Assembly (NCBI RefSeq): GCF_019061125.1 | Contig: NZ_JAHQYI010000001.1 | Span: 1,922,001 to 1,986,000 of the forward strand | Length of the DNA stretch: 64,000 nucleotides | DNA from: Microbacterium sp. NC79 | GTDB lineage: Bacteria; Actinomycetota; Actinomycetes; Actinomycetales; Microbacteriaceae | Reading direction: 5' to 3' | Shown here: positions 1-64,000 of the stretch, in pieces | How positions within the stretch are numbered: the stretch's first letter is position 1 | Layout of the letters: the number at the start of each line of letters is the position of its first letter | Program-made: the position numbers and the translations under genes | The notes under the pieces: model-generated | Seen by the model: the letters and a program-made list of their open reading frames with translations, nothing else | What the model was told of the DNA's origin: nothing | The model's database searches: none

Positions 1-296
1 ATCGGGGTATCCCACAGCGCTGGTTGCTCCTTCACCCAGCGGATTGCGGCATCAAGTTCTTGGAGTGGAACATCCTGTGGCAGCACGGCAAGCCCACCGC
101 GACGCGCCATCGTCGCCGCCATCCGCGGCCCCGTCACCGAGTTCATGTTGGAAGCGACCAACGGGATGCGCGCCGGGGTGCCATCGGACGGTGTGAGATC
201 CACATCCAGCCGACTCGTCACGCTTGACCGCGATGGCACCAAAAAGACGTCGCTGTACGTCAGATCGACCTGAGGCTGTTCGCCGATGAACTCCAT
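1..296 (-). CDS. guaB1: GuaB1-family IMP dehydrogenase-related protein (N-terminal part, runs off left edge)
   Basis: Reading the minus strand from an ATG at 296 gives 98 codons that stay open to position 1. The peptide begins MEFIGEQPQVDLTYSDVFLV and continues with a PSRSSVTSRLDVDL segment, then PLVASNMNSVTGPRMAATMARRGG. The DLTYSDVFLVPSRS start and the VASNMNSVTG strand of a TIM barrel are characteristic of the IMPDH/GMP reductase superfamily. The short N terminus without room for paired CBS domains here fits the actinobacterial GuaB1 group, reported to act as a GMP reductase in purine salvage. The catalytic cysteine loop lies outside the window. The gene is divergent from kgd, sharing a 229-bp intergenic region. 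Plain GuaB is the alternative. Confidence 0.82.
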   Translation of the reverse strand, partial: MEFIGEQPQVDLTYSDVFLVPSRSSVTSRLDVDLTPSDGTPARIPLVASNMNSVTGPRMAATMARRGGLAVLPQDVPLQELDAAIRWVKEQPALWDTP

Positions 297-398
297 ATCA
301 TCACGGTACGCCTGAGCCGACCAGGCGTGCGCGAACCGCCGAATGCTGGGGACAACATTTCTGTTGCACCCCGATCACGCCCCGATGTTTCGGCATTG

Positions 399-413
399 TG
401 ATCGTAACGATCA
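399..413. promoter_or_regulatory. Inverted repeat between guaB1 and kgd, possible operator
   Basis: TGATCGT-A-ACGATCA is a perfect 7+1+7 inverted repeat in the guaB1/kgd intergenic region. It lies about 30 bp upstream of a -10-like hexamer for kgd. No protein can be assigned to it from sequence alone. Confidence 0.35.
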
Positions 414-444
414 GCGCGGCGCTCAAGCACCGCCGGATCTGCGT

Positions 445-450
445 TAGGCT
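445..450 (+). promoter_or_regulatory. Putative -10 element of kgd
   Basis: TAGGCT matches the TAnnnT pattern seen at several other starts in this window. A transcript beginning about 7 nt downstream would have a roughly 70-nt leader before the chosen GTG. There is no convincing -35. Confidence 0.3.
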
Positions 451-525
451 TGAGGGGTCCTGCGTGTGGGCAGAAGTGTGCCCCCAGGGCTCCAGGATCA
501 TCACGACGAAAGTGGGCGATCGAGC

Positions 526-3500
526 GTGTCGAGCCAGTTGACGGGCATCGGTGCTTCGAACGATGGAGAGTTCGGGGCCAATGAATGGCTTGTCGAAGAA
601 CTCTATGAACAGTTCAAGGCAGATAAGAACTCAGTAGATAAGGCATGGTGGCCCGTTCTTGAGGCCTACCAGCCCCAGACAGGCGCAACGACTGCTCCGG
701 CCTCTACTGCCAAAACCGCGGCCCCGGCTGCAACGGAGCCGCGCCCGATAACGGCGCCGATTCCGGTGATCGGATCACAGCCTGTAGCGAAGACGACCGC
801 AAAGCCGGCCGCGCCACAGCCGATTCCGGCACAGGCACCGAAGTCGACGGTGGCGGAACCTGATGAGGGCGGTGACGAAGATGTCGTCACGCCGCTGCGT
901 GGCATCTTCAAGACGATCGCCGCAAACATGGACATTTCGCTGACGTTGCCAACGGCAACGAGCGTTCGCACCATCCCGGCGAAGCTGATGATCGATAACC
1001 GCATCGTCATCAACAACCACATGGCACGTGCCCGCGGTGGCAAGGTCTCGTTCACGCACATCATCGGCTGGGCCATGATTCAGGCGCTGAAAGAGTTCCC
1101 GAGCCAGAACGTGTACTACGACGAGATCAACGGCAAGCCGTCGGTCATCGCTCCGGCACACGTTGGCCTCGGTATCGCTATCGACCTTCCGCGCCCCGAT
1201 GGCACCCGCGCTCTCGTGGTTCCGTCCATCAAGCGCGCTGAGACTCTCACGTTTACCGAGTTCCTCTCCGCGTACGAAGACCTCGTCGCGCGTGCTCGTG
1301 ACAACAAGCTGACGGCAGCCGACTACCAGGGCGCAACAATTTCGCTCACCAACCCTGGCGGCATCGGAACCGTACACTCGGTTCCGCGTCTCAGCAAGGG
1401 CCAGGGTTGCATCATCGGCGCCGGTGCGCTCGAGTACCCCGCAGAGTTCCAGGGCTCGTCGGAGCGTCTGCTGGCTGAGATGGCGATCGGTAAGACGATC
1501 ACCCTCACCAGCACGTACGACCACCGCGTTATTCAGGGTGCTGGTTCCGGTCAGTACCTGAAGAAGGTGCACGAACTCCTGATCGGCCAGCGTGGCTTCT
1601 ACGAGGGCATCTTCGCGGCGCTGCGTATTCCGTACGCACCGATCCGTTGGGCATCTGACATCAAGGTTGACCTTGCTGAGCGCGTCGACAAGCAGGCGCG
1701 CGTGCAAGACCTGATCAACGCATACCGCGTTCGCGGCCACCTGATGGCTGACGTCGACCCACTCGAGTATGTGCAGCGTTCACACCCTGACCTCGAGATC
1801 GAATCCCACGGTCTGACGTTCTGGGATCTTGACCGCGAATTCGTCGTCGGCGGCTTCGGCGGCAAGCGTGCCATGAAGCTTCGTGACGTTCTCGGTGTGC
1901 TGCGTGACTCGTACTGCCGCACCATCGGCATTGAGTACATGCACATTCAAGACCCCGAGCAGCGTGCCTGGTTCCAGGAGCGCGTTGAGGTCAAGTACCA
2001 GAAGCCGACCCACGGTGAGCAGTTGCGTGTGCTGGGCAAGCTCAACGAGGCTGAGGCTTTTGAGACCTTCCTGCAGACGAAGTATGTCGGCCAGAAGCGC
2101 TTCTCCCTTGAGGGTGGCGAATCGCTCATTCCGCTGCTTGACGAAATCCTGCAGGGTGCGGCTGCCGCCAACCTCGATGGCGCGGCCATCGGTATGGCTC
2201 ACCGTGGTCGCCTGAACGTTCTGACGAACATTGCGGGCAAGACCTACGGTCACGTCTTCCGCGAATTCGAAGGCGCCGTCGCGCTTGGCAACAAGTTCGG
2301 TTCGGGTGACGTCAAGTACCACCTCGGCACCGAGGGAACGTTTGTCAGCGACAACGGCAACGCCCTGCCGATTTACCTCGCCGCTAACCCGTCGCACCTG
2401 GAAACGGTCGACGGCGTGCTCGAAGGTATTGTGCGCGCAAAGCAAGACGCGCACCCCATCGGTTCGTTCACGTGGCTGCCCGTGTTGATTCACGGTGACG
2501 CCGCGTTCGCTGGCCAGGGTGTCGTTGTTGAGACGCTGCAGATGTCGCAGCTGCGTGGTTACCGCACGGGCGGTACCGTACACATCATCGTGAACAACCA
2601 GGTTGGCTTCACGACGCTGCCGCAGGACTCGCGCACGTCGGTCTACTCGACCGACGTTGCCAAGACCATCCAGGCACCGATCCTGCACGTGAACGGTGAC
2701 GACCCTGAGGCTGTCATCCACGTGGCGCAGCTCGCGTTTGAATACCGCGAGAAGTTCCACCGCGATGTCGTCATCGACCTGGTTTGCTACCGCCGCCGCG
2801 GTCACAACGAGGGCGATGACCCGTCGATGACGCAGCCGCTGATGACGAACCTCATCCAGGCGAAGAGCTCGGTTCGTAAGCTCTACACCGAGGCTCTCGT
2901 CGGTCGTGGCGACATCACCGCTGACGAGTACGAGCAGGCCAAGGCTGACTTCCAGGGCCGCCTTGAGGTGGCTTTTGCCGACACGCACGCGGCACAGACC
3001 GGTGCGATCGACATCGTCACAGAAGAGGCAGCTCCGCAGCTCGCTGGCGACCCCGAAGTGACGGGTGTTTCGAAGGAGGTCGTCGAGCTGATCGGTGACG
3101 CCTTCGCCAACAAGCCCGAGGGCTTCACGGTGCACTCGAAGCTGCAGCAGCTGCTCGACAAGCGTGTCGACATGAGCCGCAACGGCTCGATCGACTGGGG
3201 CTTCGGTGAGTTGCTCGCGTTCGGTTCGCTTCTCGTCGAGGGCACGCCGGTTCGTCTGGCAGGTCAGGATGCACGACGCGGAACCTTCGTGCAGCGCCAC
3301 GCTGTGCTGCACGACCGGGCAAATGGCCAGGAATGGCTGCCCCTCGCGAACCTCTCCGAGAACCAGGGACGCTTCTTCGTCTACGACTCGCTGCTCAGCG
3401 AGTACGCGGCGATGGCGTTCGAATACGGGTACTCGGTGGAGAACGAGAAGGCTCTCGTGCTGTGGGAAGCCCAGTTCGGTGACTTCGCAAACGGCGCCCA

Positions 3501-4206
3501 GTCGGTCGTTGACGAGTACATCTCGTCGGCAGACCAGAAGTGGGGCCAGCAGTCGAGTGTCGTGCTGCTTCTCCCCCACGGCTACGAAGGCCAGGGCCCT
3601 GACCACTCGTCGGCCCGCATCGAGCGTTACCTGCAGCTGTGCGCACAGGACAACATGACCGTGGCTCGTCCGTCGACGCCCGCGTCGTACTTCCACCTGC
3701 TGCGTCGTCAGGCATACTCGCGCCCGCGTCGCCCGCTGATCGTCTTCACCCCGAAGGCCATGTTGCGTCTGCGTGGCGCATCCAGCCCGGTCGAAGACTT
3801 CACCAGCGGCAAGTTTGAGCCGGTGATTGACGACACCCGCGGCCTCGACAAGAACGCTGTCAAGCGTGTGCTCGTCCACTCGGGCAAGGTCCACTGGGAT
3901 CTCGTCAGCGAGCTGGACAAGGCGCCGAACCCGGAAGTCGCACTCGTTCGCCTCGAGCAGTTCTACCCGGCCCCGGTCGACGAACTGCGCGCCGTGCTCG
4001 ACACCTACCCGAACGCTGAGGTCGTTTGGGTTCAGGATGAGCCGGAGAACCAGGGTGCGTGGCCGTTCATTGCACTGACCGTTGCTCCTGAGCTTGGCCG
4101 CGACGTGCGCGTCGTGTGCCGCCCGGCGTCGGCTTCGCCGTCGACCGGTTCGAGCAAGGTTCACGCCCTTGAGCAGGCTGACCTGCTCAAGCGTGCGCTG
4201 AACTAA
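526..4206 (+). CDS. kgd: Multifunctional 2-oxoglutarate metabolism enzyme (decarboxylase / dehydrogenase E1 with fused E2-like domain)
   Basis: A 1226-residue protein, the usual size of actinobacterial Kgd (SucA fused to an E2-like domain). It uses ThDP and Mg2+ to decarboxylate 2-oxoglutarate and feeds the TCA-cycle 2-oxoglutarate dehydrogenase complex. Visible parts: an N-terminal helix (FGANEWLVEELYEQFKADKN) that docks the complex; an Ala/Pro-rich linker at about 45-115; an E2-type acyltransferase domain without a lipoyl segment at about 120-350, carrying the HxxxD-type motif DHRVIQG; and the E1 domain from about 370 with GMAHRGRLNVL and GHNEGDDPSMTQP. I chose GTG 526 because SSQLTG..DGEFGANEW is the conserved family start. 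An in-frame GTG at 466 would add an unconserved 20-residue leader. A strong hairpin follows the stop. Confidence 0.95.
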   Translation: MSSQLTGIGASNDGEFGANEWLVEELYEQFKADKNSVDKAWWPVLEAYQPQTGATTAPASTAKTAAPAATEPRPITAPIPVIGSQPVAKTTAKPAAPQPIPAQAPKSTVAEPDEGGDEDVVTPLRGIFKTIAANMDISLTLPTATSVRTIPAKLMIDNRIVINNHMARARGGKVSFTHIIGWAMIQALKEFPSQNVYYDEINGKPSVIAPAHVGLGIAIDLPRPDGTRALVVPSIKRAETLTFTEFLSAYEDLVARARDNKLTAADYQGATISLTNPGGIGTVHSVPRLSKGQGCIIGAGALEYPAEFQGSSERLLAEMAIGKTITLTSTYDHRVIQGAGSGQYLKKVHELLIGQRGFYEGIFAALRIPYAPIRWASDIKVDLAERVDKQARVQDLINAYRVRGHLMADVDPLEYVQRSHPDLEIESHGLTFWDLDREFVVGGFGGKRAMKLRDVLGVLRDSYCRTIGIEYMHIQDPEQRAWFQERVEVKYQKPTHGEQLRVLGKLNEAEAFETFLQTKYVGQKRFSLEGGESLIPLLDEILQGAAAANLDGAAIGMAHRGRLNVLTNIAGKTYGHVFREFEGAVALGNKFGSGDVKYHLGTEGTFVSDNGNALPIYLAANPSHLETVDGVLEGIVRAKQDAHPIGSFTWLPVLIHGDAAFAGQGVVVETLQMSQLRGYRTGGTVHIIVNNQVGFTTLPQDSRTSVYSTDVAKTIQAPILHVNGDDPEAVIHVAQLAFEYREKFHRDVVIDLVCYRRRGHNEGDDPSMTQPLMTNLIQAKSSVRKLYTEALVGRGDITADEYEQAKADFQGRLEVAFADTHAAQTGAIDIVTEEAAPQLAGDPEVTGVSKEVVELIGDAFANKPEGFTVHSKLQQLLDKRVDMSRNGSIDWGFGELLAFGSLLVEGTPVRLAGQDARRGTFVQRHAVLHDRANGQEWLPLANLSENQGRFFVYDSLLSEYAAMAFEYGYSVENEKALVLWEAQFGDFANGAQSVVDEYISSADQKWGQQSSVVLLLPHGYEGQGPDHSSARIERYLQLCAQDNMTVARPSTPASYFHLLRRQAYSRPRRPLIVFTPKAMLRLRGASSPVEDFTSGKFEPVIDDTRGLDKNAVKRVLVHSGKVHWDLVSELDKAPNPEVALVRLEQFYPAPVDELRAVLDTYPNAEVVWVQDEPENQGAWPFIALTVAPELGRDVRVVCRPASASPSTGSSKVHALEQADLLKRALN

Positions 4207-4217
4207 CGCAGTCCAAA

Positions 4218-4253
4218 ACGGAGGGCGAGGGCATTTATGCTCTCGCCCTCCGT
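4218..4253 (+). terminator. Rho-independent-type hairpin after kgd
   Basis: Arms 4218-4229 (ACGGAGGGCGAG) and 4242-4253 are perfectly complementary over 12 bp, and the inner GCAT/ATGC can extend the stem. AAAA precedes it and CGTTT follows. It starts 11 nt after the kgd stop. Confidence 0.85.
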
Positions 4254-4278
4254 CGTTTCTGCCCCGTGTGTGTCGCGA

Positions 4279-4351
4279 GCGGAGGAGATTGTCGTGGGAG
4301 AAGGAGATTTTCGCGACAAACTCCTTCTGCCGCGTCATTCACCTCCTCCCG
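4279..4351. repeat. Intergenic palindromic repeat, copy 1 (two GGAGAAGG-like and two CCTTCT-like blocks)
   Basis: On the left are two purine blocks, GCGGAGGAG at 4279 and GAGAAGGAG at 4298, exactly 19 nt apart. On the right are their pyrimidine complements, CCTTCT at 4323 and CCTCCT at 4342, again 19 nt apart. The same layout and 19-nt phase recurs at 63526-63598. It could fold into a long imperfect hairpin and lies between the kgd terminator and the diacylglycerol kinase gene. Confidence 0.6.
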
Positions 4352-4393
4352 CACGTGTACGGAGAACGGCTGTGCGCACGATATTCTCGTGGG

Positions 4394-5323
4394 ATGCTCG
4401 CCGTTGTTTTGGTCAACCCGGCCGCGCGTGGCGGGTCTCCCACCGACGCGGTCGAAGTCGTACGCTCCCGCATTGGGGCGCTGGGCATCAACCGCGTTGT
4501 CACGTTAACGCCAGCGTCAGCCGCAAAGGCCGAACAAGAGCTTGCGACGCTCCTGCCCGAGACAGCACTCGTCGTCGTTATTGGCGGCGACGGAACCGTC
4601 AATATCGCCGTCAACGTGCTGGCAGGCACGCGCATCCCGCTGGGCATCGTGCCTACCGGTAGCGGCAATGACTTCGCGTCAGCCTTCGGCATCGCCGAGC
4701 TCGACACGCATGCGGCAGCAGAAGTCATCGCTGCCGGTGTGACGCGCTCGGTAGACCTCGCCGCCGTCAAGCGTCCCGATGGCACTGTGCGCCGCTTCGC
4801 GAGCGTCTTCGCCAGCGGATTCGATTCGCTTGTCAACGACCGCGCCAACAAGATTCGCTGGCCGCGCGGACACATGCGATACAACGTCGCCATCGCCATC
4901 GAGTTTTTCCTGCTCAAGCGCGTGCGCTACACCGCATCGTGGGTGGCAGCGGACGGCAGCACCGGAACCGCGGACTCGACGTTCCTGATGGCTTCCGTTG
5001 CGAACTCGGCCACCTATGGCGGCGGCATCCCGATCTCCCCCGAGTCTGACGCGACAGACGGCGCGCTAGAACTCATCCTGGTGAAACCGGCTGGCCGGCT
5101 GCGGCTGTTGAATCTCCTCAGCAAGGTATTCCAGGCAAAGCACCTCGGCGACCCGCTGTTTTCTGCGACCCGCATCACATCAGTCACGCTGAACACCTCC
5201 GATACCCGCGGGTACGCGGACGGAGACCCGGTGACCGCATTTCCGGCCGAGATTTCGGTGGAGCCAGGCGCACTCACGCTTCTTGTGCCGGCGACGTCAC
5301 CGGCGCCCGCACAATCGGCATAG
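4394..5323 (+). CDS. Diacylglycerol kinase / lipid kinase family protein
   Basis: A 309-residue member of the DAGK catalytic (YegS/DgkB-like) family, which transfers phosphate from ATP to diacylglycerol or a related lipid at the membrane face. The nucleotide-binding signature GGDGT is at residues 64-68 (VVVIGGDGTVN), followed by IPLGIVPTGSGNDFA. C-terminal strands such as GGGIPISPESDATDGALEL are typical of the family's second domain. The start at 4394 is supported by TATTCT at 4382-4387 exactly 6 nt upstream, suggesting a leaderless message, and by the family-typical MLAVVLVNPAARGG opening. Upstream in-frame codons run into the 4.3-kb repeat and look non-coding. The exact lipid substrate cannot be told from sequence. 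Confidence 0.88.
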   Translation: MLAVVLVNPAARGGSPTDAVEVVRSRIGALGINRVVTLTPASAAKAEQELATLLPETALVVVIGGDGTVNIAVNVLAGTRIPLGIVPTGSGNDFASAFGIAELDTHAAAEVIAAGVTRSVDLAAVKRPDGTVRRFASVFASGFDSLVNDRANKIRWPRGHMRYNVAIAIEFFLLKRVRYTASWVAADGSTGTADSTFLMASVANSATYGGGIPISPESDATDGALELILVKPAGRLRLLNLLSKVFQAKHLGDPLFSATRITSVTLNTSDTRGYADGDPVTAFPAEISVEPGALTLLVPATSPAPAQSA

Positions 5324-5334
5324 ACTGAAAGGCT

Positions 5335-8300
5335 ATGTCTGAACCGCGCATCGTCTATCCTCCGGAGCTTCCTGTCAGCGCCGCAAAGGAGGAGATTGCC
5401 GTAGCAATCCGCGACCACCAGGTTGTGATCGTCGCGGGTGCCACCGGATCAGGCAAGACCACCCAGCTCCCCAAAATCTGCCTTGAGCTCGGCCGCACCA
5501 AGATCGCACACACCCAACCACGCCGCCTCGCCGCCCGCACGATTGCCGAGCGCGTGGCGGAAGAACTTCAGGTCGAACTCGGAACCACGGTCGGCTATAA
5601 GGTGCGCTTCACCGACAAGGTGTCTAACGACACCGCGATTGCTCTACTCACCGACGGCATCCTGCTGAACGAGATTCACCGCGACCGGCTGTTGCGTCGC
5701 TATGACACGATCATCATCGACGAAGCCCACGAACGCTCTCTGAACGTGGACTTCTTGATGGGGTATCTGGTGCGCATCTTGCCTGAGCGCCCCGATCTCA
5801 AAGTCATCATCACCTCCGCCACCATCGACCCGGAGAGCTTCGCCCGCCATTTCGGTCGCGATGGAGTTGCTGCCCCGGTTATCGAGGTCTCCGGCCGCAC
5901 CTTCCCTGTCGAGGTACGGTATCGTCCTGCAGTCGAAGACGGCGATGAGGTTGACGGCATTGTGCAGGCGCTACGCGAACTTGATGCGGAACCACGCGGT
6001 GACGTGCTGGTATTCCTGCCGGGTGAGGCCGAGATTCGCGACGCGATGGATGCCCTCAAAGGCGTGTTCAATTCGCAGACAGGGCGCACCGAGGTTCTTC
6101 CGCTCTTTGGCCGCCTGAGCGCGGCAGACCAGCACAAGGTTTTTGAGCCCTCCCAGGTCGCGGGCCTGCGTCGCCGCATTATTTTGGCGACCAACGTGGC
6201 AGAAACCAGCCTGACGGTTCCGGGTATCAAATACGTTGTGGATACCGGAACGGCCCGCATCTCCCGCTATAGCGTGCGCTCGAAAGTACAGCGCCTACCG
6301 ATCGAACCGGTCTCGCAGGCATCGGCGCAGCAGCGTTCGGGCCGCGCTGGCCGAACCAGCGACGGTATCGCGATTCGCCTCTACGCGGAGGACGACTTCG
6401 AGAAGCGTCCCGCGTACACCGATCCCGAAATCCTGCGCACCAACCTCGCATCGGTCGTGCTGCAAATGTTGGCCCTGGGCTTCGGAGACATCGACGCCTT
6501 CCCCTTCCTGACGCCGCCGGACTCCCGCGGCATTAAGGCCGCACTCGACCTCCTGCTCGAGCTGGGCGCGGTCGCAGGTGACGGCACCGAGCTGACCACC
6601 ATCGGAAAACAGCTCGCCCGCCTCCCCATCGAGCCGCGCTTCGCTCGCATGCTGATCGAAGCGGCTCGCACCGGTGTAAGCCGCGAAGTGCTCGCGATCG
6701 TCGCCGGAATGTCGATTCAGGATGTGCGCGAGCGCCCCGAAGAAAAGCGTGAAGAGGCCGAGCGCTTGCACGCTCGCTTCACCGACCCGACAAGCGACTT
6801 CCTCTCGCTATACGCACTGTGGTTGTACCTCGAAGAGAAGCGCTCAGTCCTCGGCTCCAGCGCCTTCCGACGCCTCTGCCGCGACGAAATGCTGAACTAC
6901 GTGCGCGTTCGCGAATGGTTTGACGTGCACCGCCAGCTCGAACGCCTCACGGGCGATCTCGAGCGCGGCTCACGACGTGGCGGGCGTGGCAAACGCCGTG
7001 CCGACGCACACACGTCGAAGAGTGGAACCACGGCTGGCGTGGCGAGCGGAACCACGACCGTTGCGGAGAGCACCGGGGGCGTATCCTCTGGCGCCGCCGA
7101 TCCGGATGCCGTACACCGCGCCATCCTCTCTGGCCTGCTCTCGCAAATTGGCGTGCTCGATACGCGCGCGACACAGCAGCAACAGCGCACGGCGAAACCG
7201 ACCCGCCCCGTCTCGACGTATCTTGGCTCTCGCGGCGTGCGGTTCTCAATCTTCCCTGGTTCCGGTTTGCGCAAGAAGGCCCCGCAGGCAGTGATGGCGG
7301 CCGAACTCGTGGAAACGAGCCGTCTGTTTGCCCGCACCGTCGCAGCGATTGACACCGCGTGGGCAGAATCGCTTGCCGGTGTTCTCGCGCACCGCAGCGT
7401 CAGTGAACCGCACTGGTCGAAGGCGCAGGGCGCAGCGCTCGCGTACGAAAAGGTCACGCTGTTTGGTGTCGAGATTGTCGCCAAGCGCCGGGTGCAGTTT
7501 TCGCGTATTGACCGCGCATCGGCTCGCGAATTGTTCGTGAGGCACGCGCTCGTTGAGGGCGAGTGGGATCCGTCGAAGCTCCCGCAAAATCTCACCGCGT
7601 TCGTGCGCCAAAACCACGAGCTGCGTCGCCGTTTGGAAAAGCAGGAGGAGCGCGAACGCCGCCGCGATATTTTGGTCGGCGATGAGGCGGTCTTCGACTT
7701 CTACAACGCCCGCATTCCCGCCGATGTGAGCGATGTGCGCTCGTTCGAGTCGTGGTGGAAGGCGACAATCGCCCGCACCCCGAAACTGCTCACGATGCGC
7801 GAAGAAGACCTCCTCGAAGGTTCCGCGCGCGCAGGCGGCGATGAGTTTCCCTCGCGGTGGAGCCAGGGCGACCTGACGCTTTCTCTCGGCTACCGGTTTG
7901 AGCCTGGGGCGAAGGATGACGGAGTCACCGTTGTCATTCCGCTCCCTTTGCTCGCCAGCGTGAACCCGGTCGGCTTCGACTGGCAAGTGCCAGGTATGCG
8001 CGATGAGCTCATCACCGCGATCCTGCGATCGTTCCCCAAAGTGATCCGCCGCAACGTGGTTCCGGCATCTGACTGGGCAACCAAGTTTGCCGCGCAACTC
8101 GCCGCCGACGGCCCGGAAAATCATGGCGGGCGCCCCGCGAAGTCACTCGGTGAGGCGCTGGCGGCGCTCGTACAGCCGATCGCGAATCAGCGCGTCAGTG
8201 CGAGCGATATCGAGTGGGAACGGGTGCCATCGCATCTGCAAATGAACTTCCGTGCGGTTGATGCGCGTGGCCGCGCCATTGACTCTGACCGCTCCCTCGC

Positions 8301-9297
8301 CGCGCTACAGGAGCGTCTGGGGGACGCCGCCCGCGACAGCGTGGCAGCGCAGATTCGCAAGGCTCAGCCTTCTGGCGCGCGCGGCCGTGCCGGCGCCGAG
8401 AACGGCGCAGGTACGACAACCGTCTCGCGGTTCGCCGAACGTTCCGGAATCACGACGTGGGATCTCGGCACCCTTCCCCCGCACGTCGATACCGCGTTGG
8501 CAGGCGGCACCGTGCGTGGCTACCCCGGGCTCGTTGATGACGGCACAAGCGTTTCGGTGCGCGTGCAGACCGACCCCGCGATCGCCGACCGTCTGCACCA
8601 CGCTGGCGTGCGTCGTCTGCTGCTGCTTGCACTGCCGTCACCGGCGTCATATGTGCAAGAGCATCTCACTTCGGCTGAGAAGCTCTCGCTCTCCGCCTCC
8701 CCCTACCCATCGGTGAAGGCGCTGATTGAAGATGCGCGCGCCGCCGTGATCGATCAGGTTATCGCGGCGCACGGTGCGTCTCCGATCCGCACCGAGGTGG
8801 ACTTCACCGCCGTGCGCGATGCCGCGAGCACCGCGATGGTGGACGGAACCTTCCAAGCGGTGGGGCTTGCTGCCCGCATTCTCGATGCGCACCGGGCGGC
8901 GGAGCGGCTGATGAAGCAAATCACCTCCATGCCGCTGCTTGGCACGCTCAACGATGTGCGCGGTCAGCTCGCCGGCCTCGTCTACCCTGGCTTTATTTGT
9001 CGCACCGGTCTCGCCCGGTTGGCGCACTATCCGCGCTACCTCGCCGCAGTCACGCACCGTTTGGAGGCGCTACCGACCAACGCGGGGCGCGACCGGGCCT
9101 GGATGTCAGAGTGGGAGCGTGCAAACGCGCTGTTCGTCGACGCTGGCGGCGTGGTTCCGCTCGCAGATGACGCGCGCCCTGGCCTCACGCATGCCCGCTG
9201 GCTGCTTGAAGAGCTCCGTGTGAGCCTGTTCGCGCAGTCCCTCGGCACCGCAGAGCCGGTCTCGCAACAGCGCGTGCAGAAGGCCCTTGCCGGGTAG
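5335..9297 (+). CDS. hrpA: ATP-dependent RNA helicase HrpA (DEAH box)
   Basis: A 1320-residue protein, full HrpA length. Motif I GATGSGKTT is at 35-43, motif Ia THTQPRRLAA-type at about 59-68, motif II DEAH at 129-132, motif III SAT at about 161, and motif VI QRSGRAGR near 335. The helicase-associated and OB-fold regions follow, and the long C-terminal DUF3418 region ends in an ARWLLEELRVSLFAQSLGT block typical of bacterial HrpA. A basic/Ser-Thr-Gly-rich low-complexity linker (about 535-595) separates the core from the C-terminal half. It starts 11 nt after the lipid kinase with GAAAGG just upstream, so the two are probably co-transcribed. TAGACT 8 nt before the ATG could also supply its own promoter. 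Confidence 0.95.
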   Translation: MSEPRIVYPPELPVSAAKEEIAVAIRDHQVVIVAGATGSGKTTQLPKICLELGRTKIAHTQPRRLAARTIAERVAEELQVELGTTVGYKVRFTDKVSNDTAIALLTDGILLNEIHRDRLLRRYDTIIIDEAHERSLNVDFLMGYLVRILPERPDLKVIITSATIDPESFARHFGRDGVAAPVIEVSGRTFPVEVRYRPAVEDGDEVDGIVQALRELDAEPRGDVLVFLPGEAEIRDAMDALKGVFNSQTGRTEVLPLFGRLSAADQHKVFEPSQVAGLRRRIILATNVAETSLTVPGIKYVVDTGTARISRYSVRSKVQRLPIEPVSQASAQQRSGRAGRTSDGIAIRLYAEDDFEKRPAYTDPEILRTNLASVVLQMLALGFGDIDAFPFLTPPDSRGIKAALDLLLELGAVAGDGTELTTIGKQLARLPIEPRFARMLIEAARTGVSREVLAIVAGMSIQDVRERPEEKREEAERLHARFTDPTSDFLSLYALWLYLEEKRSVLGSSAFRRLCRDEMLNYVRVREWFDVHRQLERLTGDLERGSRRGGRGKRRADAHTSKSGTTAGVASGTTTVAESTGGVSSGAADPDAVHRAILSGLLSQIGVLDTRATQQQQRTAKPTRPVSTYLGSRGVRFSIFPGSGLRKKAPQAVMAAELVETSRLFARTVAAIDTAWAESLAGVLAHRSVSEPHWSKAQGAALAYEKVTLFGVEIVAKRRVQFSRIDRASARELFVRHALVEGEWDPSKLPQNLTAFVRQNHELRRRLEKQEERERRRDILVGDEAVFDFYNARIPADVSDVRSFESWWKATIARTPKLLTMREEDLLEGSARAGGDEFPSRWSQGDLTLSLGYRFEPGAKDDGVTVVIPLPLLASVNPVGFDWQVPGMRDELITAILRSFPKVIRRNVVPASDWATKFAAQLAADGPENHGGRPAKSLGEALAALVQPIANQRVSASDIEWERVPSHLQMNFRAVDARGRAIDSDRSLAALQERLGDAARDSVAAQIRKAQPSGARGRAGAENGAGTTTVSRFAERSGITTWDLGTLPPHVDTALAGGTVRGYPGLVDDGTSVSVRVQTDPAIADRLHHAGVRRLLLLALPSPASYVQEHLTSAEKLSLSASPYPSVKALIEDARAAVIDQVIAAHGASPIRTEVDFTAVRDAASTAMVDGTFQAVGLAARILDAHRAAERLMKQITSMPLLGTLNDVRGQLAGLVYPGFICRTGLARLAHYPRYLAAVTHRLEALPTNAGRDRAWMSEWERANALFVDAGGVVPLADDARPGLTHARWLLEELRVSLFAQSLGTAEPVSQQRVQKALAG

Positions 9298-9337
9298 CGA
9301 CGCCGCCAGCGAGACGGCGAGCCCGTAGGCTCGAAAC

Positions 9338-10276
9338 ATGTCGCACGCGATCCAGTACACCCAGCTCGGCGGGCCCGAAGTTCTCACCCTCGCGGAGGTT
9401 CCGTTTCCGGATCCCGCAGCAGGCATGGTGACGGTGCGCGTTGAGGCGGCCGGGGTGAACCCCATCGATTGGAAGCTCCGTAGCGGTCTGCGCGCCACGG
9501 AGCCGTTTGATGGCCCCCGTGGCACCGGGTCTGATGGTGCCGGAACCATTGCCGCCGTTGGTGAGGGCGTCGATGGTTTTCGCGTGGGCGACCCCGTCGC
9601 GTTCTGCAACGCGTCTGGCGCGTATGCCACCGATGTGGTGGTGAACGCGGCTCACGTGTTTGCCCGGCCGGCTGGCGTTTCGGCCGCGGCCGGCGCTTCC
9701 CTTGGCGTGCCTGCAGGAACCGCCTACCAGGTGGTCCGTTCACTGGCGATTACCGCAGACGACGTCGTGCTGGTGCATGCCGGTTCAGGGTCGGTCGGCC
9801 AGTTCGCGATTCAGTTCGCGCGACTGATGGGTGCGCGTGTGATCGCGACCGCCAGCGCGCGCCGCGCGAGCACGGTGACTGCTCTCGGCGCGACAGCGAT
9901 CGAGTACGGCACCGGCCTCACCGAACGCCTTCGCGGCCTCGGCGTGGAGATCACGGCCGTCATCGATTGTGCGGGCACCGATGAGGCCATCGATACCTCG
10001 CTCGCACTCGTCGCCGACCGCACCCGCATCGTCACCATCGTGCGCGGCAAGGAGGCAGATGGCTGGGGTATTCGCGCCTTCATGGGCGGCTCGCCCCACC
10101 CGATGACCGCGCAGCAGCTGGCATGGCGCGTTGAAGCAATGCCCGTCAGCCTCGCGCTGATGGCGGCAGGTGCCCTCACCGTCGAAATTGGCGAGAATTA
10201 CCCGCTCAGCCGCGCCGCCCATGCGCAGGCTGACAGCGAGGCCGGCCGCGACGGCAAACTCATCGTCACACCGTAG
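9338..10276 (+). CDS. Zinc-independent NADP-dependent quinone oxidoreductase (MDR superfamily)
   Basis: A 312-residue medium-chain dehydrogenase/reductase of the quinone oxidoreductase type. The GroES-like N-terminal domain (VRVEAAGVNPIDWKLRSG, GSDGAGTIAAVGEGVDGF) lacks the zinc-ligand cysteines of alcohol dehydrogenases. The Rossmann segment VLVHAGSGSVGQFAIQFARLMGA has the AxxGxVG cofactor motif, with ATASARR after beta 2 compatible with NADP(H). It probably reduces quinones or enals in one- or two-electron steps; the true substrate is unknown. TAGGCT at 9326-9331 ends 6 nt before the ATG and no Shine-Dalgarno is visible, so it is likely leaderless and independent of hrpA. Confidence 0.85.
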   Translation: MSHAIQYTQLGGPEVLTLAEVPFPDPAAGMVTVRVEAAGVNPIDWKLRSGLRATEPFDGPRGTGSDGAGTIAAVGEGVDGFRVGDPVAFCNASGAYATDVVVNAAHVFARPAGVSAAAGASLGVPAGTAYQVVRSLAITADDVVLVHAGSGSVGQFAIQFARLMGARVIATASARRASTVTALGATAIEYGTGLTERLRGLGVEITAVIDCAGTDEAIDTSLALVADRTRIVTIVRGKEADGWGIRAFMGGSPHPMTAQQLAWRVEAMPVSLALMAAGALTVEIGENYPLSRAAHAQADSEAGRDGKLIVTP

Positions 10277-10362
10277 AGCTGCTCGTCGGCAGCGCACGGT
10301 GGCGCCGCTGTGGTCAGAGAGATTGCCCACACACTCTCGTTTATACAAGCGAAACTACTTGA

Positions 10363-10396
10363 ATGAGAGATCTCTCATGCTCGAAGATATATACGA
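10363..10396. promoter_or_regulatory. Palindrome and LexA-like box upstream of DUF222-HNH gene 1
   Basis: ATGAGAGATCTCTCAT at 10363-10378 is a perfect 16-bp palindrome. Immediately after it, TCGAAGATATATACGA at 10381-10396 matches the actinobacterial SOS consensus TCGAAC-N4-GTTCGA at 9 of 12 fixed positions. The block lies 22-55 nt upstream of the start codon. The LexA reading is tentative here; the box at the second DUF222 gene (56662-56677) is better. Confidence 0.4.
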
Positions 10397-10417
10397 GATT
10401 CGTGAGAGAATGTTGGT

Positions 10418-11977
10418 ATGGCAATCGACAATGCGAACGACGCTCCGACAGACTCGGTCGAAGCGTTCTTGTTCGCGGTTGACGCATTGCGGGAGATTCA
10501 ATCCGCAATGGCGGGCCTGGCCGCGATGGAAACATCGCTGTACGCGGCCGTGTTCGCGCAGGCAGAGCAATTGACGGCGACGATGCCGTCGCCGATTACC
10601 GAGCGGGAGATGGCATTGCGCACGGCCTGCGCGGAGATTGGTGCCGCCCTCCGTGTCAGCGACCGCACGGTGCAGCGCCGCTTGTCGAATGCCTGGGATG
10701 TCACGACGAATCTTCCGCACACCTTTGAGGCACTCCAACATGGCCGCATCACGCAGGCACACGTGAATACGATCATCCGCTCAGCCGAGGGTCTCCCCGT
10801 GGGTGAAGCTCGCGAAATGTACGACGACGCTGCGGTCGAGCGCGCGGAGCAACTCTCCCCTAACCGTCTTGCGGCGGTGTTGCCTGCGGTGGCCGCACAG
10901 ATTCACGAATGCGGCATTGCGGAGCGTCACCAGCGTGCCCGCCGCCACCGCCGCGTCGAAATACGCGACATCGAAGACGGCATGTCTGAACTCCTCGCCG
11001 TCCTCCCGGCCATCATCGCCCACGGCATCCACGACCGGTTAACCTCCATGGCGAAGGCGTGCGTAGCGACTGGTGCCAGCGATGGCGGGACTGACGCCAG
11101 CGGTGGCGGGACTGATGCCTGTTCGGGTGCTGGCATCGATGATGAGCGGTCTCGTGACGAGATTCGCGCCGACATCTTCGGCGATCTCCTCCTCGGTGGC
11201 GGCCCGGTCGCGAGCGGCGACGGCCTATCGGCGATATCCGCGCAGGTACAGATCAGTATTCCGGTGTTGACCGCTGCAGGCGTGTCCGACCGGGGTGCTG
11301 AACTCATCGGATCCGGGCCGCTCGACGCTGAGACGGCCCGCCACTTGGTGGGTGCCGCTTCCGGGTGGGATCGGGTCATGACCTACCCGGTAACGGGCAC
11401 GATCCTGGCAGTGGATCGGTACCGGCCAAGCGAAGAAATCCGCCGCGCGTTGCGCGTGCGCGATGAGCACTGTCGTTTCCCCGGATGCCGCCAACCCGCG
11501 CACCGGTGCGACGCCGACCACAGCCTCGCCGCCGCCGAAGGCGGCGAAACCAGCCTCGAGAACCTGGCACTGCTGTGTCGCCGCCACCACGTGATGAAAC
11601 ACGCCGCCGCGTGGAGCATCACCCATCAGGGCCACGGCGTATTGAAGTGGACCAGCCCCAGCGGCCGCACCTACGTCGATACCCCCACACCGACGCTGCG
11701 CTTCTTCCCCACCGGCCCTGACGATCCGGGCCATGATCCGAACAATCCCGGCGCCGACGATCCGGCCCATGATCCCAACGGCCCCGGCCCCGACCCCGGC
11801 CCCGGCCCCGGCCCCGACGATCCGGACACCGGCGACCTCGGTCTCGATCCGAGCGGCCTCTGCCCCGACGATCCGAACTCCGGCGACCTAGATCTCGATC
11901 CCAGTGCCCCCGACCCCGGCGATCCGGACACCGGTGCGCCGAACGATCCCGGCCCGGATGAGCAACGAGCGCCTTAG
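10418..11977 (+). CDS. HNH endonuclease signature protein with DUF222 (13E12 repeat family), copy 1
   Basis: A 519-residue protein. A DUF222 region spans about 20-330. The HNH motif lies at about 350-392: CRFPGCRQPAHRCDADHSL, then NLALLCRRHHVMKH, giving two CxxC-type zinc-knuckle cysteines and the catalytic His/Asn/His set. The last ~90 residues are a low-complexity tail of Asp-Pro-Gly repeats not present in the second family copy at 55.2-56.7 kb. The family is multi-copy and mobile-like in mycobacteria and Microbacteriaceae; its role is unknown, though DNA-damage induction of some members has been reported. GAGAAT ends 6 nt before the ATG and there is no clear Shine-Dalgarno. Confidence 0.85.
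   Translation: MAIDNANDAPTDSVEAFLFAVDALREIQSAMAGLAAMETSLYAAVFAQAEQLTATMPSPITEREMALRTACAEIGAALRVSDRTVQRRLSNAWDVTTNLPHTFEALQHGRITQAHVNTIIRSAEGLPVGEAREMYDDAAVERAEQLSPNRLAAVLPAVAAQIHECGIAERHQRARRHRRVEIRDIEDGMSELLAVLPAIIAHGIHDRLTSMAKACVATGASDGGTDASGGGTDACSGAGIDDERSRDEIRADIFGDLLLGGGPVASGDGLSAISAQVQISIPVLTAAGVSDRGAELIGSGPLDAETARHLVGAASGWDRVMTYPVTGTILAVDRYRPSEEIRRALRVRDEHCRFPGCRQPAHRCDADHSLAAAEGGETSLENLALLCRRHHVMKHAAAWSITHQGHGVLKWTSPSGRTYVDTPTPTLRFFPTGPDDPGHDPNNPGADDPAHDPNGPGPDPGPGPGPDDPDTGDLGLDPSGLCPDDPNSGDLDLDPSAPDPGDPDTGAPNDPGPDEQRAP
11714..11959 (+). repeat. Degenerate tandem repeat encoding a D/P/G-rich tail
   Basis: Repeated units built on GACGATCCGG and (GGCCCC)n encode DDP, HDPN and PGPGPG segments at the C terminus of the first DUF222-HNH protein. 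Two longer ~54-57-nt units (near 11815 and 11868) encode matching DDP-(D/N)-(T/S)-GDL-LDPS blocks. Such repeats vary in number by slippage. Confidence 0.7.
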
Positions 11978-12013
11978 CGAGTAGCGCGCACCCCGCTCTC
12001 GCCCAGCGTCCAG

Positions 12014-12856
12014 CTAAGCGGCCCCGCCCGGTTCCGCACCGGTGGCGATGGGAGCACCGGGGGTGTTCGACCAAGCGCTCCATGATCCAGGGAACAGTTC
12101 AACGTCGATCCCGGCCGACGCTGCCGCGAGCGCTGCCTGCGCTGCGGTAATGCCCGATCCGCAGTACAGCGCCAGTGGGCGACCACCGGAGACCTCATCG
12201 AATGCTGCACGAATCTCTTCCGGTGACCGCAAGGTTCCGTTTTCTGCGAGATACCGCACACCTGGCAGGTTGACGGCGCCAGGAACATGCCCCGCAATCG
12301 GGTCTAGGGGTTCCGTCTCTCCGCGGTACCGCTCGGCAACCCGCACGTCAACGAGCGTGCCGTCTTCTGGCCACACCGCAGCTTCTGCCACGCTCAATCC
12401 GACGTGCAACGACGTGATGTCGACGTCACTTGGTGCTGGCGCGACGCCCTCCCCGATCTCGAGCGCACCGTTCGCGGCACGCCACGCCCCCATCCCACCG
12501 TCAAGCACCCGCACATTGGTGAACCCGGCACCATCGAGGAGCCACCACGCACGTGAGGCGCCCATCATCGAGAAATCATCAACGATGACGATTTCGCTGT
12601 CTTTGTGCACGCCCCAGCGCCGTGCCGCCTTCTGCAGACGAGCGATGCTCGGCACGGGGTGGCGTCCGAGCTCGGGCGCACCGTGCTCAGCCAGCTCCTT
12701 ATCCAGGTCGACGTATACGGCGCCGGGAATATGGCCGGCAGCGAAGTCATCGCGTCCGTCCGGTTTGTCGAGCCGATAGCGCACATCAAGCACGTGCAGA
12801 GGGTGTTCGCCTGCGAGTTCAGCGGCAAGGTCAAAAGCAGAAATTGTGACGGCCAT
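12014..12856 (-). CDS. sseA: Sulfurtransferase (tandem rhodanese domains, 3-mercaptopyruvate/thiosulfate type)
   Basis: A 280-residue protein with two rhodanese domains. The first (about 1-130) has [29 protein letters not shown], with an Asp-containing loop VDDFSMMGA in place of a catalytic cysteine. The second (about 155-275) has [26 protein letters not shown]-like sequence and the active loop CGSGITA with Cys232. CG(S)G(I/V)(T/S)A is the loop of mercaptopyruvate sulfurtransferases (SseA), which pass sulfane sulfur to cyanide or thiols. It is divergent from the oxidoreductase gene at 12903, 46 bp away. Thiosulfate specificity cannot be excluded. Confidence 0.88.
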   Translation of the reverse strand: [280 protein letters not shown]

Positions 12857-12902
12857 GTCTTCATCTTGCCTGGCACTGGCATCGGCGCGCTACGCTTCGG
12901 TG

Positions 12903-13916
12903 ATGACAGCTCTTCGGTGGGGCATTCTCGGCCCCGGTGGTATTGCCAACGCGTTTGCGAAAGATTTGCGCACCGCAGACATGACGATCGCCGCGGTAGG
13001 CTCTCGCTCCATCGAACGCGCCCAGGCCTTCGCCGATACCTACGCGATCCCCCGCGCTCACGGCAGCTACCGCGCTCTAGCCGAAGATCCCGACGTCGAC
13101 ATCGTCTACATTGCGACGCCGCACCCACAGCATGTCGAGCCGGCGTTACTCATGCTCGAGCATGGCAAACACGTGCTCATCGAAAAAGCATTCACCGCGA
13201 ATGCCAACGAAGCGCAGCGTATTGCGGAGGCAGCCGCCCGCCATGGACTCCTGGCTCTCGAAGCCATGTGGACCCGCTACTTGCCGCATATGGCGCGCAT
13301 CCGCGACATCATTGCTGCAGGCACCCTCGGCACCGTCACGGCTCTCATCGCCGACCACACGCAAAGCCTCAGCACCGATCCAGCGCACCGCATCAACAAC
13401 CCGGACCTTGGTGGCGGTGCGCTCCTCGACCTCGGCGTCTACCCCATCTCATTCGCATGGGACCTCTTCGGCGAACCCGAGACGATCATGGCGGCCGGCG
13501 TGCTGGGAGCGACCGGAACCGACACCCAGGTACAGGCGACATTCACGTACGCGGGTGGTCAAGTGGCAAGCACCTTCAGTTCTTGTATCGCGCGCGGCAC
13601 GAACACCGCGGCGATTATCGGCACCGAGGCCAGCATTCTGATTGACCCGGTCTGGTACACCGCGACCTCGTTCCGTGTCGTTGCGACAGACGGAACCACG
13701 ATTGAGGAGTATCAATCGAGTGTTGCCGGCCGCGGAATGCAATATCAGGCGCTTGCGGCCGAAGCGCTCATCGCATCCGGTGACTTGTCTGGCGGGCTCC
13801 TACCCATCGCGGAATCCGTTGCCATCATGCGTACGCTCGACGAGATTCGCGCTCAGCTTGGTGTGGTCTATCCCACCGACGGCGCTGTTACTCGGCTCTC
13901 AGACGTGACAGACTGA
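12903..13916 (+). CDS. Gfo/Idh/MocA family oxidoreductase
   Basis: A 337-residue NAD(P)-dependent sugar or polyol dehydrogenase-like protein. The N-terminal Rossmann fold begins MTALRWGILGPGGIANAFAKDL with GxGxxA, followed by AVGSRSIERAQAFADTY. The family catalytic motif EKAFTANANEA (EKP-like with Ala for Pro) is near residue 95, and the C-terminal alpha/beta domain has GGGALLDLGVYPISFA. The substrate is unknown. I prefer the ATG at 12903 because TACGCT ends 6 nt upstream; in-frame codons back to 12846 lie in the sseA promoter region. The NYN gene follows 4 nt after the stop. Confidence 0.88.
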   Translation: MTALRWGILGPGGIANAFAKDLRTADMTIAAVGSRSIERAQAFADTYAIPRAHGSYRALAEDPDVDIVYIATPHPQHVEPALLMLEHGKHVLIEKAFTANANEAQRIAEAAARHGLLALEAMWTRYLPHMARIRDIIAAGTLGTVTALIADHTQSLSTDPAHRINNPDLGGGALLDLGVYPISFAWDLFGEPETIMAAGVLGATGTDTQVQATFTYAGGQVASTFSSCIARGTNTAAIIGTEASILIDPVWYTATSFRVVATDGTTIEEYQSSVAGRGMQYQALAAEALIASGDLSGGLLPIAESVAIMRTLDEIRAQLGVVYPTDGAVTRLSDVTD

Positions 13917-13920
13917 GCGC

Positions 13921-14790
13921 ATGGCTGATCCCGCGCGCGTCGCCGTTTACCTCGACTTCGACAACATCGTGATGAGTTGGTACGACCGAGTACACGGGCG
14001 CAACGCGTACAGCAAGGATCGGCAGCAGATTGCGGCTGACCCGACCGATGCCGCCATCGCCGCACGACTCGCCGCTGCTGCGATCGACGTCGGTGCCATC
14101 ATCGACTACGCGGCAAGCTACGGCACGCTCGTATTGACCCGCGCGTACGCTGACTGGTCCAACCCGGTCAACGCCCACTACCGCACTCAGCTTGTTGCCC
14201 GCGCTGTCGACCTGGTCCAGCTGTTTCCGGCCGCCGCGTACGCGAAGAACGGCGCCGACATTAGGCTCGCAGTCGATGCGGTGGAAGACATGTTCCGCCT
14301 TCCCGACCTGACCCACGTCGTTATTGTCGCCGGTGATTCCGACTATGTTCCGCTCGCCCAGCGGTGCAAGCGCCTTGGCCGGTATGTACTCGGCGTCGGC
14401 GTTGCCGGTTCCACGGCAAAGTCACTTGCCGCAGCGTGTGATGAGTTCGCCACGTACGAATCTCTCCCCGGTGTCATCGAGGTTCTCGAGCCTGAACAGA
14501 AGCCGGCCCGTGCGCGCGGTTCGCGCGCATCCCGTAAGGCCGACGATCCGGATACCACCGCGAAAACACTCCTCGAGCGAGCCCTCCGCATGGGCCAAGA
14601 CAAAGAGGATGCCGACTGGTTACACTCCTCAGCCGTCAAGCAACACATGCGCAGGATGGACCCATCGTTCAGCGAGAAGGCCCTCGGGTTCCGCTCTTTC
14701 TCCGACTTCGTGAAGGCCAATGAGGCCATTGCCGAGTTGGAAGAAACCGGACACGAACGCCTCGTGCGGCTACGCGAACCCGCCAGCTAG
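13921..14790 (+). CDS. NYN-domain protein with C-terminal OST-HTH/LOTUS-like region
   Basis: A 289-residue protein of the NYN/PIN-like ribonuclease superfamily. The acidic residues that bind metal are all visible: YLDFDNI at 9-15, NGADIRLAVDAVED near 110 and VIVAGDSDYVPLAQ near 138. The N-terminal domain spans about 1-180. A charged linker follows, then a helical segment (about 215-285: LHSSAVKQHMRRMDPSFSEKALGFRSFSDFVKA) that resembles the OST-HTH/LOTUS fold found after NYN domains in bacteria and thought to bind RNA. It is probably an RNA-processing nuclease; targets are unknown. It is 4 nt from the preceding gene. The IS481-type element abuts its stop codon without changing the protein. Confidence 0.85.
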   Translation: MADPARVAVYLDFDNIVMSWYDRVHGRNAYSKDRQQIAADPTDAAIAARLAAAAIDVGAIIDYAASYGTLVLTRAYADWSNPVNAHYRTQLVARAVDLVQLFPAAAYAKNGADIRLAVDAVEDMFRLPDLTHVVIVAGDSDYVPLAQRCKRLGRYVLGVGVAGSTAKSLAAACDEFATYESLPGVIEVLEPEQKPARARGSRASRKADDPDTTAKTLLERALRMGQDKEDADWLHSSAVKQHMRRMDPSFSEKALGFRSFSDFVKANEAIAELEETGHERLVRLREPAS

Positions 14791-14791
14791 T
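14786..14791. repeat. Left target-site duplication (GCTAGT) of the IS481-family element
   Basis: GCTAGT directly flanks the left inverted repeat and is repeated at 15851-15856. The NCTAGN form and 6-bp length match the known target preference of IS481. It contains the NYN stop codon. Confidence 0.85.
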
Positions 14792-15749
14792 TGTACTTCC
14801 CCAATAGGTTGTGAACACGGTCGGCGGGTGTGAGCCCTCCGAGGCTGGTGTGGGGTCTGTGGTGATTGTAACTGTGGAGCCAGGCTTGGTAGGTGGCGTT
14901 TCTCGCTGCGTCTGAGGTGTAGGTTGCCGCGTATGCCCATTCCTCAGCGAGGGTGCGGTTGAAGCGCTCGACCTTGCCATTGGTTTGTGGCCGGTAGGGT
15001 CGGGTCCGGCGGTGTTTGATCCTGTCCAGAGCGTCGGCGAAATCGTGCGATCGGTAGCAGGATCCGTTGTCGGTCATGACGGCTTGGACGGTGATCCCGG
15101 CGTTGGCGAAGAATGTGTTCGCGCGGCGCCAGAATGCGGCAGCGGTTTCTTTGCGTTCATCACCGAGGATTTCGGAGTACGCGAGTCGGGAGTGGTCGTC
15201 AACCGCGTGATGTAAGAACGCGTAGCCCATGGGGGTGCGTTTACTAGAGTTGCGGCGTCCTGCAGCGCCGAGCTTGCGCCAGCCCCCGCCGTCCGGAATG
15301 CGGCCGAGTTTCTTGATATCAACGTGAACGAGCTCTCCCGGCGTTTGTTTCTCGTAGCGCTGTGGCTTCACCTTACGAACACGAAGACCGGTTGCTTGAT
15401 CAACATGGGCGAGGCTCGGCATTCCGTATCGCTCGATCACACGCCCCACCGTGGAACGGTGTAGCCCCAGGTGATACGCGATGCGGTGCGGCCCCCAACG
15501 CCGGGTGAAGCGCAACGCGACGATACGTCGCTCCGTGCGCTGGGGTAGTCGCCCCGGCGATGAACGAGGCCTGGAAGACCGGTCTTCCAGAACCTCTCCC
15601 GCACGATAGCGATGAGCCCAACGCCGCGCCGTTGCGGGTGAACACTGGAATCGATCAGCTGCTCGACGAAGCGGCCAACCTTGATCGACAACGAGAACAG
15701 CGAGGCGACGACGCCCCTCTGGAGTCAATGGTGCGTTAGCGTGAATCAC
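14787..15749 (-). CDS. IS481-family transposase
   Basis: A 320-residue DDE transposase. The N-terminal helix-turn-helix (about 10-60: LAVLVVDQGWPLRRAADRFQ) is followed by a second HTH (WGPHRIAYHLGLHRSTVGRVI). The integrase core shows D in HVDIKKLG, D in AVMTDNGS and E in NGKVERFNRTLAEEW, the DDE triad, plus the family-typical HHRPHTSLGG and PADRV near the end. The reading frame is intact, so the enzyme is probably functional. Its stop codon overlaps the target duplication, so the gene fills nearly the whole element. Confidence 0.95.
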   Translation of the reverse strand: MIHANAPLTPEGRRRLAVLVVDQGWPLRRAADRFQCSPATARRWAHRYRAGEVLEDRSSRPRSSPGRLPQRTERRIVALRFTRRWGPHRIAYHLGLHRSTVGRVIERYGMPSLAHVDQATGLRVRKVKPQRYEKQTPGELVHVDIKKLGRIPDGGGWRKLGAAGRRNSSKRTPMGYAFLHHAVDDHSRLAYSEILGDERKETAAAFWRRANTFFANAGITVQAVMTDNGSCYRSHDFADALDRIKHRRTRPYRPQTNGKVERFNRTLAEEWAYAATYTSDAARNATYQAWLHSYNHHRPHTSLGGLTPADRVHNLLGKYN

Positions 15750-15850
15750 GAAGACCTCCGTGGCGGATAGTGAGTGTGGTAACCCACATCCTGCCCGGAG
15801 GTCTTCGCCTATTCCAGACTCAACTGATCACAACGTCCCAGGGAAGTACA
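14792..15850 (-). mobile_element. Complete IS481-family insertion sequence (1059 bp)
   Basis: The ends are imperfect inverted repeats. Each starts TGTACTTCCC read inward (14792 on the left, 15850 on the right), diverges for 6 nt and agrees again in GTTGTGA. The element is flanked by the 6-bp direct repeat GCTAGT (14786-14791 and 15851-15856). It has one intact transposase gene and no passenger gene. Intact reading frame, ends and duplication together suggest a fairly recent insertion. Confidence 0.92.
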
Positions 15851-15856
15851 GCTAGT
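15851..15856. repeat. Right target-site duplication (GCTAGT) of the IS481-family element
   Basis: An exact copy of 14786-14791, directly adjoining the right inverted repeat. Confidence 0.85.
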
Positions 15857-15891
15857 CGACCGCTCCGACGAGCGAGTAGACCACTCCCCGA
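15852..15891 (-). pseudogene. Vestigial 3' end of a paralogue of the Cache-domain gene
   Basis: On the minus strand this 40-bp stretch encodes GVVYSLVGAVD followed by a stop. The real Cache gene next door ends LDVLVGAVD-stop. Positions 15851-15872 and 15892-15913 are identical at 21 of 22 bases. The simplest reading is the leftover tail of a tandem duplicate that was otherwise deleted. Confidence 0.55.
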
Positions 15892-15892
15892 G

Positions 15893-16603
15893 CTAGTCGA
15901 CCGCTCCAACGAGTACATCGAGTGCGATGCCTTCGCATGAGATTCTGGTGTGCCCTTCAATGGTTCCGCTCCGGATGACGTCACCGGTTGCCCACTCGGC
16001 GTCGGTGGATACCACGACGCGCGACACCCCATTGACGAGCGTGACATGGGCGCTCAGGTCGCGAAACAAGGGGGTGAGTTGGCGTTCAACCGAGTCGATA
16101 AGCAGATCAAAGGCGAGGACACCAACAAAGGTACCGTCGACACGTACCGGTGTGGCGATCGTCATCGTGTACTCATCGCTGCAAAGGTAGTCGACGTAGG
16201 GCCCGGCGACGTGCGACGTGCCCGACATGAGCGGCACGCGGAACCATTCCAGCTCGGAGTAGTCGATGCGCTCCTTATTGACGGTCTGCGCCGCGAGAAT
16301 GAGCTTGCGACGCTCTTGACCCTGCCACCAGGCCAGGTGGCTGCGTGAGTCGCTGAGCAGATCAATCGCAGCAATGAATCCCGCACCGTAGACCGGGGCG
16401 TCGATCGACTCAAAGAGCTGATCGGCGAAGGGCGCGATAAGGGCATCGAGCTTGTTTGCCGACATCGCACCACGCGAAAGCTCTGCGGCGATGTGCTCCG
16501 CAACCGGTTGCGCGATAGATTCCAGGGTGAGAATTGGCGGGCGGAAATAGTCGGCGATGATCGAGGCAGCGCGCTCAGCCGTCGCGGGTGACGTCGTCGT
16601 CAT
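15893..16603 (-). CDS. Cytosolic Cache-domain (PDC-like) ligand-binding protein
   Basis: A 236-residue protein with no signal peptide or membrane segment. The middle part, APVYGAGFIAAIDLL....RSHLAWWQG near 75-105 through VPLMSGTSHVAGPYVDYLCSDEYTMTIATPV and GTFVGVLAFDLLIDSVE near 170, has the pattern of Cache/PDC sensor domains, which normally bind small ligands outside the cell. I chose ATG 16603 because GGAG lies about 7 nt upstream; an ATG at 16660 lacks this. It follows the FadR-type regulator on the same strand and is divergent from the polyamine-type ABC transporter. A role as cytosolic effector sensor for that system is inference. Confidence 0.65.
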   Translation of the reverse strand: MTTTSPATAERAASIIADYFRPPILTLESIAQPVAEHIAAELSRGAMSANKLDALIAPFADQLFESIDAPVYGAGFIAAIDLLSDSRSHLAWWQGQERRKLILAAQTVNKERIDYSELEWFRVPLMSGTSHVAGPYVDYLCSDEYTMTIATPVRVDGTFVGVLAFDLLIDSVERQLTPLFRDLSAHVTLVNGVSRVVVSTDAEWATGDVIRSGTIEGHTRISCEGIALDVLVGAVD

Positions 16604-16666
16604 GGCGTTCTCCGGGTAGAGGTGGGTAACTGCATCGTACTGATCCAAAGCGCAGCCCACGATTTT

Positions 16667-17422
16667 CTATGATTCCGATTGCATCACGACGAGGTCGCGA
16701 ATCGCACGAGTCACGAACTCTTCGATCGCGGTCGCGGCGGCGGCTTCGTTTGCGTCAATCACGGCGACCGCTGCATCACGCAGGTGGCCTCGCAGAGCCA
16801 GACGCGATTGCGGATTACCGTCGATAAGTCGCAAATACGGGCTCAGTTCAGACTGTAGTTTCATCTGCTCGCGGGTCAGTCGCGCCGACTGACTCAGCGC
16901 AACGAGTTCGACCTGCACATCATCGAGCGTGCGCCGCCAGGAGCCGAGATCGGTTTCGTCGGCACGGTCGATGCGGGCAATTAGAGCCTGAGCCTCGATA
17001 GGATCGGCCCGTCGTGCGGCCAGTCGCACCGCGCCAACGGTAATCGCTGCGTAGTGCACGCCCAAGTCGCGCAGCGCTAAACGCGATGACGATTGCACAG
17101 CCTGGCGAGCGAACACGAGCGGGTCAGCGCCTTCTGCGACAAAACTCCCCCCGTTACGGCCGCGCCTGGTCACGATCAGCCCGCGCTCGCGAAGAACACC
17201 AAGGGCTTCACGCACAGTGACAGGGGCGACACCCAACGTCCGAGCGAGATCTTGCTCGGCAGGCAAGCGCTCCCCTGCACGCAGATGCCCTCCGGTGATT
17301 GCCTCGGAGATGCGTCGTTCAACGAGTTCCGCGCGGCCCTCGTCACCGATGGGCAGGAACAGTGCGCCCTGCATCCGGGGCGGGGGCGCGGCCGTTCTCC
17401 CGGCGGTCGTCGAGGCTGACAT
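16667..17422 (-). CDS. FadR/GntR-family transcriptional regulator
   Basis: A 251-residue regulator. The winged HTH is at about 25-90: RISEAITGGHLRAGERLPAEQDLARTLGVAPVTVREALGVLRERGLIVTRRGRNGG, the standard GntR signature. The rest is an all-helical FCD-like effector domain (ERIARxDRADE...AVAVIDANEAAAATAIEEFVTRAI). I chose ATG 17422; the codons upstream of it are arginine/proline-rich and look non-coding. An inverted repeat CTTTC-GGT-GAAAG (17442-17454) sits just upstream of the start. It is divergent from potA-like 17639 and in line with the Cache gene, so it most likely controls the transporter operon and itself. Confidence 0.85.
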   Translation of the reverse strand: MSASTTAGRTAAPPPRMQGALFLPIGDEGRAELVERRISEAITGGHLRAGERLPAEQDLARTLGVAPVTVREALGVLRERGLIVTRRGRNGGSFVAEGADPLVFARQAVQSSSRLALRDLGVHYAAITVGAVRLAARRADPIEAQALIARIDRADETDLGSWRRTLDDVQVELVALSQSARLTREQMKLQSELSPYLRLIDGNPQSRLALRGHLRDAAVAVIDANEAAAATAIEEFVTRAIRDLVVMQSES

Positions 17423-17570
17423 CGGGTTGATTCTTTCATTCCTTTCGGTGAAAGCAGCGGATGTTGCGCGGTGTTGCCGCGAGCCAGGCCCGGGCGTGGG
17501 GCCGTCGTTCAGGCTCCGTGGGAGGCATCTGTGCTGCATGTTACGCCGCAGAAACATTTCCGCAAAGCAC

Positions 17571-17599
17571 TTGCAATCTATCCTCTGCTTTTATATGTT
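17571..17599 (+). promoter_or_regulatory. Putative promoter of the polyamine-type ABC operon
   Basis: TTGCAA (17571-17576) and TATGTT (17594-17599) are spaced by 17 nt. They lie about 40 nt upstream of a GAGGAG ribosome binding site. The downstream TTGTGATCAA may be part of a regulator site. Confidence 0.4.
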
Positions 17600-17638
17600 T
17601 ACTCACACCTTGTGATCAATGAAGTCTGAGGAGCCAGG

Positions 17639-18700
17639 ATGCGCACCGATGCCCAGCCCACCCCCACGCCTGTAGCCGAGACGGCACACGCAGCTGTTTC
17701 GCTGAATGGCGTCACCAAGACCTTCGGTGATTTCACCGCGGTCAAAGACCTCGAACTGCAGGTGAAGAAGGGCGAGTTCCTCTCGATGCTCGGCCCCTCG
17801 GGCTCGGGTAAAACGACGGTGCTTCGCATGATCGCTGGCTTTGAAGAGGCGACAAGCGGAACCATCATGCTGGGCGATACGGACGTCACCCAGGTGCCGC
17901 CGCACCGACGCCAGGTCAACACCGTCTTCCAGGATTACGCGCTGTTTCCGCACCTGACGATCGCCGAGAACGTCGGCTACGGCCTCAAGGTGCGCGGCGT
18001 CTCGCGCGCTGAGCGCGACGCCGCCGTGGCAACTGCGCTCGAGCAGGTACGCCTCAGCGCCGTGGCGAACCGACTGCCCCACCAGCTTTCCGGCGGTCAG
18101 CGTCAGCGCATCGCCCTGGCTCGTGCGTTGATCCTCAAACCCGAAGTGCTCCTGCTCGATGAGCCGCTCGGAGCGCTCGACAAGCAGTTGCGCGAAGAAA
18201 TGCAGATCGAGCTCAAGCAGATTCAGCGCGAGGTCGGCATCACCTTCATCTTCGTGACGCACGATCAGGAGGAAGCGCTCACGCTGAGCGACCGCGTCGC
18301 CGTCTTCAATAACGGCAAGATCGAGCAGATCGGCACGGCCCGCGACGTTTACGAATTTCCGCAGACCGAGTTCGTCGCGCGGTTCTTGGGGCTGTCCAAC
18401 ATTATTCCCGCGTCCGTCGCGTCGCCGGGTACTGACGGAACCATCAGTATCCGCCCGGAGCGCGTGCGCGTGATTCCGGCTGGTTCCGTAACAAGCGACA
18501 GCGAAGTGTCGATCGCTGGCGTGATTTCCGAAACCGTCTACACCGGCCCCACCACCCGATACATCGTCGAAGCCGACGGCGGATTCCGCATCATCGCAGA
18601 GGCACAAAATGCCCATCACCCGGCAGACCTGGCGCCCTTCGGGCGCGGCGATTCGGTTCGAGTTGCGTGGTCCACCGACCACGCAGTCACCCTGCCCTAG
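17639..18700 (+). CDS. potA: ABC transporter ATP-binding protein, spermidine/putrescine (PotA) type
   Basis: A 353-residue importer ATPase. Walker A GPSGSGKTT is at about 53-61, the Q-loop at VFQDYALFPHLT, the signature LSGGQRQRIALARAL near 145-159, Walker B VLLLDEPLGALD near 168-179 and the H-loop at FVTHDQEEAL. The C-terminal TOBE domain (about 250-350: GTISIRPERVRVIP) is typical of the PotA/FbpC branch. It has a strong GAGGAG Shine-Dalgarno. It is first in a five-gene run with lipoprotein, two permeases and a PLP enzyme. Polyamine specificity is a family-level inference; related systems move other cationic or small organic solutes. Confidence 0.88.
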   Translation: MRTDAQPTPTPVAETAHAAVSLNGVTKTFGDFTAVKDLELQVKKGEFLSMLGPSGSGKTTVLRMIAGFEEATSGTIMLGDTDVTQVPPHRRQVNTVFQDYALFPHLTIAENVGYGLKVRGVSRAERDAAVATALEQVRLSAVANRLPHQLSGGQRQRIALARALILKPEVLLLDEPLGALDKQLREEMQIELKQIQREVGITFIFVTHDQEEALTLSDRVAVFNNGKIEQIGTARDVYEFPQTEFVARFLGLSNIIPASVASPGTDGTISIRPERVRVIPAGSVTSDSEVSIAGVISETVYTGPTTRYIVEADGGFRIIAEAQNAHHPADLAPFGRGDSVRVAWSTDHAVTLP

Positions 18701-18744
18701 ACCTCACAACCACACACGCAGTTCAACACCACCAAGGAGACACC

Positions 18745-19920
18745 ATGCGTTCACGCATTTTAGCCGGCACCGCCCTCGCGGCAGCCGCAACGCTCGTCCT
18801 CGCCGGATGTTCCTCGAGCGACACGGACGGCACCGGAGGCCTCACCATTGAGGTTCCCGATGTTCCGATGATTCAAGAAAAGGGCGACTACGAAGGCGAA
18901 GTCAACATCGTCGCGTGGTCCGGCTTCGTCGAGCCTGCGTGGTCCGACGAATTCACCGAGCAAACCGGCTGCGTCGTCAACCGCAAGGTCGCGGGCACGA
19001 GCGACGAAATGGTTCAGCTCATGCAGAGCGGCGACTACGACCTCGTCTCTGCTTCGGGTGACGCCAGCCTCCGGTTGATCGTCGGCGGCGACGTCCAGCC
19101 GCTCAATCTGGAACTCATCCCGAACTTCGGCGACGACATCGTTGAGGGCATGAAGGGCCAGATCTACGACACCCTCAACGGCAAGAGCTACGGCGTGCCG
19201 ATCGGTCGCGGTGCCAACATCCTCCAGTACAACTCCGATGTCGTCACGGAAGCACCCGACAGCTGGAGCGTTGCGTGGGAGTCCGACAGCCCGTATGCAG
19301 GCAAGGTCATCGCCTACGACGCGCCGATTTACATCGCTGACGCCGCGATCTACCTGATGGCAACCCAGCCTGACCTCGGCATCAAAAACCCTTACGCACT
19401 CGACCAGACGCAGCTCGATGCTGCCATCGCTCTGTTGCAAAAGCAGAACAAGATTGTCTCCGAATACTGGGCAGACCCGGCAGCACAAATCACGTCGTTC
19501 GTCGGTGGCACCACCGACCTCGGAACCTCGTGGGAGGTTTTGCGCAAGCTGACCGAAGACGACAAGTTCAAGTCGGTACTGCCGAAGGAGGGCTCCACTG
19601 GTTGGTCGGATGCCTGGATGCTCGCCACGAAGTCCGCAAACCCGAACTGCGCGTACGAGTGGATGAACTACACCTCCTCCCCTGAAGTCAACGGCGCGAT
19701 CGCGATGAACTTCGGTATGGCTCCCGCCAACGCCGCGTTCTGCGAGCTGAACGACGAAGCCAAGGCGCACTGTGACTACTACAACGCCACGGACGAGGAG
19801 TACTTCAAGAAGGTCTGGTTCTGGACCACCCCGATTGAGCAGTGCATCGACGGTCGCACCGACGTCTCCTGCACCAACTTCCAGCAGTGGACTGACGCCT
19901 GGGCCAAGGTCAAGGGCTAG
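18745..19920 (+). CDS. potD: ABC transporter substrate-binding lipoprotein, PotD/PotF-like
   Basis: A 391-residue type II periplasmic-binding-like protein. The signal peptide ends in the lipobox LVLAGCSS, so the mature protein is lipid-anchored at Cys22. The body shows VNIVAWSGFVEPAWSDEFTEQTGC, MQSGDYDLVSASGDAS and YGVPIGRGANILQYNSD, characteristic of the polyamine-binding (SBP_bac_8) group. I chose the ATG at 18745 because AAGGAGA sits 4 nt upstream and the signal peptide starts there. Several paired cysteines late in the protein (about 320-385) may form disulfides. A hairpin lies after the stop. Confidence 0.85.
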   Translation: MRSRILAGTALAAAATLVLAGCSSSDTDGTGGLTIEVPDVPMIQEKGDYEGEVNIVAWSGFVEPAWSDEFTEQTGCVVNRKVAGTSDEMVQLMQSGDYDLVSASGDASLRLIVGGDVQPLNLELIPNFGDDIVEGMKGQIYDTLNGKSYGVPIGRGANILQYNSDVVTEAPDSWSVAWESDSPYAGKVIAYDAPIYIADAAIYLMATQPDLGIKNPYALDQTQLDAAIALLQKQNKIVSEYWADPAAQITSFVGGTTDLGTSWEVLRKLTEDDKFKSVLPKEGSTGWSDAWMLATKSANPNCAYEWMNYTSSPEVNGAIAMNFGMAPANAAFCELNDEAKAHCDYYNATDEEYFKKVWFWTTPIEQCIDGRTDVSCTNFQQWTDAWAKVKG

Positions 19921-19928
19921 ACATTCCC

Positions 19929-19958
19929 GGTGGGCGGAGGCCTCCCCTTCCGCCCACC
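19929..19958 (+). terminator. Intra-operon attenuator hairpin after the binding-protein gene
   Basis: GGTGGGCGGA (19929-19938) pairs perfectly with TCCGCCCACC (19949-19958), a 10-bp stem with a 10-nt loop and no U-run. Hairpins here commonly stabilise the upstream binding-protein mRNA or partly terminate, giving more binding protein than permease. Confidence 0.6.
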
Positions 19959-19990
19959 ACCCCCTTCTTTACTACAGAACGGATCGACTC

Positions 19991-20818
19991 ATGAAACGTC
20001 GTGGACAGCTCGCCGCACTTCTGGCGTTGCCGATGGCCTGGCTGGTCGGTATCTATATCTTCTCGCTGGCGATGCTTCTCATCACGGCCTTCTGGACAAC
20101 AGATTCGTTCACTTCGAAGGTCAAGCCTGGCTTTACGCTACGGAACTTCGAGCAGCTCTTCACCAACAGCGCTTACTTCTCGACTGCGCTGAAAACCCTC
20201 GGGATCGCCCTCGGTGTCACCGTGCTGTGCGTTCTCATCTCGATCCCTCTCGGAATCTTCATGGCGAAGATCGCGAAGCCGTGGCTGCGCGCCGTCCTTG
20301 CTGTTGCCATCACCATGCCGCTGTGGGCCGGCTACCTCGTGAAGATTCTCGCGATGCGCATCGCCTTCACCGAGAACGGCTTCGTGAACTGGCTCCTCGC
20401 TCCGATCGGCGGTAGCGGGCCAGGCTTCAGCGAATTCACCACAATCCTGACGCTGACCTACCTCTGGCTGCCCTACATGGCTGTTCCGGTTTACACCGCC
20501 ATCCGCCAGTTGCCTGCCAACCTCTTCGATGCTTCCGCTGACCTCGGTGCAGGTGCCGGCCGCACGATCTTCACCATCGTGGTTCCGCTCATCAAACCCG
20601 CACTCATCGCCGGCTCCATCTTCACGTTCTCACTGAGCCTCGGCGACTACATTGCCGCGAAGTTCGTCGGTGGATCTACCCAGATGATCGGTAGCCTCAT
20701 CGCTTTGAACATCAACCTCAACCCGCCGCTGGCCGCCGCGTTCGCCATGGTTCCGATCACCTTCGTCATCATCTACCTACTCAGCGTGCAGCGCACCGGC
20801 GCTCTGGAAAGGATGTAA
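19991..20818 (+). CDS. potB: ABC transporter permease, PotB-like
   Basis: A 275-residue integral membrane protein with about six TM segments, the first at 8-35 (LAALLALPMAWLVGIYIFSLAMLLITAF). The EAA-type loop that couples to the ATPase reads DASADLGAGAGRTIFTIVVPLIKPAL near 185-210. Start ATG 19991 (MKRRGQLAAL) gives the normal permease N terminus; upstream in-frame codons overlap the binding-protein gene. The Shine-Dalgarno is weak, so translation may depend on the preceding genes. It ends 2 nt before the next permease gene. Confidence 0.87.
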   Translation: MKRRGQLAALLALPMAWLVGIYIFSLAMLLITAFWTTDSFTSKVKPGFTLRNFEQLFTNSAYFSTALKTLGIALGVTVLCVLISIPLGIFMAKIAKPWLRAVLAVAITMPLWAGYLVKILAMRIAFTENGFVNWLLAPIGGSGPGFSEFTTILTLTYLWLPYMAVPVYTAIRQLPANLFDASADLGAGAGRTIFTIVVPLIKPALIAGSIFTFSLSLGDYIAAKFVGGSTQMIGSLIALNINLNPPLAAAFAMVPITFVIIYLLSVQRTGALERM

Positions 20819-20820
20819 TC

Positions 20821-21624
20821 ATGCTTCGCCTGTCAACCGGAGCCAAGGTCGTCCTCGGCGTCATCGTCGCCATCGTGCTGGCCTTCATGTACATTCCGCT
20901 CTTCCTGGTGGTCAGCAACTCGTTCAACGCCGCGCGCATCTCAAGCTGGCCAATTAAGGAGTTCTCGACCGACTGGTGGGCAAAAACCTTCGCAAACGAG
21001 CCGGTGCGCGATGCCCTGCTCAATTCGGTTCTTGTCGGCCTCGGCGCCACCGTGATCGCACTGATTCTCGGCACGCTTGTGGCCTACGCCCTGCAGCGCT
21101 ACGAATTCTTCGGCAAGCAGACCGTCAACCTTCTCGTGGTCTTGCCGATCGCGCTGCCCGGCATTGTCACCGGTGTCGCACTCAACAACACCTTTAACCA
21201 GGTACTCGAACCCATCGGCATTCACGTTGGCTACTTCGGCATGATAATCGCGCACGCCACGTTCTGCATCGTGATGGTCTTTAACAACGTGTTTGCACGT
21301 CTGCGTCGCCTCAGCCCCAACGTGGAAGAGGCTTCACGTGACCTCGGGGCCACACCGTTGCAGACGTTCCGCCTCATCACCTTTCCGCAGTTTCGCAGCG
21401 CATTCATCGCTGGCGGTATCCTCGCATTCGCCCTCAGCTTCGACGAGGTTGTCGTGACCATCTTCACCGCTCCCCCCGGCGTCGAGACACTGCCACTGTG
21501 GATCTTCAACCAGATGGCGCGCCCGAACGAGGCGAGCATGGTGAACGTCGTCGCGACCGTTGTGATCATTGCGTCGTTTATCCCGGTGTGGGCATCGCAG
21601 CGCTTGTCGAAGGAGATCGACTAG
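20821..21624 (+). CDS. potC: ABC transporter permease, PotC-like
   Basis: A 267-residue membrane protein, the second permease of the importer. Six TM segments are predictable, the first at about 8-32 (VVLGVIVAIVLAFMYIPLFLVVSNSFN). The coupling loop EEASRDLGATPLQTFRLITFPQFRSAFIAGGILAFALSFDE near 160-200 is the PotC-type EAA motif. It starts 2 nt after potB, so the two are translationally coupled and presumably form a heterodimeric channel. Confidence 0.88.
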   Translation: MLRLSTGAKVVLGVIVAIVLAFMYIPLFLVVSNSFNAARISSWPIKEFSTDWWAKTFANEPVRDALLNSVLVGLGATVIALILGTLVAYALQRYEFFGKQTVNLLVVLPIALPGIVTGVALNNTFNQVLEPIGIHVGYFGMIIAHATFCIVMVFNNVFARLRRLSPNVEEASRDLGATPLQTFRLITFPQFRSAFIAGGILAFALSFDEVVVTIFTAPPGVETLPLWIFNQMARPNEASMVNVVATVVIIASFIPVWASQRLSKEID

Positions 21625-21665
21625 GCCCAGACTAAGCTCGAAGCATCGACCTACGAGGGAGTCCG

Positions 21666-22778
21666 ATGCGTACGCAGCTCAGCATCCTGACCGACGACAC
21701 GACCGTTGACGTTGATCGCAGCGACACCGGTTATGACGCCTGGGTGCAAAACGCCATTCGAGCCGTCAACGCTGATGCGCAGCGCACTGCCGATACCCAC
21801 CTGCTGCGCTTCCCGCTCCCGCTTGAGTGGAACATTCAGCTCTATTTGAAAGATGAATCCACCCACGTCACCGGCTCGCTGAAGCACCGGCTCGCGCGAA
21901 GCCTCTTTCTGTACGGCTTGGCGAATGGGTGGATTCGTCCTGGCGTTCCGGTCATTGAAGCATCCAGTGGTTCCACCGCCGTGTCGGAGGCGTACTTCGC
22001 TCGCCTCATCGGGGTGCCATTCATCGCCGTTGTTCCTCGCTCGACCAGTTCAGAAAAGACGCGTCTGATCGAGTTTGAAGGCGGAACCGTGCATTATGTC
22101 GACGATGCACGCACGGTATCGAGTGAATCCGTGCGCCTCGCAGCGGAGACCGGTGGTCACTTCATCGACCAGTTCACGTATGCAGAACGGGCAACGGACT
22201 GGCGCGGAAACAACAACGTCGCCGAGTCAATTTTCCGGCAAATGTCTGAAGAGCCGCACCCCGAGCCGACGTGGATCGTCACGACGGCGGGCACAGGCGG
22301 AACCTCGGCGACGATTGGCCGCTACGTGCGATACACGCAGCGCGCCACCCGCATTGCGGTCGCTGACCCGGAGAACTCGTGCTTCTTCGATGGCTGGCTG
22401 GGTGGCAACACTCAGGAGGTATGCGATACCCCTGGCCGCATTGAAGGCATCGGGCGCCCGCGCATGGAGCCGAGCTTCCTGCCCTCCGTCATCGACCGCA
22501 TGATGAAGGTTCCGGATGCCGCAAGCATCGCCACAATCCACGCCCTCCAGGCACGGATGGGCCGGATGGCTGGCGGCTCGACCGGAACCGGGCTCTGGGC
22601 GGCGCTACGCATCATCGCTGAGATGCGCTCGCGTGGCGAGTCCGGAAGCGTGCTCACGCTGCTGTGTGACGGCGGCGACCGCTACGTTGACCGCTATTAC
22701 AACGACGCGTGGCTTGACGCGCAGGGCATCGACACCGCACCGTATCGGGCCATGATTGATGAGCTGCTCGACGCTTAA
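21666..22778 (+). CDS. PLP-dependent cysteine synthase-family protein, Cds1 (L-cysteine desulfhydrase)-like
   Basis: A 370-residue fold-type II PLP enzyme. The Schiff-base lysine is in the segment [15 protein letters not shown] (Lys near 72), the substrate-loop [11 protein letters not shown] is near 100, and a glycine-rich phosphate-binding loop [18 protein letters not shown] is near 205. Length and motifs such as [13 protein letters not shown] resemble mycobacterial Cds1, which breaks down L-cysteine to pyruvate, ammonia and sulfide; activity is inferred. It follows potC by 41 bp with a GGGAG ribosome binding site, so it may belong to the same operon, which hints that the transporter may carry an amine or amino-acid derivative. 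Confidence 0.75.
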
Positions 22779-22796
22779 CGCGTGGCCGTCATTCGG

Positions 22797-23531
22797 CTAG
22801 AGCGAGAAGCCCTCCGCGTATTGCACTGTCTTCTCCCCCGCACGCACGGCAAACGGCAGGCGGTTGCGTAGCGGCGGCAGCGGGCAGTTCATTTGGTTCG
22901 AGAAGCCGCACGGCGGAATTTCCGCGGTGTTGAAGTCGAGAGTGACAGCGAGCACGTCGCCGGGCTTGAGCGCGCGACCAAGGTCAGGAAGCTGCACATA
23001 CAGGAATCGACCAGCACCGTACGTCTCGGAACCGTTAGTCTTGTCAGCAAACACCAGCTGTAGGCCTGGTCCGCTCTCCAGGGGGGTGTCGAGCGCTTCG
23101 ACGCGATATTCGGTTCCGTCGTGTGTGAAGACGAGATCTCCTGAGACGGCGTGCCTGCGGAGCGCGCCGCCGTCGCGAAGGTGCTCGAACGGAACCACGC
23201 GGTCGGCATCAACAAACTCGAAGCGTCCGTTAATCACCCAGCTGGGGTCGTACGGGTAGGCGTCGATGCCTTCAAACGCCTGCGCTGCAGGCGAGTCCTG
23301 CTGCCATACGCGGTACCCGTGCTGCATTTCACCGTTGTCGATGTGTGGGCGGCTGAGGCGCGTGAGTGTTGCCGTGCTAGGAAAGTCAGCGAGAGCGACG
23401 GCCTCGTCTGGGATGGCCTCGCCCGGCTGATCCCACTGCGTGAGAACAAGGGAGAGCGCGCCACGCGGCGCGGTCACCTCGGCAATGCGGTCGGCGCGAA
23501 ACTGCTCGTACTGGACTTCAGCGTTACTCAC
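22797..23531 (-). CDS. DUF1684 domain protein
   Basis: A 244-residue soluble protein. The C-terminal part, SETYGAGRFLYVQLPD....TLDFNTAEIPPCGFSNQMNCPLPPLRNRLPFAVRAGEKTVQ, is the conserved DUF1684 core. Its invariant Cys, Asn, Pro and Arg residues suggest an active site, but no reaction is established. Convergent with the Cds1-like gene, 18 bp apart. Confidence 0.85.
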   Translation of the reverse strand: MSNAEVQYEQFRADRIAEVTAPRGALSLVLTQWDQPGEAIPDEAVALADFPSTATLTRLSRPHIDNGEMQHGYRVWQQDSPAAQAFEGIDAYPYDPSWVINGRFEFVDADRVVPFEHLRDGGALRRHAVSGDLVFTHDGTEYRVEALDTPLESGPGLQLVFADKTNGSETYGAGRFLYVQLPDLGRALKPGDVLAVTLDFNTAEIPPCGFSNQMNCPLPPLRNRLPFAVRAGEKTVQYAEGFSL

Positions 23532-23611
23532 GCCTCTATGTCACCACGAATGCGAAGGCCCCCGCAAACGTCGAGTCATGAGACGTTATGTCGCGGCCAG
23601 GCACACGAGTG

Positions 23612-24076
23612 TTAGTTCTTGCCGCCGGGAGGGCCCACGATCAGCAGAGTCGTGTAGAGCGCGACGATCGCGAGCACGATGAGTAGCGCGAGTACCCACG
23701 GACGGTTCAGGAAGAAGCGCATCCAGCGGTCGTACCAGCGGGCGTCGCGCGGATCATCGGTCTGCTCCAAACGCCACGCGCCTTCGAGCATGCCGCGGCG
23801 ATGCAGCGCAATGTCGACCGGAACCGTGGCGTACGGAATCACGGCAGCGGCAATCGCGAGGACGGTAGGTCCGACCTTCCAGCGCTGGTTCATTGCGACG
23901 AGGATGGCGGTCGCACCGTACGAGAGGAAGATGAAGCCGTGAATCGCGCCACCAATGGTGACCACAATGCTGGGGGCGCCGACTGCTCGCGCAATGAGCG
24001 CGGAGATCAGGATCGTCCAGGTAATGACTTCGGCGATAGCCAACGTACGAAACAGTGTTTTTGGTGCGCGGAACAC
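23612..24076 (-). CDS. DUF3817 small membrane protein
   Basis: A 154-residue membrane protein with four hydrophobic segments: LAIAEVITWTILISALIARAVG, IVVTIGGAIHGFIFLSYGATAILVA, VLAIAAAVIPYATVPVDIAL and WVLALLIVLAIVALYTTLLIVG. The first two, with GAIHGFIF, match the DUF3817 pattern found in actinobacterial 'integral membrane' proteins. I chose GTG 24076 because AAGGAG stands 5 nt upstream; the region further up reads as arginine-rich non-coding sequence. Function unknown. Confidence 0.8.
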   Translation of the reverse strand: MFRAPKTLFRTLAIAEVITWTILISALIARAVGAPSIVVTIGGAIHGFIFLSYGATAILVAMNQRWKVGPTVLAIAAAVIPYATVPVDIALHRRGMLEGAWRLEQTDDPRDARWYDRWMRFFLNRPWVLALLIVLAIVALYTTLLIVGPPGGKN

Positions 24077-24247
24077 GGGTCTCCTTGAAAACGGCGGCAA
24101 TCTTGCCTCCGTTAGCCTAGTGCGCACGGCTGAAAATTTGCCGACACCCTGTCGGAAACGGGTTGATGAGAAGATCCTCACCCGCGCACGACAGGTGCCG
24201 CCCGTCTATTCGTTCGTCGAGCGCTACAGCTTGGATACCATGATCAA

Positions 24248-24964
24248 ATGCGGGACTTTTTTCGGGGCGTCCGCGACTTTGCGGGATCATTCGCATGGTT
24301 CCGTCGCACGCCCACACAAATGCGAAGTGCACTTCTCTCAGCTGTTTTCGTGTGGCTCATTGTCGCGGCAGCGGTGATCGCCTTTGCCGTGTTCCTACCG
24401 ACGATCATCATCGCAATCACCCCGTTCGCGAACGAGTGGAACCCGACGTGGGCGACCATTTTCCGTGTCGGCGCGGCGCTTGGCCTGTTCGCTGCGGTGC
24501 TGTATCTGGCCACCAAGCTGTACCGCTCACTCGTCGTCATCATCGGGGAGCTGGCCTATGTGAAGCTGCGCCGTGCTGTTGCTGCGCACGTCAGTTCCGG
24601 TCTCGAGCCGCGCCGCGAAAGCACCACCCGGATGCTGGGTACTGCGATGATCGGGGTTTTCACCGGCGTTCCACTCGCGATCGTGGTGTTCTTGCTTTCG
24701 CTGATCCCGGTCGTGGGCTTTGTGCTTGGTTGGATCGTCGCTGCGGTCGCCGCTGGTCGTGACTTCGGACGAGACTTGATCGCTCCGACGCTGAATGACG
24801 AGGCGGCGCTGGCGGCCAACCGCGCTCGCATCACCGGCTTCGGTATCGCAGCGAACCTCACGATCCTCATCCCGTTTGTGGGAATGATGGCCATGCCTGT
24901 TGCCGTCGCCGGTGGCACCGCACTCGCGACACGCATTGCGGGTCCGGCCGCGACCGAGGCTTAG
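24248..24964 (+). CDS. EI24-domain (CysZ-like) membrane protein
   Basis: A 238-residue protein with four to five TM helices (about 30-55, 70-90, 130-165, 200-230). The pattern FFRGVRDF.....LLSAV, paired hydrophobic hairpins and GRDFGRDLIAPTLN....R is typical of the EI24/CysZ family. Some members move sulfate; this one's cargo is not known. TACCAT (24236-24241) ends 6 nt before the ATG, indicating a probable leaderless transcript. Its stop overlaps by 4 nt with the convergent signal peptidase gene. Confidence 0.75.
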   Translation: MRDFFRGVRDFAGSFAWFRRTPTQMRSALLSAVFVWLIVAAAVIAFAVFLPTIIIAITPFANEWNPTWATIFRVGAALGLFAAVLYLATKLYRSLVVIIGELAYVKLRRAVAAHVSSGLEPRRESTTRMLGTAMIGVFTGVPLAIVVFLLSLIPVVGFVLGWIVAAVAAGRDFGRDLIAPTLNDEAALAANRARITGFGIAANLTILIPFVGMMAMPVAVAGGTALATRIAGPAATEA

Positions 24965-25584
24965 TCGCCTGCGGGTGCTGCCGTCGACTGACGACGTGAT
25001 CGCTCCCGCAAGCCGGAGACAAACATCCACGCCGCGTAGATCGCGAGCACGCAGGCAAGCGCGGGAATGACAATCGCGCGCACATCTGACGTGACGATCT
25101 GACTCACCCACCCGAGATACGGGATCGCGTACCAGACGGTTCCGCGCACCTGCACTTCACGCACCGGATCGGGGTCAGCGTGTGGGTTCGCGTCGCCCTG
25201 CGTAATGAACAGGCGTTCGCCGTCAGCCGTGAGAAGTTGTTGGGTGACGCGGTGGGTCACGAGCGTCGGCTCACCACTTCGCAATTGGTACGTGAGCACA
25301 TCGCCAGGCTGAATGTCTTCGGCCGCTGTGGGCGTGACGACGACCAGCGTGCCCGGTGGCAGCGCCGGCTCCATCGATGAGGTGACAACGGTGAGTGCGG
25401 TGCCGTTTGCCAGCCGCGGAACCACAATGGCCAGCGCCGCGATAGCCAGCACGAAGAGGAGCGCCCCAAGAGAGAGCCCGGTCAGGAGTGCACTGATCAC
25501 GCCACCGCGAGCTTTTTTCGGTGAGCGCGTTGACGTGTTTCGCTCACGCAGTTCGCGGCGAGTAAGCGGAGCGATCTCAGTCAT
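24961..25584 (-). CDS. sipW: SipW-like signal peptidase I (ER-type Ser/His)
   Basis: A 207-residue membrane protease. The TM anchor is at about 28-56 and a second TM near the C terminus (RAIVIPALACVLAIYAAWMFV). The catalytic serine is Ser70 in TSSMEPALPPG. The general base is His111 in TLVTHRV, in place of the bacterial lysine, which marks the SipW/archaeal-eukaryotic type. SipW enzymes process the alternate signal peptides of TasA-like fibre proteins, and two such proteins are encoded upstream in this operon. I chose ATG 25584, which overlaps the preceding gene by 8 nt. Last gene of the operon. Confidence 0.88.
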   Translation of the reverse strand: MTEIAPLTRRELRERNTSTRSPKKARGGVISALLTGLSLGALLFVLAIAALAIVVPRLANGTALTVVTSSMEPALPPGTLVVVTPTAAEDIQPGDVLTYQLRSGEPTLVTHRVTQQLLTADGERLFITQGDANPHADPDPVREVQVRGTVWYAIPYLGWVSQIVTSDVRAIVIPALACVLAIYAAWMFVSGLRERSRRQSTAAPAGD

Positions 25585-26320
25585 CAATCTTCGTCCGCCG
25601 TTGCCGTGCGATCGCGAACGCACCGGCGATCATGGCCGCGAACGCAGAAACGGCGATCACACTCACGTCGGCCGCACCCGTCGCCGGAAGATCCGGGGCC
25701 GCCGTCGATGGCGGGGACGGTTGCGTGGTGGCTGGTGGAGCTTCCGGATCAGGAACCACGGTGCACGCGTCTCCTGCGGCAACATCAGAGGGCAAGGAGG
25801 CGTCACTGAGAAGCGCACGCAGCTGAAAGCTCACGCTTGCTCCCTGCCCCTCATTACCCTGGTCGCCCTGGCGCTGGCCGAGCATCGCATCGACAGCCAT
25901 CTCAGCCGGAAGTTGAATAACGGCACCAGGCTCAAGCACAACGTCGTTCATCATGACCAGACAACTGCCTGCATCAACCGCGTCGCTCACACGTACCTGG
26001 CTCGATTCCGTGCCGAGGTTTACGGTGACAGCCTCCGCAAAGTCGGTGTCGTTCGCCCGCACATTGATGATATCGATGCGCAGGCGTCCGGCCGTTGTTG
26101 ACGCGTTCTTAATCCAGACGTCCTGGATGATCGCATCCCCCGGAACCACAGCTCCCGCCGCAGAGAAGAGATCCACTGTTGCCGAGGCGGTGAATGTGTT
26201 TCCGTCATACGACACGAGCACGAGCGGGTCGATGGGTGCCGCCGCGCTGGCTGCGGCGGGCACCATGAGGGTTGCGGCCAGGGCTACGCCCACGACGACC
26301 GCGCCGAGATGACGCCTCAT
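25577..26320 (-). CDS. LPATG cell-wall-anchored surface protein
   Basis: A 247-residue exported protein. The Sec signal peptide (about 1-27) ends AAASAAA. The middle (30-185) is a beta-rich domain with DVWIKNASTTAGRLRIDIINVRAN. A Pro/Thr spacer (PDPEAPPATTQPSPPSTAAP) precedes the sortase signal LPATG at about 211-215, a hydrophobic stretch and the RQRRTK tail. No sortase gene lies in the window. It starts with an ATGA overlap on the lectin gene's stop and overlaps sipW, so it is firmly part of this operon. It may anchor the fibre to the wall (inference). Confidence 0.82.
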   Translation of the reverse strand: MRRHLGAVVVGVALAATLMVPAAASAAAPIDPLVLVSYDGNTFTASATVDLFSAAGAVVPGDAIIQDVWIKNASTTAGRLRIDIINVRANDTDFAEAVTVNLGTESSQVRVSDAVDAGSCLVMMNDVVLEPGAVIQLPAEMAVDAMLGQRQGDQGNEGQGASVSFQLRALLSDASLPSDVAAGDACTVVPDPEAPPATTQPSPPSTAAPDLPATGAADVSVIAVSAFAAMIAGAFAIARQRRTKIDD

Positions 26321-27663
26321 CCGAAGCCCGCTTTCGCCGTGATGGTGAGGCCCGAGACGTTGATGATAATGCCGTCGTACATCACGATATTGGTGCCAGC
26401 GGCGATGACACGCAGTGAGTGGTCACCGTTACCCCACGTCACCACGGAGAAGGATTCTTGCTGCGGGTTGCTGTCCATGACATCGGCCACCCACTCCCAC
26501 TTTCCGCGTCGCCACACCTGCACCACCATGTCGGTCTTGACCTGATGCGCAGTGAATCCGAGGCGAACAAACTCCACCGCCGTGACGGCGAACGTCAACG
26601 GCTCGCGAGTGAGCTTGAGTTTGGTGTCAGGGGCGTCGCAGCGAGCCGCCGGCACAGCCGTCTCGGTCTTCGCCGCAGCGACTGTCATGCAGAGTCCACT
26701 GGCCGCCGATACGAGCTGCCAGCTATTGGACGCGCCCACGCGTTGCACATACCATTGCTGACTCATAGACGTGGCGTTTGCCGCCTGCATTCGCACGGTT
26801 CCAGCCGCGTCCACGCCGAGCCGCATGCCGTAAATATGCTTCGGAGAAATCGTGACCAGGCTGCGGTCGGTGTCGTTGACCGGTGTCAGCTGGAAGCGCT
26901 GATTCGCGAAATGATTGCATCCGTGGGAAATAATCGCGGCACCGGCTGCCGTGCTCTCTCCCGTCACATCGGCGCAAAATCCGGGGTTTCCAGCGTTTGC
27001 GATGGTGAACCAGCGCGACGCGTTGGCCGCCGGAACCACGGCAGTATCAAGCGGATAAATGTCGCGAGTGCTCGCGGTTGCCGTCAGGTTTGTGCTGGCG
27101 TGCGCGGTCCATCCGCTTCCCGTCAGCACGGCGGAGAGTGTGGCATTGGCCGTCTGCGTGCCTGAAGCGTGCGCGGTGGCATTTCGCGCGGTGATCCGGG
27201 TGCGTACGCAATAGGTCTGAGTGGCGTCGACAGCCAGGGCCAGATTGCTTGTCACCGTTGTCTGAGCCCAGGTGCCCGTCACGGCCCCCGCAGGAACGGT
27301 CGCTTGAGCGGTGCACTCGACCGCCGACGACACCGGCCACACGTGTAGAGGCAACGCGCCGCCCAACGCACCGGGCGCGGAGATCGTGATCGTTGCGGTT
27401 CCGGCGGTCTGGCCATTGTTGTGCACGCTGAACGATGCGGTACTGGCCAGCACCGAATTGAAGTACGTTGCGCTCAACGTGGGAAAGTTCGTCGCGTTGA
27501 CCGCGATCGAGGTGGTCTTGACCGAGCCCGTTGCCGCAACGCTTCCGGTGAAATATGCCAGCGCGCTGCCGCCGCCCACGAGAAGGGCAACGATGCCGAC
27601 CCCGGCAATCAGCCCCGACCACACGCGACGATGCCACCGCCGCCGATTCGGACTAGGACCCAC
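26317..27663 (-). CDS. Secreted ricin-type beta-trefoil (RICIN) lectin-domain protein
   Basis: A 448-residue exported protein. After a basic start (VGPSPNRRRWHRRVW), a TM-like signal ends GGGSALAYFTGSVAATGS, the G..AYFT form of SipW-type signal peptides. The N-terminal region is Ala/Thr/Ser-rich and beta-structured. From about 220 to 340 a beta-trefoil is recognisable: NPGFCADVTGESTAAGAAIISHGCNHFANQRFQLTP and WQLVSAASGLCMTV, with QxF/QxW-type motifs. It probably binds glycans. I chose GTG 27663, which overlaps the upstream stop by 11 nt; a GTG at 27789 would put the signal peptide internally. Confidence 0.75.
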   Translation of the reverse strand: MGPSPNRRRWHRRVWSGLIAGVGIVALLVGGGSALAYFTGSVAATGSVKTTSIAVNATNFPTLSATYFNSVLASTASFSVHNNGQTAGTATITISAPGALGGALPLHVWPVSSAVECTAQATVPAGAVTGTWAQTTVTSNLALAVDATQTYCVRTRITARNATAHASGTQTANATLSAVLTGSGWTAHASTNLTATASTRDIYPLDTAVVPAANASRWFTIANAGNPGFCADVTGESTAAGAAIISHGCNHFANQRFQLTPVNDTDRSLVTISPKHIYGMRLGVDAAGTVRMQAANATSMSQQWYVQRVGASNSWQLVSAASGLCMTVAAAKTETAVPAARCDAPDTKLKLTREPLTFAVTAVEFVRLGFTAHQVKTDMVVQVWRRGKWEWVADVMDSNPQQESFSVVTWGNGDHSLRVIAAGTNIVMYDGIIINVSGLTITAKAGFG

Positions 27664-28249
27664 GCTGCACCCCGGTGATCGTGATCGCGAAGTCGACGCT
27701 CTGACCGGAGTACTGGCCAGGCGTGTTGGTGTCCAGCGTGAGCTCGAGGCAGAAGTCGGCTGTCGCCCCCGCGGGGAGCGACGTGACACCGGTCACGGCG
27801 AAACCGGGAAGATCCTTCAGGCTTCCGCCGAGTCCCGGAGCACAGCTTTCCCCCGCGTTCAAGGCGGTTAGGCGGGCATTAACGTGGGCGCCAAGCGGGG
27901 TGGTTGATGTCACCACTCCCGACGCATTGATCGACGTGGCCACTGTGCCGGTGTTCGTGATCGTGAATGGTTTCGCTTGCGCGACTGTTGGCCCGAGGTT
28001 CCACGCCCCGAGCGCAGCTTGGTCACCGTCATTGATCTTCAGGGTGAGGGTTCCTGCGCGCACCGTCGCTCCAGGCAATTCCGCATTCGCGGTCAGCAGC
28101 GCGAACGTGCCGCCCGCTGCACCCACGCCCACAACCGTTGACGCCGCCACAGCCAGTGTGGCCATCATCATCGCGCGCCGTCGCTGGCGCGCGCGCTCAT
28201 GTCGCGCCGCGATACGTCGATCGCGGCGCAATCCGGTGCCCGAAGTCAT
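27653..28249 (-). CDS. SipW-type signal peptide protein (TasA-like), second subunit
   Basis: A 198-residue secreted protein. The basic N terminus (RRDRRIAARHERARQRRRAMMM) and TM segment lead to GAAGGTFALLTANAELPGATVRAGTLTLKIND, the typical layout of alternate-type signal peptides followed by the start of a TasA/camelysin-like beta domain. The mature part is beta-rich (TITNTGTVATSINASGVV). Two cysteines (about 137 and 174) could form a disulfide. No fibre function has been shown for this family member; it is inferred from the operon with SipW. Confidence 0.7.
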   Translation of the reverse strand: MTSGTGLRRDRRIAARHERARQRRRAMMMATLAVAASTVVGVGAAGGTFALLTANAELPGATVRAGTLTLKINDGDQAALGAWNLGPTVAQAKPFTITNTGTVATSINASGVVTSTTPLGAHVNARLTALNAGESCAPGLGGSLKDLPGFAVTGVTSLPAGATADFCLELTLDTNTPGQYSGQSVDFAITITGVQRGS

Positions 28250-28276
28250 CGCATCAATCGCTTTCGTCGCACGGGG

Positions 28277-28302
28277 GCGGGGCCATATCGGCGCGGCCCC
28301 GC
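28277..28302 (-). terminator. Intra-operon hairpin after the first fibre-type gene
   Basis: GCGGGGCC (28277-28284) pairs with GGCCCCGC (28295-28302), an 8-bp GC stem with a 10-nt loop and no U-run. It lies in the 70-bp gap between the first and second genes of the SipW operon and may raise expression of the first gene over the others. Confidence 0.5.
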
Positions 28303-28319
28303 GTCATGCGAGATTGGAT

Positions 28320-28910
28320 TTACGGTGCGACGACCTGCGTGACCTGCACGGCAAAGTTGGACAGATTAACCGCGCCGAGCTTTGCGGCGTTATCCATCGG
28401 CTCTGCGGAACCATCGGTGCCCATCGGCCAGGCAAGCTCCACCGAGATCGTGACTGGGTACTCGTCCGACGTCGAACGGGAGTGGTCGATCAGGACCGTT
28501 CCCGTTGCTTCCACGTTGTTCACCTTGTAGGTTGCCGATTGTTGCAACCGCTCAGCCAATTTGCTGTCGGCCGCGTTGCCTGGCGTCGCGGGGGCAATAG
28601 CTCCGGCGGTGATCGCCGTCTCAAAAGCCAGGTTCTCGCCCTGGGCCGTGATGATGTACTCACCCGTGTAAATCAGTTTGTCACCGGGCACAATGCGCAC
28701 GGTATCGATGTCGACGGAGGTCGGCGTGCCACCGTTGTGTGCAAGTTGCCACGTCGGCTCCTGCGTTTGCGAGAGCTTCAGGTTACCCGCGGTGATCGAC
28801 GCGCCGCTCATCGTCACGGAGTCGTTCCAGTACGCCAGCGTCGTGCCGCCACCAATGAGCAGCGCGACAGCGGCAGCTCCGGCGAGCGCGCCCTTTGAGA
28901 TTTTGTTCAT
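28320..28910 (-). CDS. SipW-type signal peptide protein (TasA-like major subunit candidate)
   Basis: A 196-residue secreted protein, first in the operon. MNKISKGALAGAAAVALLIGGG plus TTLAYWNDSVTMSGASITAGNLKL is a textbook alternate signal peptide with the (A)YW/FND motif, followed by the TasA-like SGxIxAGxLxL strand. The mature part continues VRIVPGDKLIYTGEYIITAQGENL, as in camelysin/TasA proteins that self-assemble into amyloid-like fibres. GGGGGA 4 nt upstream supports ATG 28910. First position, its own leader region and the following hairpin suggest it is the most abundant product. Confidence 0.78.
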   Translation of the reverse strand: MNKISKGALAGAAAVALLIGGGTTLAYWNDSVTMSGASITAGNLKLSQTQEPTWQLAHNGGTPTSVDIDTVRIVPGDKLIYTGEYIITAQGENLAFETAITAGAIAPATPGNAADSKLAERLQQSATYKVNNVEATGTVLIDHSRSTSDEYPVTISVELAWPMGTDGSAEPMDNAAKLGAVNLSNFAVQVTQVVAP

Positions 28911-29115
28911 GATTCCCCCGTTGTATTCGTTACTCAGTAGCACCGTGTGTGCGCGCCAATGTGCGCCGGTCTCGGAATAGCCGGGCAGGAAATTTGACGT
29001 TGATTTAATACTATTCAACACGCCGGTAAAAATATCTTGGGTGCAGTATCATCCGCATAACATTTCCGGCAATCGAATACGGGACTTTTGCGGAATTACC
29101 CCGTAGCGTCGTGGC

Positions 29116-30270
29116 ATGGGATTCTTCCGACGCCAACCGCCGCCCCTGCCTCTTCCGGTCGCCCTCGTTGAACCGAGTCGGCCGTCGGTGTGGAACGACA
29201 ACTTCGGCAAGCTCGCCACTCGGGCGCTACAGATCATGATCGTGATCGCGCTCACGGCAGGAATCATCGTGGCGATGCGCACGCTCAACGTCGTGGTGAT
29301 CCCGGTGGTGCTCTCCCTCATCATCGCTTCGGCATTTGCACCCGTGATGGGATGGCTCCGCCGCCGAGGACTCTCCTCGACGTGGGCCACCATCATTGCC
29401 CTGCTCGGCATCGTCGTCGTGCTCGGCGCCGTGGTGTGGTTGATCGTCTGGCAGGTCCGCACGCAGTGGCCGATGCTTGCGGAGAAGGCCACTGAGGGGT
29501 GGAACATGTTGGTCGATTGGGCCACCCACCTCGAATTACCGTTCGTCATCACAAGCGAGCAAATCGACGAATGGCTGGCAGCCGTCGGCGATTTCCTCAC
29601 CAGCGCGCAGTTTGGTTCCGGAGCCCTCGCTGGCGTCGGCGCGGTCGCGAGCTTCGTGACCGGCCTCGTCCTGATGATCGTTGTGCTGTTTTACTTCCTC
29701 CGCGATGGCCGCAGAATCTGGGAGTTCCTCCTTCGCCCGTTCCGGGGTCGCAACGAACAGCGTGCGCGTCGAGTAGGAACCAAGACCGTCGAAACGCTGG
29801 GATCATACGTGCGCGGCACGGCTGCTGTGGCAGCGGTGGATGCGATCGGCATCGGCATCTTCCTGTTCATTTTCCAGGTGCCACTGGCGCTCCCGCTTGC
29901 GGTGCTCGTCTTCCTGCTCGCGTTCATTCCCATCGTTGGCGCGACCGTCGCGGGCATTCTGGCTGCCCTGGTCGCGCTGGTCGCCAACGGCCCCATTATT
30001 GCGCTCGTCGTAATCGGCGTCGTCGTGGGCGTGAACCAGCTGGAAGGCAATTTCCTGCAGCCGGTGCTGATGGGGCGTTCGCTTAAGCTTCACTCGCTCG
30101 TGATCCTGCTCGCTCTTGCCGTCGGCACGCTGCTCGGTGGTGTCCTCGGTGCTGTACTTTCGGTTCCGATTGCCGCAGTGGCGTGGGGAATTATTCAGGT
30201 GTGGGACGGCCCGAACACCCCGGCGTCGTGGGCGCGCAAGCGAGAAACGCGCATCACGTCGTTCGAATAG
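29116..30270 (+). CDS. AI-2E family transporter
   Basis: A 384-residue membrane protein of the AI-2 exporter/PerM superfamily. Paired TM helices lie near the N terminus (IMIVIALTAGIIVAMRTLNVVVIPVVLSLIIASAFAPVMGWL), a soluble middle part spans 110-180, and the conserved C-terminal TM block contains PIVGATVAGILAALVALVANGPIIAL and NQLEGNFLQPVLMGRSLKLHSLVILLAL. The family includes TqsA, but most actinobacterial members have no proven cargo. TAGCGT ends 6 nt before the ATG (leaderless pattern). Divergent from the SipW operon across 205 bp; convergent with the SDR gene, 9 bp apart. Confidence 0.88.
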   Translation: MGFFRRQPPPLPLPVALVEPSRPSVWNDNFGKLATRALQIMIVIALTAGIIVAMRTLNVVVIPVVLSLIIASAFAPVMGWLRRRGLSSTWATIIALLGIVVVLGAVVWLIVWQVRTQWPMLAEKATEGWNMLVDWATHLELPFVITSEQIDEWLAAVGDFLTSAQFGSGALAGVGAVASFVTGLVLMIVVLFYFLRDGRRIWEFLLRPFRGRNEQRARRVGTKTVETLGSYVRGTAAVAAVDAIGIGIFLFIFQVPLALPLAVLVFLLAFIPIVGATVAGILAALVALVANGPIIALVVIGVVVGVNQLEGNFLQPVLMGRSLKLHSLVILLALAVGTLLGGVLGAVLSVPIAAVAWGIIQVWDGPNTPASWARKRETRITSFE

Positions 30271-30279
30271 ACGGGCTTG

Positions 30280-31845
30280 TCACTCCGACTCTGCGCGCTC
30301 GGCGGTAGCGATTATCCGGTTGACCATGCCGCTGAAGATGAAGCCATGAAACGGGAGCATCGCCATCCAGTAGAGCCGCCCGGAGAGACCGCGCGGAAAG
30401 AAGACCGCGCGCTGCCGATACTCGCAACCGTCTGGCCGAGGTTCGATCGTGAACTCAAGCCAGGCCTCGCCTGGCACCTGCATTTCGGCGCGCAGCCTTA
30501 GCACGCGCTCCGGTTCCAGGTGCTCCACCCGCCACACGTCAAGAGCGTCACCGACGGTCAGCCTGCGCCGCGAACGGCGGCCCCGCGTCATACCGACACC
30601 GCCGGTGATCCGATCAAAGAGACCACGCAACGACCACAGCAGCGACGCGGAATACCAGCCGTTGGTTCCGCCAATCTGCGTCACGACACTCCATACGTCG
30701 GCGGGACTCGCCTTGGTCGTTCGCCTGCGCACATCGGTAAACACCGTGCGCCCCGCCCAATTCGGGTCACTCGGCATCGGATCGCTGGGCGCGAGGGGCA
30801 CCCGAGCGTCAACCCAGCTCGTTTCGATTTCGTCCAGCTCAATGCGCCCAAGCGCGAGTCGAACGGCCCGACGATAGGGCGTCAAGCCACCCTCCGGTCG
30901 CGAAATAACATCATCGATGTCGTGGTTCTTCATGACGCAGTCGTGTTGCAGCGACTCGACAAGAGGGCGCGCAATCGCGCGCGGCACCGGCGTCACAAGC
31001 CCGACCCAGTGCGAGGCAAGCTTCGGCGTGAGCACAGGAAGCGCCGCAATGCCGCGTTGTGGCAAGCCCGCTTCGACTGCGTACCCGTTCATCATCTGCC
31101 CGTATCGCAAGACATCAGGGCCACCGATATCGAACGCGCGGTTGAGGTCGCCAGGCGCGTGCGCTGCCGCGAGCAGGTAGTAGAGCACGTCGCGTATCGC
31201 AATCGGTTGAATGAAGTTTCGCACCCACCGCGGCGCCGGCATGTATGGCAACACCTCGGTGAGGTGGCGCACCATCTCAAATGAGGCGGAGCCGGAACCA
31301 ATAATCACGCCTGCTTGAAAAACCAGGGTGGGAGCGCCAGAAGCCAGCAGGATCTCACCGACCTCACGTCTCGAGGCGAGGTGGGGTGAGAGTTGCACAC
31401 CATCAGGGTGCAGTCCGCCAAGGTAAACCATCCTGCGCACTCCGGCACGAGCACTCGCGGCAGCCACGGTATGCGCAATGGCGCGATCAGTTTCGGCAAA
31501 CTCGCGCCCCGCGGTCATGGAGTGCACCAGGTAGTAGACAATATCCACTCCGGACATGGCGGCACTCACCGCGTCCGAATCACTCGCATCTCCGGTTGCG
31601 ATCTCGACGCGGTCAGCCCACGGCAACGCCTGAACCCGGGCTCGTGATCTGGTCAGCACCCGCACCCGGTATCCGCCAGCCAGCAGACGCGGCACGATGC
31701 GACCGCCCACATAGCCGGTCGCGCCGAGAACTAAGACCCGAGGCGCAGACTCCCCCTGCGCATGCGCGGAGCGTAGTGCGGCCTCCGTTCCGCGGGGAAA
31801 CGTCAAATCCCCCTCCGCGTGTTCGGGCGTCGCCCTGACTGCCAT
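30280..31845 (-). CDS. SDR-family NAD(P)-binding oxidoreductase with C-terminal DUF2867
   Basis: A 521-residue two-domain protein. The N-terminal atypical SDR (about 35-300) has VLVLGATGYVGGRIVPRLLAGGYRVRVLTRS with the GxxGxxG motif. The C-terminal DUF2867 (about 345-520) contains WSVVTQIGGTNGWY and ends FHGFIFSGMVNRI. The fusion is common in actinobacteria; the substrate is unknown. GGAGGGG lies 4-5 nt before ATG 31845, and the start is 1 nt from the MarR stop, so the two genes form one operon, divergent from the carotenoid genes. Confidence 0.85.
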   Translation of the reverse strand: MAVRATPEHAEGDLTFPRGTEAALRSAHAQGESAPRVLVLGATGYVGGRIVPRLLAGGYRVRVLTRSRARVQALPWADRVEIATGDASDSDAVSAAMSGVDIVYYLVHSMTAGREFAETDRAIAHTVAAASARAGVRRMVYLGGLHPDGVQLSPHLASRREVGEILLASGAPTLVFQAGVIIGSGSASFEMVRHLTEVLPYMPAPRWVRNFIQPIAIRDVLYYLLAAAHAPGDLNRAFDIGGPDVLRYGQMMNGYAVEAGLPQRGIAALPVLTPKLASHWVGLVTPVPRAIARPLVESLQHDCVMKNHDIDDVISRPEGGLTPYRRAVRLALGRIELDEIETSWVDARVPLAPSDPMPSDPNWAGRTVFTDVRRRTTKASPADVWSVVTQIGGTNGWYSASLLWSLRGLFDRITGGVGMTRGRRSRRRLTVGDALDVWRVEHLEPERVLRLRAEMQVPGEAWLEFTIEPRPDGCEYRQRAVFFPRGLSGRLYWMAMLPFHGFIFSGMVNRIIATAERAESE

Positions 31846-31846
31846 G

Positions 31847-32461
31847 TCACCCCTCCGGTTCGTCCTGCTTTCGCGGCACAGGCAAATCACTGCCCGCCCA
31901 CTCAGAACGATCAACACTGATTGCGTTGGTCATGTCGTTGAGAAAGGCCGTCACGATGTCACGGTGCTCGCGGCTCAACCGCGAAGCGGCGTAAAAGCGG
32001 CGCGCTTGCTGCCTTCCAACCACGCGCTGGATGAGCGCCTCGGTTCGCGGAGCGACGTCGATACGCAGTGCGCGCCGATCATCAGGGTGCAATGCCCGCG
32101 TGATGTGCCCGGCGCGTTCCAATCGATTAAGAAGTTTTGTCGTGGATGCGGGCGACGTCTGCATGTGTTGCCCCAGCATCGTCGGCGTCACCAGCTCCCC
32201 CTCGCGGATCACCGTCACCAGGTAGCGCAGCGCCCTCATATCCTGAACGCTGAGCGCCATCGATTCTCGCGATGCCTCCGCGAGCTCTCGCTCGGCATCA
32301 CGCAGACGCGCCAATGCATTCATGACAGCGGTGATGCCGTCGCGGTCAACAGCGGCCACATCGGGGGCTTCCACGACCGCCCCTTCGGTCGAGGCATGCA
32401 CAAGAAGGTCCGCGTCGTGAACGACGTCTACCGCTTTTGTTGCTCGCTGCCGTGGGTTCAT
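31847..32461 (-). CDS. MarR-family regulator, probable controller of the carotenoid operon
   Basis: A 204-residue regulator with a winged-HTH at about 85-150: TPTMLGQHMQTSPASTTKLLNRLERAGHITRALHPDDRRALRIDV, the full MarR signature including the wing DDRR. Flanking helices provide the dimer interface. AAGGAAG precedes the ATG. It is divergent from idi-crt across 104 bp. In Corynebacterium a MarR protein (CrtR) at the same kind of position represses crtE and senses the isoprenoid precursor GGPP; position supports the same job here, but ligand and operator are inferred. Confidence 0.85.
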   Translation of the reverse strand: MNPRQRATKAVDVVHDADLLVHASTEGAVVEAPDVAAVDRDGITAVMNALARLRDAERELAEASRESMALSVQDMRALRYLVTVIREGELVTPTMLGQHMQTSPASTTKLLNRLERAGHITRALHPDDRRALRIDVAPRTEALIQRVVGRQQARRFYAASRLSREHRDIVTAFLNDMTNAISVDRSEWAGSDLPVPRKQDEPEG

Positions 32462-32511
32462 TCATCTTCCTTGTGCGTTGGAGAAACCAAGCCCAATTAC
32501 TTTCCTATGGT

Positions 32512-32535
32512 TTACTATATCGCTAAAGCTAATAA
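32512..32535. promoter_or_regulatory. Candidate MarR operator between the MarR gene and idi
   Basis: The AT-rich stretch contains inverted half sites TTACTA (32512-32517) and TAATAA (32530-32535), imperfect by one base, about 30 nt upstream of the idi start in a GC-rich background. It overlaps TATAGT on the minus strand, a possible -10 of the MarR gene. Confidence 0.35.
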
Positions 32536-32565
32536 ATCACTTGACTCATGTTGCCGGAGGCGACA

Positions 32566-33129
32566 ATGGCAGAATCGCCAGAAATGGTCGTCTTGGTGGA
32601 CGACGACGGCATCCCCCGCGGTGCAATGCCAAAACGTGACGTTCACGGAGCCAACACTCCCCTTCACTTGGCGTTCTCGTGCTATATCTCCGATCCTCAG
32701 GGCCGAGTGCTCGTGACCCGGCGAGCGCTAGGTAAACAAACCTGGCCCGGCGTGTGGACAAACAGCTTCTGTGGGCACCCCGCTCCCGGCGAAGCGATGA
32801 CCGATGCCGTCAAGCGGCGAGCACAGCAGGAGCTCGGGGCGTCGATCACAAACGTGACGTTGCACTTGCCAGACTTTCGTTACCGAGCTCTCGATGCTTC
32901 GGGCATCGTGGAGAACGAAATCTGCCCGGTCTTTACGGCCGAGTTATCGAGCCCGCTTGCTCCCGTGCACAGTGAAGTCAGCGAATGGGAATGGACGACG
33001 CACGCTGCGCTCGCCGACGCCGTAGCTGCCGCACCGTTTGCGTTCAGCCCCTGGCTACGAGAACAACTGCCTCTCCTGCTCCGCGCGCATGCTTTCACAG
33101 TGGGGGTGCGTGATGACCACAATGCGTGA
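32566..33129 (+). CDS. idi: Isopentenyl-diphosphate delta-isomerase, type I
   Basis: A 187-residue Nudix-fold isomerase converting IPP to DMAPP for isoprenoid synthesis. The catalytic cysteine is in TNSFCGHPAPGE (near 67), the catalytic glutamate in EVSEWEWTTH (near 140), and LHLAFSCYISDPQGRVLVTRRALGKQTWPGVW is the family N-terminal core. CCGGAGG lies 5 nt upstream of ATG 32566. It leads the carotenoid operon and overlaps crtE by 17 nt. Confidence 0.95.
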   Translation: MAESPEMVVLVDDDGIPRGAMPKRDVHGANTPLHLAFSCYISDPQGRVLVTRRALGKQTWPGVWTNSFCGHPAPGEAMTDAVKRRAQQELGASITNVTLHLPDFRYRALDASGIVENEICPVFTAELSSPLAPVHSEVSEWEWTTHAALADAVAAAPFAFSPWLREQLPLLLRAHAFTVGVRDDHNA

Positions 33130-34228
33130 ACGGCTACGAAACCCGGAAACGGTTCAGACGGAGATCACGACGCGGTTGCACGCCCTGATGCAAGCGAAAT
33201 CAACGCAGGCCGCGGCCCACGGGTCCCATTTTGCTGAGCTGTGGGCACTGACCTCACAGGCAGCCCAGGGCGGGAAGCTGTTGCGCCCGCGGCTGGTGCT
33301 CGGTGTTTTCGATGGATTTCGCGCCACCGCCGCGACCAATACCCACCCTCGTGAAACAGCAATCGACCTGGCAGCCGCGGTCGAGCTCCTGCACTTCGCG
33401 TTCCTCCTGCATGACGACCTCATCGATGAGGATCTGACGCGCCGCGGCGTGCCTAACCTCGCCGGTTCACTCGTCACAAGCGTTGCGTCCACGCAACTCC
33501 AAGGCTCTGATCCCGGCGACGAGACCCGTCGCATGCATTGGGCTCGCAGTAGCGCTCTGCTGATGGGCGACCTGATGCTGACGCTCGCCCATCAGGTATT
33601 CGCGCGTGCCCGGGTTGCTGACCCAGAACGTTCGCGCATGCTCGACCTGCTGGACACGACCGTCACCGAAACCGTCGCAGGTGAGTACATCGATGTCAGT
33701 CTTGCCGATGCCCAGATCACGCCGACCCTCCCCCTCGTACTCGACATGACACGAATGAAGACGGCGACCTACTCGTTCGAACTGCCGCTACGACTCGGAG
33801 CGATCGTCGCAGGCGCTGGCGCGCTGGCTGAGCAGCGGCTGGGCGATGTCGGCCGTCATTTGGGTATCGCGTTTCAATTGCAGGATGACCTTCTTTCGGC
33901 GTTCGAGCAGAGCGAAAGACACGGCAAAGATCAATTTTCTGATTTTCGCGAAGGTAAAGAAACCGCCCTCATTGCGTGTGCCCGACTCACTAACGAGTGG
34001 CCTCTCATCGAACGGCTCATGGGCCCAACCAACTTCTCGGAAGAGTCCGGCCGTGCGCTTCAGCAATTGCTGCACGAGTGCGGCGCTCGGGACGTCATCG
34101 AGGCGATGGTGCGTGATCAAATTGAAATTGCCGAAAATATCCTGACCCGCGATGATCATGTCATAGCGCCAGAGGTGTGCCAGTTTCTGCTCGCGCTCAT
34201 GGCTCGAATGGTGGGGCGTCAATCATGA
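33113..34228 (+). CDS. crtE: Geranylgeranyl diphosphate synthase (polyprenyl synthetase)
   Basis: A 371-residue prenyltransferase that condenses IPP units onto DMAPP/FPP to give GGPP. The first aspartate-rich motif is in LLHDDLIDEDLTRRG (near 100-114). The second region reads FQLQDDLLSAF near 260, with Ser where the last Asp of DDxxD would be, as is common in actinobacterial GGPP synthases. Also typical are LMGDLMLTLAHQVFARA and the KTATYSFELPLRLGA segment. It starts inside the end of idi and overlaps crtB by the ATGA motif. Confidence 0.92.
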   Translation: MTTMRERLRNPETVQTEITTRLHALMQAKSTQAAAHGSHFAELWALTSQAAQGGKLLRPRLVLGVFDGFRATAATNTHPRETAIDLAAAVELLHFAFLLHDDLIDEDLTRRGVPNLAGSLVTSVASTQLQGSDPGDETRRMHWARSSALLMGDLMLTLAHQVFARARVADPERSRMLDLLDTTVTETVAGEYIDVSLADAQITPTLPLVLDMTRMKTATYSFELPLRLGAIVAGAGALAEQRLGDVGRHLGIAFQLQDDLLSAFEQSERHGKDQFSDFREGKETALIACARLTNEWPLIERLMGPTNFSEESGRALQQLLHECGARDVIEAMVRDQIEIAENILTRDDHVIAPEVCQFLLALMARMVGRQS

Positions 34229-35196
34229 GCCGCGACCTCGATGGACTGGCCCCCCTGGAACGATATTCGGCAGCTTCAGAACGTGCTGCTGATCAAGTGA
34301 TCCGCGCATACTCGACCTCTTTTGGCGCAGCGACCCGTCTGCTGGGCCGGCGGCATCGGCGGCATGTGCGCAATATTTACGCTCTCGTGCGCGTCGCCGA
34401 CGAACTCGTCGATGGTGTCGCCGCTGAAGCCCACTTGGCACCCATCGAGCAGTTGGCCCGTTTGAATGCGTTCGAAGCCGAAACCAATAGCGCGATGCAC
34501 ACTGGGTACAGCAGCAACCCCATCGTGCACGCGTTTGCGTGCACGGCTCGGGCGTCGGGGATCGACTCGACACTTACCGCTCCATTCTTCGCCTCCATGC
34601 GCACCGACCTCGAGCCGTTCTCGATCACGGGAAATGGGCCGGAACCAGCACTCACATCAGCAGGCGTGGCCCCGGTGAGCCGCCGTGCCGGTGTCGCCGT
34701 CGCCGCCGGCCATCGTTTCGACGACGAGGCGCATGCGAGCTACGTATATGGCTCTGCTGAGGTGGTCGGGCTCATGTGCCTACGGGTTTTTCTGCGTGCG
34801 GAGCAGGTGACCGAGCAACAGCGTGCGCAACTCGAACAGGGCGCGCGGAGCCTCGGCGCTGCCTTCCAAAATGTCAACTTTCTGCGCGATCTGGCGGATG
34901 ATACCGAGAGACTTGATCGCAGCTACCTGAGCGTGGAAGACACAATTACCGATGAGTGCAAGGCCCAGTGGGTTGCCACAATACGCTCTCAGCTCGCCGA
35001 TGCCCGACGCGTAATGCCGCTCCTGCCTCGTGATGCTCGCATCGCCGTCGATGCCGCCCGCAGGCTATTTTCGAAACTCACGGATAACATCGACCGACGC
35101 ACCGTCTCACAACTTATGGGCCAGCGCGTGCGGATTCCGCTCCCGGTAAAACTAACGCTGATCGCGAAGTCAATAAGCTCCAGAGGCGTCGCATGA
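34225..35196 (+). CDS. crtB: Phytoene synthase
   Basis: A 323-residue squalene/phytoene synthase joining two GGPP to phytoene. Substrate-binding acidic motifs are RVADELVDG (near 58) and NFLRDLADDTERLDRSYL (near 227), the latter preceded by QNV as expected. YVYGSAEVVGLMCLRVF is the conserved central helix. Between SMRTDLEPF and RFDDEAHASYVYG there is an extra ~25-residue Ala/Pro/Gly-rich piece (about 137-161) that family members known to me lack. Both neighbours overlap by ATGA. Confidence 0.93.
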   Translation: MSRDLDGLAPLERYSAASERAADQVIRAYSTSFGAATRLLGRRHRRHVRNIYALVRVADELVDGVAAEAHLAPIEQLARLNAFEAETNSAMHTGYSSNPIVHAFACTARASGIDSTLTAPFFASMRTDLEPFSITGNGPEPALTSAGVAPVSRRAGVAVAAGHRFDDEAHASYVYGSAEVVGLMCLRVFLRAEQVTEQQRAQLEQGARSLGAAFQNVNFLRDLADDTERLDRSYLSVEDTITDECKAQWVATIRSQLADARRVMPLLPRDARIAVDAARRLFSKLTDNIDRRTVSQLMGQRVRIPLPVKLTLIAKSISSRGVA

Positions 35197-36806
35197 CTCG
35201 CACTATTATCATCGGAGCCGGAATCGCCGGTTTGGCAACGGCAGCGCTCCTCGCGCAGGAGGGGCACGATGTCACCGTATTGGAGCGCGGCGATCGCGTG
35301 GGAGGTCGCTCGGGAACAATAGAGCGTGACGGATTTTGCTTTGATACCGGCCCGTCCTGGTACCTCATGCCGCGGGTATTTGACCATTTCTTTGAGTTGA
35401 TGGGCACCTCGGCGGCTGAACAACTCGATCTGCACACACTCGACCCGGGCTATCGCCTGATTACTGAGCCTCTCGAGGGTGAGGCTTCGACTAACCTCAC
35501 GATCCCTTACGGCACGAATGCCATTGTCCAGGTGTTCGAAAGCTTGGAACCGTCAAGTGGGCACCGACTTCGCCGCTATCTGAAATCTGCACGACGCGCT
35601 TCAGACCTGGCGGAACGGTTCTTCCTTTACAACCCGTTCACCTCCGCCCGTTCGCTCATGCACCGCGATATTCTTGTCGCGCTGCCCCAACTCACCACGC
35701 TCCTCCTTACGCGGCTACAGGACTTCGTTAAGCGACGCTTTAAGCACCCGGCGCTGCGTCAGGTACTCGGGTATCCTGCGGTTTTTCTGGGAACGGATCC
35801 CCGCCGTGCACCCGCGATTTACCACCTCATGAGCGCGCTCGATCTGGATGACGGCGTGCACTACCCGATCGGCGGGTTCTCCGCTGTCGTGCAGGCCATC
35901 GCCGCACTGGCTCGCGAGGCCGGGGTAACGATTATCACGGGCGCGGAGGCGACCGAAATTATGACCGAACAATACGGTCGTCATCGCCGCCGCGCCGTGG
36001 GTGTGCGTTGGCACGATTCGTCGAGCATCGAGCACACCGAGCAAGCCGACATCGTGGTGTCTGCCGCCGACCTGCACCACACGGAGACCACACTTCTACC
36101 GTCTGATGCTCGCAGCTACCCGGAATCCTGGTGGCAGAAACGCGAAAGCGGCCCCGGCGGCATTCTCATCATGCTCGGCGTCGCGGGGAGCCTGCCGCAA
36201 CTGGAACACCATTCGTTGCTTTTCACCGCCGACTGGGACGCGAATTTCGACGCAATCTTCGGTTCTTCACCACGCGTTCCGGATCCGGCCTCCGTCTACG
36301 TGTGCAAACCGAGCGCGACCGACCCCGGCGTCGCGCCACGCGGACACGAGAATCTCTTCGTTCTGATTCCGGTCCCTGCCGACGTCAACCTCGGATCAGG
36401 AGGTGCCGATGGTGCCGGCGATCCGCTGATCGAAGCAGTAGCGGATCGCGTTATCGCACAGATCTCGCAGTGGGCGGGAATCCCTGATCTACAAGAACGC
36501 ATTGTCACGCGGCACACGATCGGCCCAGCAGACTTTGCTCGCGACTACAACTCATGGCGAGGAGGCATGCTGGGGCCGTCACACATCCTGCGTCAGAGTG
36601 CGATGTTCCGCCCTCAAAACGCCTCGAAGCGCGTCGACGGGTTGTATTACGCCGGTGCCACGACTGCACCCGGCGTCGGGGTACCCATGTGCCTGATCAG
36701 CGCTGAACTTGTGCTTAAGCGCATTCGCAATGACAATTCTGCCGGGCCGACAACGCCCACCCGCGCCGCGGTTCAAACGGAGGGTCGACTTCATGACACT
36801 GCCTGA
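35193..36806 (+). CDS. crtI: Phytoene desaturase
   Basis: A 537-residue FAD-dependent desaturase. The dinucleotide-binding motif TIIIGAGIAGLATAALLAQEGHDVTVLERGDRVGGRSGT is at 3-40, and FDTGPSWYLMPRVFDHFFELMG follows. The C-terminal carotenoid-binding FAD motif is YYAGATTAPGVGVPMCLISAELV near 488. It introduces four double bases' worth of desaturation to turn phytoene into lycopene; the number of steps cannot be read from sequence. It overlaps crtB by 4 nt and crtYe by 14 nt. Confidence 0.94.
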   Translation: MTRTIIIGAGIAGLATAALLAQEGHDVTVLERGDRVGGRSGTIERDGFCFDTGPSWYLMPRVFDHFFELMGTSAAEQLDLHTLDPGYRLITEPLEGEASTNLTIPYGTNAIVQVFESLEPSSGHRLRRYLKSARRASDLAERFFLYNPFTSARSLMHRDILVALPQLTTLLLTRLQDFVKRRFKHPALRQVLGYPAVFLGTDPRRAPAIYHLMSALDLDDGVHYPIGGFSAVVQAIAALAREAGVTIITGAEATEIMTEQYGRHRRRAVGVRWHDSSSIEHTEQADIVVSAADLHHTETTLLPSDARSYPESWWQKRESGPGGILIMLGVAGSLPQLEHHSLLFTADWDANFDAIFGSSPRVPDPASVYVCKPSATDPGVAPRGHENLFVLIPVPADVNLGSGGADGAGDPLIEAVADRVIAQISQWAGIPDLQERIVTRHTIGPADFARDYNSWRGGMLGPSHILRQSAMFRPQNASKRVDGLYYAGATTAPGVGVPMCLISAELVLKRIRNDNSAGPTTPTRAAVQTEGRLHDTA

Positions 36807-37161
36807 CTCCCTGCAATACATCGCGCTCATGGCCGGTTGTTTGTTGATCACTTTGCCCCTGGAATTTGTTTTTGGCGCGCGCGTGTACCGGCGACCGTTG
36901 CGTCTTGCCCAGGCTGTACTTGTGACCCTTTTGGTGTTTTCCGTTTGGGATGCCATCGCGATTGCCGCAGGATTGTGGACTTACAGCCCGCGGTTCACGA
37001 GCGGCATCATTGTCGCGTTCGGCCTGCCGCTGGAGGAAATCATCTTCTTCATCGTCATTCCGATCTGCGGAATCCTCACGTACGAGGCTGTCGGACGCGT
37101 ATTCCACCTGGTTCGAACGTGGGCACGTCGCCATCAGCGGACTCAGGGAGAGGCGCGATGA
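36793..37161 (+). CDS. crtYe: Lycopene cyclase domain protein, subunit 1 (CrtYe/CrtYc type)
   Basis: A 122-residue membrane protein with three TM helices (about 7-28, 38-60, 73-100). The motif FGLPLEEIIFFIVIPICGILTYEAV holds the PxE(E)xxFF signature of heterodimeric lycopene cyclases. ATG 36793 overlaps the crtI end. With the next gene it forms the active cyclase. Confidence 0.9.
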   Translation: MTLPDSLQYIALMAGCLLITLPLEFVFGARVYRRPLRLAQAVLVTLLVFSVWDAIAIAAGLWTYSPRFTSGIIVAFGLPLEEIIFFIVIPICGILTYEAVGRVFHLVRTWARRHQRTQGEAR

Positions 37162-37496
37162 ACGCATTTGGGGCGTACCCGGTAGCGACCATTGTCACGA
37201 TTATCGCGGTGGTGTTGATTGAATTGTTGTGGCTGCGCACCGGCGTATTCCGCTCAGTCCAGTATTGGGTGGCGATGACGATCATGCTGTCATTCCAGGT
37301 GGCGGTTGACGGCTGGCTTACGAAGCTCTCCGACCCCATCGTGATCTATAACCCGAATACATCGTTGGGGCTGCGCTTTCCGTGGGATATTCCGGTTGAA
37401 GACTTCGGGTTTGGGTTTGCAATGCTAACTATCACGATCGTCGTGTGGAAGGCCCTGGGACGCCGAGCGGAACCACAAGAGGCGAACGATGACTAG
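37158..37496 (+). CDS. crtYf: Lycopene cyclase domain protein, subunit 2 (CrtYf/CrtYd type)
   Basis: A 112-residue membrane protein with three TM helices. NPNTSLGLRFPWDIPVEDFGFGFAM includes the conserved PxED motif. ATGA overlap with the first subunit and an 8-nt overlap with crtU. In Brevibacterium the pair CrtYcYd makes beta rings on C40 lycopene, whereas CrtYeYf of corynebacteria work on C50 flavuxanthin. No elongase gene (crtEb) is present, so beta-carotene is the likely product. Confidence 0.9.
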   Translation: MNAFGAYPVATIVTIIAVVLIELLWLRTGVFRSVQYWVAMTIMLSFQVAVDGWLTKLSDPIVIYNPNTSLGLRFPWDIPVEDFGFGFAMLTITIVVWKALGRRAEPQEANDD

Positions 37497-39063
37497 GGCG
37501 CCATTTGGGGGACGCGATCGCCGCGCAGTGGCCTTTCCGGGCCCTCCCGGCGTGGAACGGGTAAAACAGCCGCGCACCGTGGCCGTTGTCGGCGGAGGAA
37601 TTGCCGGGATGGCGGCCGCGTGCGGACTCGCTGAACGGGGTGTCGATGTCGAATTGATAGAACCACACGCCGAGCTGGGGGGTCGGGTGCGAGCCTGGCA
37701 GACAAATTCGCCTGCCGGCGCGGTGACGATGAGCCGCGGCTTCCATGCATTTTTTCGGCAGTACTACAACCTGCGCGCGCTACTCTCGCGGGCAGGTGAT
37801 CTCAGTGAAATGCTGCAACCTGTCGCTGACTACCCCGTTGTGAGCGCTCACGGCGACCGTGATTCCTTCACCAAGATTCCACGGACGCCGCCGTGGAACT
37901 TCATGACGTTCGTTGCTCAGAGTCCAACCTTTTCCCTGCGGGACTTGACACGCGTCGATCTGGATACCGCCCTGGCGCTCCTCGACGTCTCATTCCCAGA
38001 GTCCTACCGCGATCTGCAAGGCCTCAGCGCAGCTCAGTTCCTAGATAAGTTGCGGTTTCCGGAGCGTGCACGTCACCTCGCGCTTGAGGTGTTTGCACGA
38101 AGCTTCTTCGCCGACCCGGAGGACTTTTCGGCTGGCGAATTAGTCGCGATGTTTCACTCGTACTTTCTCGGCTCGGCCGAGGGCCTGTTATTCGATGTCG
38201 CGCGGGATGATTTTGATACGGCGTTATGGCAACCGCTCGGCTCGGCATTGGAGCGCGCTGGGGTGCGTCGCAGTGTTGCACGGGTCAGCGAAGTCAGGCG
38301 CAGCAGTGACGGCGCTCGCTGGCAGGTCATTCGTGAGGATGGCGAGCGCTCCACGGTCGACGGTGTGGTTCTTGCCGCTGGTCCCGGCGCGACGCGAGAC
38401 ATCGTCGCGGCATCATCGACGGTCGGCACGGCGCAGTGGCGCAAGCGCGTCGCCGACGTCCGCCTCGCTCCAGCCTTCGCCGTGCTCCGACTGTGGCTGG
38501 ACGGAAAGGTCAGCGATGATCGTCCGGCTTTTCTTGGCACAGCCGCCTACGGTCCGCTCGACAACATCAGCGTCATGGAGCGGTTTGAACGCGGCGCCGC
38601 AGAGTGGTCAGCAGCGAATAATGGAAGCGTCGTTGAGCTCCACGCATACGCCATACACGATGATGATGCCGCTGATCCGGTTCGCCGGAAGCAACTGGGC
38701 GACAGACTCCGCGCGGAGCTCGCTCGGGTGTATCCCGAGACGGCATCGCTCAGCATCATCGCGCAGGAGTTTCTCATCGAGCAAGACTGCGCACTCCTTG
38801 GCACAGGTCGGTGGGAAGAACGTCCCGAGGTGCGTACACCCGCATCGGGGATCGTCCTCGCTGGCGACTGGGTGCGCACCGATTTACCCATTGCCCTCAT
38901 GGAACGTGCCGCCACGACGGGGTGGATGGCCGCAAATGAACTGCTACGCGACTGGGGTGTCGCCGGTCATACCCTGTGGAGCGTGCCCATATCGAGTCGT
39001 CAGCGATGGCCCGGCATCTCCCGTGCGCTTATGGAGCGTCTGCCGGGGCGAAGGAGAGCGTGA
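37489..39063 (+). CDS. crtU: Isorenieratene synthase (beta-carotene desaturase/methyltransferase) CrtU
   Basis: A 524-residue FAD protein. The Rossmann motif is VAVVGGGIAGMAAACGLAERGVDVELIE near 30-58. The specific CrtU blocks follow: MSRGFHAFFRQYYNLRALLSRAGDL, IPRTPPWNFMTFVAQSPTFSLRDL, FARSFFADPEDFSAGELVAMFHSYFLGSAEGLLFDV and the C-terminal GIVLAGDWVRTDLPIALMERAATTGWMAANELL. CrtU desaturates the beta ring and shifts a methyl group to give aromatic phi ends, so the pathway should end in isorenieratene. Its last 35 bp overlap the convergent P450 gene. A general carotenoid oxidoreductase is the alternative, but the block matches are strong. Confidence 0.88.
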   Translation: MTRAPFGGRDRRAVAFPGPPGVERVKQPRTVAVVGGGIAGMAAACGLAERGVDVELIEPHAELGGRVRAWQTNSPAGAVTMSRGFHAFFRQYYNLRALLSRAGDLSEMLQPVADYPVVSAHGDRDSFTKIPRTPPWNFMTFVAQSPTFSLRDLTRVDLDTALALLDVSFPESYRDLQGLSAAQFLDKLRFPERARHLALEVFARSFFADPEDFSAGELVAMFHSYFLGSAEGLLFDVARDDFDTALWQPLGSALERAGVRRSVARVSEVRRSSDGARWQVIREDGERSTVDGVVLAAGPGATRDIVAASSTVGTAQWRKRVADVRLAPAFAVLRLWLDGKVSDDRPAFLGTAAYGPLDNISVMERFERGAAEWSAANNGSVVELHAYAIHDDDAADPVRRKQLGDRLRAELARVYPETASLSIIAQEFLIEQDCALLGTGRWEERPEVRTPASGIVLAGDWVRTDLPIALMERAATTGWMAANELLRDWGVAGHTLWSVPISSRQRWPGISRALMERLPGRRRA

Positions 39064-40171
39064 AGTCGCGCAGCTGATATCCCTGCACAAGCGTGTCGAA
39101 ATCGCGGCGGGGGCGTACGGTGATTGTTGCGCCAGCCCGAAGGAGCGCGGTGATAAGCACGTCAGTTTCCATCAGCGCGAGGGAGGATCCGGGGCAACGG
39201 TGTGCACCATCTCCAAAACTTAAGCCGGTGCGCTCTGCTGCCTTCAGGTCACGCTCAGGGCACATTTTGCTTGGGCTAGGTGTAAAGACCCGAGGGTCTT
39301 GATTGCTGGCTCGCACGTCAATGTCGATCAAGGTGCCCGGCGGGTAAGGACAGCCGGGCGCTTCGGTTTGAGCACGACGGTAAAGGTGCGCAACGGGCGG
39401 CTCGAGCCGGATGATCTCACTGAGAATAGCCGTGCGCTCGGCGACCGGGGCGGTGCGGTAGCGAGCAAGAATCTCCGGTGTTTCGTGCAACCGAAGCATC
39501 ACCATGCTGATGAACTCACGGGTGGTGACCATGCCCGCGGTGCCATAGGTGAGACACTCCATCAAAATTTCTCGCGGGCGGTATCCCCTCTCCAGCAAGA
39601 AGGAGATAATGTCATCTGCTGGCCGGGAACGACGAGCGCGGATGGCAGGTCGCACGTCGTTCCAGTAAAACTCGGCGAGCGGAACCAGTGCGTCGCGTGC
39701 TGCACGCGCCCAGTCTTTGTTCGTGCGACCGTAGTCATCGCGGGTGTGGTCTACGGGAGGTTGCTGGAAAAACGCTTCGAGTCGGCGTGCGAGCGCCGCA
39801 GTGTCGGTGCCACCCAACCCCACAATCTCGGCGGCTACCCGCACAGAAAAGAGCAGCGCCAAGTCGTCCAGCTGCGCCGTGCCGGCGTGGCGTGCCGGGT
39901 CGATGAGGTCAGCCGCCGCACGTTCCATGAAGACGCGATGTGCTTCGAGCGCGCGGGGGCTAAAGAATCGAACGAGTTGGCGGCGATGCTCTTGGTGGTC
40001 GGCCCCGTCATCCATCAGGATCGGTCGTCGCGCGAATAGCCGGGCGGGAATCCGTTCCGCGGTGAAGCCCGCTTGGGTCGTCGCAAGTTTGGCCCTTAGC
40101 AGCGCTTGGCTTTCGGCCATTCCGGTGAGTGTCACGACGGAGTGCGGTGAGCGATGAACTCGCCTCGCCAT
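39029..40171 (-). CDS. Cytochrome P450, candidate carotenoid (isorenieratene) hydroxylase
   Basis: A 380-residue class I P450. The haem loop FGDGAHRCPG carries Cys326, ExxR is in EIIRLEPP, and the I-helix reads GTAGMVTTREF, in which the usual acid-alcohol pair is altered (Val-Thr-Thr). GGAAAG lies about 8 nt upstream of ATG 40171. The gene is 12 nt downstream of the BLUF gene on the same strand and convergent with crtU. A P450 has been linked to 3-hydroxylation of isorenieratene in Brevibacterium, so the same role here is plausible but inferred. No ferredoxin or reductase gene is nearby. Confidence 0.85.
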   Translation of the reverse strand: MARRVHRSPHSVVTLTGMAESQALLRAKLATTQAGFTAERIPARLFARRPILMDDGADHQEHRRQLVRFFSPRALEAHRVFMERAAADLIDPARHAGTAQLDDLALLFSVRVAAEIVGLGGTDTAALARRLEAFFQQPPVDHTRDDYGRTNKDWARAARDALVPLAEFYWNDVRPAIRARRSRPADDIISFLLERGYRPREILMECLTYGTAGMVTTREFISMVMLRLHETPEILARYRTAPVAERTAILSEIIRLEPPVAHLYRRAQTEAPGCPYPPGTLIDIDVRASNQDPRVFTPSPSKMCPERDLKAAERTGLSFGDGAHRCPGSSLALMETDVLITALLRAGATITVRPRRDFDTLVQGYQLRDFTLSFAPADAP

Positions 40172-40183
40172 TGTTCGGCTTTC

Positions 40184-40624
40184 CTAGGCCCGCGCTGCGC
40201 GCACGCGGAACCACAGGGTTAATTCACCCAACGCCTGCAGAACGCGCGCGGGGTCGTCGGAACGCTCGATTTCTGCGAAGGTATTACGGAACCCCGTCGG
40301 CACCGCGAATGACGATTCTCGGAAGGGCTCGTAGCCCATCTTCCATGACGGGAAGCGACGCGACGCGACCTGCTCTCGCAACAGCACCCTCACGTTCGCG
40401 TGGCGTGAATCTGCTGCGATATTTTCGTACACCGCGAGCACGTCTTCCTGGGCACCCTCCAGATATTGCACGAAGCGGCCCTGCCGATAGAGGAGAAGGC
40501 CCGTTATGCCAAGGCGCTCGTTGCGGCCACGCGCCTGTTCGAGAATGGCTTGCAGTCCGGCTTCGGTCACCGAGCCGACGGCATCGCTGGAATAGACAAG
40601 GCAATACAGCGGAGTTTCAAGCAT
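40184..40624 (-). CDS. BLUF-domain blue-light photoreceptor
   Basis: A 146-residue short BLUF protein. All flavin-pocket residues are present: Tyr7 in PLYCLVYSS, Asn35 in ARGRNERLGITGLLLY, Gln53 in GRFVQYLEG, and both Trp94 and Met96 in FPSWKMGYEP. About 45 C-terminal residues form the capping helices, with no fused enzyme or HTH, so it must signal by protein contact. It overlaps the upstream small gene by 8 nt and precedes the P450 by 12 nt, so it is co-transcribed with a likely carotenoid-tailoring enzyme. Confidence 0.92.
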   Translation of the reverse strand: MLETPLYCLVYSSDAVGSVTEAGLQAILEQARGRNERLGITGLLLYRQGRFVQYLEGAQEDVLAVYENIAADSRHANVRVLLREQVASRRFPSWKMGYEPFRESSFAVPTGFRNTFAEIERSDDPARVLQALGELTLWFRVRAARA

Positions 40625-40868
40625 CGTTTAGCGCCCCCTCTTGGCGCGTGGCAGTATGAACAGCCGCCAAGCAGTTTATCGCCGACGTTAAGTCGCGAAA
40701 AAAAGCCAATTGTTGCGACGTCGCAGTGCACACTTGAAACGAATCATCGTTTAAGCGGTCGATGTAGCCCACGAACCCGTTCTGGTTACTCGCAACGTAA
40801 AACCCGTCTTCCACGCACGCCCACGTTAAACCTGCCGTGGCGTTGGGGACTGGAGGGGAATCCGTCAC
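40617..40868 (-). CDS. Small hypothetical protein, first gene of the BLUF-P450 operon
   Basis: An 83-residue protein, VTDSPPVPNATAGLTWACVE then DGFYVASNQNGFVGYIDRLNDDSFQV. The W....DGFYVASNQNGFVGYID pattern resembles short beta-sheet proteins common in actinobacteria with no known function. I chose GTG 40868 (CGAGG about 8 nt upstream); an upstream ATG at 40931 is possible. Its end overlaps the BLUF start, which suggests translational coupling and possibly a BLUF partner (inference). Confidence 0.6.
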   Translation of the reverse strand: MTDSPPVPNATAGLTWACVEDGFYVASNQNGFVGYIDRLNDDSFQVCTATSQQLAFFRDLTSAINCLAAVHTATRQEGALNDA

Positions 40869-40996
40869 GAAGGACCTCGTTTGTTGGGTTGAACTCTCTT
40901 GCAAGTATCGGCGACGGCCCGCCTCTTCCACAACGACGACACGGCAAACTGGTAGATTGATCTGTGCACAAATTAATTGCGGAAGAGGAGTGCGCT

Positions 40997-41233
40997 ATGG
41001 CTAAGCCAGAAACCCCACGTCAGTCCCGTGAGCAGCTCGCGGTCGGCGGTGACGGCCTGACGATTGTCGCCTTCCTGCTTTCCTTCGGTCTGTTCATCGG
41101 CGGCATTTTCCTGCTCGGCCGTTCGTTCAGCGTGACCGGCGCAGAGTTCGCCGTCTTTGCTGGCGGACTACTCATGTGCACCCTCGGATGCATGGTTCCG
41201 ATGCACTTCATGCGCCTGTTCGACGGCGCATAG
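40997..41233 (+). CDS. Small two-TM membrane protein
   Basis: A 78-residue protein with two hydrophobic helices, LTIVAFLLSFGLFIGGIFLLG (about 22-42) and FAVFAGGLLMCTLGCMVPMHFM (about 52-73). GGAAGAGGAG gives a strong ribosome binding site for ATG 40997. Divergent from the BLUF operon. Not recognised. Confidence 0.6.
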   Translation: MAKPETPRQSREQLAVGGDGLTIVAFLLSFGLFIGGIFLLGRSFSVTGAEFAVFAGGLLMCTLGCMVPMHFMRLFDGA

Positions 41234-41415
41234 CGAGCCTACTGCCGTCAGGCACTTTCACCTCAAGACCGCGGAATGTCGCGCGTCTCCTGGCACCTTT
41301 TACCAAGCTGCCGAGAGAACCGCGCACTTCCGTGGTCTTTTGGTATGCGGTGACATGACGGGCAGAATCTGCGTGAGGCCCGATCACGCAGCCCCCTGTC
41401 GATTACACGCAATAG

Positions 41416-41550
41416 ACGGATGTGTTCTCGATTGATGGCGCGGAAAACCTCGAAGCCTGCTTTCTCGCGCACTACCGAGAGGATCTGCATCCACCGGAGG
41501 CTCGGCGAGGAACAACGAGTTCGCGGTGCTTGGCATTGCCGCCCGCGTAG
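41416..41550 (+). pseudogene. 3' remnant of an ABC exporter ATPase gene
   Basis: In this frame the translation reads TDVFSIDGAENLEACFLAHY followed by RED before drifting into unlike sequence. xSLExxFLxHYxxD is the usual C terminus of DrrA-type exporter ATPases. There is a stop just upstream at 41413 and no ATPase core anywhere near. It immediately precedes a shrunken permease gene, as an ATPase gene would. Confidence 0.45.
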
Positions 41551-42110
41551 TGCTCCGCCGCAACTGGCTTCGGATGGCGATCTGGGTTGTCGCTCTCGCG
41601 GTACTCATCGTGGCCGTCGTGTTGGAAACCAACCGTGATTTGGGGGCAGGCATCATCGCATTGCGGCCTGGCCCGGTATCTGCCAGCGCGCTCACCCGAA
41701 CCGTTGTCGGACTGCCGCTGCGTCTGCAACGCACGTCGCTCATCTCCTGGACCATCGGCTGCGCGTTCGCTGGCATCTTCTTCGTCGGCATCGCCACCGT
41801 CGTCGCGTTTCTGGCGGCTTTTCTCCCCCGCGCGGCCACGGCCATCGCCTGGAGCCTGTACGGCGTCATCGTGCTCTTGGCCGGCCTGGGCGACGTTCTC
41901 GGGCTTCCCTACAACGTTGTCGCTGTGACTCCATTCTGGGTGGTTCCGCAGCCCGGCCGCGCCGATAGCTCGTGGCCACCGGTTTGGCTGATGGGCGCGA
42001 CTGCCGTGGTTGTCATCGCTGCCGCCGTCTGGCGATACCGAACGCGTGATGAAGTCCCGGCACAGAAATGGGGGTACGGAACCATGGTTCCGTACCCCCA
42101 TTTCTGCTGA
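41526..42110 (+). pseudogene. Internally deleted ABC exporter permease (polyketide-antibiotic-exporter type)
   Basis: The 194-residue reading frame combines an N-terminal TM (LRMAIWVVALAVLIVAVV), a middle-type segment LPLRLQRTSLISWTIGCAFAGIFFVG and the typical C terminus AWSLYGVIVLLAGLGDVLGLP....VTPFWVVPQPG...WRYRTRDE. Intact family members are about 500 residues with 12 TMs, so most of the middle is missing. The end reads into the large palindromic terminator (WGYGTMVPYPHFC), showing the original stop is lost. Possibly a small working membrane protein, but decay is the better reading. Confidence 0.6.
42063..42106. terminator. 44-bp perfect palindrome, bidirectional terminator
   Basis: Positions 42063-42084 are the exact reverse complement of 42085-42106 with no loop base and no mismatch. 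It sits between convergent genes, 8 nt beyond the nrdF stop, and its outer arms are CAGAAAT/ATTTCTG, giving A- and T-rich flanks in both directions. It overlaps the end of the permease remnant. Confidence 0.8.
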
Positions 42111-42113
42111 AGC

Positions 42114-43151
<1,038 letters not shown>

Positions 43152-43157
43152 TCATTA

Positions 43158-43205
43158 ATACTACATCTTGGTACCGACACCGAGGCTGGGCGCTAGATGG
43201 TGTGT
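43158..43205 (-). promoter_or_regulatory. Paired NrdR boxes upstream of nrdF
   Basis: Box 1 ATACTACATCTTGGTA (43158-43173) and box 2 GCGCTAGATGGTGTGT (43190-43205) match the consensus ACACTATATATAGTGT at 9 and 10 of 16 positions and are 32 bp apart. The same pair and spacing stands before nrdH. GGTACCGACA follows box 1 in both places. Confidence 0.7.
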
Positions 43206-43232
43206 TGGTGCTGTTTCACGTGGATTGACGCT

Positions 43233-43754
43233 TCATGGGCAAGCGTCGACCGCAACTAAAACGGCGGGCTTACCGTCTGATCGGGAGCGGCTCCCGGATT
43301 TCGGCTGCAGCCCGGCAAGCCCGAGCCTCGTCTCAACGGCTCGCGGTAGCGGTGGAAGGACCGCTGCAACGCCTTTCGGAACCTTCGCGAGGCCCGCCAC
43401 AATCTCGAATCGTTCGCCGGATACGGTCTTTACTTTGAGGCGCGAGTATTCGCCGCGACCGCCCCACGTTAGTTCGTTGATATCGGCAAATCTGAACGAC
43501 CGGGATTGGCCACCCCACGACACATTGACCCGATCCTGACTAAACACGACCACGTAGTCAGTCTGCCTCCGCCGCAACACGGCCATGAGCACGAGGTAGG
43601 CCGGGATGCCGAAGAACACCCCGAGGAAGATCAGCATGAATCGCGGGCTGGCCAGAATAATTGATTCTCCGGTCGCGATGAGAATCGCGACAATGGTGAG
43701 GCCGCCGGCGAGCACAGTAGCAACGATCCACCCGGTGAGCGAACGGAGGGTCAT
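43233..43754 (-). CDS. Membrane protein with PH-like domain
   Basis: A 173-residue protein with two TM helices (about 8-28 and 38-60) and a soluble beta domain, YVVVFSQDRVNVSWGGQSRSFRFADINELTWGGRGEYSRLKVKT, resembling bacterial PH-type domains. The start overlaps the preceding small gene by ATGA. It sits between nrdE and nrdF but after the nrdE terminator. Function unknown. Confidence 0.65.
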   Translation of the reverse strand: MTLRSLTGWIVATVLAGGLTIVAILIATGESIILASPRFMLIFLGVFFGIPAYLVLMAVLRRRQTDYVVVFSQDRVNVSWGGQSRSFRFADINELTWGGRGEYSRLKVKTVSGERFEIVAGLAKVPKGVAAVLPPLPRAVETRLGLAGLQPKSGSRSRSDGKPAVLVAVDACP

Positions 43755-43897
43755 TTCGATCGCTGGAACGTGAGCGTTACCCGGCGGGGTTCATGGGCCC
43801 ACTCTGGTTCGATGAGGGTAACCGGTTTGCCGCTGGCACTCATCGACAGTCGGCCAACCAGGGCGATGCTGATCCACGCCGTCGTTCCCCACGCCAT
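43751..43897 (-). CDS. Possible small protein coupled to the PH-like membrane protein
   Basis: A 48-residue frame, MAWGTTAWISIALVGRLSMS then ASGKPVTLIEPEWAHEPRRVTLTFQRSK. Support is the 4-nt stop/start overlap with the next gene and a start just beyond the nrdE terminator. No ribosome binding site is clear. It may instead be the 5' part of a longer leader. Confidence 0.35.
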   Translation of the reverse strand: MAWGTTAWISIALVGRLSMSASGKPVTLIEPEWAHEPRRVTLTFQRSK

Positions 43898-43932
43898 CAG
43901 CCGATAAGTGCGATCCGTCGTTCCACGCAAAC

Positions 43933-43971
43933 GACAGCGGGGGCGCACCGTGATGGTGCACCCCCGCTGTC
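43933..43971 (-). terminator. Terminator hairpin after nrdE
   Basis: Arms of 17 nt, 43933-43949 and 43955-43971, pair with a single G-U type mismatch around a 5-nt loop. It starts 10 nt past the nrdE stop on the minus strand and is followed by GTTTG. Confidence 0.8.
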
Positions 43972-43980
43972 AGGTAAGCG

Positions 43981-46140
43981 TTACAGCATGCAGCTGACGC
44001 AACCTTCGATCTCGGTTCCTTCCAGCGCCATCTGGCGGAGGCGGATGTAGTAGATCGTCTTGATGCCCTTGCGCCATGCGTAGATCTGCGCACGGTTGAT
44101 GTCGCGCGTCGTTGCGGTGTCCTTGAAGAACAGCGTCAGCGACAGACCCTGGTCAACGTGCTGCGTGGCAGCCGCGTAAACGTCGATGACCTTCTCGTAG
44201 CCAACCTCGTACGCGTCCTGGTAGTACTCCAGGTTCTCGTTCGTCATGAACGGCGCCGGGTAGTAGACGCGGCCGATCTTGCCTTCCTTGCGGATCTCAA
44301 TCTTCGACGCGATCGGGTGGATCGATGACGTCGAATTGTTGATGTACGAGATCGAGCCGGTCGGCGGAACCGCCTGCAGGTTCTGGTTGTAGATACCGTG
44401 CTCTTGCACCGATGCCTTGAGTGCTGCCCAGTCTTCGCGGGTCGGCAGGGTGTGACCAGCGAACAGTTCCTTCGCCTTCTCGGTCACTGGCAGGAAGTCG
44501 TTCTCCAGGTACTTGTCGAAGAACTCACCAGACGCGTACTTCGAGTCAGCGAAACCATCGAAGGTTTCGCCACGCTCGATCGCGAGCTTGTTCGACGACG
44601 TCAAAGCGTGGAACAGCACGGTTGCGAAGTACACGTTGGTGAAGTCGATCGACTCTTCCGAGCCGTAGTAGACGTGCTCACGAGCAAGGAAGCCGTGCAG
44701 GTTCATCTGGCCGAGGCCGATAGCGTGCGAACGGTCGTTGCCATCTTCGATGGAGCGCACCGACTCGATGTGGCTCTGGTTCGAGACGGCAGTCAGCGCA
44801 CGAATCGCGGTGTCGACGGTTCCGGCGAGGTCGCCGCCATCCATCGACAGCGCAATGTTCATGGAGCCGAGGTTGCACGAAATGTCTTTACCGATGACGT
44901 CGTACGACAGGTCAGCGTTGTACGTCGTCGGCGTGTTGACCTGCAAAATCTCCGAGCAGAGGTTCGACATGTTGATGCGACCCTTGATCGGGTTCGCCGC
45001 GTTTACCGTGTCTTCAAACATGATGTACGGGTAGCCCGACTCAAACTGAATCTCGGCAAGCGTCTGGAAGAACTCACGCGCGTCGATCTTCGTCTTCTTG
45101 ATGCGCGAGTCATCGACCATCTCGTGGTACTTCTCGGTCACCGAAATGTCGCCGAACGGCACGCCGTAGACCTTCTCGACGTCGTAAGGCGAGAACAAAT
45201 ACATGGCCTCACCCTTCTTGGCGAGTTCGAACGTGATGTCCGGAACCACAACACCGAGCGAGAGGGTCTTGATGCGAATCTTCTCGTCAGCGTTTTCACG
45301 CTTGGTGTCAAGGAACTTCATGATGTCGGGGTGGTGCGCGTTGAGGTACACCGCGCCCGCACCCTGACGTGCACCGAGCTGGTTCGCGTAGCTGAAAGAG
45401 TCTTCCAGTAGCTTCATCACGGGGATGATGCCCGAGGACTGGTTCTCGATCTGCTTGATCGGTGCGCCAGACTCACGGATGTTCGAGAGGAGCAGAGCCA
45501 CGCCGCCGCCACGCTTGGAGAGCTGCAGTGCCGAGTTGATGCCGCGGGCAATCGACTCCATGTTGTCTTCAATGCGAAGCAGGAAGCAGCTGACGAGCTC
45601 ACCGCGCTGTGCCTTACCTGCGTTCAGGAAGGTCGGTGTTGCCGGCTGGAAGCGGCCAGACGTGATCTCATCAACGATCTGCTCGGCAACCTTCTGGTCA
45701 CCGTCAGCCAGCGCGAGAGCGGTCATCACGACGCGGTCTTCGAAGCGCTCGAGGTAGCGCTTGCCGTCGAACGTCTTCAGCGTGTAGCTCGTGTAGTACT
45801 TAAACGCGCCGAGGAAGGTTTCGAAGCGGAACTTCGCATCGTACGCGCGGTCGTTCAGCGACTGAATGAACTCGATCGGGTAATTGTTGATGACCTCGGG
45901 TTCGTAGTATTCCTTCTCCACCAGGTAGTCCAGGCGCTCCTGCAGGGAGTGGAAGAACACCGTGTTCTGGTTGACATGCTGGAGGAAGAACTCACGAGCT
46001 GCGCGGCGGTCAGCGTCAAACTGAATGTTGCCGTCAGCATCGTAGAGGTTCAGCATCGCGTTCAGCGAGTGATAGTCCATGCCATCAAAGGCAGGGTTGT
46101 TCTTGAAGGTCTTGTCATCCTTCACTGCAGCTTCCACCAT
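43981..46140 (-). CDS. nrdE: Class Ib ribonucleotide reductase, alpha subunit
   Basis: A 719-residue NrdE without an ATP-cone, as expected for class Ib. It reduces ribonucleoside diphosphates using the NrdF radical and electrons from NrdH. Visible: [39 protein letters not shown], the active-site loop [10 protein letters not shown] with the radical-chain cysteine, [18 protein letters not shown], the radical-transfer tyrosines in [10 protein letters not shown], and the C-terminal redox cysteines in GCVSCML. I chose ATG 46140; it overlaps nrdI by 19 nt. A terminator follows. Confidence 0.95.
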
Positions 46141-46568
46141 CGTTCCAATCCGTCGCTCACGCGATCGACATCTTCGCTCGTGCCAAATACCTCTACTCGA
46201 TACAAGTGCGGCACGTGGCACTTGCGGCTGATGATGTCTCCGGCGAGGCAATATGCTTCGCCGAAGTTTGAGTTTCCGGCGGCGATGACGCCGCGAATAA
46301 GACTTCGGTTGTGCTCGTCATTGAGAAACCGAATGACTTGCTTGGGGACCGCTCCGTGCCCGTCTCCCCCACCGTAGGTGGGAGTGACAAGCACGTACGG
46401 TTCATTGACAATCAATGGCTCATCAGTGCGATACAACGGAATGCGCTGTGCACGTGCACCTAATTTGTCAATAAAACGTGCGGTGTTACCTGAAACGCTC
46501 GAAAAGTAGACGAGGAGTGGAACGTCGGTCATTGGCCGACGTTCTTCCGCGACCGCCGCAACCGACAT
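46122..46568 (-). CDS. nrdI: NrdI flavodoxin-like activator of class Ib RNR
   Basis: A 148-residue FMN protein that supplies superoxide to assemble the dimanganese-tyrosyl cofactor of NrdF. The phosphate-binding loop [17 protein letters not shown] (near 22-38), the [23 protein letters not shown] loop and [21 protein letters not shown] are all typical. ATG 46568 has GAGGAA upstream; an internal ATG at 46532 would give a more usual length. It lies between nrdH and nrdE. Confidence 0.93.
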
Positions 46569-46580
46569 GATGTTCCTCGG

Positions 46581-46814
46581 TTATGCCAGACGCGACGCGA
46601 GCTCGTCGATCTTGTCGGGACGGAAGCCTGACCAGTGGTCTTCGTCGGTGATGACGACCGGCGCCTGCATGTAGCCGAGTGCCTTGACCTGCTCGAGTGC
46701 CGTCTCGTCTTGCGAGACGTCGAGGATTTCGTATTCGATGCCCTTAGCGTCGAGTGCGCGGTAGGTCGCGTTGCACTGTACGCAGGAGGGCTTGGTGTAG
46801 ACCGTGACCGACAT
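46581..46814 (-). CDS. nrdH: NrdH glutaredoxin-like electron donor
   Basis: A 77-residue redoxin with the active site CVQC at about 11-14 and the WSGFRPDKI substrate/thioredoxin-reductase contact motif near 61, both diagnostic of NrdH. It reduces NrdE. First gene of nrdHIE; I chose ATG 46814 by homology length. Confidence 0.95.
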   Translation of the reverse strand: MSVTVYTKPSCVQCNATYRALDAKGIEYEILDVSQDETALEQVKALGYMQAPVVITDEDHWSGFRPDKIDELASRLA

Positions 46815-46876
46815 TATTTGACCGTCTTTCCCCTCGGATAATGATGATTGCCCGGCAAACCCCCGCCGGTCACTCA

Positions 46877-46924
46877 ATACTACATATAGGTACCGACATT
46901 GGGGCCGACCACAAGAACTAGTAG
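46877..46924 (-). promoter_or_regulatory. Paired NrdR boxes upstream of nrdHIE
   Basis: Box 1 ATACTACATATAGGTA (46877-46892) and box 2 CCACAAGAACTAGTAG (46909-46924) match ACACTATATATAGTGT at 11 and 9 of 16 positions, 32 bp apart, about three helical turns, as for cooperative NrdR binding. No nrdR gene is in the window. Confidence 0.7.
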
Positions 46925-46938
46925 TTACATTCTTGTAG

Positions 46939-47114
46939 TTATCCACCGCTTTCCTCCGGTTAGTCACAATCTGTCCACCGTTTCATCCACAGCTAGCGCC
47001 CCTCATTACGACGTCAAAAGCCGCGTGTTCTCGCGCCTTAATCGGGCGCTACCACGATCCATCCACAGGCGCGCACGAATCTGGTTCCGTCGGCATCCGA
47101 ATTGCTGTGGAGAA
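46939..47114. promoter_or_regulatory. Cluster of five DnaA-box-like 9-mers upstream of nrdHIE
   Basis: TTATCCACC (46939), CTGTCCACC (46971), TCATCCACA (46983), CCATCCACA (47059) and TGTGGAGAA (47106, reverse) match TT(A/G)TCCACA at 7-8 of 9 positions. They lie in a 176-bp non-coding stretch between nrdH and the MFS gene. No dnaA/dnaN neighbours or AT-rich unwinding element are seen. Confidence 0.45.
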
Positions 47115-47256
47115 CACCGCTCGGCGTGTCGCACGAGGCCCGAATCGGCTCCTTTTTGCAGAGCATATTTGTCACCTTTTCGCAAGCAGAATCATGCCCC
47201 TCGCGGTCAGCTTTTATTCACCAAACTGCACCAACGAGACGATACTCTTGTACCTC

Positions 47257-48507
47257 GTGGCATCAGCGGGATACAAGGATCTACTCAGCACTCCTGGCGT
47301 CGGGCGAATCATCGCGGCGCAACTCATTGCACGATTCCCCAACGGCATGGTGTCGCTGGCGATTCTCATGCATGTGGAGCAAGCGACCGGCTCATACGGA
47401 AACGCCGGCATCGTGCTGGCTGTCACCTCGATCGGTCAGGCTATTTCCGGCCCCGTCATCAGCCGCTGGATGGGCAAGTGGGGCATGCGCCCCGTGCTCC
47501 TGACCGCCATGATCATCTGCGCGCTTGCGATCGCGGCGATTGCTCTGGTTCCGGTCAGCATGGCGCTGTACATCACGCTCGGCTTCATCGCCGGCATCTC
47601 TACCCCGCCGATTCAGTCGGCGGTGCGCACTATCTACCCCAAGATGGTCACCGCAAAACAACTCAACCCGCTGTTCGCGCTCGACGCGTCGCTGCAGGAA
47701 ATCATCTGGATCATCGCGCCGGTACTCATCACCTTCATCGTGATGCAAATCTCGACCACGATTGGTCTCTGGGTCATCGTGACGATTCTGGTGCTCGGTG
47801 GGCTCTGGTTTATCTACTCCCCCGAAGTCGGGCGAGTGCGTATTCCGCAGAGCCGCCGCAAGCTCGGCAAGGTTCTGACTAAGATTCCCGTCTTGCTCGC
47901 CACGATCATGGGCTTCCTCCTGATCGGAGCCTGTGCCGCTGTTGAGGCTGGCGTGGTGGCTACCTTCGGTCACGCGGAAGACGGCGGCCACGGCGGAGGT
48001 TTGGAAGCCGGCTTCGTTCTCGCCGTGTTCTCCGTTGGATCGCTCATCGGCGGCCTCTTCTCCGGGCGTCTCGCAATTTCGCAGTGGTCCATGGCGCGGC
48101 GCCTTCTAATTGTCACCGTCGGTCTCGCCGTCATTCCGTTCTTCGTCCACCCAGACTGGGCGGGCCAGCCCTTCGCCATCGGCGCCGCACTCACCCTCGC
48201 TGGCCTCGGAGTCGCGCCGGTGCTCACCGTCATTTTCGCGATGACCACGGCAAGTGTGAAGTTCTCTGACACCGCCGAAGCGTTCGGCTGGGTTGCCACC
48301 GGTCAGCTCATCGGCGCCGCCGCCGGCTCCGCGGTTGCTGGCTTCCTGATTGACGGCATCGGCCCGGCAGGCGCCTATATCGCCGCAGCCGGATTCGCGT
48401 GCGTCGGCCTCGTCATCGCGATCCTTGCAGTGCGTGGATTCCCCGACCTGCGTTTCCGTGACGCATCACCGCTTCCCGACACCGCGCCGATCAGCACGAT
48501 CGCATAA
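47257..48507 (+). CDS. MFS transporter
   Basis: A 416-residue major facilitator protein with about 12 TM helices. GYKDLLSTPGVGRIIAAQLIARFPNGMVSLAILMHVEQATGSYGNAGIVLAV is a common actinobacterial MFS N terminus, with the loop SRWMGKWGMRPVL corresponding to motif A. A His/Gly-rich loop (FGHAEDGGHGGGLEAG) lies between TM6 and TM8. Cargo unknown. I chose GTG 47257 by similarity; an in-frame GTG at 47107 would place 50 unlike residues in front, over the DnaA-box cluster. Confidence 0.8.
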   Translation: MASAGYKDLLSTPGVGRIIAAQLIARFPNGMVSLAILMHVEQATGSYGNAGIVLAVTSIGQAISGPVISRWMGKWGMRPVLLTAMIICALAIAAIALVPVSMALYITLGFIAGISTPPIQSAVRTIYPKMVTAKQLNPLFALDASLQEIIWIIAPVLITFIVMQISTTIGLWVIVTILVLGGLWFIYSPEVGRVRIPQSRRKLGKVLTKIPVLLATIMGFLLIGACAAVEAGVVATFGHAEDGGHGGGLEAGFVLAVFSVGSLIGGLFSGRLAISQWSMARRLLIVTVGLAVIPFFVHPDWAGQPFAIGAALTLAGLGVAPVLTVIFAMTTASVKFSDTAEAFGWVATGQLIGAAAGSAVAGFLIDGIGPAGAYIAAAGFACVGLVIAILAVRGFPDLRFRDASPLPDTAPISTIA

Positions 48508-48563
48508 CTCGCCGCCGCGCGGTTGTGGAACCACATGGCGCGTCGAAAAAGTAGGCTGTGGGC

Positions 48564-49319
48564 ATGACGTCTCCCGTGATTCTGCCGTTCACATCCTGGG
48601 GTTCTCCGACCGCGCCGCTGCGCGCGCTGCTCGTGCATGGGCTCGGGTCAAACGGCGCACTGATGTGGCGCACGGGAACCACGCTCGGCGATGCGGGTTG
48701 GCGCGCAGATGCCGTCGACTTGCGCGGGCATGGCATCGCACCGCGCGCGCTCGACTACACCATCGCTGCGTACGGCACCGATCTGCAATACACGCGCAAT
48801 GGTGATCGGCCGTGGGATGTCGTGGTGGCGCATTCGCTCGGTGGCGCGGCGGCGACCTGGGCGGCGGCAGCCGACGCGACATGGACCAAGCGCCTCATTC
48901 TTGTCGATCCTGCTATTCACCTCGCCGGTCGCGATCATCGCCTGATTCGCGCGAGCCAACAGCGCTCTTTTGTTGATGGTTCCGTCGAGGCGTCATGGGA
49001 TCAGCACCCGCATTGGCATCCGCAAGACCACGAACTGAAGGCGCTTTCGGTTGCACAGTCGAGCCACTGGGCAATCGAGCAGACACTGGATCAGAACGAG
49101 ACGACATGGGATGTGCGGGCCGAAGCCGCGCGCATAACGACGCCGACGCACGTCATTGGCGCCGACCCGAAGGTGTACTCCATCTTTACCGGCGACCTGG
49201 CGGCTGAAGTGCTCACCAACCCGACCTTCTCGATGTCGGTCGTCGCAGGTGCTGGACACTCGCCGCATCGCGATAAGCCGACCGAATACATCGAGCACGT
49301 GCGCGCGGCGCTCTCGTGA
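48564..49319 (+). CDS. Alpha/beta-hydrolase fold protein
   Basis: A 251-residue hydrolase. The oxyanion loop HGLGSNGA is near 25, the nucleophile elbow VVAHSLGGAAA places Ser near 92, and the catalytic His is in GAGHSPHRDKPTEYI near 230; Asp is probably in VIGADPKVYS. It is an esterase, lipase or related enzyme of unknown substrate. TAGGCT (48552-48557) ends 6 nt before ATG 48564, a leaderless pattern. Confidence 0.8.
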   Translation: MTSPVILPFTSWGSPTAPLRALLVHGLGSNGALMWRTGTTLGDAGWRADAVDLRGHGIAPRALDYTIAAYGTDLQYTRNGDRPWDVVVAHSLGGAAATWAAAADATWTKRLILVDPAIHLAGRDHRLIRASQQRSFVDGSVEASWDQHPHWHPQDHELKALSVAQSSHWAIEQTLDQNETTWDVRAEAARITTPTHVIGADPKVYSIFTGDLAAEVLTNPTFSMSVVAGAGHSPHRDKPTEYIEHVRAALS

Positions 49320-49359
49320 TCGCGATGCCACCAGCCCGCGGTCGGGAGAGAATGTCAGT

Positions 49360-50514
49360 ATGACGTTCGATGCCGAAGCTTTCCTCCCCGACGATCTGAT
49401 CGCTCGTATTCGTGAGCGCGCACCCCGCATTGACGCGGAGAACCGCTTCCCCGACGAAGATCTCGCGGAGCTGGCGGCAGCCGGGTACCTGAAGATTCTG
49501 GTTCCTACCGATCGGGGCGGTGCCGGGCTCACGCTGGAGCAGGCCGCGGTGCTGCAACAGCGCCTCGCGACGGCCGCGCCGGCAACGGCGCTCGCGATCA
49601 ATATGCACCTGGTGTGGACAGGGGTCGCGAAGATTATGCGCGATCGCGGCTTCGATGAGCTCGCGTTTGTACAGGAGGGTGCCGCACGCGGTGAGGTGTT
49701 CGCCTTCGGCATTTCCGAAGCGGGCAATGACCTCGTGCTCGGCGGTTCTGACACCGTCGCCACCCCGACGGCTGATGGCGGTTACGCCTTCACCGGAACC
49801 AAGATCTTCACATCCCTCGCCCCGGTGTGGACACAGCTCGGCCTGCACGGCCTCGACAGCACCGATCCGGACAACCCCCGCCTGGTCTACGCGTTCATAG
49901 ATCGCACCGACGCGGTCGTCACGCGCGATGACTGGGACACGATGGGCATGCGCGGAACCCAGAGCCGCACGACAGAACTCCACGGCGCGGTAGCCTCCCC
50001 CGCACACGTCGCGCGCGTGGTTCCGCTCGGCGAGCCCGACCCGATCATGTTTGGCATCTTTGCGGCGTTCGAGATTCTGCTGGCGTCGGTGTACACCGGC
50101 ATCGCTCGGCGCGCGATCGACGTCGCCGTCGAGACTGTTGGCAAGCGCCGTTCAAAAAAGACCGGCAAAACGTACGCACACGACGCTGACATTCGCTGGC
50201 GTATCGCCGACATGGGGCTCGCGTACGACGCGCTCCTCCCCCAAATCGCGATGATCGCCCGCGACGTTGACGACCGGGTCGACCACGGCAGCCTGTGGTT
50301 CGCGAAGCTGTCTGGCGTGAAGCACCGTGCGGTTGTGATGGCCAAGCAGGTTGTCGACGAAGCGATGCTGACCGGCGGCGGGTCAAGCTACTTTGCCCGC
50401 AGCGAGCTGCAGCGTCTTTACCGTGATGTGCTTGCTGGCATGTTCCATCCGTCAGACCCGGAGTCGGCACACGCCACGATGGCGGCCGCTTGGCTAGGAG
50501 CGCTGGAAGACTAG
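49360..50514 (+). CDS. Acyl-CoA dehydrogenase family protein
   Basis: A 384-residue flavoprotein. Signature pieces: PDEDLAELAAAGYLKILVPTDRGGAGLTLEQAAVLQQRLA, FGISEAGNDL (the FAD/substrate loop, in place of the usual FALTEP), YAFTGTKIFTSLAPVW, MGMRGTQSRTTELHGA, and a C-terminal helical domain ending YFARSELQRLYRDVLAGMFHPSDPE. The usual catalytic Glu is not evident, so the activity may be that of a monooxygenase-like or atypical member. GAGAAT ends 6 nt before the ATG. Confidence 0.82.
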   Translation: MTFDAEAFLPDDLIARIRERAPRIDAENRFPDEDLAELAAAGYLKILVPTDRGGAGLTLEQAAVLQQRLATAAPATALAINMHLVWTGVAKIMRDRGFDELAFVQEGAARGEVFAFGISEAGNDLVLGGSDTVATPTADGGYAFTGTKIFTSLAPVWTQLGLHGLDSTDPDNPRLVYAFIDRTDAVVTRDDWDTMGMRGTQSRTTELHGAVASPAHVARVVPLGEPDPIMFGIFAAFEILLASVYTGIARRAIDVAVETVGKRRSKKTGKTYAHDADIRWRIADMGLAYDALLPQIAMIARDVDDRVDHGSLWFAKLSGVKHRAVVMAKQVVDEAMLTGGGSSYFARSELQRLYRDVLAGMFHPSDPESAHATMAAAWLGALED

Positions 50515-50559
50515 CGGAACCTGTTTGCGGCTTCACGACGCACCCCTGGTTCCGGCACC

Positions 50560-50832
50560 CTACTTGCCTGACACCTCAAAAGCCTTCAGCATTTCGGCGA
50601 TGGCCTGCTCGCGCTGTTCTCCGCCGTGCTCCATCATGTGGCTGACGTGCTGGCGCAAGTGGTTCTCCAGGAGAAGCTTGTTCAAAGACTCCAGCGAGCG
50701 CTGGATGGCGCGGGACTGCGTGATGATATCCATGCAGTAGTCCTCGTTGTCGATCATCTTCGCGAGGCCGCGCATTTGCCCTTCCAGGATGCTGGTTCGG
50801 TGCAACGCACGCTTTTTGATGTCTTCGATCAC
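50560..50832 (-). CDS. CsoR/RcnR-family repressor
   Basis: A 90-residue all-helical DUF156 regulator. Conserved parts are ALHRTSILEGQMRGLAKMIDNEDYCMDIITQSRAIQRSLESLNKLLLENHLRQHV. The sensor residues are Cys33, His58 and His62. Copper CsoR has Cys at the last position and RcnR has His, so the C-H-H set points away from Cu(I) and towards Ni/Co-type sensing, or a FrmR-like role. No cognate exporter is adjacent. Confidence 0.88.
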   Translation of the reverse strand: MIEDIKKRALHRTSILEGQMRGLAKMIDNEDYCMDIITQSRAIQRSLESLNKLLLENHLRQHVSHMMEHGGEQREQAIAEMLKAFEVSGK

Positions 50833-50866
50833 GCTCGAAGCCTACTCCTGGTGAAAGGATGGCGGC

Positions 50867-52141
50867 ATGGTTCGCACACCGACGGCTCTGCTTTCTCCCG
50901 CCGATCAGGAGCGCCGACGCGCCCTGCGCACGATGAAGGGTGTCGCCCTCGGCGCGCTCATCGGAATGGCGGTGCTGTTTTGCGTCGCGTTCGTGCTGCA
51001 GCGCGACGTCGAGGCGTGGGGGTATGTGCGTGCCGCTGCCGAGGGTGGCATGGTGGGTGCGCTCGCCGATTGGTTTGCCGTTACGGCGCTTTTTCGGCAT
51101 CCGCTCGGGATTCCGATTCCGCACACGGCGATCATTCCCAAGCGCAAGGATGAAATCGGGCGTTCGCTCGGCGAGTTTGTCGAGACGAACTTCCTCTCCG
51201 GCGAGGTCGTCGAGAAAAAACTCGGCTCGACGGCGATTTCGAAGAACCTCGGAACCTGGCTGAGCTCCCCTGAGCACGCGCGGCGCGTGGGCACGGAATC
51301 GGCGACCCTCGCGGCCAACGTCTTGCGCGCGCTCAGTGACGACGATGTGCAAGATCTCATTGGTGATCTTGCGCGTGACCATCTGCTCAATCCGCAGTGG
51401 GGACCGCCTGCAGGCACCTGGCTGGGCAAGGTTGTTGAGTCAAACGCCCATCATGGTGCGGTGGATCTCGCCGTCGACAGCATCGCCACCTGGTTGCACA
51501 ATAACCAGAGCTACTTTTCCGGGCTCCTGTCCAAGCGCCTGCCGTCGTGGGTGCCGTCGCTCGCGCACCGCTTCGTGGATGACACCGCGTATAAGGAGGC
51601 GGTCAAGTTTGTGGGTGCGGTGCAGGCTGACAAGGAACATCAGGCGCGACATGCGATCGACGCGTATCTCGCGAAGCTCGCCGACAATTTGCAGCACGAT
51701 CCGGTGACGATGGCGAAGCTGGAGGACGCGAAGTCGGCTGTTTTTGACAGCCCGCGCGTTCGAGAACTGGCTGGCGAGGCGTGGAACACGGTCAAGGTGG
51801 GGTTGCTGGAGTCGCTGGAGAACCCGACCAGCACGTTGCGCGCCCGCATCGATGCGGCCATCTTTGATTTCGGCCAGCGGCTCACGCGTGATGATGCGCT
51901 CCAGGCGCGCCTCGACGCCTGGATTACCCAGGCGGCAGTCTTCGTCGTGGAGCGGTACAAGCACGACATCGCCAGCATCATCACCGACACTGTCGAGCGA
52001 TGGGATCCCAGCGAGACGACGGAGAAGATTGAGCTCATGGTCGGCAAAGACCTGCAGTTCATTCGCCTCAACGGAACCATTGTCGGCTCGCTGGCTGGTG
52101 TGCTCATCTACACGATTGCACACGCCGTCTTGGGGGCGTAG
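50867..52141 (+). CDS. DUF445 membrane-associated protein
   Basis: A 424-residue protein. An N-terminal TM (GVALGALIGMAVLFCVAFVLQ) and AAAEGGMVGALADWFAVTALFRHPLGIPIPHTAIIPKRKDEIGRSLGEFVETNFL form the conserved DUF445 (YjiN-like) head. A long helical middle and a C-terminal TM (GTIVGSLAGVLIYTIAHAVLG) follow. Function unknown. AAAGGA is a suitable Shine-Dalgarno. Divergent from the CsoR-family gene, 34 bp apart, so the repressor might act on it. Confidence 0.9.
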   Translation: MVRTPTALLSPADQERRRALRTMKGVALGALIGMAVLFCVAFVLQRDVEAWGYVRAAAEGGMVGALADWFAVTALFRHPLGIPIPHTAIIPKRKDEIGRSLGEFVETNFLSGEVVEKKLGSTAISKNLGTWLSSPEHARRVGTESATLAANVLRALSDDDVQDLIGDLARDHLLNPQWGPPAGTWLGKVVESNAHHGAVDLAVDSIATWLHNNQSYFSGLLSKRLPSWVPSLAHRFVDDTAYKEAVKFVGAVQADKEHQARHAIDAYLAKLADNLQHDPVTMAKLEDAKSAVFDSPRVRELAGEAWNTVKVGLLESLENPTSTLRARIDAAIFDFGQRLTRDDALQARLDAWITQAAVFVVERYKHDIASIITDTVERWDPSETTEKIELMVGKDLQFIRLNGTIVGSLAGVLIYTIAHAVLGA

Positions 52142-52197
52142 GCCCGTCGTTTTCGTGATCGCGCGACAGTGTCGGTGATCAGGCGTAGCCTCCCCTC

Positions 52198-53283
52198 ATG
52201 GCGACATTCCAGGCAATCATTCCGCCGTATCTGCTGAATCGGCTGGCGCAGACGGGCGATGAGCAGTATCCGACGGCTGCCGCGGCCGCGCGTCGCACGA
52301 TCGCGGCGGGGCGTCCGCCGTTTCGGCATCGCGCACAACTTGATCTCTCTGTTGATGGTTCCGGTTCACTCATTGTCGAGCTGACCGATGCCCCGAATCG
52401 TACGATCGCGGATGCTGAGAACACGCAGGTGCTTCCCGGAACCATTGTGCGAGAAGAAGGTGCAGAGCCGGTGGCAGATGCCACGGTGAATGCGGCTTAC
52501 GACGGTTTGGGTGCCACGTTTGATCTGTTGCTCCGTGCGTTTCAGCGCAATTCCCTCGATGGGGCTGGCGCTGCGCTCAACGCGACCGTGCACTACGGCG
52601 AAGACTACGACAATGCCTTTTGGGACGGCGAGCGGATGGTCTTCGGCGACGGTGATGGTGAGGTGTTTGTGGGGTTCGCTAACTCCCTGTCTGTGATCGG
52701 TCACGAGCTCTCGCACGGTGTGATCCAACACACGGCGAACCTCGCGTATCGCAATCAATCGGGTGCCCTCAATGAATCGATTGCTGATGTATTTGGCGCC
52801 CTCACCGAGCAGTATTTTGGCCAGCAGACGGCTGATGAGGCGAGCTGGCTGATTGGTTCCGAAATCTTCACCGCGGCCGTGCAGGGGGTGGCGCTGCGCA
52901 ATATGCTGGAGCCCGGCACCGCTTATGACGATGACGTTCTCGGCCGTGATCCGCAGCCTGGGCACATGCGCGATTACGTCACGATGATTGAAGATAACGG
53001 TGGGGTGCACGTGAACTCGGGCATTCCGAACCGTGCGTTTGCCCTGTTGGCTCGCGATCTGGGTGGGTTTGCGTGGGATCGTGCTGGCCTGATTTGGTAT
53101 CGGGCGCTGACGGGCACCCTGTCGACGACGGCAACCTTCATCGAGTTTGCTGACGCCACTGTTTCTGCGGCGCAGGCGGAGTACGGTAAAGCCTCAGAGG
53201 AGGTGCGTGCCGTTAAGCGAGCCTGGCGCGCGGTTGGTGTTTATGACGAATCGCGAGGTAATGCCTCCCAGCAGCGACGATGA
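52198..53283 (+). CDS. M4 family metalloprotease, protealysin-like
   Basis: A 361-residue thermolysin-family protease. HExxH is at 169-173 (VIGHELSHGV) with the third zinc ligand Glu193 in GALNESIADVFG; HVNSGIPNRAF is the substrate-binding strand. There is no signal peptide. The short N-terminal propeptide starts with FQAIIPPYLLNRLA, the protealysin precursor motif, marking the intracellular or non-classically exported subfamily. TAGCCT ends 6 nt before the ATG. The emfourin-type inhibitor gene overlaps its end. Confidence 0.92.
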   Translation: MATFQAIIPPYLLNRLAQTGDEQYPTAAAAARRTIAAGRPPFRHRAQLDLSVDGSGSLIVELTDAPNRTIADAENTQVLPGTIVREEGAEPVADATVNAAYDGLGATFDLLLRAFQRNSLDGAGAALNATVHYGEDYDNAFWDGERMVFGDGDGEVFVGFANSLSVIGHELSHGVIQHTANLAYRNQSGALNESIADVFGALTEQYFGQQTADEASWLIGSEIFTAAVQGVALRNMLEPGTAYDDDVLGRDPQPGHMRDYVTMIEDNGGVHVNSGIPNRAFALLARDLGGFAWDRAGLIWYRALTGTLSTTATFIEFADATVSAAQAEYGKASEEVRAVKRAWRAVGVYDESRGNASQQRR

Positions 53284-53620
53284 GGCGCGGGTTGGGGCCG
53301 AGTCGGGGGCAGAGGAGGCGAAAGACGAGCCGCATATTGCGGTGCGGGTGACGCGTAGCGGCGGAGTTGCGGGCATCACCCGTCGTTGGCAAGCGGAAGC
53401 TCCGGCGGGTGACGAGTCGCACTGGGTTGCCGTCATCGAGGAGTGTCCGTGGAATGCGACGCCACCGACAGATCTGCGTGCGGACGGCTTCATGTGGCGC
53501 ATCGTTGCCGTGATTCGGCACGATGAGCGCTCGGTCGTGCTCCCCGAATCGGCGGTGGTCGGGCCCTGGGCAACGCTCATCAGGGTCGTGCGTGACGCAA
53601 GTGTTGAGCCGGGCGTCTAG
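53261..53620 (+). CDS. Emfourin-type protealysin inhibitor
   Basis: A 119-residue protein. The core VRVTRSGGVAGITRRWQAEA and RADGFMWRIVAVIR matches emfourin/protealin inhibitors of M4 proteases, which are encoded next to their target and block it inside the cell. A charged, disordered-looking N terminus precedes it. GAGG lies 3 nt before ATG 53261; ATG 53243 is the alternative. It overlaps the protease gene by 23 nt and the convergent folA by 4 nt. Confidence 0.78.
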   Translation: MPPSSDDEARVGAESGAEEAKDEPHIAVRVTRSGGVAGITRRWQAEAPAGDESHWVAVIEECPWNATPPTDLRADGFMWRIVAVIRHDERSVVLPESAVVGPWATLIRVVRDASVEPGV

Positions 53621-54171
53621 AGTTCTTCGTCTAACGCCCAGGTTTCGAAGCGGTATGCCGGGCCGCGGTCGGAGGGCGTGAAGCCGTCTTCGGGAGTCGA
53701 CGTCACGTTCACAAAACCGGGAGGTAGCGCGGGAGCGAAGGTGTCTCCGTCTGGCACTTCGAGGTCAAGTACCGTCACGACCGCGATATCGGCGCGGTCT
53801 GCGGTGCTTTCGTAGAGCGCACCGCCGCCGACAACCCATACGAGTTCGCCGCCGGGAGCGTCGGCAGCGGCGGCAAGCGCGTCATCCAGGTTGGTGAAAA
53901 CGCGAGCGCCAGCGGCTTCCGCTTCGGCGGTCACATGGGGGTCGCTCGTGAGCACGAAGTTGGTGCGTCCGTCAAACGGTCGAAAGCGCGGTGGGATGGA
54001 CTCCCATGTGCGCCGTCCCATCACGACCGGGTGACCCATCGTCGTCTCTTTGAAGTGCGCCATGTCTTCCGGCGCCTTCCACGGCATGTCTCCTGCGCGT
54101 CCGATGACACCGTCACGGGTCTGCGCCCAGATGAGGCCGATGGCCTGGGGCGGAAGTTCAGGAAGCTGCAT
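53617..54171 (-). CDS. folA: Dihydrofolate reductase
   Basis: A 184-residue NADPH-dependent enzyme regenerating tetrahydrofolate. IGLIWAQTRDGVIGRAGDMPW, PEDMAHFKETTMGHPVVMGRRTWESIP, FVLTSDP and VWVVGGGALYE are the standard DHFR motifs; the catalytic acid is Asp/Glu after PW (APED). It starts 2 nt after thyA. Confidence 0.95.
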   Translation of the reverse strand: MQLPELPPQAIGLIWAQTRDGVIGRAGDMPWKAPEDMAHFKETTMGHPVVMGRRTWESIPPRFRPFDGRTNFVLTSDPHVTAEAEAAGARVFTNLDDALAAAADAPGGELVWVVGGGALYESTADRADIAVVTVLDLEVPDGDTFAPALPPGFVNVTSTPEDGFTPSDRGPAYRFETWALDEEL

Positions 54172-54173
54172 GG

Positions 54174-54980
54174 CTAGACCGCAACCGGTGCCGAGATCTG
54201 CGCGTGGTGCTGGTAGTTATGCACCGCGAAGTCATCGAACGAGTAGTCAAAGATCGACTCGGGCGTACGCGTGAAGGTGAGCGTGGGCGACGGGAACGGT
54301 TCGCGCTCCAATTGCGTCTTGACCTGTTCGAGGTGGTTGTCGTAAATGTGTACGTCTCCACCTGTCCAGACGAATTCGCCGACATCGAGACCGACCTGCT
54401 GGGCGATCATGCGGGTCAGCAACGCGTACGAGGCGATGTTGAAAGGCACGCCGAGAAACATGTCGGCGGAGCGCTGGTACAGCTGGCAGGAGAGTTTGCC
54501 GTCAGCGACGTAGAACTGGAAGAACGCGTGGCACGGCGGCAACGCCATGTTCTTGATCTCGGCCACGTTCCAGGCGGAGACGATGATCCGGCGGGAGTCT
54601 GGGTTGGTCTTTAACTGCTCAATGACCTGAGCGATCTGGTCGATGTGCTCGCCATCGGGTGTCGGCCATGAGCGCCACTGCACGCCGTACACCGGTCCGA
54701 GTTCGCCGTTTTCGTCGGCCCACTCGTTCCAAATGCGCACGCCGTTCTCTTGTAGCCAGGAGACGTTTGATTCGCCACGCAAGAACCACAGCAGTTCAAG
54801 CGCGACCGACTTAAAGTGCACGCGCTTGGTGGTGATCAGCGGGAAGGAATCATTCGCCAGGTCAAACCGCAGCTGCCTGCCAAACACGCTTGTGGTTCCG
54901 GTGCCCGTGCGATCCGTCTTGTGGGTGCCGTTGGCCAGCACATCTCGCAGCAGATCCTCATACGGCGTCGCGATCGTCAT
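54174..54980 (-). CDS. thyA: Thymidylate synthase
   Basis: A 268-residue ThyA making dTMP from dUMP and methylene-tetrahydrofolate. Motifs: [18 protein letters not shown], the catalytic [30 protein letters not shown] and [14 protein letters not shown] chose ATG 54980; TACGAT lies 7 nt upstream with GGGAG between, and upstream in-frame codons run into non-conserved sequence. Operon with folA. Confidence 0.95.
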
Positions 54981-55119
54981 GGCTCCCATCGTATGTGGCT
55001 CAGGGCTCCCCGGCTCCATTCGGTGGGTCATGTCGCGTAGCGGCGCGGTCTCAAACACGACGCCTGTCTGACATAGGGGCGGGGTGTACGCCGGCCCGCT
55101 CAGCCCAGCTTTGGGCGAG

Positions 55120-55140
55120 CTAGGCGGCGATGCCGTAACA
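55120..55140 (-). pseudogene. Vestigial 3' end of a DUF222-HNH gene
   Basis: On the minus strand it reads CYGIAA-stop, matching the RYDIAA-stop end of the intact gene 83 bp upstream. GGCGGCGATG is shared base for base. It suggests recombination between DUF222 copies. Confidence 0.4.
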
Positions 55141-55149
55141 AACAAAGCC

Positions 55150-55172
55150 GGGCCGGGTGGGGTGGGGTGGGG
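55150..55172 (+). other. G-quadruplex-forming motif
   Basis: Five G-tracts (GGG, GGG, GGGG, GGGG, GGGG) are separated by loops of 2, 1, 1 and 1 nt on the plus strand. It lies between the intact DUF222-HNH gene and its vestigial tail. Confidence 0.75.
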
Positions 55173-55202
55173 CAGATCGTCGCTCAGTTAGGCCGTCGGC
55201 CG

Positions 55203-56651
55203 TTAGGCGGCGATGTCGTATCGAGCGCGGCCGCCGAGGCGTGGGGTTTGTGTCGGGTCGACGGTGGCGGGTGGGATGATCCACACTTTCGACGTACGTT
55301 TGGTGCCGTCGACGTGGATGGTCCAGCCATTGTCGTGAATACGGTGATGGCAGCTCGTGCAGAGCAGGACGCCGTTGTTGAGGTCGGTTGGGCCGGTGTC
55401 TCGCTGCCACCATCGGATGTGATGCGCTTTCGTCATTTGGGGTGGCAACCCGCACATGACGCATCCGCCGTCTCGTTCGACGAGCGCGAGGCGTTGCGCC
55501 TTCGTGAAGAGTCGCTTTTCACGACCCCAATCGAGAATCTCACCATCCGACCCGAGGACAGCGGGGATAACACCACCACTCGCGGCCATTTGCCTGCAGG
55601 TGCTGATGCTGATCGGCTGGTCGGTGCCGTCGATCGTCGCGACACCAGTGCCGGCGGTGAGGTCATCAAGGCTCACGCGGACAATGACGGTCGCGCCGGT
55701 GAGGGGGAGTTCGTTGTTGTCGCATCCGGTGATGTGCTCGCAGATCGCGGTGAGCGCGTCGGCTTGCAGTTGCGCGACGGTGCGACGATCGTCACCCGGC
55801 ATCGCCCATCCCTCGGGAGCGTCCCCGGCCGCGGCAGTTCCCACATCATTCGGGACGCCAGAGCCCGTGGCGGTGCCTTCGCATGTGTCACTGTGACCGG
55901 CGTTGGCGTTGGGGTTGGTGTTGCGGGCTTGGAAGGTGGCGGTGACCCAGGCTTGGATCGCGTTCTTGATCGGGGCACCTGACGCGACGTCGGTGCGGAA
56001 GTTCACGAACAGGGACCCGTCACGTTCAAACATCGTCAGTGACCGGCTGGCACGGGCCTCATCTTCGCGAGGTTCAACACCGTCGGGGTTCAACCATGCT
56101 TCGGCGCGGGTGACGAGTTTGCGGACGTCATCACACGAGAGCCCCGCAGCACCCTCCACCAGAAGAGCCTCAGCCTCAACGATCTGCTCGATACTCGCGT
56201 TCAGGCGCGCACGGTCCAGCATCGCGACGATCAGCGACCCGGCGGCCGCGGCAATCGTGCCCCGCTGTAACGCGTCTTGTACCGCCGGATACTTCGGAGG
56301 CAACTTCTCACCGAGCAGGTTCGACCGCGGCGCGGTCGCTTTACCCAGTTTTGTGAGCTTTGACGCATCGCCGGTCGTACCACCGGTTGTTGCCGCGATC
56401 AGCGTCGCCGAGTTGCGAAAACCCTGCTGCTTCGCGAGACCATCCGGCCCCAACTCAGGCCGTGACTCATGCTCAATGCCCGCGGCGACTTCTGCGCGGA
56501 GTCCGTCAAACCTTCGTTGCAATGTTCCCATCGCGGCATTCACTGCCAGTAACTGCGTGCGGTCTAAATCGGTGCCACATTCCGCATCGCACCACGCCGA
56601 CTCGAGCGCCGCAACGGCTTCGAGAAGAGGGGTGAGATGTGGATTGCTCAT
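55203..56651 (-). CDS. HNH endonuclease signature protein with DUF222 (13E12 repeat family), copy 2
   Basis: A 482-residue protein. DUF222 spans about 10-310. The HNH region near 390-440 reads CVMCGLPPQMTKAHHIRWWQRDTGPTDLNNGVLLCTSCHHRIHDNGW, with both CxxC pairs and the His-Asn-His residues intact. It lacks the Asp/Pro tail of copy 1. The promoter is well formed and overlaps a LexA-like box; TAAAAT ends 6 nt before the ATG, indicating a leaderless message. Confidence 0.88.
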   Translation of the reverse strand: MSNPHLTPLLEAVAALESAWCDAECGTDLDRTQLLAVNAAMGTLQRRFDGLRAEVAAGIEHESRPELGPDGLAKQQGFRNSATLIAATTGGTTGDASKLTKLGKATAPRSNLLGEKLPPKYPAVQDALQRGTIAAAAGSLIVAMLDRARLNASIEQIVEAEALLVEGAAGLSCDDVRKLVTRAEAWLNPDGVEPREDEARASRSLTMFERDGSLFVNFRTDVASGAPIKNAIQAWVTATFQARNTNPNANAGHSDTCEGTATGSGVPNDVGTAAAGDAPEGWAMPGDDRRTVAQLQADALTAICEHITGCDNNELPLTGATVIVRVSLDDLTAGTGVATIDGTDQPISISTCRQMAASGGVIPAVLGSDGEILDWGREKRLFTKAQRLALVERDGGCVMCGLPPQMTKAHHIRWWQRDTGPTDLNNGVLLCTSCHHRIHDNGWTIHVDGTKRTSKVWIIPPATVDPTQTPRLGGRARYDIAA

Positions 56652-56657
56652 ACCCCC

Positions 56658-56686
56658 ATTTTAGAACAGAGCTTCGAATAGTTCAA
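56658..56686 (-). promoter_or_regulatory. Promoter with SOS (LexA)-like box for DUF222-HNH gene 2
   Basis: On the minus strand TTGAAC (56686-56681), a 17-nt spacer and TAAAAT (56663-56658) form a good sigma-70-type promoter. Inside the spacer and overlapping the -10, TAGAACAGAGCTTCGA (plus strand, 56662-56677) matches TCGAAC-N4-GTTCGA at 10 of 12 positions. A repressor there would block the promoter. Confidence 0.65.
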
Positions 56687-56737
56687 GGATTTTCAAGAAT
56701 AGGAATGAAAAACTTGTGCGCGATATGCCTCCCTTTC

Positions 56738-56899
56738 TCATCGTGGCCGCGACTCACACCCGCTCAGCGACCACCATTCCCCATCGCGGATCAACAAAAG
56801 GAACACCCGAGACGACACCGTCCGCCGCGCATACTCACGACCCGCCCCTGCTAGTTCCGCCTGAGCCCACTCCACCCCTAGCCCCGCAGCATCCGCCAC
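56738..56899 (-). CDS. Possible small protein or gene remnant
   Basis: A 53-residue frame, VADAAGLGVEWAQAELAGAG then REYARRTVSSRVFLLLIRDGEWWSLSGCESRPR. Its amphipathic, Trp-rich end looks protein-like. There is no clear ribosome binding site and the frame stays open upstream without a good start, so it may be a remnant. Confidence 0.3.
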   Translation of the reverse strand: MADAAGLGVEWAQAELAGAGREYARRTVSSRVFLLLIRDGEWWSLSGCESRPR

Positions 56900-56944
56900 T
56901 GAATCCTCGACGTCACTGCGCAGCGGCGATAGTGTGAACGAACC

Positions 56945-57823
56945 ATGGCTCTTTCGTTTGATCCTCTGTGGCCGCGTGCTGGCGGCTGGCCCGCTTTTGA
57001 TGGTTCCGCCGATGTCGCCGTTCTCGGCGTTCCTGCGCACCTGACCTCCCTCTCCCCAACGGGAGCGCACGAGACCCCTGCGGCGATTCGCGAGGCAATT
57101 CAACGCTTCTCCCCCGCGCTAGTGACGGGCGAGCACATCGTTGATCTCAGCGAACTGATCGTTCGCGACGCGGGCGACGTGCGCGACCCTGACAGCCCCG
57201 AGGGCGAAGAGCGCACCACGGCGCACGTCTCCGAACTCGCCCGCACGTCGCGCCTGGTCGTCGCGCTCGGTGGCGACAACAGCGTCACGTACGCGGCGGC
57301 GCGTGGCGCGCACGCCACCGGACTCATCACGCTTGACGCGCACTACGACGTGCGTGATGGCGTCTCTAACGGTTCGCCCGTACGGAGGCTCGTCGAATCG
57401 GGCCTTGATCCGCACCGCATCGTGCAAATTGGTATCGCCGATTTCGCGAACTCGGTCGCGTACGCAAAGCGCGTGCGTGACCTCGGCATCACGGTGATCG
57501 GCATCGATGACGTGCGTCGCCGCGGCATCGACGATGTCGTCGCCGAGGCACTGGAAATTGCCGGCACCGGCCCCGTGCACTTCGATATTGATGTCGACGT
57601 TGCCGACCGTTCGGTCGCCCCCGGATGCCCGGCAAGTGTTCCCGGTGGCCTCGCCGCATGGGAGTTGCGCGCCCTGGTGCGCGGCATCGGACGCAGCACT
57701 ACGGTGGCATCAGCCGACATCACCGAGGTCGATGCCACCGCCGATGCCGAAGATGGCCGCACCGTCCGCCTCGCGGCCCTCTGCCTACTCGAACTCATCG
57801 CCGCCGTCTCGGAGCGTGCGTGA
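56945..57823 (+). CDS. hutG: Formimidoylglutamase / arginase-agmatinase family hydrolase
   Basis: A 292-residue ureohydrolase-fold enzyme. Metal-site motifs are GGDNSVTYA near 101 (Asn where arginases have His), TLDAHYDVRDG near 122 and HFDIDVDVAD near 215. Context with hutI, hutU and hutH makes formimidoylglutamate hydrolysis, the last step of histidine degradation, the likely role; agmatinase is the alternative. It overlaps the next gene by 1 nt. Confidence 0.82.
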   Translation: MALSFDPLWPRAGGWPAFDGSADVAVLGVPAHLTSLSPTGAHETPAAIREAIQRFSPALVTGEHIVDLSELIVRDAGDVRDPDSPEGEERTTAHVSELARTSRLVVALGGDNSVTYAAARGAHATGLITLDAHYDVRDGVSNGSPVRRLVESGLDPHRIVQIGIADFANSVAYAKRVRDLGITVIGIDDVRRRGIDDVVAEALEIAGTGPVHFDIDVDVADRSVAPGCPASVPGGLAAWELRALVRGIGRSTTVASADITEVDATADAEDGRTVRLAALCLLELIAAVSERA

Positions 57824-58293
57824 TGCAACTGACCCTGATTCGGCACGCGAAGAGCTCGTGGGACGACCCCGACCTCAGCGACTTTGACCGCCCGCTTGAC
57901 CGTCGCGGTCTGCGCGACGCTCCCGTGATGGCACACCTGGTGGCCGCCCGCAAACAGCAGATCGACGTGATCCTGTCATCGACCGCCGTGCGCGCGGCAA
58001 GCACCGCCCAGTACTTTGCCGATGCGCTGGGCGCCGAGATTGAGTTCTTCGACCAGCTTTACAACGCCGACCCGCGACGCATCGCCGATCTGGTCGCCGA
58101 ACGTGAAGAAGAAAACGTCGCTGTGGTGGCGCACGACCCCACACTCAGCATTCTGGCGCGGCACTTCGGTCCGCAGATTCCGCACATGCCGACATGCGCC
58201 GTCGCGTGGTTCACGTGGGGCGCAGACACATGGCGCGAGGCATTCCGCACGCCGCCGACGCGCGTGCAGTACGACATCCCGCGAGAAAACTAG
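57823..58293 (+). CDS. SixA-like histidine phosphatase
   Basis: A 156-residue phosphohistidine phosphatase-type protein of the histidine phosphatase superfamily. The catalytic RHG-type motif is [29 protein letters not shown] (His8), with the second His in VVAHDPTLS near 104. It starts in TGATG overlap with hutG, so the two are coupled; why a phosphatase is tied to histidine use is unclear. Convergent with hutI by 4 nt. Confidence 0.85.
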
Positions 58294-59438
58294 CCGGTAA
58301 TTACCCGCTCCACCATCGGCACTCCCGGCCGGTATGCCAGGTGGATGCGCGAGGGTGCCCGCAACACTGCGAGGTGAGCGGCGGAACCAACGGCCAGGTT
58401 GCCGACGTCGGTGCGGCCGAGCGCCGCAGCACCTCCGGCTGTTGCCGCCCACACGGCCTCGGCAGGAGACATCCCCATCTCGCGCACCGCGAGGGCGATC
58501 ATCAGCGGCATCGAGGTCGTGAAGCTGGTGCCCGGGTTGCAATCGCTCGCCAACGCCACGGTCACCCCCGCATCGAGCAAGCGCCGCGCGTTCGGATACG
58601 GATGCTTCGTCGAGAACTCCACCCCAGGCAGCAGCGTCGCCACAGTGTCTGAGCCGGCGAGCAACGCCACATCGTGATCACTGAGGTAGGTGCAGTGATC
58701 AACGCTTGCCGCCCCCATCTCGACGGCCAACGCCACGCCACCGCCCTCGCCGAGCTGATTGCCATGCACGCGCGGCTTCAGCCCCGCTTCAATTCCTGCC
58801 TGCAAAACACGGCGAGACTCGTCCACGTCAAACGCACCGCGTTCGCAGAACACGTCGATCCAGGTGGCGTACGGCGCAACCGCCGACAGCATGTCACCGC
58901 ACACCAGATCCACATACGCATCACGGTTGTCGGCATACTCGACCGGAACCACGTGGGCACCGAGGAAGGTGACCTCGTCAGTGACTTCTCGCGCGAGGCG
59001 CGCGAGCTTAGCCTCCGACTCAACGTCGAGGCCGTAGCCCGTCTTGATTTCCAGGGTCGTGGTTCCCTGGCTCAGACACTCGGCGACAAACCCGTGCAGT
59101 CGCGTGCGCAGTGCTTGATCCGACGCGTCGCGTGTCGCCGCGACAGTCGTGCGGATCCCGCCAGCCGCATACGGGGTTCCGGTCATTCTGGCGGCAAACT
59201 CCTCGGCCCGATCCCCACCGAAAACAAGGTGCGTGTGACTGTCAACGAACCCGGGGATGACGGCCGCACCCTCCACGTCGATCACGCGCTCCGCTGGTTC
59301 CGCGCGCCGGGCGTCACCGACCCAGGCGACGCGCCCGTTCTCGATGCGCACGGCGGCGCCATGTAGCGTGCCGCACGCGTCGCTATCGGTGGCGACGTTC
59401 GTCGTGAGCTCACCAATGCCGGTGACGAGGGTTGCCAT
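58290..59438 (-). CDS. hutI: Imidazolonepropionase
   Basis: A 382-residue amidohydrolase that opens imidazolone propionate to formimidoylglutamate. Metal ligands are in [22 protein letters not shown] (near 57), with [28 protein letters not shown] and [29 protein letters not shown], all specific to HutI. Its ATG shares one base with the hutU stop. Confidence 0.95.
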
Positions 59439-61096
59439 TAGGCGTCCATCATCGGAATTGTGAGGCCCCGCTCTCGCGCGATATCGGCGGCGTGCTCATA
59501 GCCAGCATCGACGTGACGCATAACCCCGGTACCCGGGTCGTTCGTCAATACCCGCTCAATCTTCTCGGCGGCAAGCGCCGTACCGTCGGCGACGGTCACC
59601 TGGCCAGCGTGGATCGATCGGCCAATACCGACGCCACCGCCGTGGTGAATCGAGACCCACGAGGCACCGGACGCGGTGTTGAGCAGGGCGTTCAGCAGCG
59701 GCCAGTCGGCGATCGCGTCGGAACCATCCTTCATGGATTCGGTTTCGCGGTAGGGGCTGGCGACGGAACCAGAATCCAGGTGATCACGGCCAATCACGAT
59801 GGGCGCGGAGAGTTCTCCTGATGCCACCATCTCGTTGAACTTAAGACCAGCCAGGTGGCGCTCCTTGTAGCCCAACCAGCAGATGCGGGCGGGCAGACCC
59901 TCAAAGTGCACCTTCTCGCCCGCCTGCTCGAGCCAACGGTGCAGCGCGGCATCGTGCGGGAAGAGCTCGGCAATGGCGCGGTCGGTCTTGCGAATGTCTT
60001 CCGGGTCGCCGGAGAGCGCCACCCAGCGGAACGGGCCACGTCCCTCTTCAAACTGGGGGCGAATGTACGCGGGCACGAAGCCGGGGAACTCGAAGGCGCG
60101 GTCGTATCCACCCAGTTGCGCTTCTGCACGGATCGAGTTGCCATAGTCGAAGACAGCGGCACCCGCGTCTTGAAACTCGACCATCGCGCGCACGTGAGCC
60201 GCCATCGCCGCGCGAGACTTTTCGGTGAACCCTTCCGGATCCCGTGTCGCTTCCGCCTTCCACTCATCGACGCTGACGCCGATCGGGAGGTAAGCGAGCG
60301 GATCGTGTGCGCTGGTCTGGTCGGTGACAATATCGATGGGGGTGCCACGGCGCAGAAGTTCGGGGAACACCTCGGCGGCGTTGCCAACGACGCCGACCGA
60401 GAGGGCCTCCCCCGCGTTCTTCGCGGCAACGACGCGTTCAACGGCAGCGTCAAGATCGGTGGTGTACTCGTCGAGGTAACCGTGGTCGACGCGGCGAGCC
60501 AAGCGGCTTTCGTCGACGTCAACGATCAGCACGGCTCCGCCGTTGAAGGTGACGGCGAGCGGCTGCGCGCCGCCCATGCCGCCAGCGCCGCCGGTCAGCG
60601 TGAGCGTACCCGCAAGGCTTTCACGCCCGAGTGAACGTGCAACAGCAGCGAAGGTTTCGTATGTGCCCTGCAGGATTCCCTGCGTGCCAATGTAGATCCA
60701 TGATCCGGCGGTCATCTGGCCGTACATCGTGAGGCCGAGGTCTTCGAGACGACGGAACTCCGGCCACGTCGCCCAGTCGCCGACGAGGTTGGAGTTGGCG
60801 ATGAGCACCCGAGGCGCCCAGTCGTGTGTGCGAAAGACACCCACCGGCTTGCCCGACTGCACGAGCAGCGTCTCATCGGGCGCCATCTCATCAAGCGTGC
60901 GAATGATCGCGTCATATGCCGCCCACGATCGCGCGGCCCGTCCGGTTCCGCCGTAAACGACAAGGTCTTCTGGGTGTTCGGCAACCTCGGGGTCGAGGTT
61001 GTTCATCAGCATGCGCTTGGCGGCTTCCGCTCCCCAGCTCTGTGCTGTGCGTTCGTTGCCGCGGGTCGCGCGAATGGTGCGTGGCGTCGTTGTCAT
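59438..61096 (-). CDS. hutU: Urocanate hydratase
   Basis: A 552-residue NAD-dependent urocanase converting urocanate to imidazolone propionate. Motifs include [33 protein letters not shown], the NAD loop [32 protein letters not shown] and [13 protein letters not shown] with the catalytic Cys. AAGGAG precedes ATG 61096. Confidence 0.96.
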
Positions 61097-61127
61097 GCTC
61101 ACTCCTTGTTCGATGTGCGTCGTGCGC

Positions 61128-62663
61128 TTAGTTGTTGACACCGCGGGCAGCGGCGAGAACCTGACCCGAGAGCACCATCTCGGTGATGGCCTCCATGTCT
61201 GGCGAAAGGAAACGGTCGGGGCCGGGGCCCGCAACCTCGGTACGGATGAGCTCGCGGACGGCTCCCGTCGCGGGGCCAGGCTGCAGCGGCGCACGCAGGT
61301 CTAGTGCGCGAGAACCGGTCAGCAGCTCAATAGCCAGCACTCGGGCCAGGCCATCAATACCGCGGCGGAGCTTGCGGGCAGCGGCCCACCCCATCGACAC
61401 GTGGTCTTCCTGCATCGCAGACGACGGAATCGAGTCGACGGATGCCGGAACCGCGAGACGCTTCAGCTCAGACACAATGCCTGCCGCCGCGTACTGCGCG
61501 ATCATCAGGCCGGAATCCACGCCCACTTCATGAGCGAGAAACGGCGGAAGCCCGTGGCTGCGGGACTTGTCGAGCGCACGGTCGGTACGGCGCTCAGAAA
61601 TCGAGGCGACATCGGCAATCGCGATCGCAAGGAAGTCGAGCACGTAAGCAACCGGGGCCCCGTGGAAGTTTCCGTTCGATTCCACCCGACCATCGAGAGT
61701 GACGACCGGGTTATCGACGACGGACGCCAGCTCGCGGTCCGCGATGAGGGCGGCGTGTGCGGCGGTGTCGCGGGCGGCGCCGTGCACCTGCGGCGAGCAA
61801 CGCAGCGAGTACGCGTCCTGCACGCGGGTGTCTTCCGGGCCCTTGTGGCTCTGCACCATGGGAGAAGGATTGAGGTACGCGCGCAGGTTCGCGGCGGATT
61901 GGCCCTGACCAAGCTGCGGGCGCAGGTCCATGAGGTCTTGCGCGAACACCGCGTCGGTGCCGAGCTGCGATTCGATCGACATGGCTGCAGACAGATCAGC
62001 AACTTCGAGGAGGTTCTCCAGGTCGTGCAGCGCGAGCACGAGCATGCCCAGCATGCCGTCCGTGCCGTTGATGAGGGCGAGCCCCTCTTTCTCCCGCAGC
62101 TCAAGCGGCGCAATGCCCGCGGCATTCAGGGCTTCGGCAGCCGGAACCTGCACGCCGGCAACACGTACGTCACCTTCGCCCATCGCGGCGAGCGCGATGT
62201 GCGAGAGCGGGGCGAGGTCTCCAGAGCACCCGAGTGAACCGTACTCCCGCACGATCGGGGTGATGCCAGCGTTCAGCATGGCCGCGTACGTCTCAACGAC
62301 GATGGGGCGCACACCCGTGCGGCCAGATACCAGGGTGCGCAGTCGCAACAGGTGCAGCGCCCGCACCACTTCCGTCTCGACTTCAGCCCCGGTTCCGGCG
62401 GCGTGCGAGCGGATCAGGCTGGCCTGCAACTGGGCGCGGCGGTCGGGAGAAATGAAGGTCGTGGCAAGCGCACCGAACCCGGTCGAGACACCGTAGTGCG
62501 GCACCGCATCGTCGGCGAGGGCCTCGATGCGAGCGCGCGACTCGGCGACGCCGGCGAGGGCGTCAGGGTCGATCGTGACCGGTGCGCCGTGGCGCGCGAC
62601 GGCGACGACCTCCGCAGGGGTGAGAGGAAGACGGCCGACGGTCACGGTCTGGAGAGCACTCAT
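61128..62663 (-). CDS. hutH: Histidine ammonia-lyase
   Basis: A 511-residue lyase removing ammonia from histidine to give urocanate. [19 protein letters not shown] holds the catalytic Tyr loop. The MIO-forming triad reads Cys-Ser-Gly in [25 protein letters not shown], where many lyases have Ala-Ser-Gly. [15 protein letters not shown] is also diagnostic. First gene of hutHUI, divergent from the IclR gene. Confidence 0.96.
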
Positions 62664-62716
62664 AGTCTGATTTCACACCGAAGCTGCGCCCGGAAACAGG
62701 GGTTCATGCCACAATG

Positions 62717-62734
62717 TGTCTGATATGTCAGACA
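62717..62734. promoter_or_regulatory. Palindromic operator overlapping the IclR start
   Basis: TGTCTGATATGTCAGACA is a perfect 7+4+7 inverted repeat containing the ATG at 62725. A half site (AGTCTGA) recurs near 62668 next to the hutH start. It probably binds the IclR regulator for autocontrol. Confidence 0.5.
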
Positions 62735-63486
62735 CTCCAGCGCGCATTGTTCCGGCCGCAGATCAGACGCTGCGGATCCTCACGCTGATGTCGCGCGCCC
62801 GTGGGCCGCTGGCGGCGAGCGTGATTGCGAAGACCCTGACGATCCCCCGTTCGACCGTTTATCAGCTGCTTGACACCCTGCAGCTCAACGGATTCGTCGT
62901 ACATGTGCCCGAATCACGCACGTGGGGGCTCGGAACCGCGGCGTTTGAACTCGCAGGCGGTTTCGCCAGGCAAGAGCCGTTGGCACGCCTCGGGAGGCCG
63001 CTCCTCGCGACCCTCACCGACCGCATCGGCGAGTCCACTCACGTTGCCGTGATGAGTGGCCGCGATGTCGTTTACATCGTCGAAGAGCGTGCCGCGCGCC
63101 GCCCCGCTCTCGTCACGGATGTGGGCGTGCGCTTGCCCGCGCACCTCACTGCGACTGGCCGCGCGATGCTGGCTGCGCTGCCCGCCGAGCAGGTGCGCGC
63201 GCTGTATCCGGATGCATCGGCCTTCGCCGACCGCACCGGCCGCGGGCCACGCTCACTCTCCGAGCTTCGTGCCCTGCTACGCGAAACGCGCGCCGCCGGC
63301 ATCGCCACGGAAGACGGCGAAGTCACCTCTGGCATGCGCTCGGTTGCGGTGGCGGTGCGCGATCACACCGGCTGGCCGGTCGCCGCGGTCGCCGCCACAT
63401 GGAGTGATCACACGTCGGCCGACGACGTCGCCATCATCGCCGCCGTCACCGACGCAGCCGCCACCCTCGCAACCCGACTGCGGTAG
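62725..63486 (+). CDS. IclR-family regulator of the hut genes
   Basis: A 253-residue regulator. The winged HTH at about 10-70 (DQTLRILTLMSRARGPLAASVIAKTLTIPRSTVYQLLDTLQLNGFV) and the GAF-like effector domain (GESTHVAVMSGRDVVYIVEERAARRP, RLPAHLTATGRAMLAAL, GEVTSGMRSVAVAVRDHTGWPVAAV) are complete. Position, 61 bp from hutH and divergent, makes hut control likely; urocanate or histidine as ligand is inference. An upstream GTG at 62716 is possible. Confidence 0.88.
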   Translation: MSDTPARIVPAADQTLRILTLMSRARGPLAASVIAKTLTIPRSTVYQLLDTLQLNGFVVHVPESRTWGLGTAAFELAGGFARQEPLARLGRPLLATLTDRIGESTHVAVMSGRDVVYIVEERAARRPALVTDVGVRLPAHLTATGRAMLAALPAEQVRALYPDASAFADRTGRGPRSLSELRALLRETRAAGIATEDGEVTSGMRSVAVAVRDHTGWPVAAVAATWSDHTSADDVAIIAAVTDAAATLATRLR

Positions 63487-63525
63487 CTGGTTCCGCGCCT
63501 CCAGCGCCCCGGGTTGCGCGTCGCG

Positions 63526-63598
63526 ACAGAAGGAAAAAGACGCGGGAGAAGGAAAAACTCGGCCTCGTTTCCTTCTGCCGCAAACATTTCCTTCTGCC
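63526..63598. repeat. Intergenic palindromic repeat, copy 2
   Basis: AGAAGG at 63528 and 63547 (19 nt apart) face CCTTCT at 63571 and 63590 (19 nt apart), with ACTCGGCCTCG between. Same architecture and phase as 4279-4351. Located between convergent genes, it may also serve as a terminator hairpin. Confidence 0.65.
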
Positions 63599-63635
63599 AG
63601 AACACCGAAGGTGCGGCAAACCCAGCGCAGTGCCG

Positions 63636-64000
63636 TCAGTTCACGGCGAGAACGGAACCACGGGTGAGGCGCACGAGGTCATCAAACGTGAGCGGAAAAA
63701 CCGTATGCGCGGTGCCGCCTGCCGCCCACAGCTCAGCGAACTGCGCGAGGGTCTCATCGATGACCGTTTCAATCGGCGCGGGGTGACCCACCGGCGCCAC
63801 TCCCCCGATCACCTGACCGGTCGCCGCGACGACCTGATCTGGCTTGGCGCGCACAATGCGTTCTTTGCCCAGCCGCTCCGCAAGAAGCGCGGTGTCGACG
63901 CGGTGCGCGCCACTCGTCATGACGAGCAGCGGCTCATCGTCGGCCATGAACACCAGACTGTTCGCGATGGCGCCCACCTCGGTGCCGAGCGCCGCCGCCG
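63636..64000 (-). CDS. YbaK/EbsC-type aminoacyl-tRNA deacylase (partial, start beyond right edge)
   Basis: The frame is open to the window end, giving at least 121 residues: ALGTEVGAIANSLVFM...EPLLVMTSGAHRVDTALLAERLG...VRAKPDQVVAATGQVIGGVAPVGHP. These are the core motifs of the YbaK/ProX editing family, including the Lys/Gly-rich loop TGQVIGGVAPVGH. It hydrolyses mischarged tRNA such as Cys-tRNA-Pro; the exact substrate is not known. The N terminus lies outside the window. Confidence 0.88.
   Translation of the reverse strand, partial: AAALGTEVGAIANSLVFMADDEPLLVMTSGAHRVDTALLAERLGKERIVRAKPDQVVAATGQVIGGVAPVGHPAPIETVIDETLAQFAELWAAGGTAHTVFPLTFDDLVRLTRGSVLAVN

Follow-up and report, generated by a model that had tools for sequence, protein, structure and literature searches.

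A conserved small protein and short BLUF pair as a candidate blue-light module beside aromatic-carotenoid genes in Microbacterium sp. NC79

To our knowledge, the output partners of short BLUF photoreceptors are known in few cases. A locus in which such a receptor is encoded between a small gene and a cytochrome P450 gene, next to the carotenoid gene crtU, raises the question of which neighbor it works with and whether pigment production is what it controls. A preliminary description of this locus in the window (the whole stretch of 64,000 nucleotides analyzed) had proposed the small protein or the P450 as partner and a direct sensor-enzyme pairing as one outcome. The features concerned are:

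31847..32461, minus strand: MarR regulator gene in the CrtR position, divergent to idi (32548, plus strand)
32508..32523, plus strand: conserved element TGGTTTACTATATCGC in the MarR-idi intergenic region, from sequence comparison
32548..37496, plus strand: idi, crtE, crtB, crtI, crtYc and crtYd, from open frames and family matches
37489..39063, plus strand: crtU, carotene desaturase/methyltransferase type, convergent with the P450 gene
39029..40171, minus strand: cytochrome P450, 380 aa, aromatic-carotenoid cluster type, probable isorenieratene hydroxylase, from PF00067 match and locus comparison
40184..40624, minus strand: short BLUF photoreceptor, 146 aa, from PF04940 match and alignment
40617..40868, minus strand: small gene, 83 aa, GTG start, BLUF-associated and outside named families; modeled with five strands and a helix
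40904..40933, minus strand: promoter-like TTGTGG-N18-GATACT of the small-BLUF-P450 operon, read by eye, similar in L034 and L035

The co-transcribed 83-aa protein, complete short BLUF and P450 form a real operon. The ORF positions confirm its layout on the minus strand, with an 8-nt overlap between the small gene and the BLUF gene and a 12-nt gap between the BLUF and P450 genes, and the 3′ ends of the P450 gene and crtU overlap by 35 nt. The genes idi-crtE-B-I-Yc-Yd-U are open frames that all run in one direction. The preliminary description was to fall if the trio were not kept next to crtU, and in the locus comparison small-BLUF-P450 is convergent with crtU in six other genomes (L034, L035, L036, L037, L038 and L191). 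The receptor, the one BLUF domain in the genome, matches PF04940 with 105.9 bits (cut-off 25) as its single Pfam match, at residues 6-97. Residues Y11, N35, Q53, W94 and M96, which correspond to the flavin-site residues of AppA, are invariant in a 19-sequence alignment. Both the complete domain and the missing output domain described earlier are thereby borne out. In the structural model, helices at 115-121 and 125-145 follow the core, in a region where model confidence is lower.

The P450 of the window scores 65.1 bits against PF00067, the heme and ExxR motifs are invariant across 28 aligned sequences with its own among them, and it lies in an aromatic-carotenoid cluster, as would be looked for in an isorenieratene-hydroxylating P450. 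P450-dependent isorenieratene hydroxylation has been reported for Brevibacterium aurantiacum, according to the available text of PMC12096840. Since a 49% identical relative comes from this species (strain ATCC 9175, L076, where it lies between crtE and crtYc-crtYd-crtU), we predict that the window P450 probably hydroxylates isorenieratene; motifs, cluster position and the Brevibacterium relative support the earlier suggestion to that degree. Unlike in the window, no BLUF or small gene was found at the ATCC 9175 locus. The same holds widely, as members of this P450 family from other actinobacteria mostly adjoin crtU and almost always lack an accompanying BLUF. In a comparison covering 80 of 102 confirmed loci, 6 of the 80 named P450 loci carry a BLUF, five of them beside the P450. 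Among the Leucobacter small-BLUF pairs, 3 of 18 adjoin a P450 of the window type, and the pair of Leucobacter sp. wl10 is found at the crtYc-crtYd-crtU end, away from the P450. Binding of the P450 by the BLUF, alone or together with the small protein, as a means of tuning isorenieratene hydroxylation by light is therefore quite improbable, and the rarity of BLUF at P450 loci led us to reject direct pairing as the main reading.

By genome comparison, what stays constant is the association of the 83-aa protein with BLUF rather than that of BLUF with P450. Across 54 Leucobacter genomes, BLUF and the small gene both occur in the same 13, and each of the 18 stop-free BLUF genes is immediately preceded by the small gene. 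The searches at family and order level sampled 398 and 396 genomes. In the family sample, 19 of the best 38 small-protein places adjoin a BLUF, including all of the top 16, counted against 150 BLUF places among at least 150 BLUF matches; 10 of the 19 were in the training rows of the profile and 9 were not. Wider relatives of the small protein were also found without BLUF in that sample. The two domain matches there lie 21-77 nt apart, a distance independent of the choice of BLUF start, while gene gaps were taken with the BLUF start set to the start codon nearest the small-gene stop, which favours short gaps. In one genome (L158) both domains lie in a single 221-aa frame, a fusion for which sequencing error is possible. 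In the BLUF tree, the sampled BLUFs that are linked to the small protein group on one side (support 94.9, not starred; 'quick' trees from a sample richer in paired than single BLUFs), and BLUFs of the other side do without the small protein. Columns that paired BLUFs conserve and single BLUFs do not, led by 134, 141, 118, 113, 142, 130 and 131, are all in or beside the C-terminal helices, the single BLUFs being more diverged at the C-terminus. Of the two partners first proposed, the small protein is thus favored by co-occurrence, adjacency and the L158 frame, and the P450, rarely found with BLUF, is not; the small protein as BLUF partner is the best-supported part of that reading. No BLUF and small-protein pair appeared among the matches listed from titles and abstract openings of the open-licence PMC literature.

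We regard the small ORF as a real gene because it has relatives at 57-66% identity and a dN of 0.22 against a dS of 1.39 relative to L034, values which indicate that the protein is under purifying selection. Searches of Pfam, NCBIfam and PHROGs (E<=0.1 for each) and of PDB sequences (E<=10) gave no match to it, and no Pfam family was matched when it was searched with four relatives. Its predicted structure has five strands and a helix. As Foldseek gave no match at E<=0.001 and the VIA-align result was middling, with the methane monooxygenase inhibitory subunit among the candidate folds compared, we claim no fold for it. A role as chaperone or expression leader of the BLUF, as opposed to signaling partner, would suit a gene that is always upstream and tightly spaced, but the conservation of the protein under purifying selection, its in-frame fusion with BLUF and the BLUFs of the other tree side that do without it make this role highly improbable.

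Whether the pair has a particular link to carotenoids is a separate matter. It could be a general blue-light or stress module whose position at crt genes is accidental, as most pair loci lie in unrelated neighborhoods and 23 of the 31 distinct loci have no crt cluster adjoining the pair (neighborhood genes came from a home-made caller, and genes were missed in several loci). Against this, the pair came to lie next to aromatic-carotenoid genes on at least two occasions, once not beside the P450, a single clade for these placements being rejected (AU p 0.0055), and phytoene desaturase was found in 23 of 23 pair-bearing genomes, the search covering pair-bearing genomes only. We consider an accidental position rather unlikely.

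If carotenoid production is the target, a regulator is needed through which light could act. No B12-binding domain was found in the 99%-complete genome, in a search positive in 12 of 14 controls, and therefore LitR is absent, as first described; there is one photolyase-type match. The accompanying statement that carotenoid light control usually goes through LitR is incomplete, as light-induced carotenoid production in Micrococcales was tied in 2019 to the MarR repressor CrtR, and the available text of that report states that its authors found no photosensor (LitR, LOV or BLUF) in the light-responsive genomes (PMC6739363). As in the CrtR system of Corynebacterium and Micrococcales, where LitR was not found in the accessible parts of the reports (PMC6739363, PMC5401885), the MarR gene of the window is divergent to the first carotenoid gene. 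Unlike the CrtR-responsive genomes as described there (PMC6739363), the window has a BLUF and its partner at the carotenoid cluster. The pair is a photosensor candidate for CrtR-type light induction, in a side group.

The 16-base element TGGTTTACTATATCGC is fully conserved in L034 and L035 and agrees at 15 bases in L036, 14 in L038 and 13 in L037. It was rejected as an operator common to both operons: at up to 3 mismatches the window holds one match, at idi, and none at the small-BLUF-P450 trio. A MarR gene scoring >160 bits occurs in the stretch read at 12 of 31 distinct pair loci, in 8 of these 12 because the pair is at a crt cluster; at 19 no such gene was seen, and an adjacent MarR gene was rejected as a general feature of the pair. 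None of 11 single-BLUF loci has one above 160 bits (two weak matches, 28 and 80 bits). Four Leucobacter genomes, their BLUFs all of one clade, carry a MarR gene downstream of the BLUF in the same orientation; the genes in L153 and L155 are 25-26% identical to the window MarR. Each of five genomes has 30-34 MarR_2 matches.

We favor, with some confidence, a reading in which the small protein and short BLUF are one blue-light module acting in trans, with the P450 as a pathway enzyme on the same transcript. This interpretation rests on the tie to one BLUF clade, upstream adjacency, one shared frame and two crt placements, as shown by comparison. Blue light would shift the FAD-Gln-Tyr network of the BLUF, its C-terminal helices would hold the small protein differently, and the pair, whether bound or released, would act in trans on a pigment-gene regulator. 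The leading candidate for this target, we infer, is the CrtR-type MarR repressor of the idi promoter, against which stand the 19 pair loci that show no such gene nearby, and co-transcription would set the P450 dose together with the sensor. PixD-PixE of Synechocystis likewise joins a short BLUF with C-terminal helices to a separate partner, and the C-terminal region of PixD is required for PixE; however, PixE as described in the available text is response-regulator-like and 43 kDa, whereas the partner here has ~80 aa and no Pfam family (PMC5899715). BlsA of Acinetobacter, a short BLUF that binds the transcription factor Fur light-dependently, works in the way we propose for the target step, although the accessible part of that report describes no dedicated small partner and the target is Fur rather than, as we infer, a MarR protein (PMC5955987). 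More tentatively, it is possible that the small protein founds a new BLUF effector family in Micrococcales and that in this side group the pair is the blue-light input relieving MarR (CrtR-type) carotenoid repression, which would fill the photosensor gap in LitR-free light-induced pigment production.

Genome comparison here names the partner of a short BLUF directly (adjacent, co-occurring and once in one frame), and from an unnamed family. Carotenoid light induction free of LitR is documented in Micrococcales without a known sensor, as far as the available text of PMC6739363 goes, and a pair within the cluster makes the sensor question testable. At aromatic-carotenoid genes the pair is a testable candidate light switch of pigment production, with Microbacterium mitrae as a culturable relative that has the sensor-partner pair inside the cluster. 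It may also serve as a compact blue-light switch.

A plasmid-borne pair was ruled out, as the pair-type small protein had no match in 72,556 plasmid records. BLUF matches in these records were all <60% identical, and the one neighborhood opened, that of a Dietzia plasmid BLUF, has no annotated small gene upstream. Among the neighbor families, F3 mixes an SDR-DUF2867 protein with the adjoining hydrolase, the two being fused in L153, and the 101-111-bit 'SDR' matches in L037, L191 and L192 are the hydrolase.

The small, BLUF and P450 genes lie where the preliminary description had placed them, all on the minus strand of the window, and the small-BLUF-P450 trio is a real and conserved arrangement.

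40868-40617, minus: small protein gene, GTG start
40624-40184, minus: BLUF gene (Pfam BLUF, 105.9 bits)
40171-39029, minus: P450 gene (Pfam P450, 65.1 bits)
37489-39063, plus: crtU, with a 35-nt overlap with the 3′ end of the P450 gene
30280-31845, minus: SDR-DUF2867 protein gene, adjoining the MarR gene

The open frames idi, crtE, crtB, crtI, crtYc, crtYd and crtU share one direction, and idi is faced by the divergent MarR gene. Third-position G+C is 0.62-0.71 across the carotenoid genes and those for P450, BLUF and the small protein (34177-40868) and 0.87 in the adjoining ribonucleotide-reductase-like gene (42114-43091, named by eye), a contrast that may reflect horizontal acquisition of the cluster. 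Conservation of the trio beside crtU, a check named in the preliminary description, was found in six loci from other genomes.

Loci in which the trio is convergent with crtU
L034: uncultured Microbacterium
L035: M. mitrae
L036: Gulosibacter macacae
L037: Leucobacter luti
L038: L. zeae
L191: genome G415, Leucobacter genus

In Leucobacter sp. wl10 (L039) the small gene and BLUF immediately precede crtYc-crtYd-crtU on the same strand, with the P450 convergent at the opposite end of crtU, and on the L. ruminantium locus (L040) P450 and crtU are present and no BLUF was found.

The P450 part of the locus is ordinary. The protein search scored 7997 entries, of which 1154 were relatives at E<=1e-20 and the best 120 of these were listed; 80 of 102 confirmed loci from named genomes were kept. 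These carry crtU in 57 cases (<=3 kb from the P450 in 53), show no crt gene in 22, some of them on short contigs, and include BLUF in 6, so that the direct sensor-enzyme pairing first proposed, with light-tuned hydroxylation of isorenieratene, is unlikely. The longest contig was equal in size for P450 and BLUF matches in five cases (51761, 341794, 10474, 9388 and 2296 bases), an agreement that points to shared contigs; the first two sizes are those of L034 and L038. The P450 occurs at E<=1e-70 in 3 of 398 genomes of an even family sample and at E<=1e-90 in 5 of 54 Leucobacter genomes, adjoining the small-BLUF pair in three of the 5. Because Brevibacterium aurantiacum ATCC 9175 (L076), ordered idi-crtE-P450-crtYc-crtYd-crtU, has a P450 49% identical to that of the window, and P450-dependent hydroxylation of isorenieratene is reported for the species in the part of the source drawn on here (PMC12096840), the product is most likely 3-hydroxy or 3,3′-dihydroxy isorenieratene.

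From sequence comparison, the true conserved unit is the small gene with BLUF rather than the trio. Pfam, NCBIfam, PHROGs and PDB sequences yielded nothing that matches the small protein, yet its gene is genuine: against its L034 relative (protein identity about 66%), dN is 0.22 vs dS 1.39 and differences by codon position are 20, 14 and 40, third positions dominating. Of the 54 Leucobacter genomes, 13 carry BLUF, and precisely these carry the small gene at E<=1e-12 (13/13 vs 0/41; naive probability 9e-13, kinship ignored). That gene is directly upstream on the same strand at all 18 stop-free BLUF places; a 19th BLUF match is interrupted by a stop codon. Across the 398 family genomes BLUF is present in 98 and the small-protein profile matches in 146 at E<=0.001; 19 of the 38 best places are directly upstream of BLUF, the 16 highest-ranked among them, and 9 of the 19 are outside the profile's own sequences, the two domain matches being separated by 21-77 nt. 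In the order sample (396 genomes) the profile matched 17 places at E<=1e-12, spread over 14 genomes; 9 of the 17 adjoin BLUF, and two of these 9 belong to a different family. The remaining places are BLUF-free relatives, those read ending in a hydrophobic C-terminus. BLUF-free relatives with such a C-terminus at L160:7413-8086, L161:7194-7882, L162:7466-8220 and L163:7463-8130 each closely follow a DUF7882-type gene, as a tight pair with it, and have MarR genes near; they may belong to a wider signalling family.

The distance from the small stop to the nearest BLUF start codon is -11 to +12 nt in 32 of 34 neighbour rows, a count in which L037 and L192 are one locus and taking the nearest start favours short gaps. 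One of the two other rows is a fusion (L158:8975-9637, minus), known here from this genome alone, in which the small domain and then BLUF occupy a single open frame of 221 aa from GTG, adjoining a separate normal pair. Single-frame fusion of two proteins is classical evidence of joint action. The other row, L154:5889-6140 (minus), is a decayed second copy whose BLUF match has an internal stop codon; three intact pairs are also present in that genome. The small protein is best read as a new BLUF partner family, which looks obligate in Leucobacter, and this family, with repeated placement of the module at aromatic-carotenoid clusters, is a stronger finding than the sensor-enzyme idea. We infer binding of the small protein to BLUF, an effect of light and a target.

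The small gene accompanies 38 of 63 distinct BLUF cores. In a 62-row tree (24 rows single), paired BLUFs fall to one side of a branch with a support of 94.9 (not starred), provided that L128_2, a fused protein cut by the locus end, is counted as paired. Seven trio BLUFs form one clade (support 99), that of wl10 falls elsewhere, and a tree holding all eight crt-linked BLUFs together was rejected (AU p 0.0055); the pair was therefore, on this phylogeny, placed beside aromatic-carotenoid genes at least two times, with P450 only once. The leading columns among those conserved in paired and not in single BLUFs (134, 141, 118, 113, 142, 130 and 131) all fall within or beside the two C-terminal helices in the BLUF model (mean pLDDT 82, lower there), the region by which PixD holds PixE, for which it is needed according to the part of the source used (PMC5899715). 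Since the single BLUFs have diverged more in this region as well, the link between these helices and pairing is suggestive only.

A search across the genome of Microbacterium sp. NC79 found no B12-binding domain. The portion of one study drawn on here (PMC6739363) reports light-induced carotenoids in Micrococcales and Corynebacteriales, with the MarR repressor CrtR worked out in C. glutamicum, its binding unaltered by FAD, FMN or AdoB12, and no apparent LitR, LOV or BLUF in light-responsive genomes. In the window cluster the position of CrtR is likewise occupied by a MarR gene. The strongly conserved element TGGTTTACTATATCGC before idi (32508-32523), perhaps the operator of the divergent MarR regulator, keeps 16/16 bases in L034 and L035, 15 in L036, 14 in L038 and 13 in L037; no copy of it was found at the trio, whose own promoter-like sequence resembles those of two relatives. 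A MarR gene comes after BLUF, on its strand, in four Leucobacter genomes that belong to a single BLUF clade (L153, L155, L185, L188), at a distance of 123 nt in L153 and 97 nt in L155; a second MarR gene and an SDR-DUF2867 gene are close by. Against a MarR link, no such gene is seen at 19 of the 31 distinct pair loci, the MarR genes that follow BLUF are only 25-26% identical to that of the window, and MarR_2 matches number 30-34 in each of five genomes. Each of the 23 pair-bearing genomes searched beyond the trio has a phytoene desaturase, a figure that covers pair-bearing genomes alone. The SDR-DUF2867 gene adjoins the MarR gene in 5 of 8 crt-linked loci (the window, L034, L035, L036, L038), and in L153 and L185 it lies near small-BLUF pairs accompanied by ferrochelatase-like genes, an identification made by eye.
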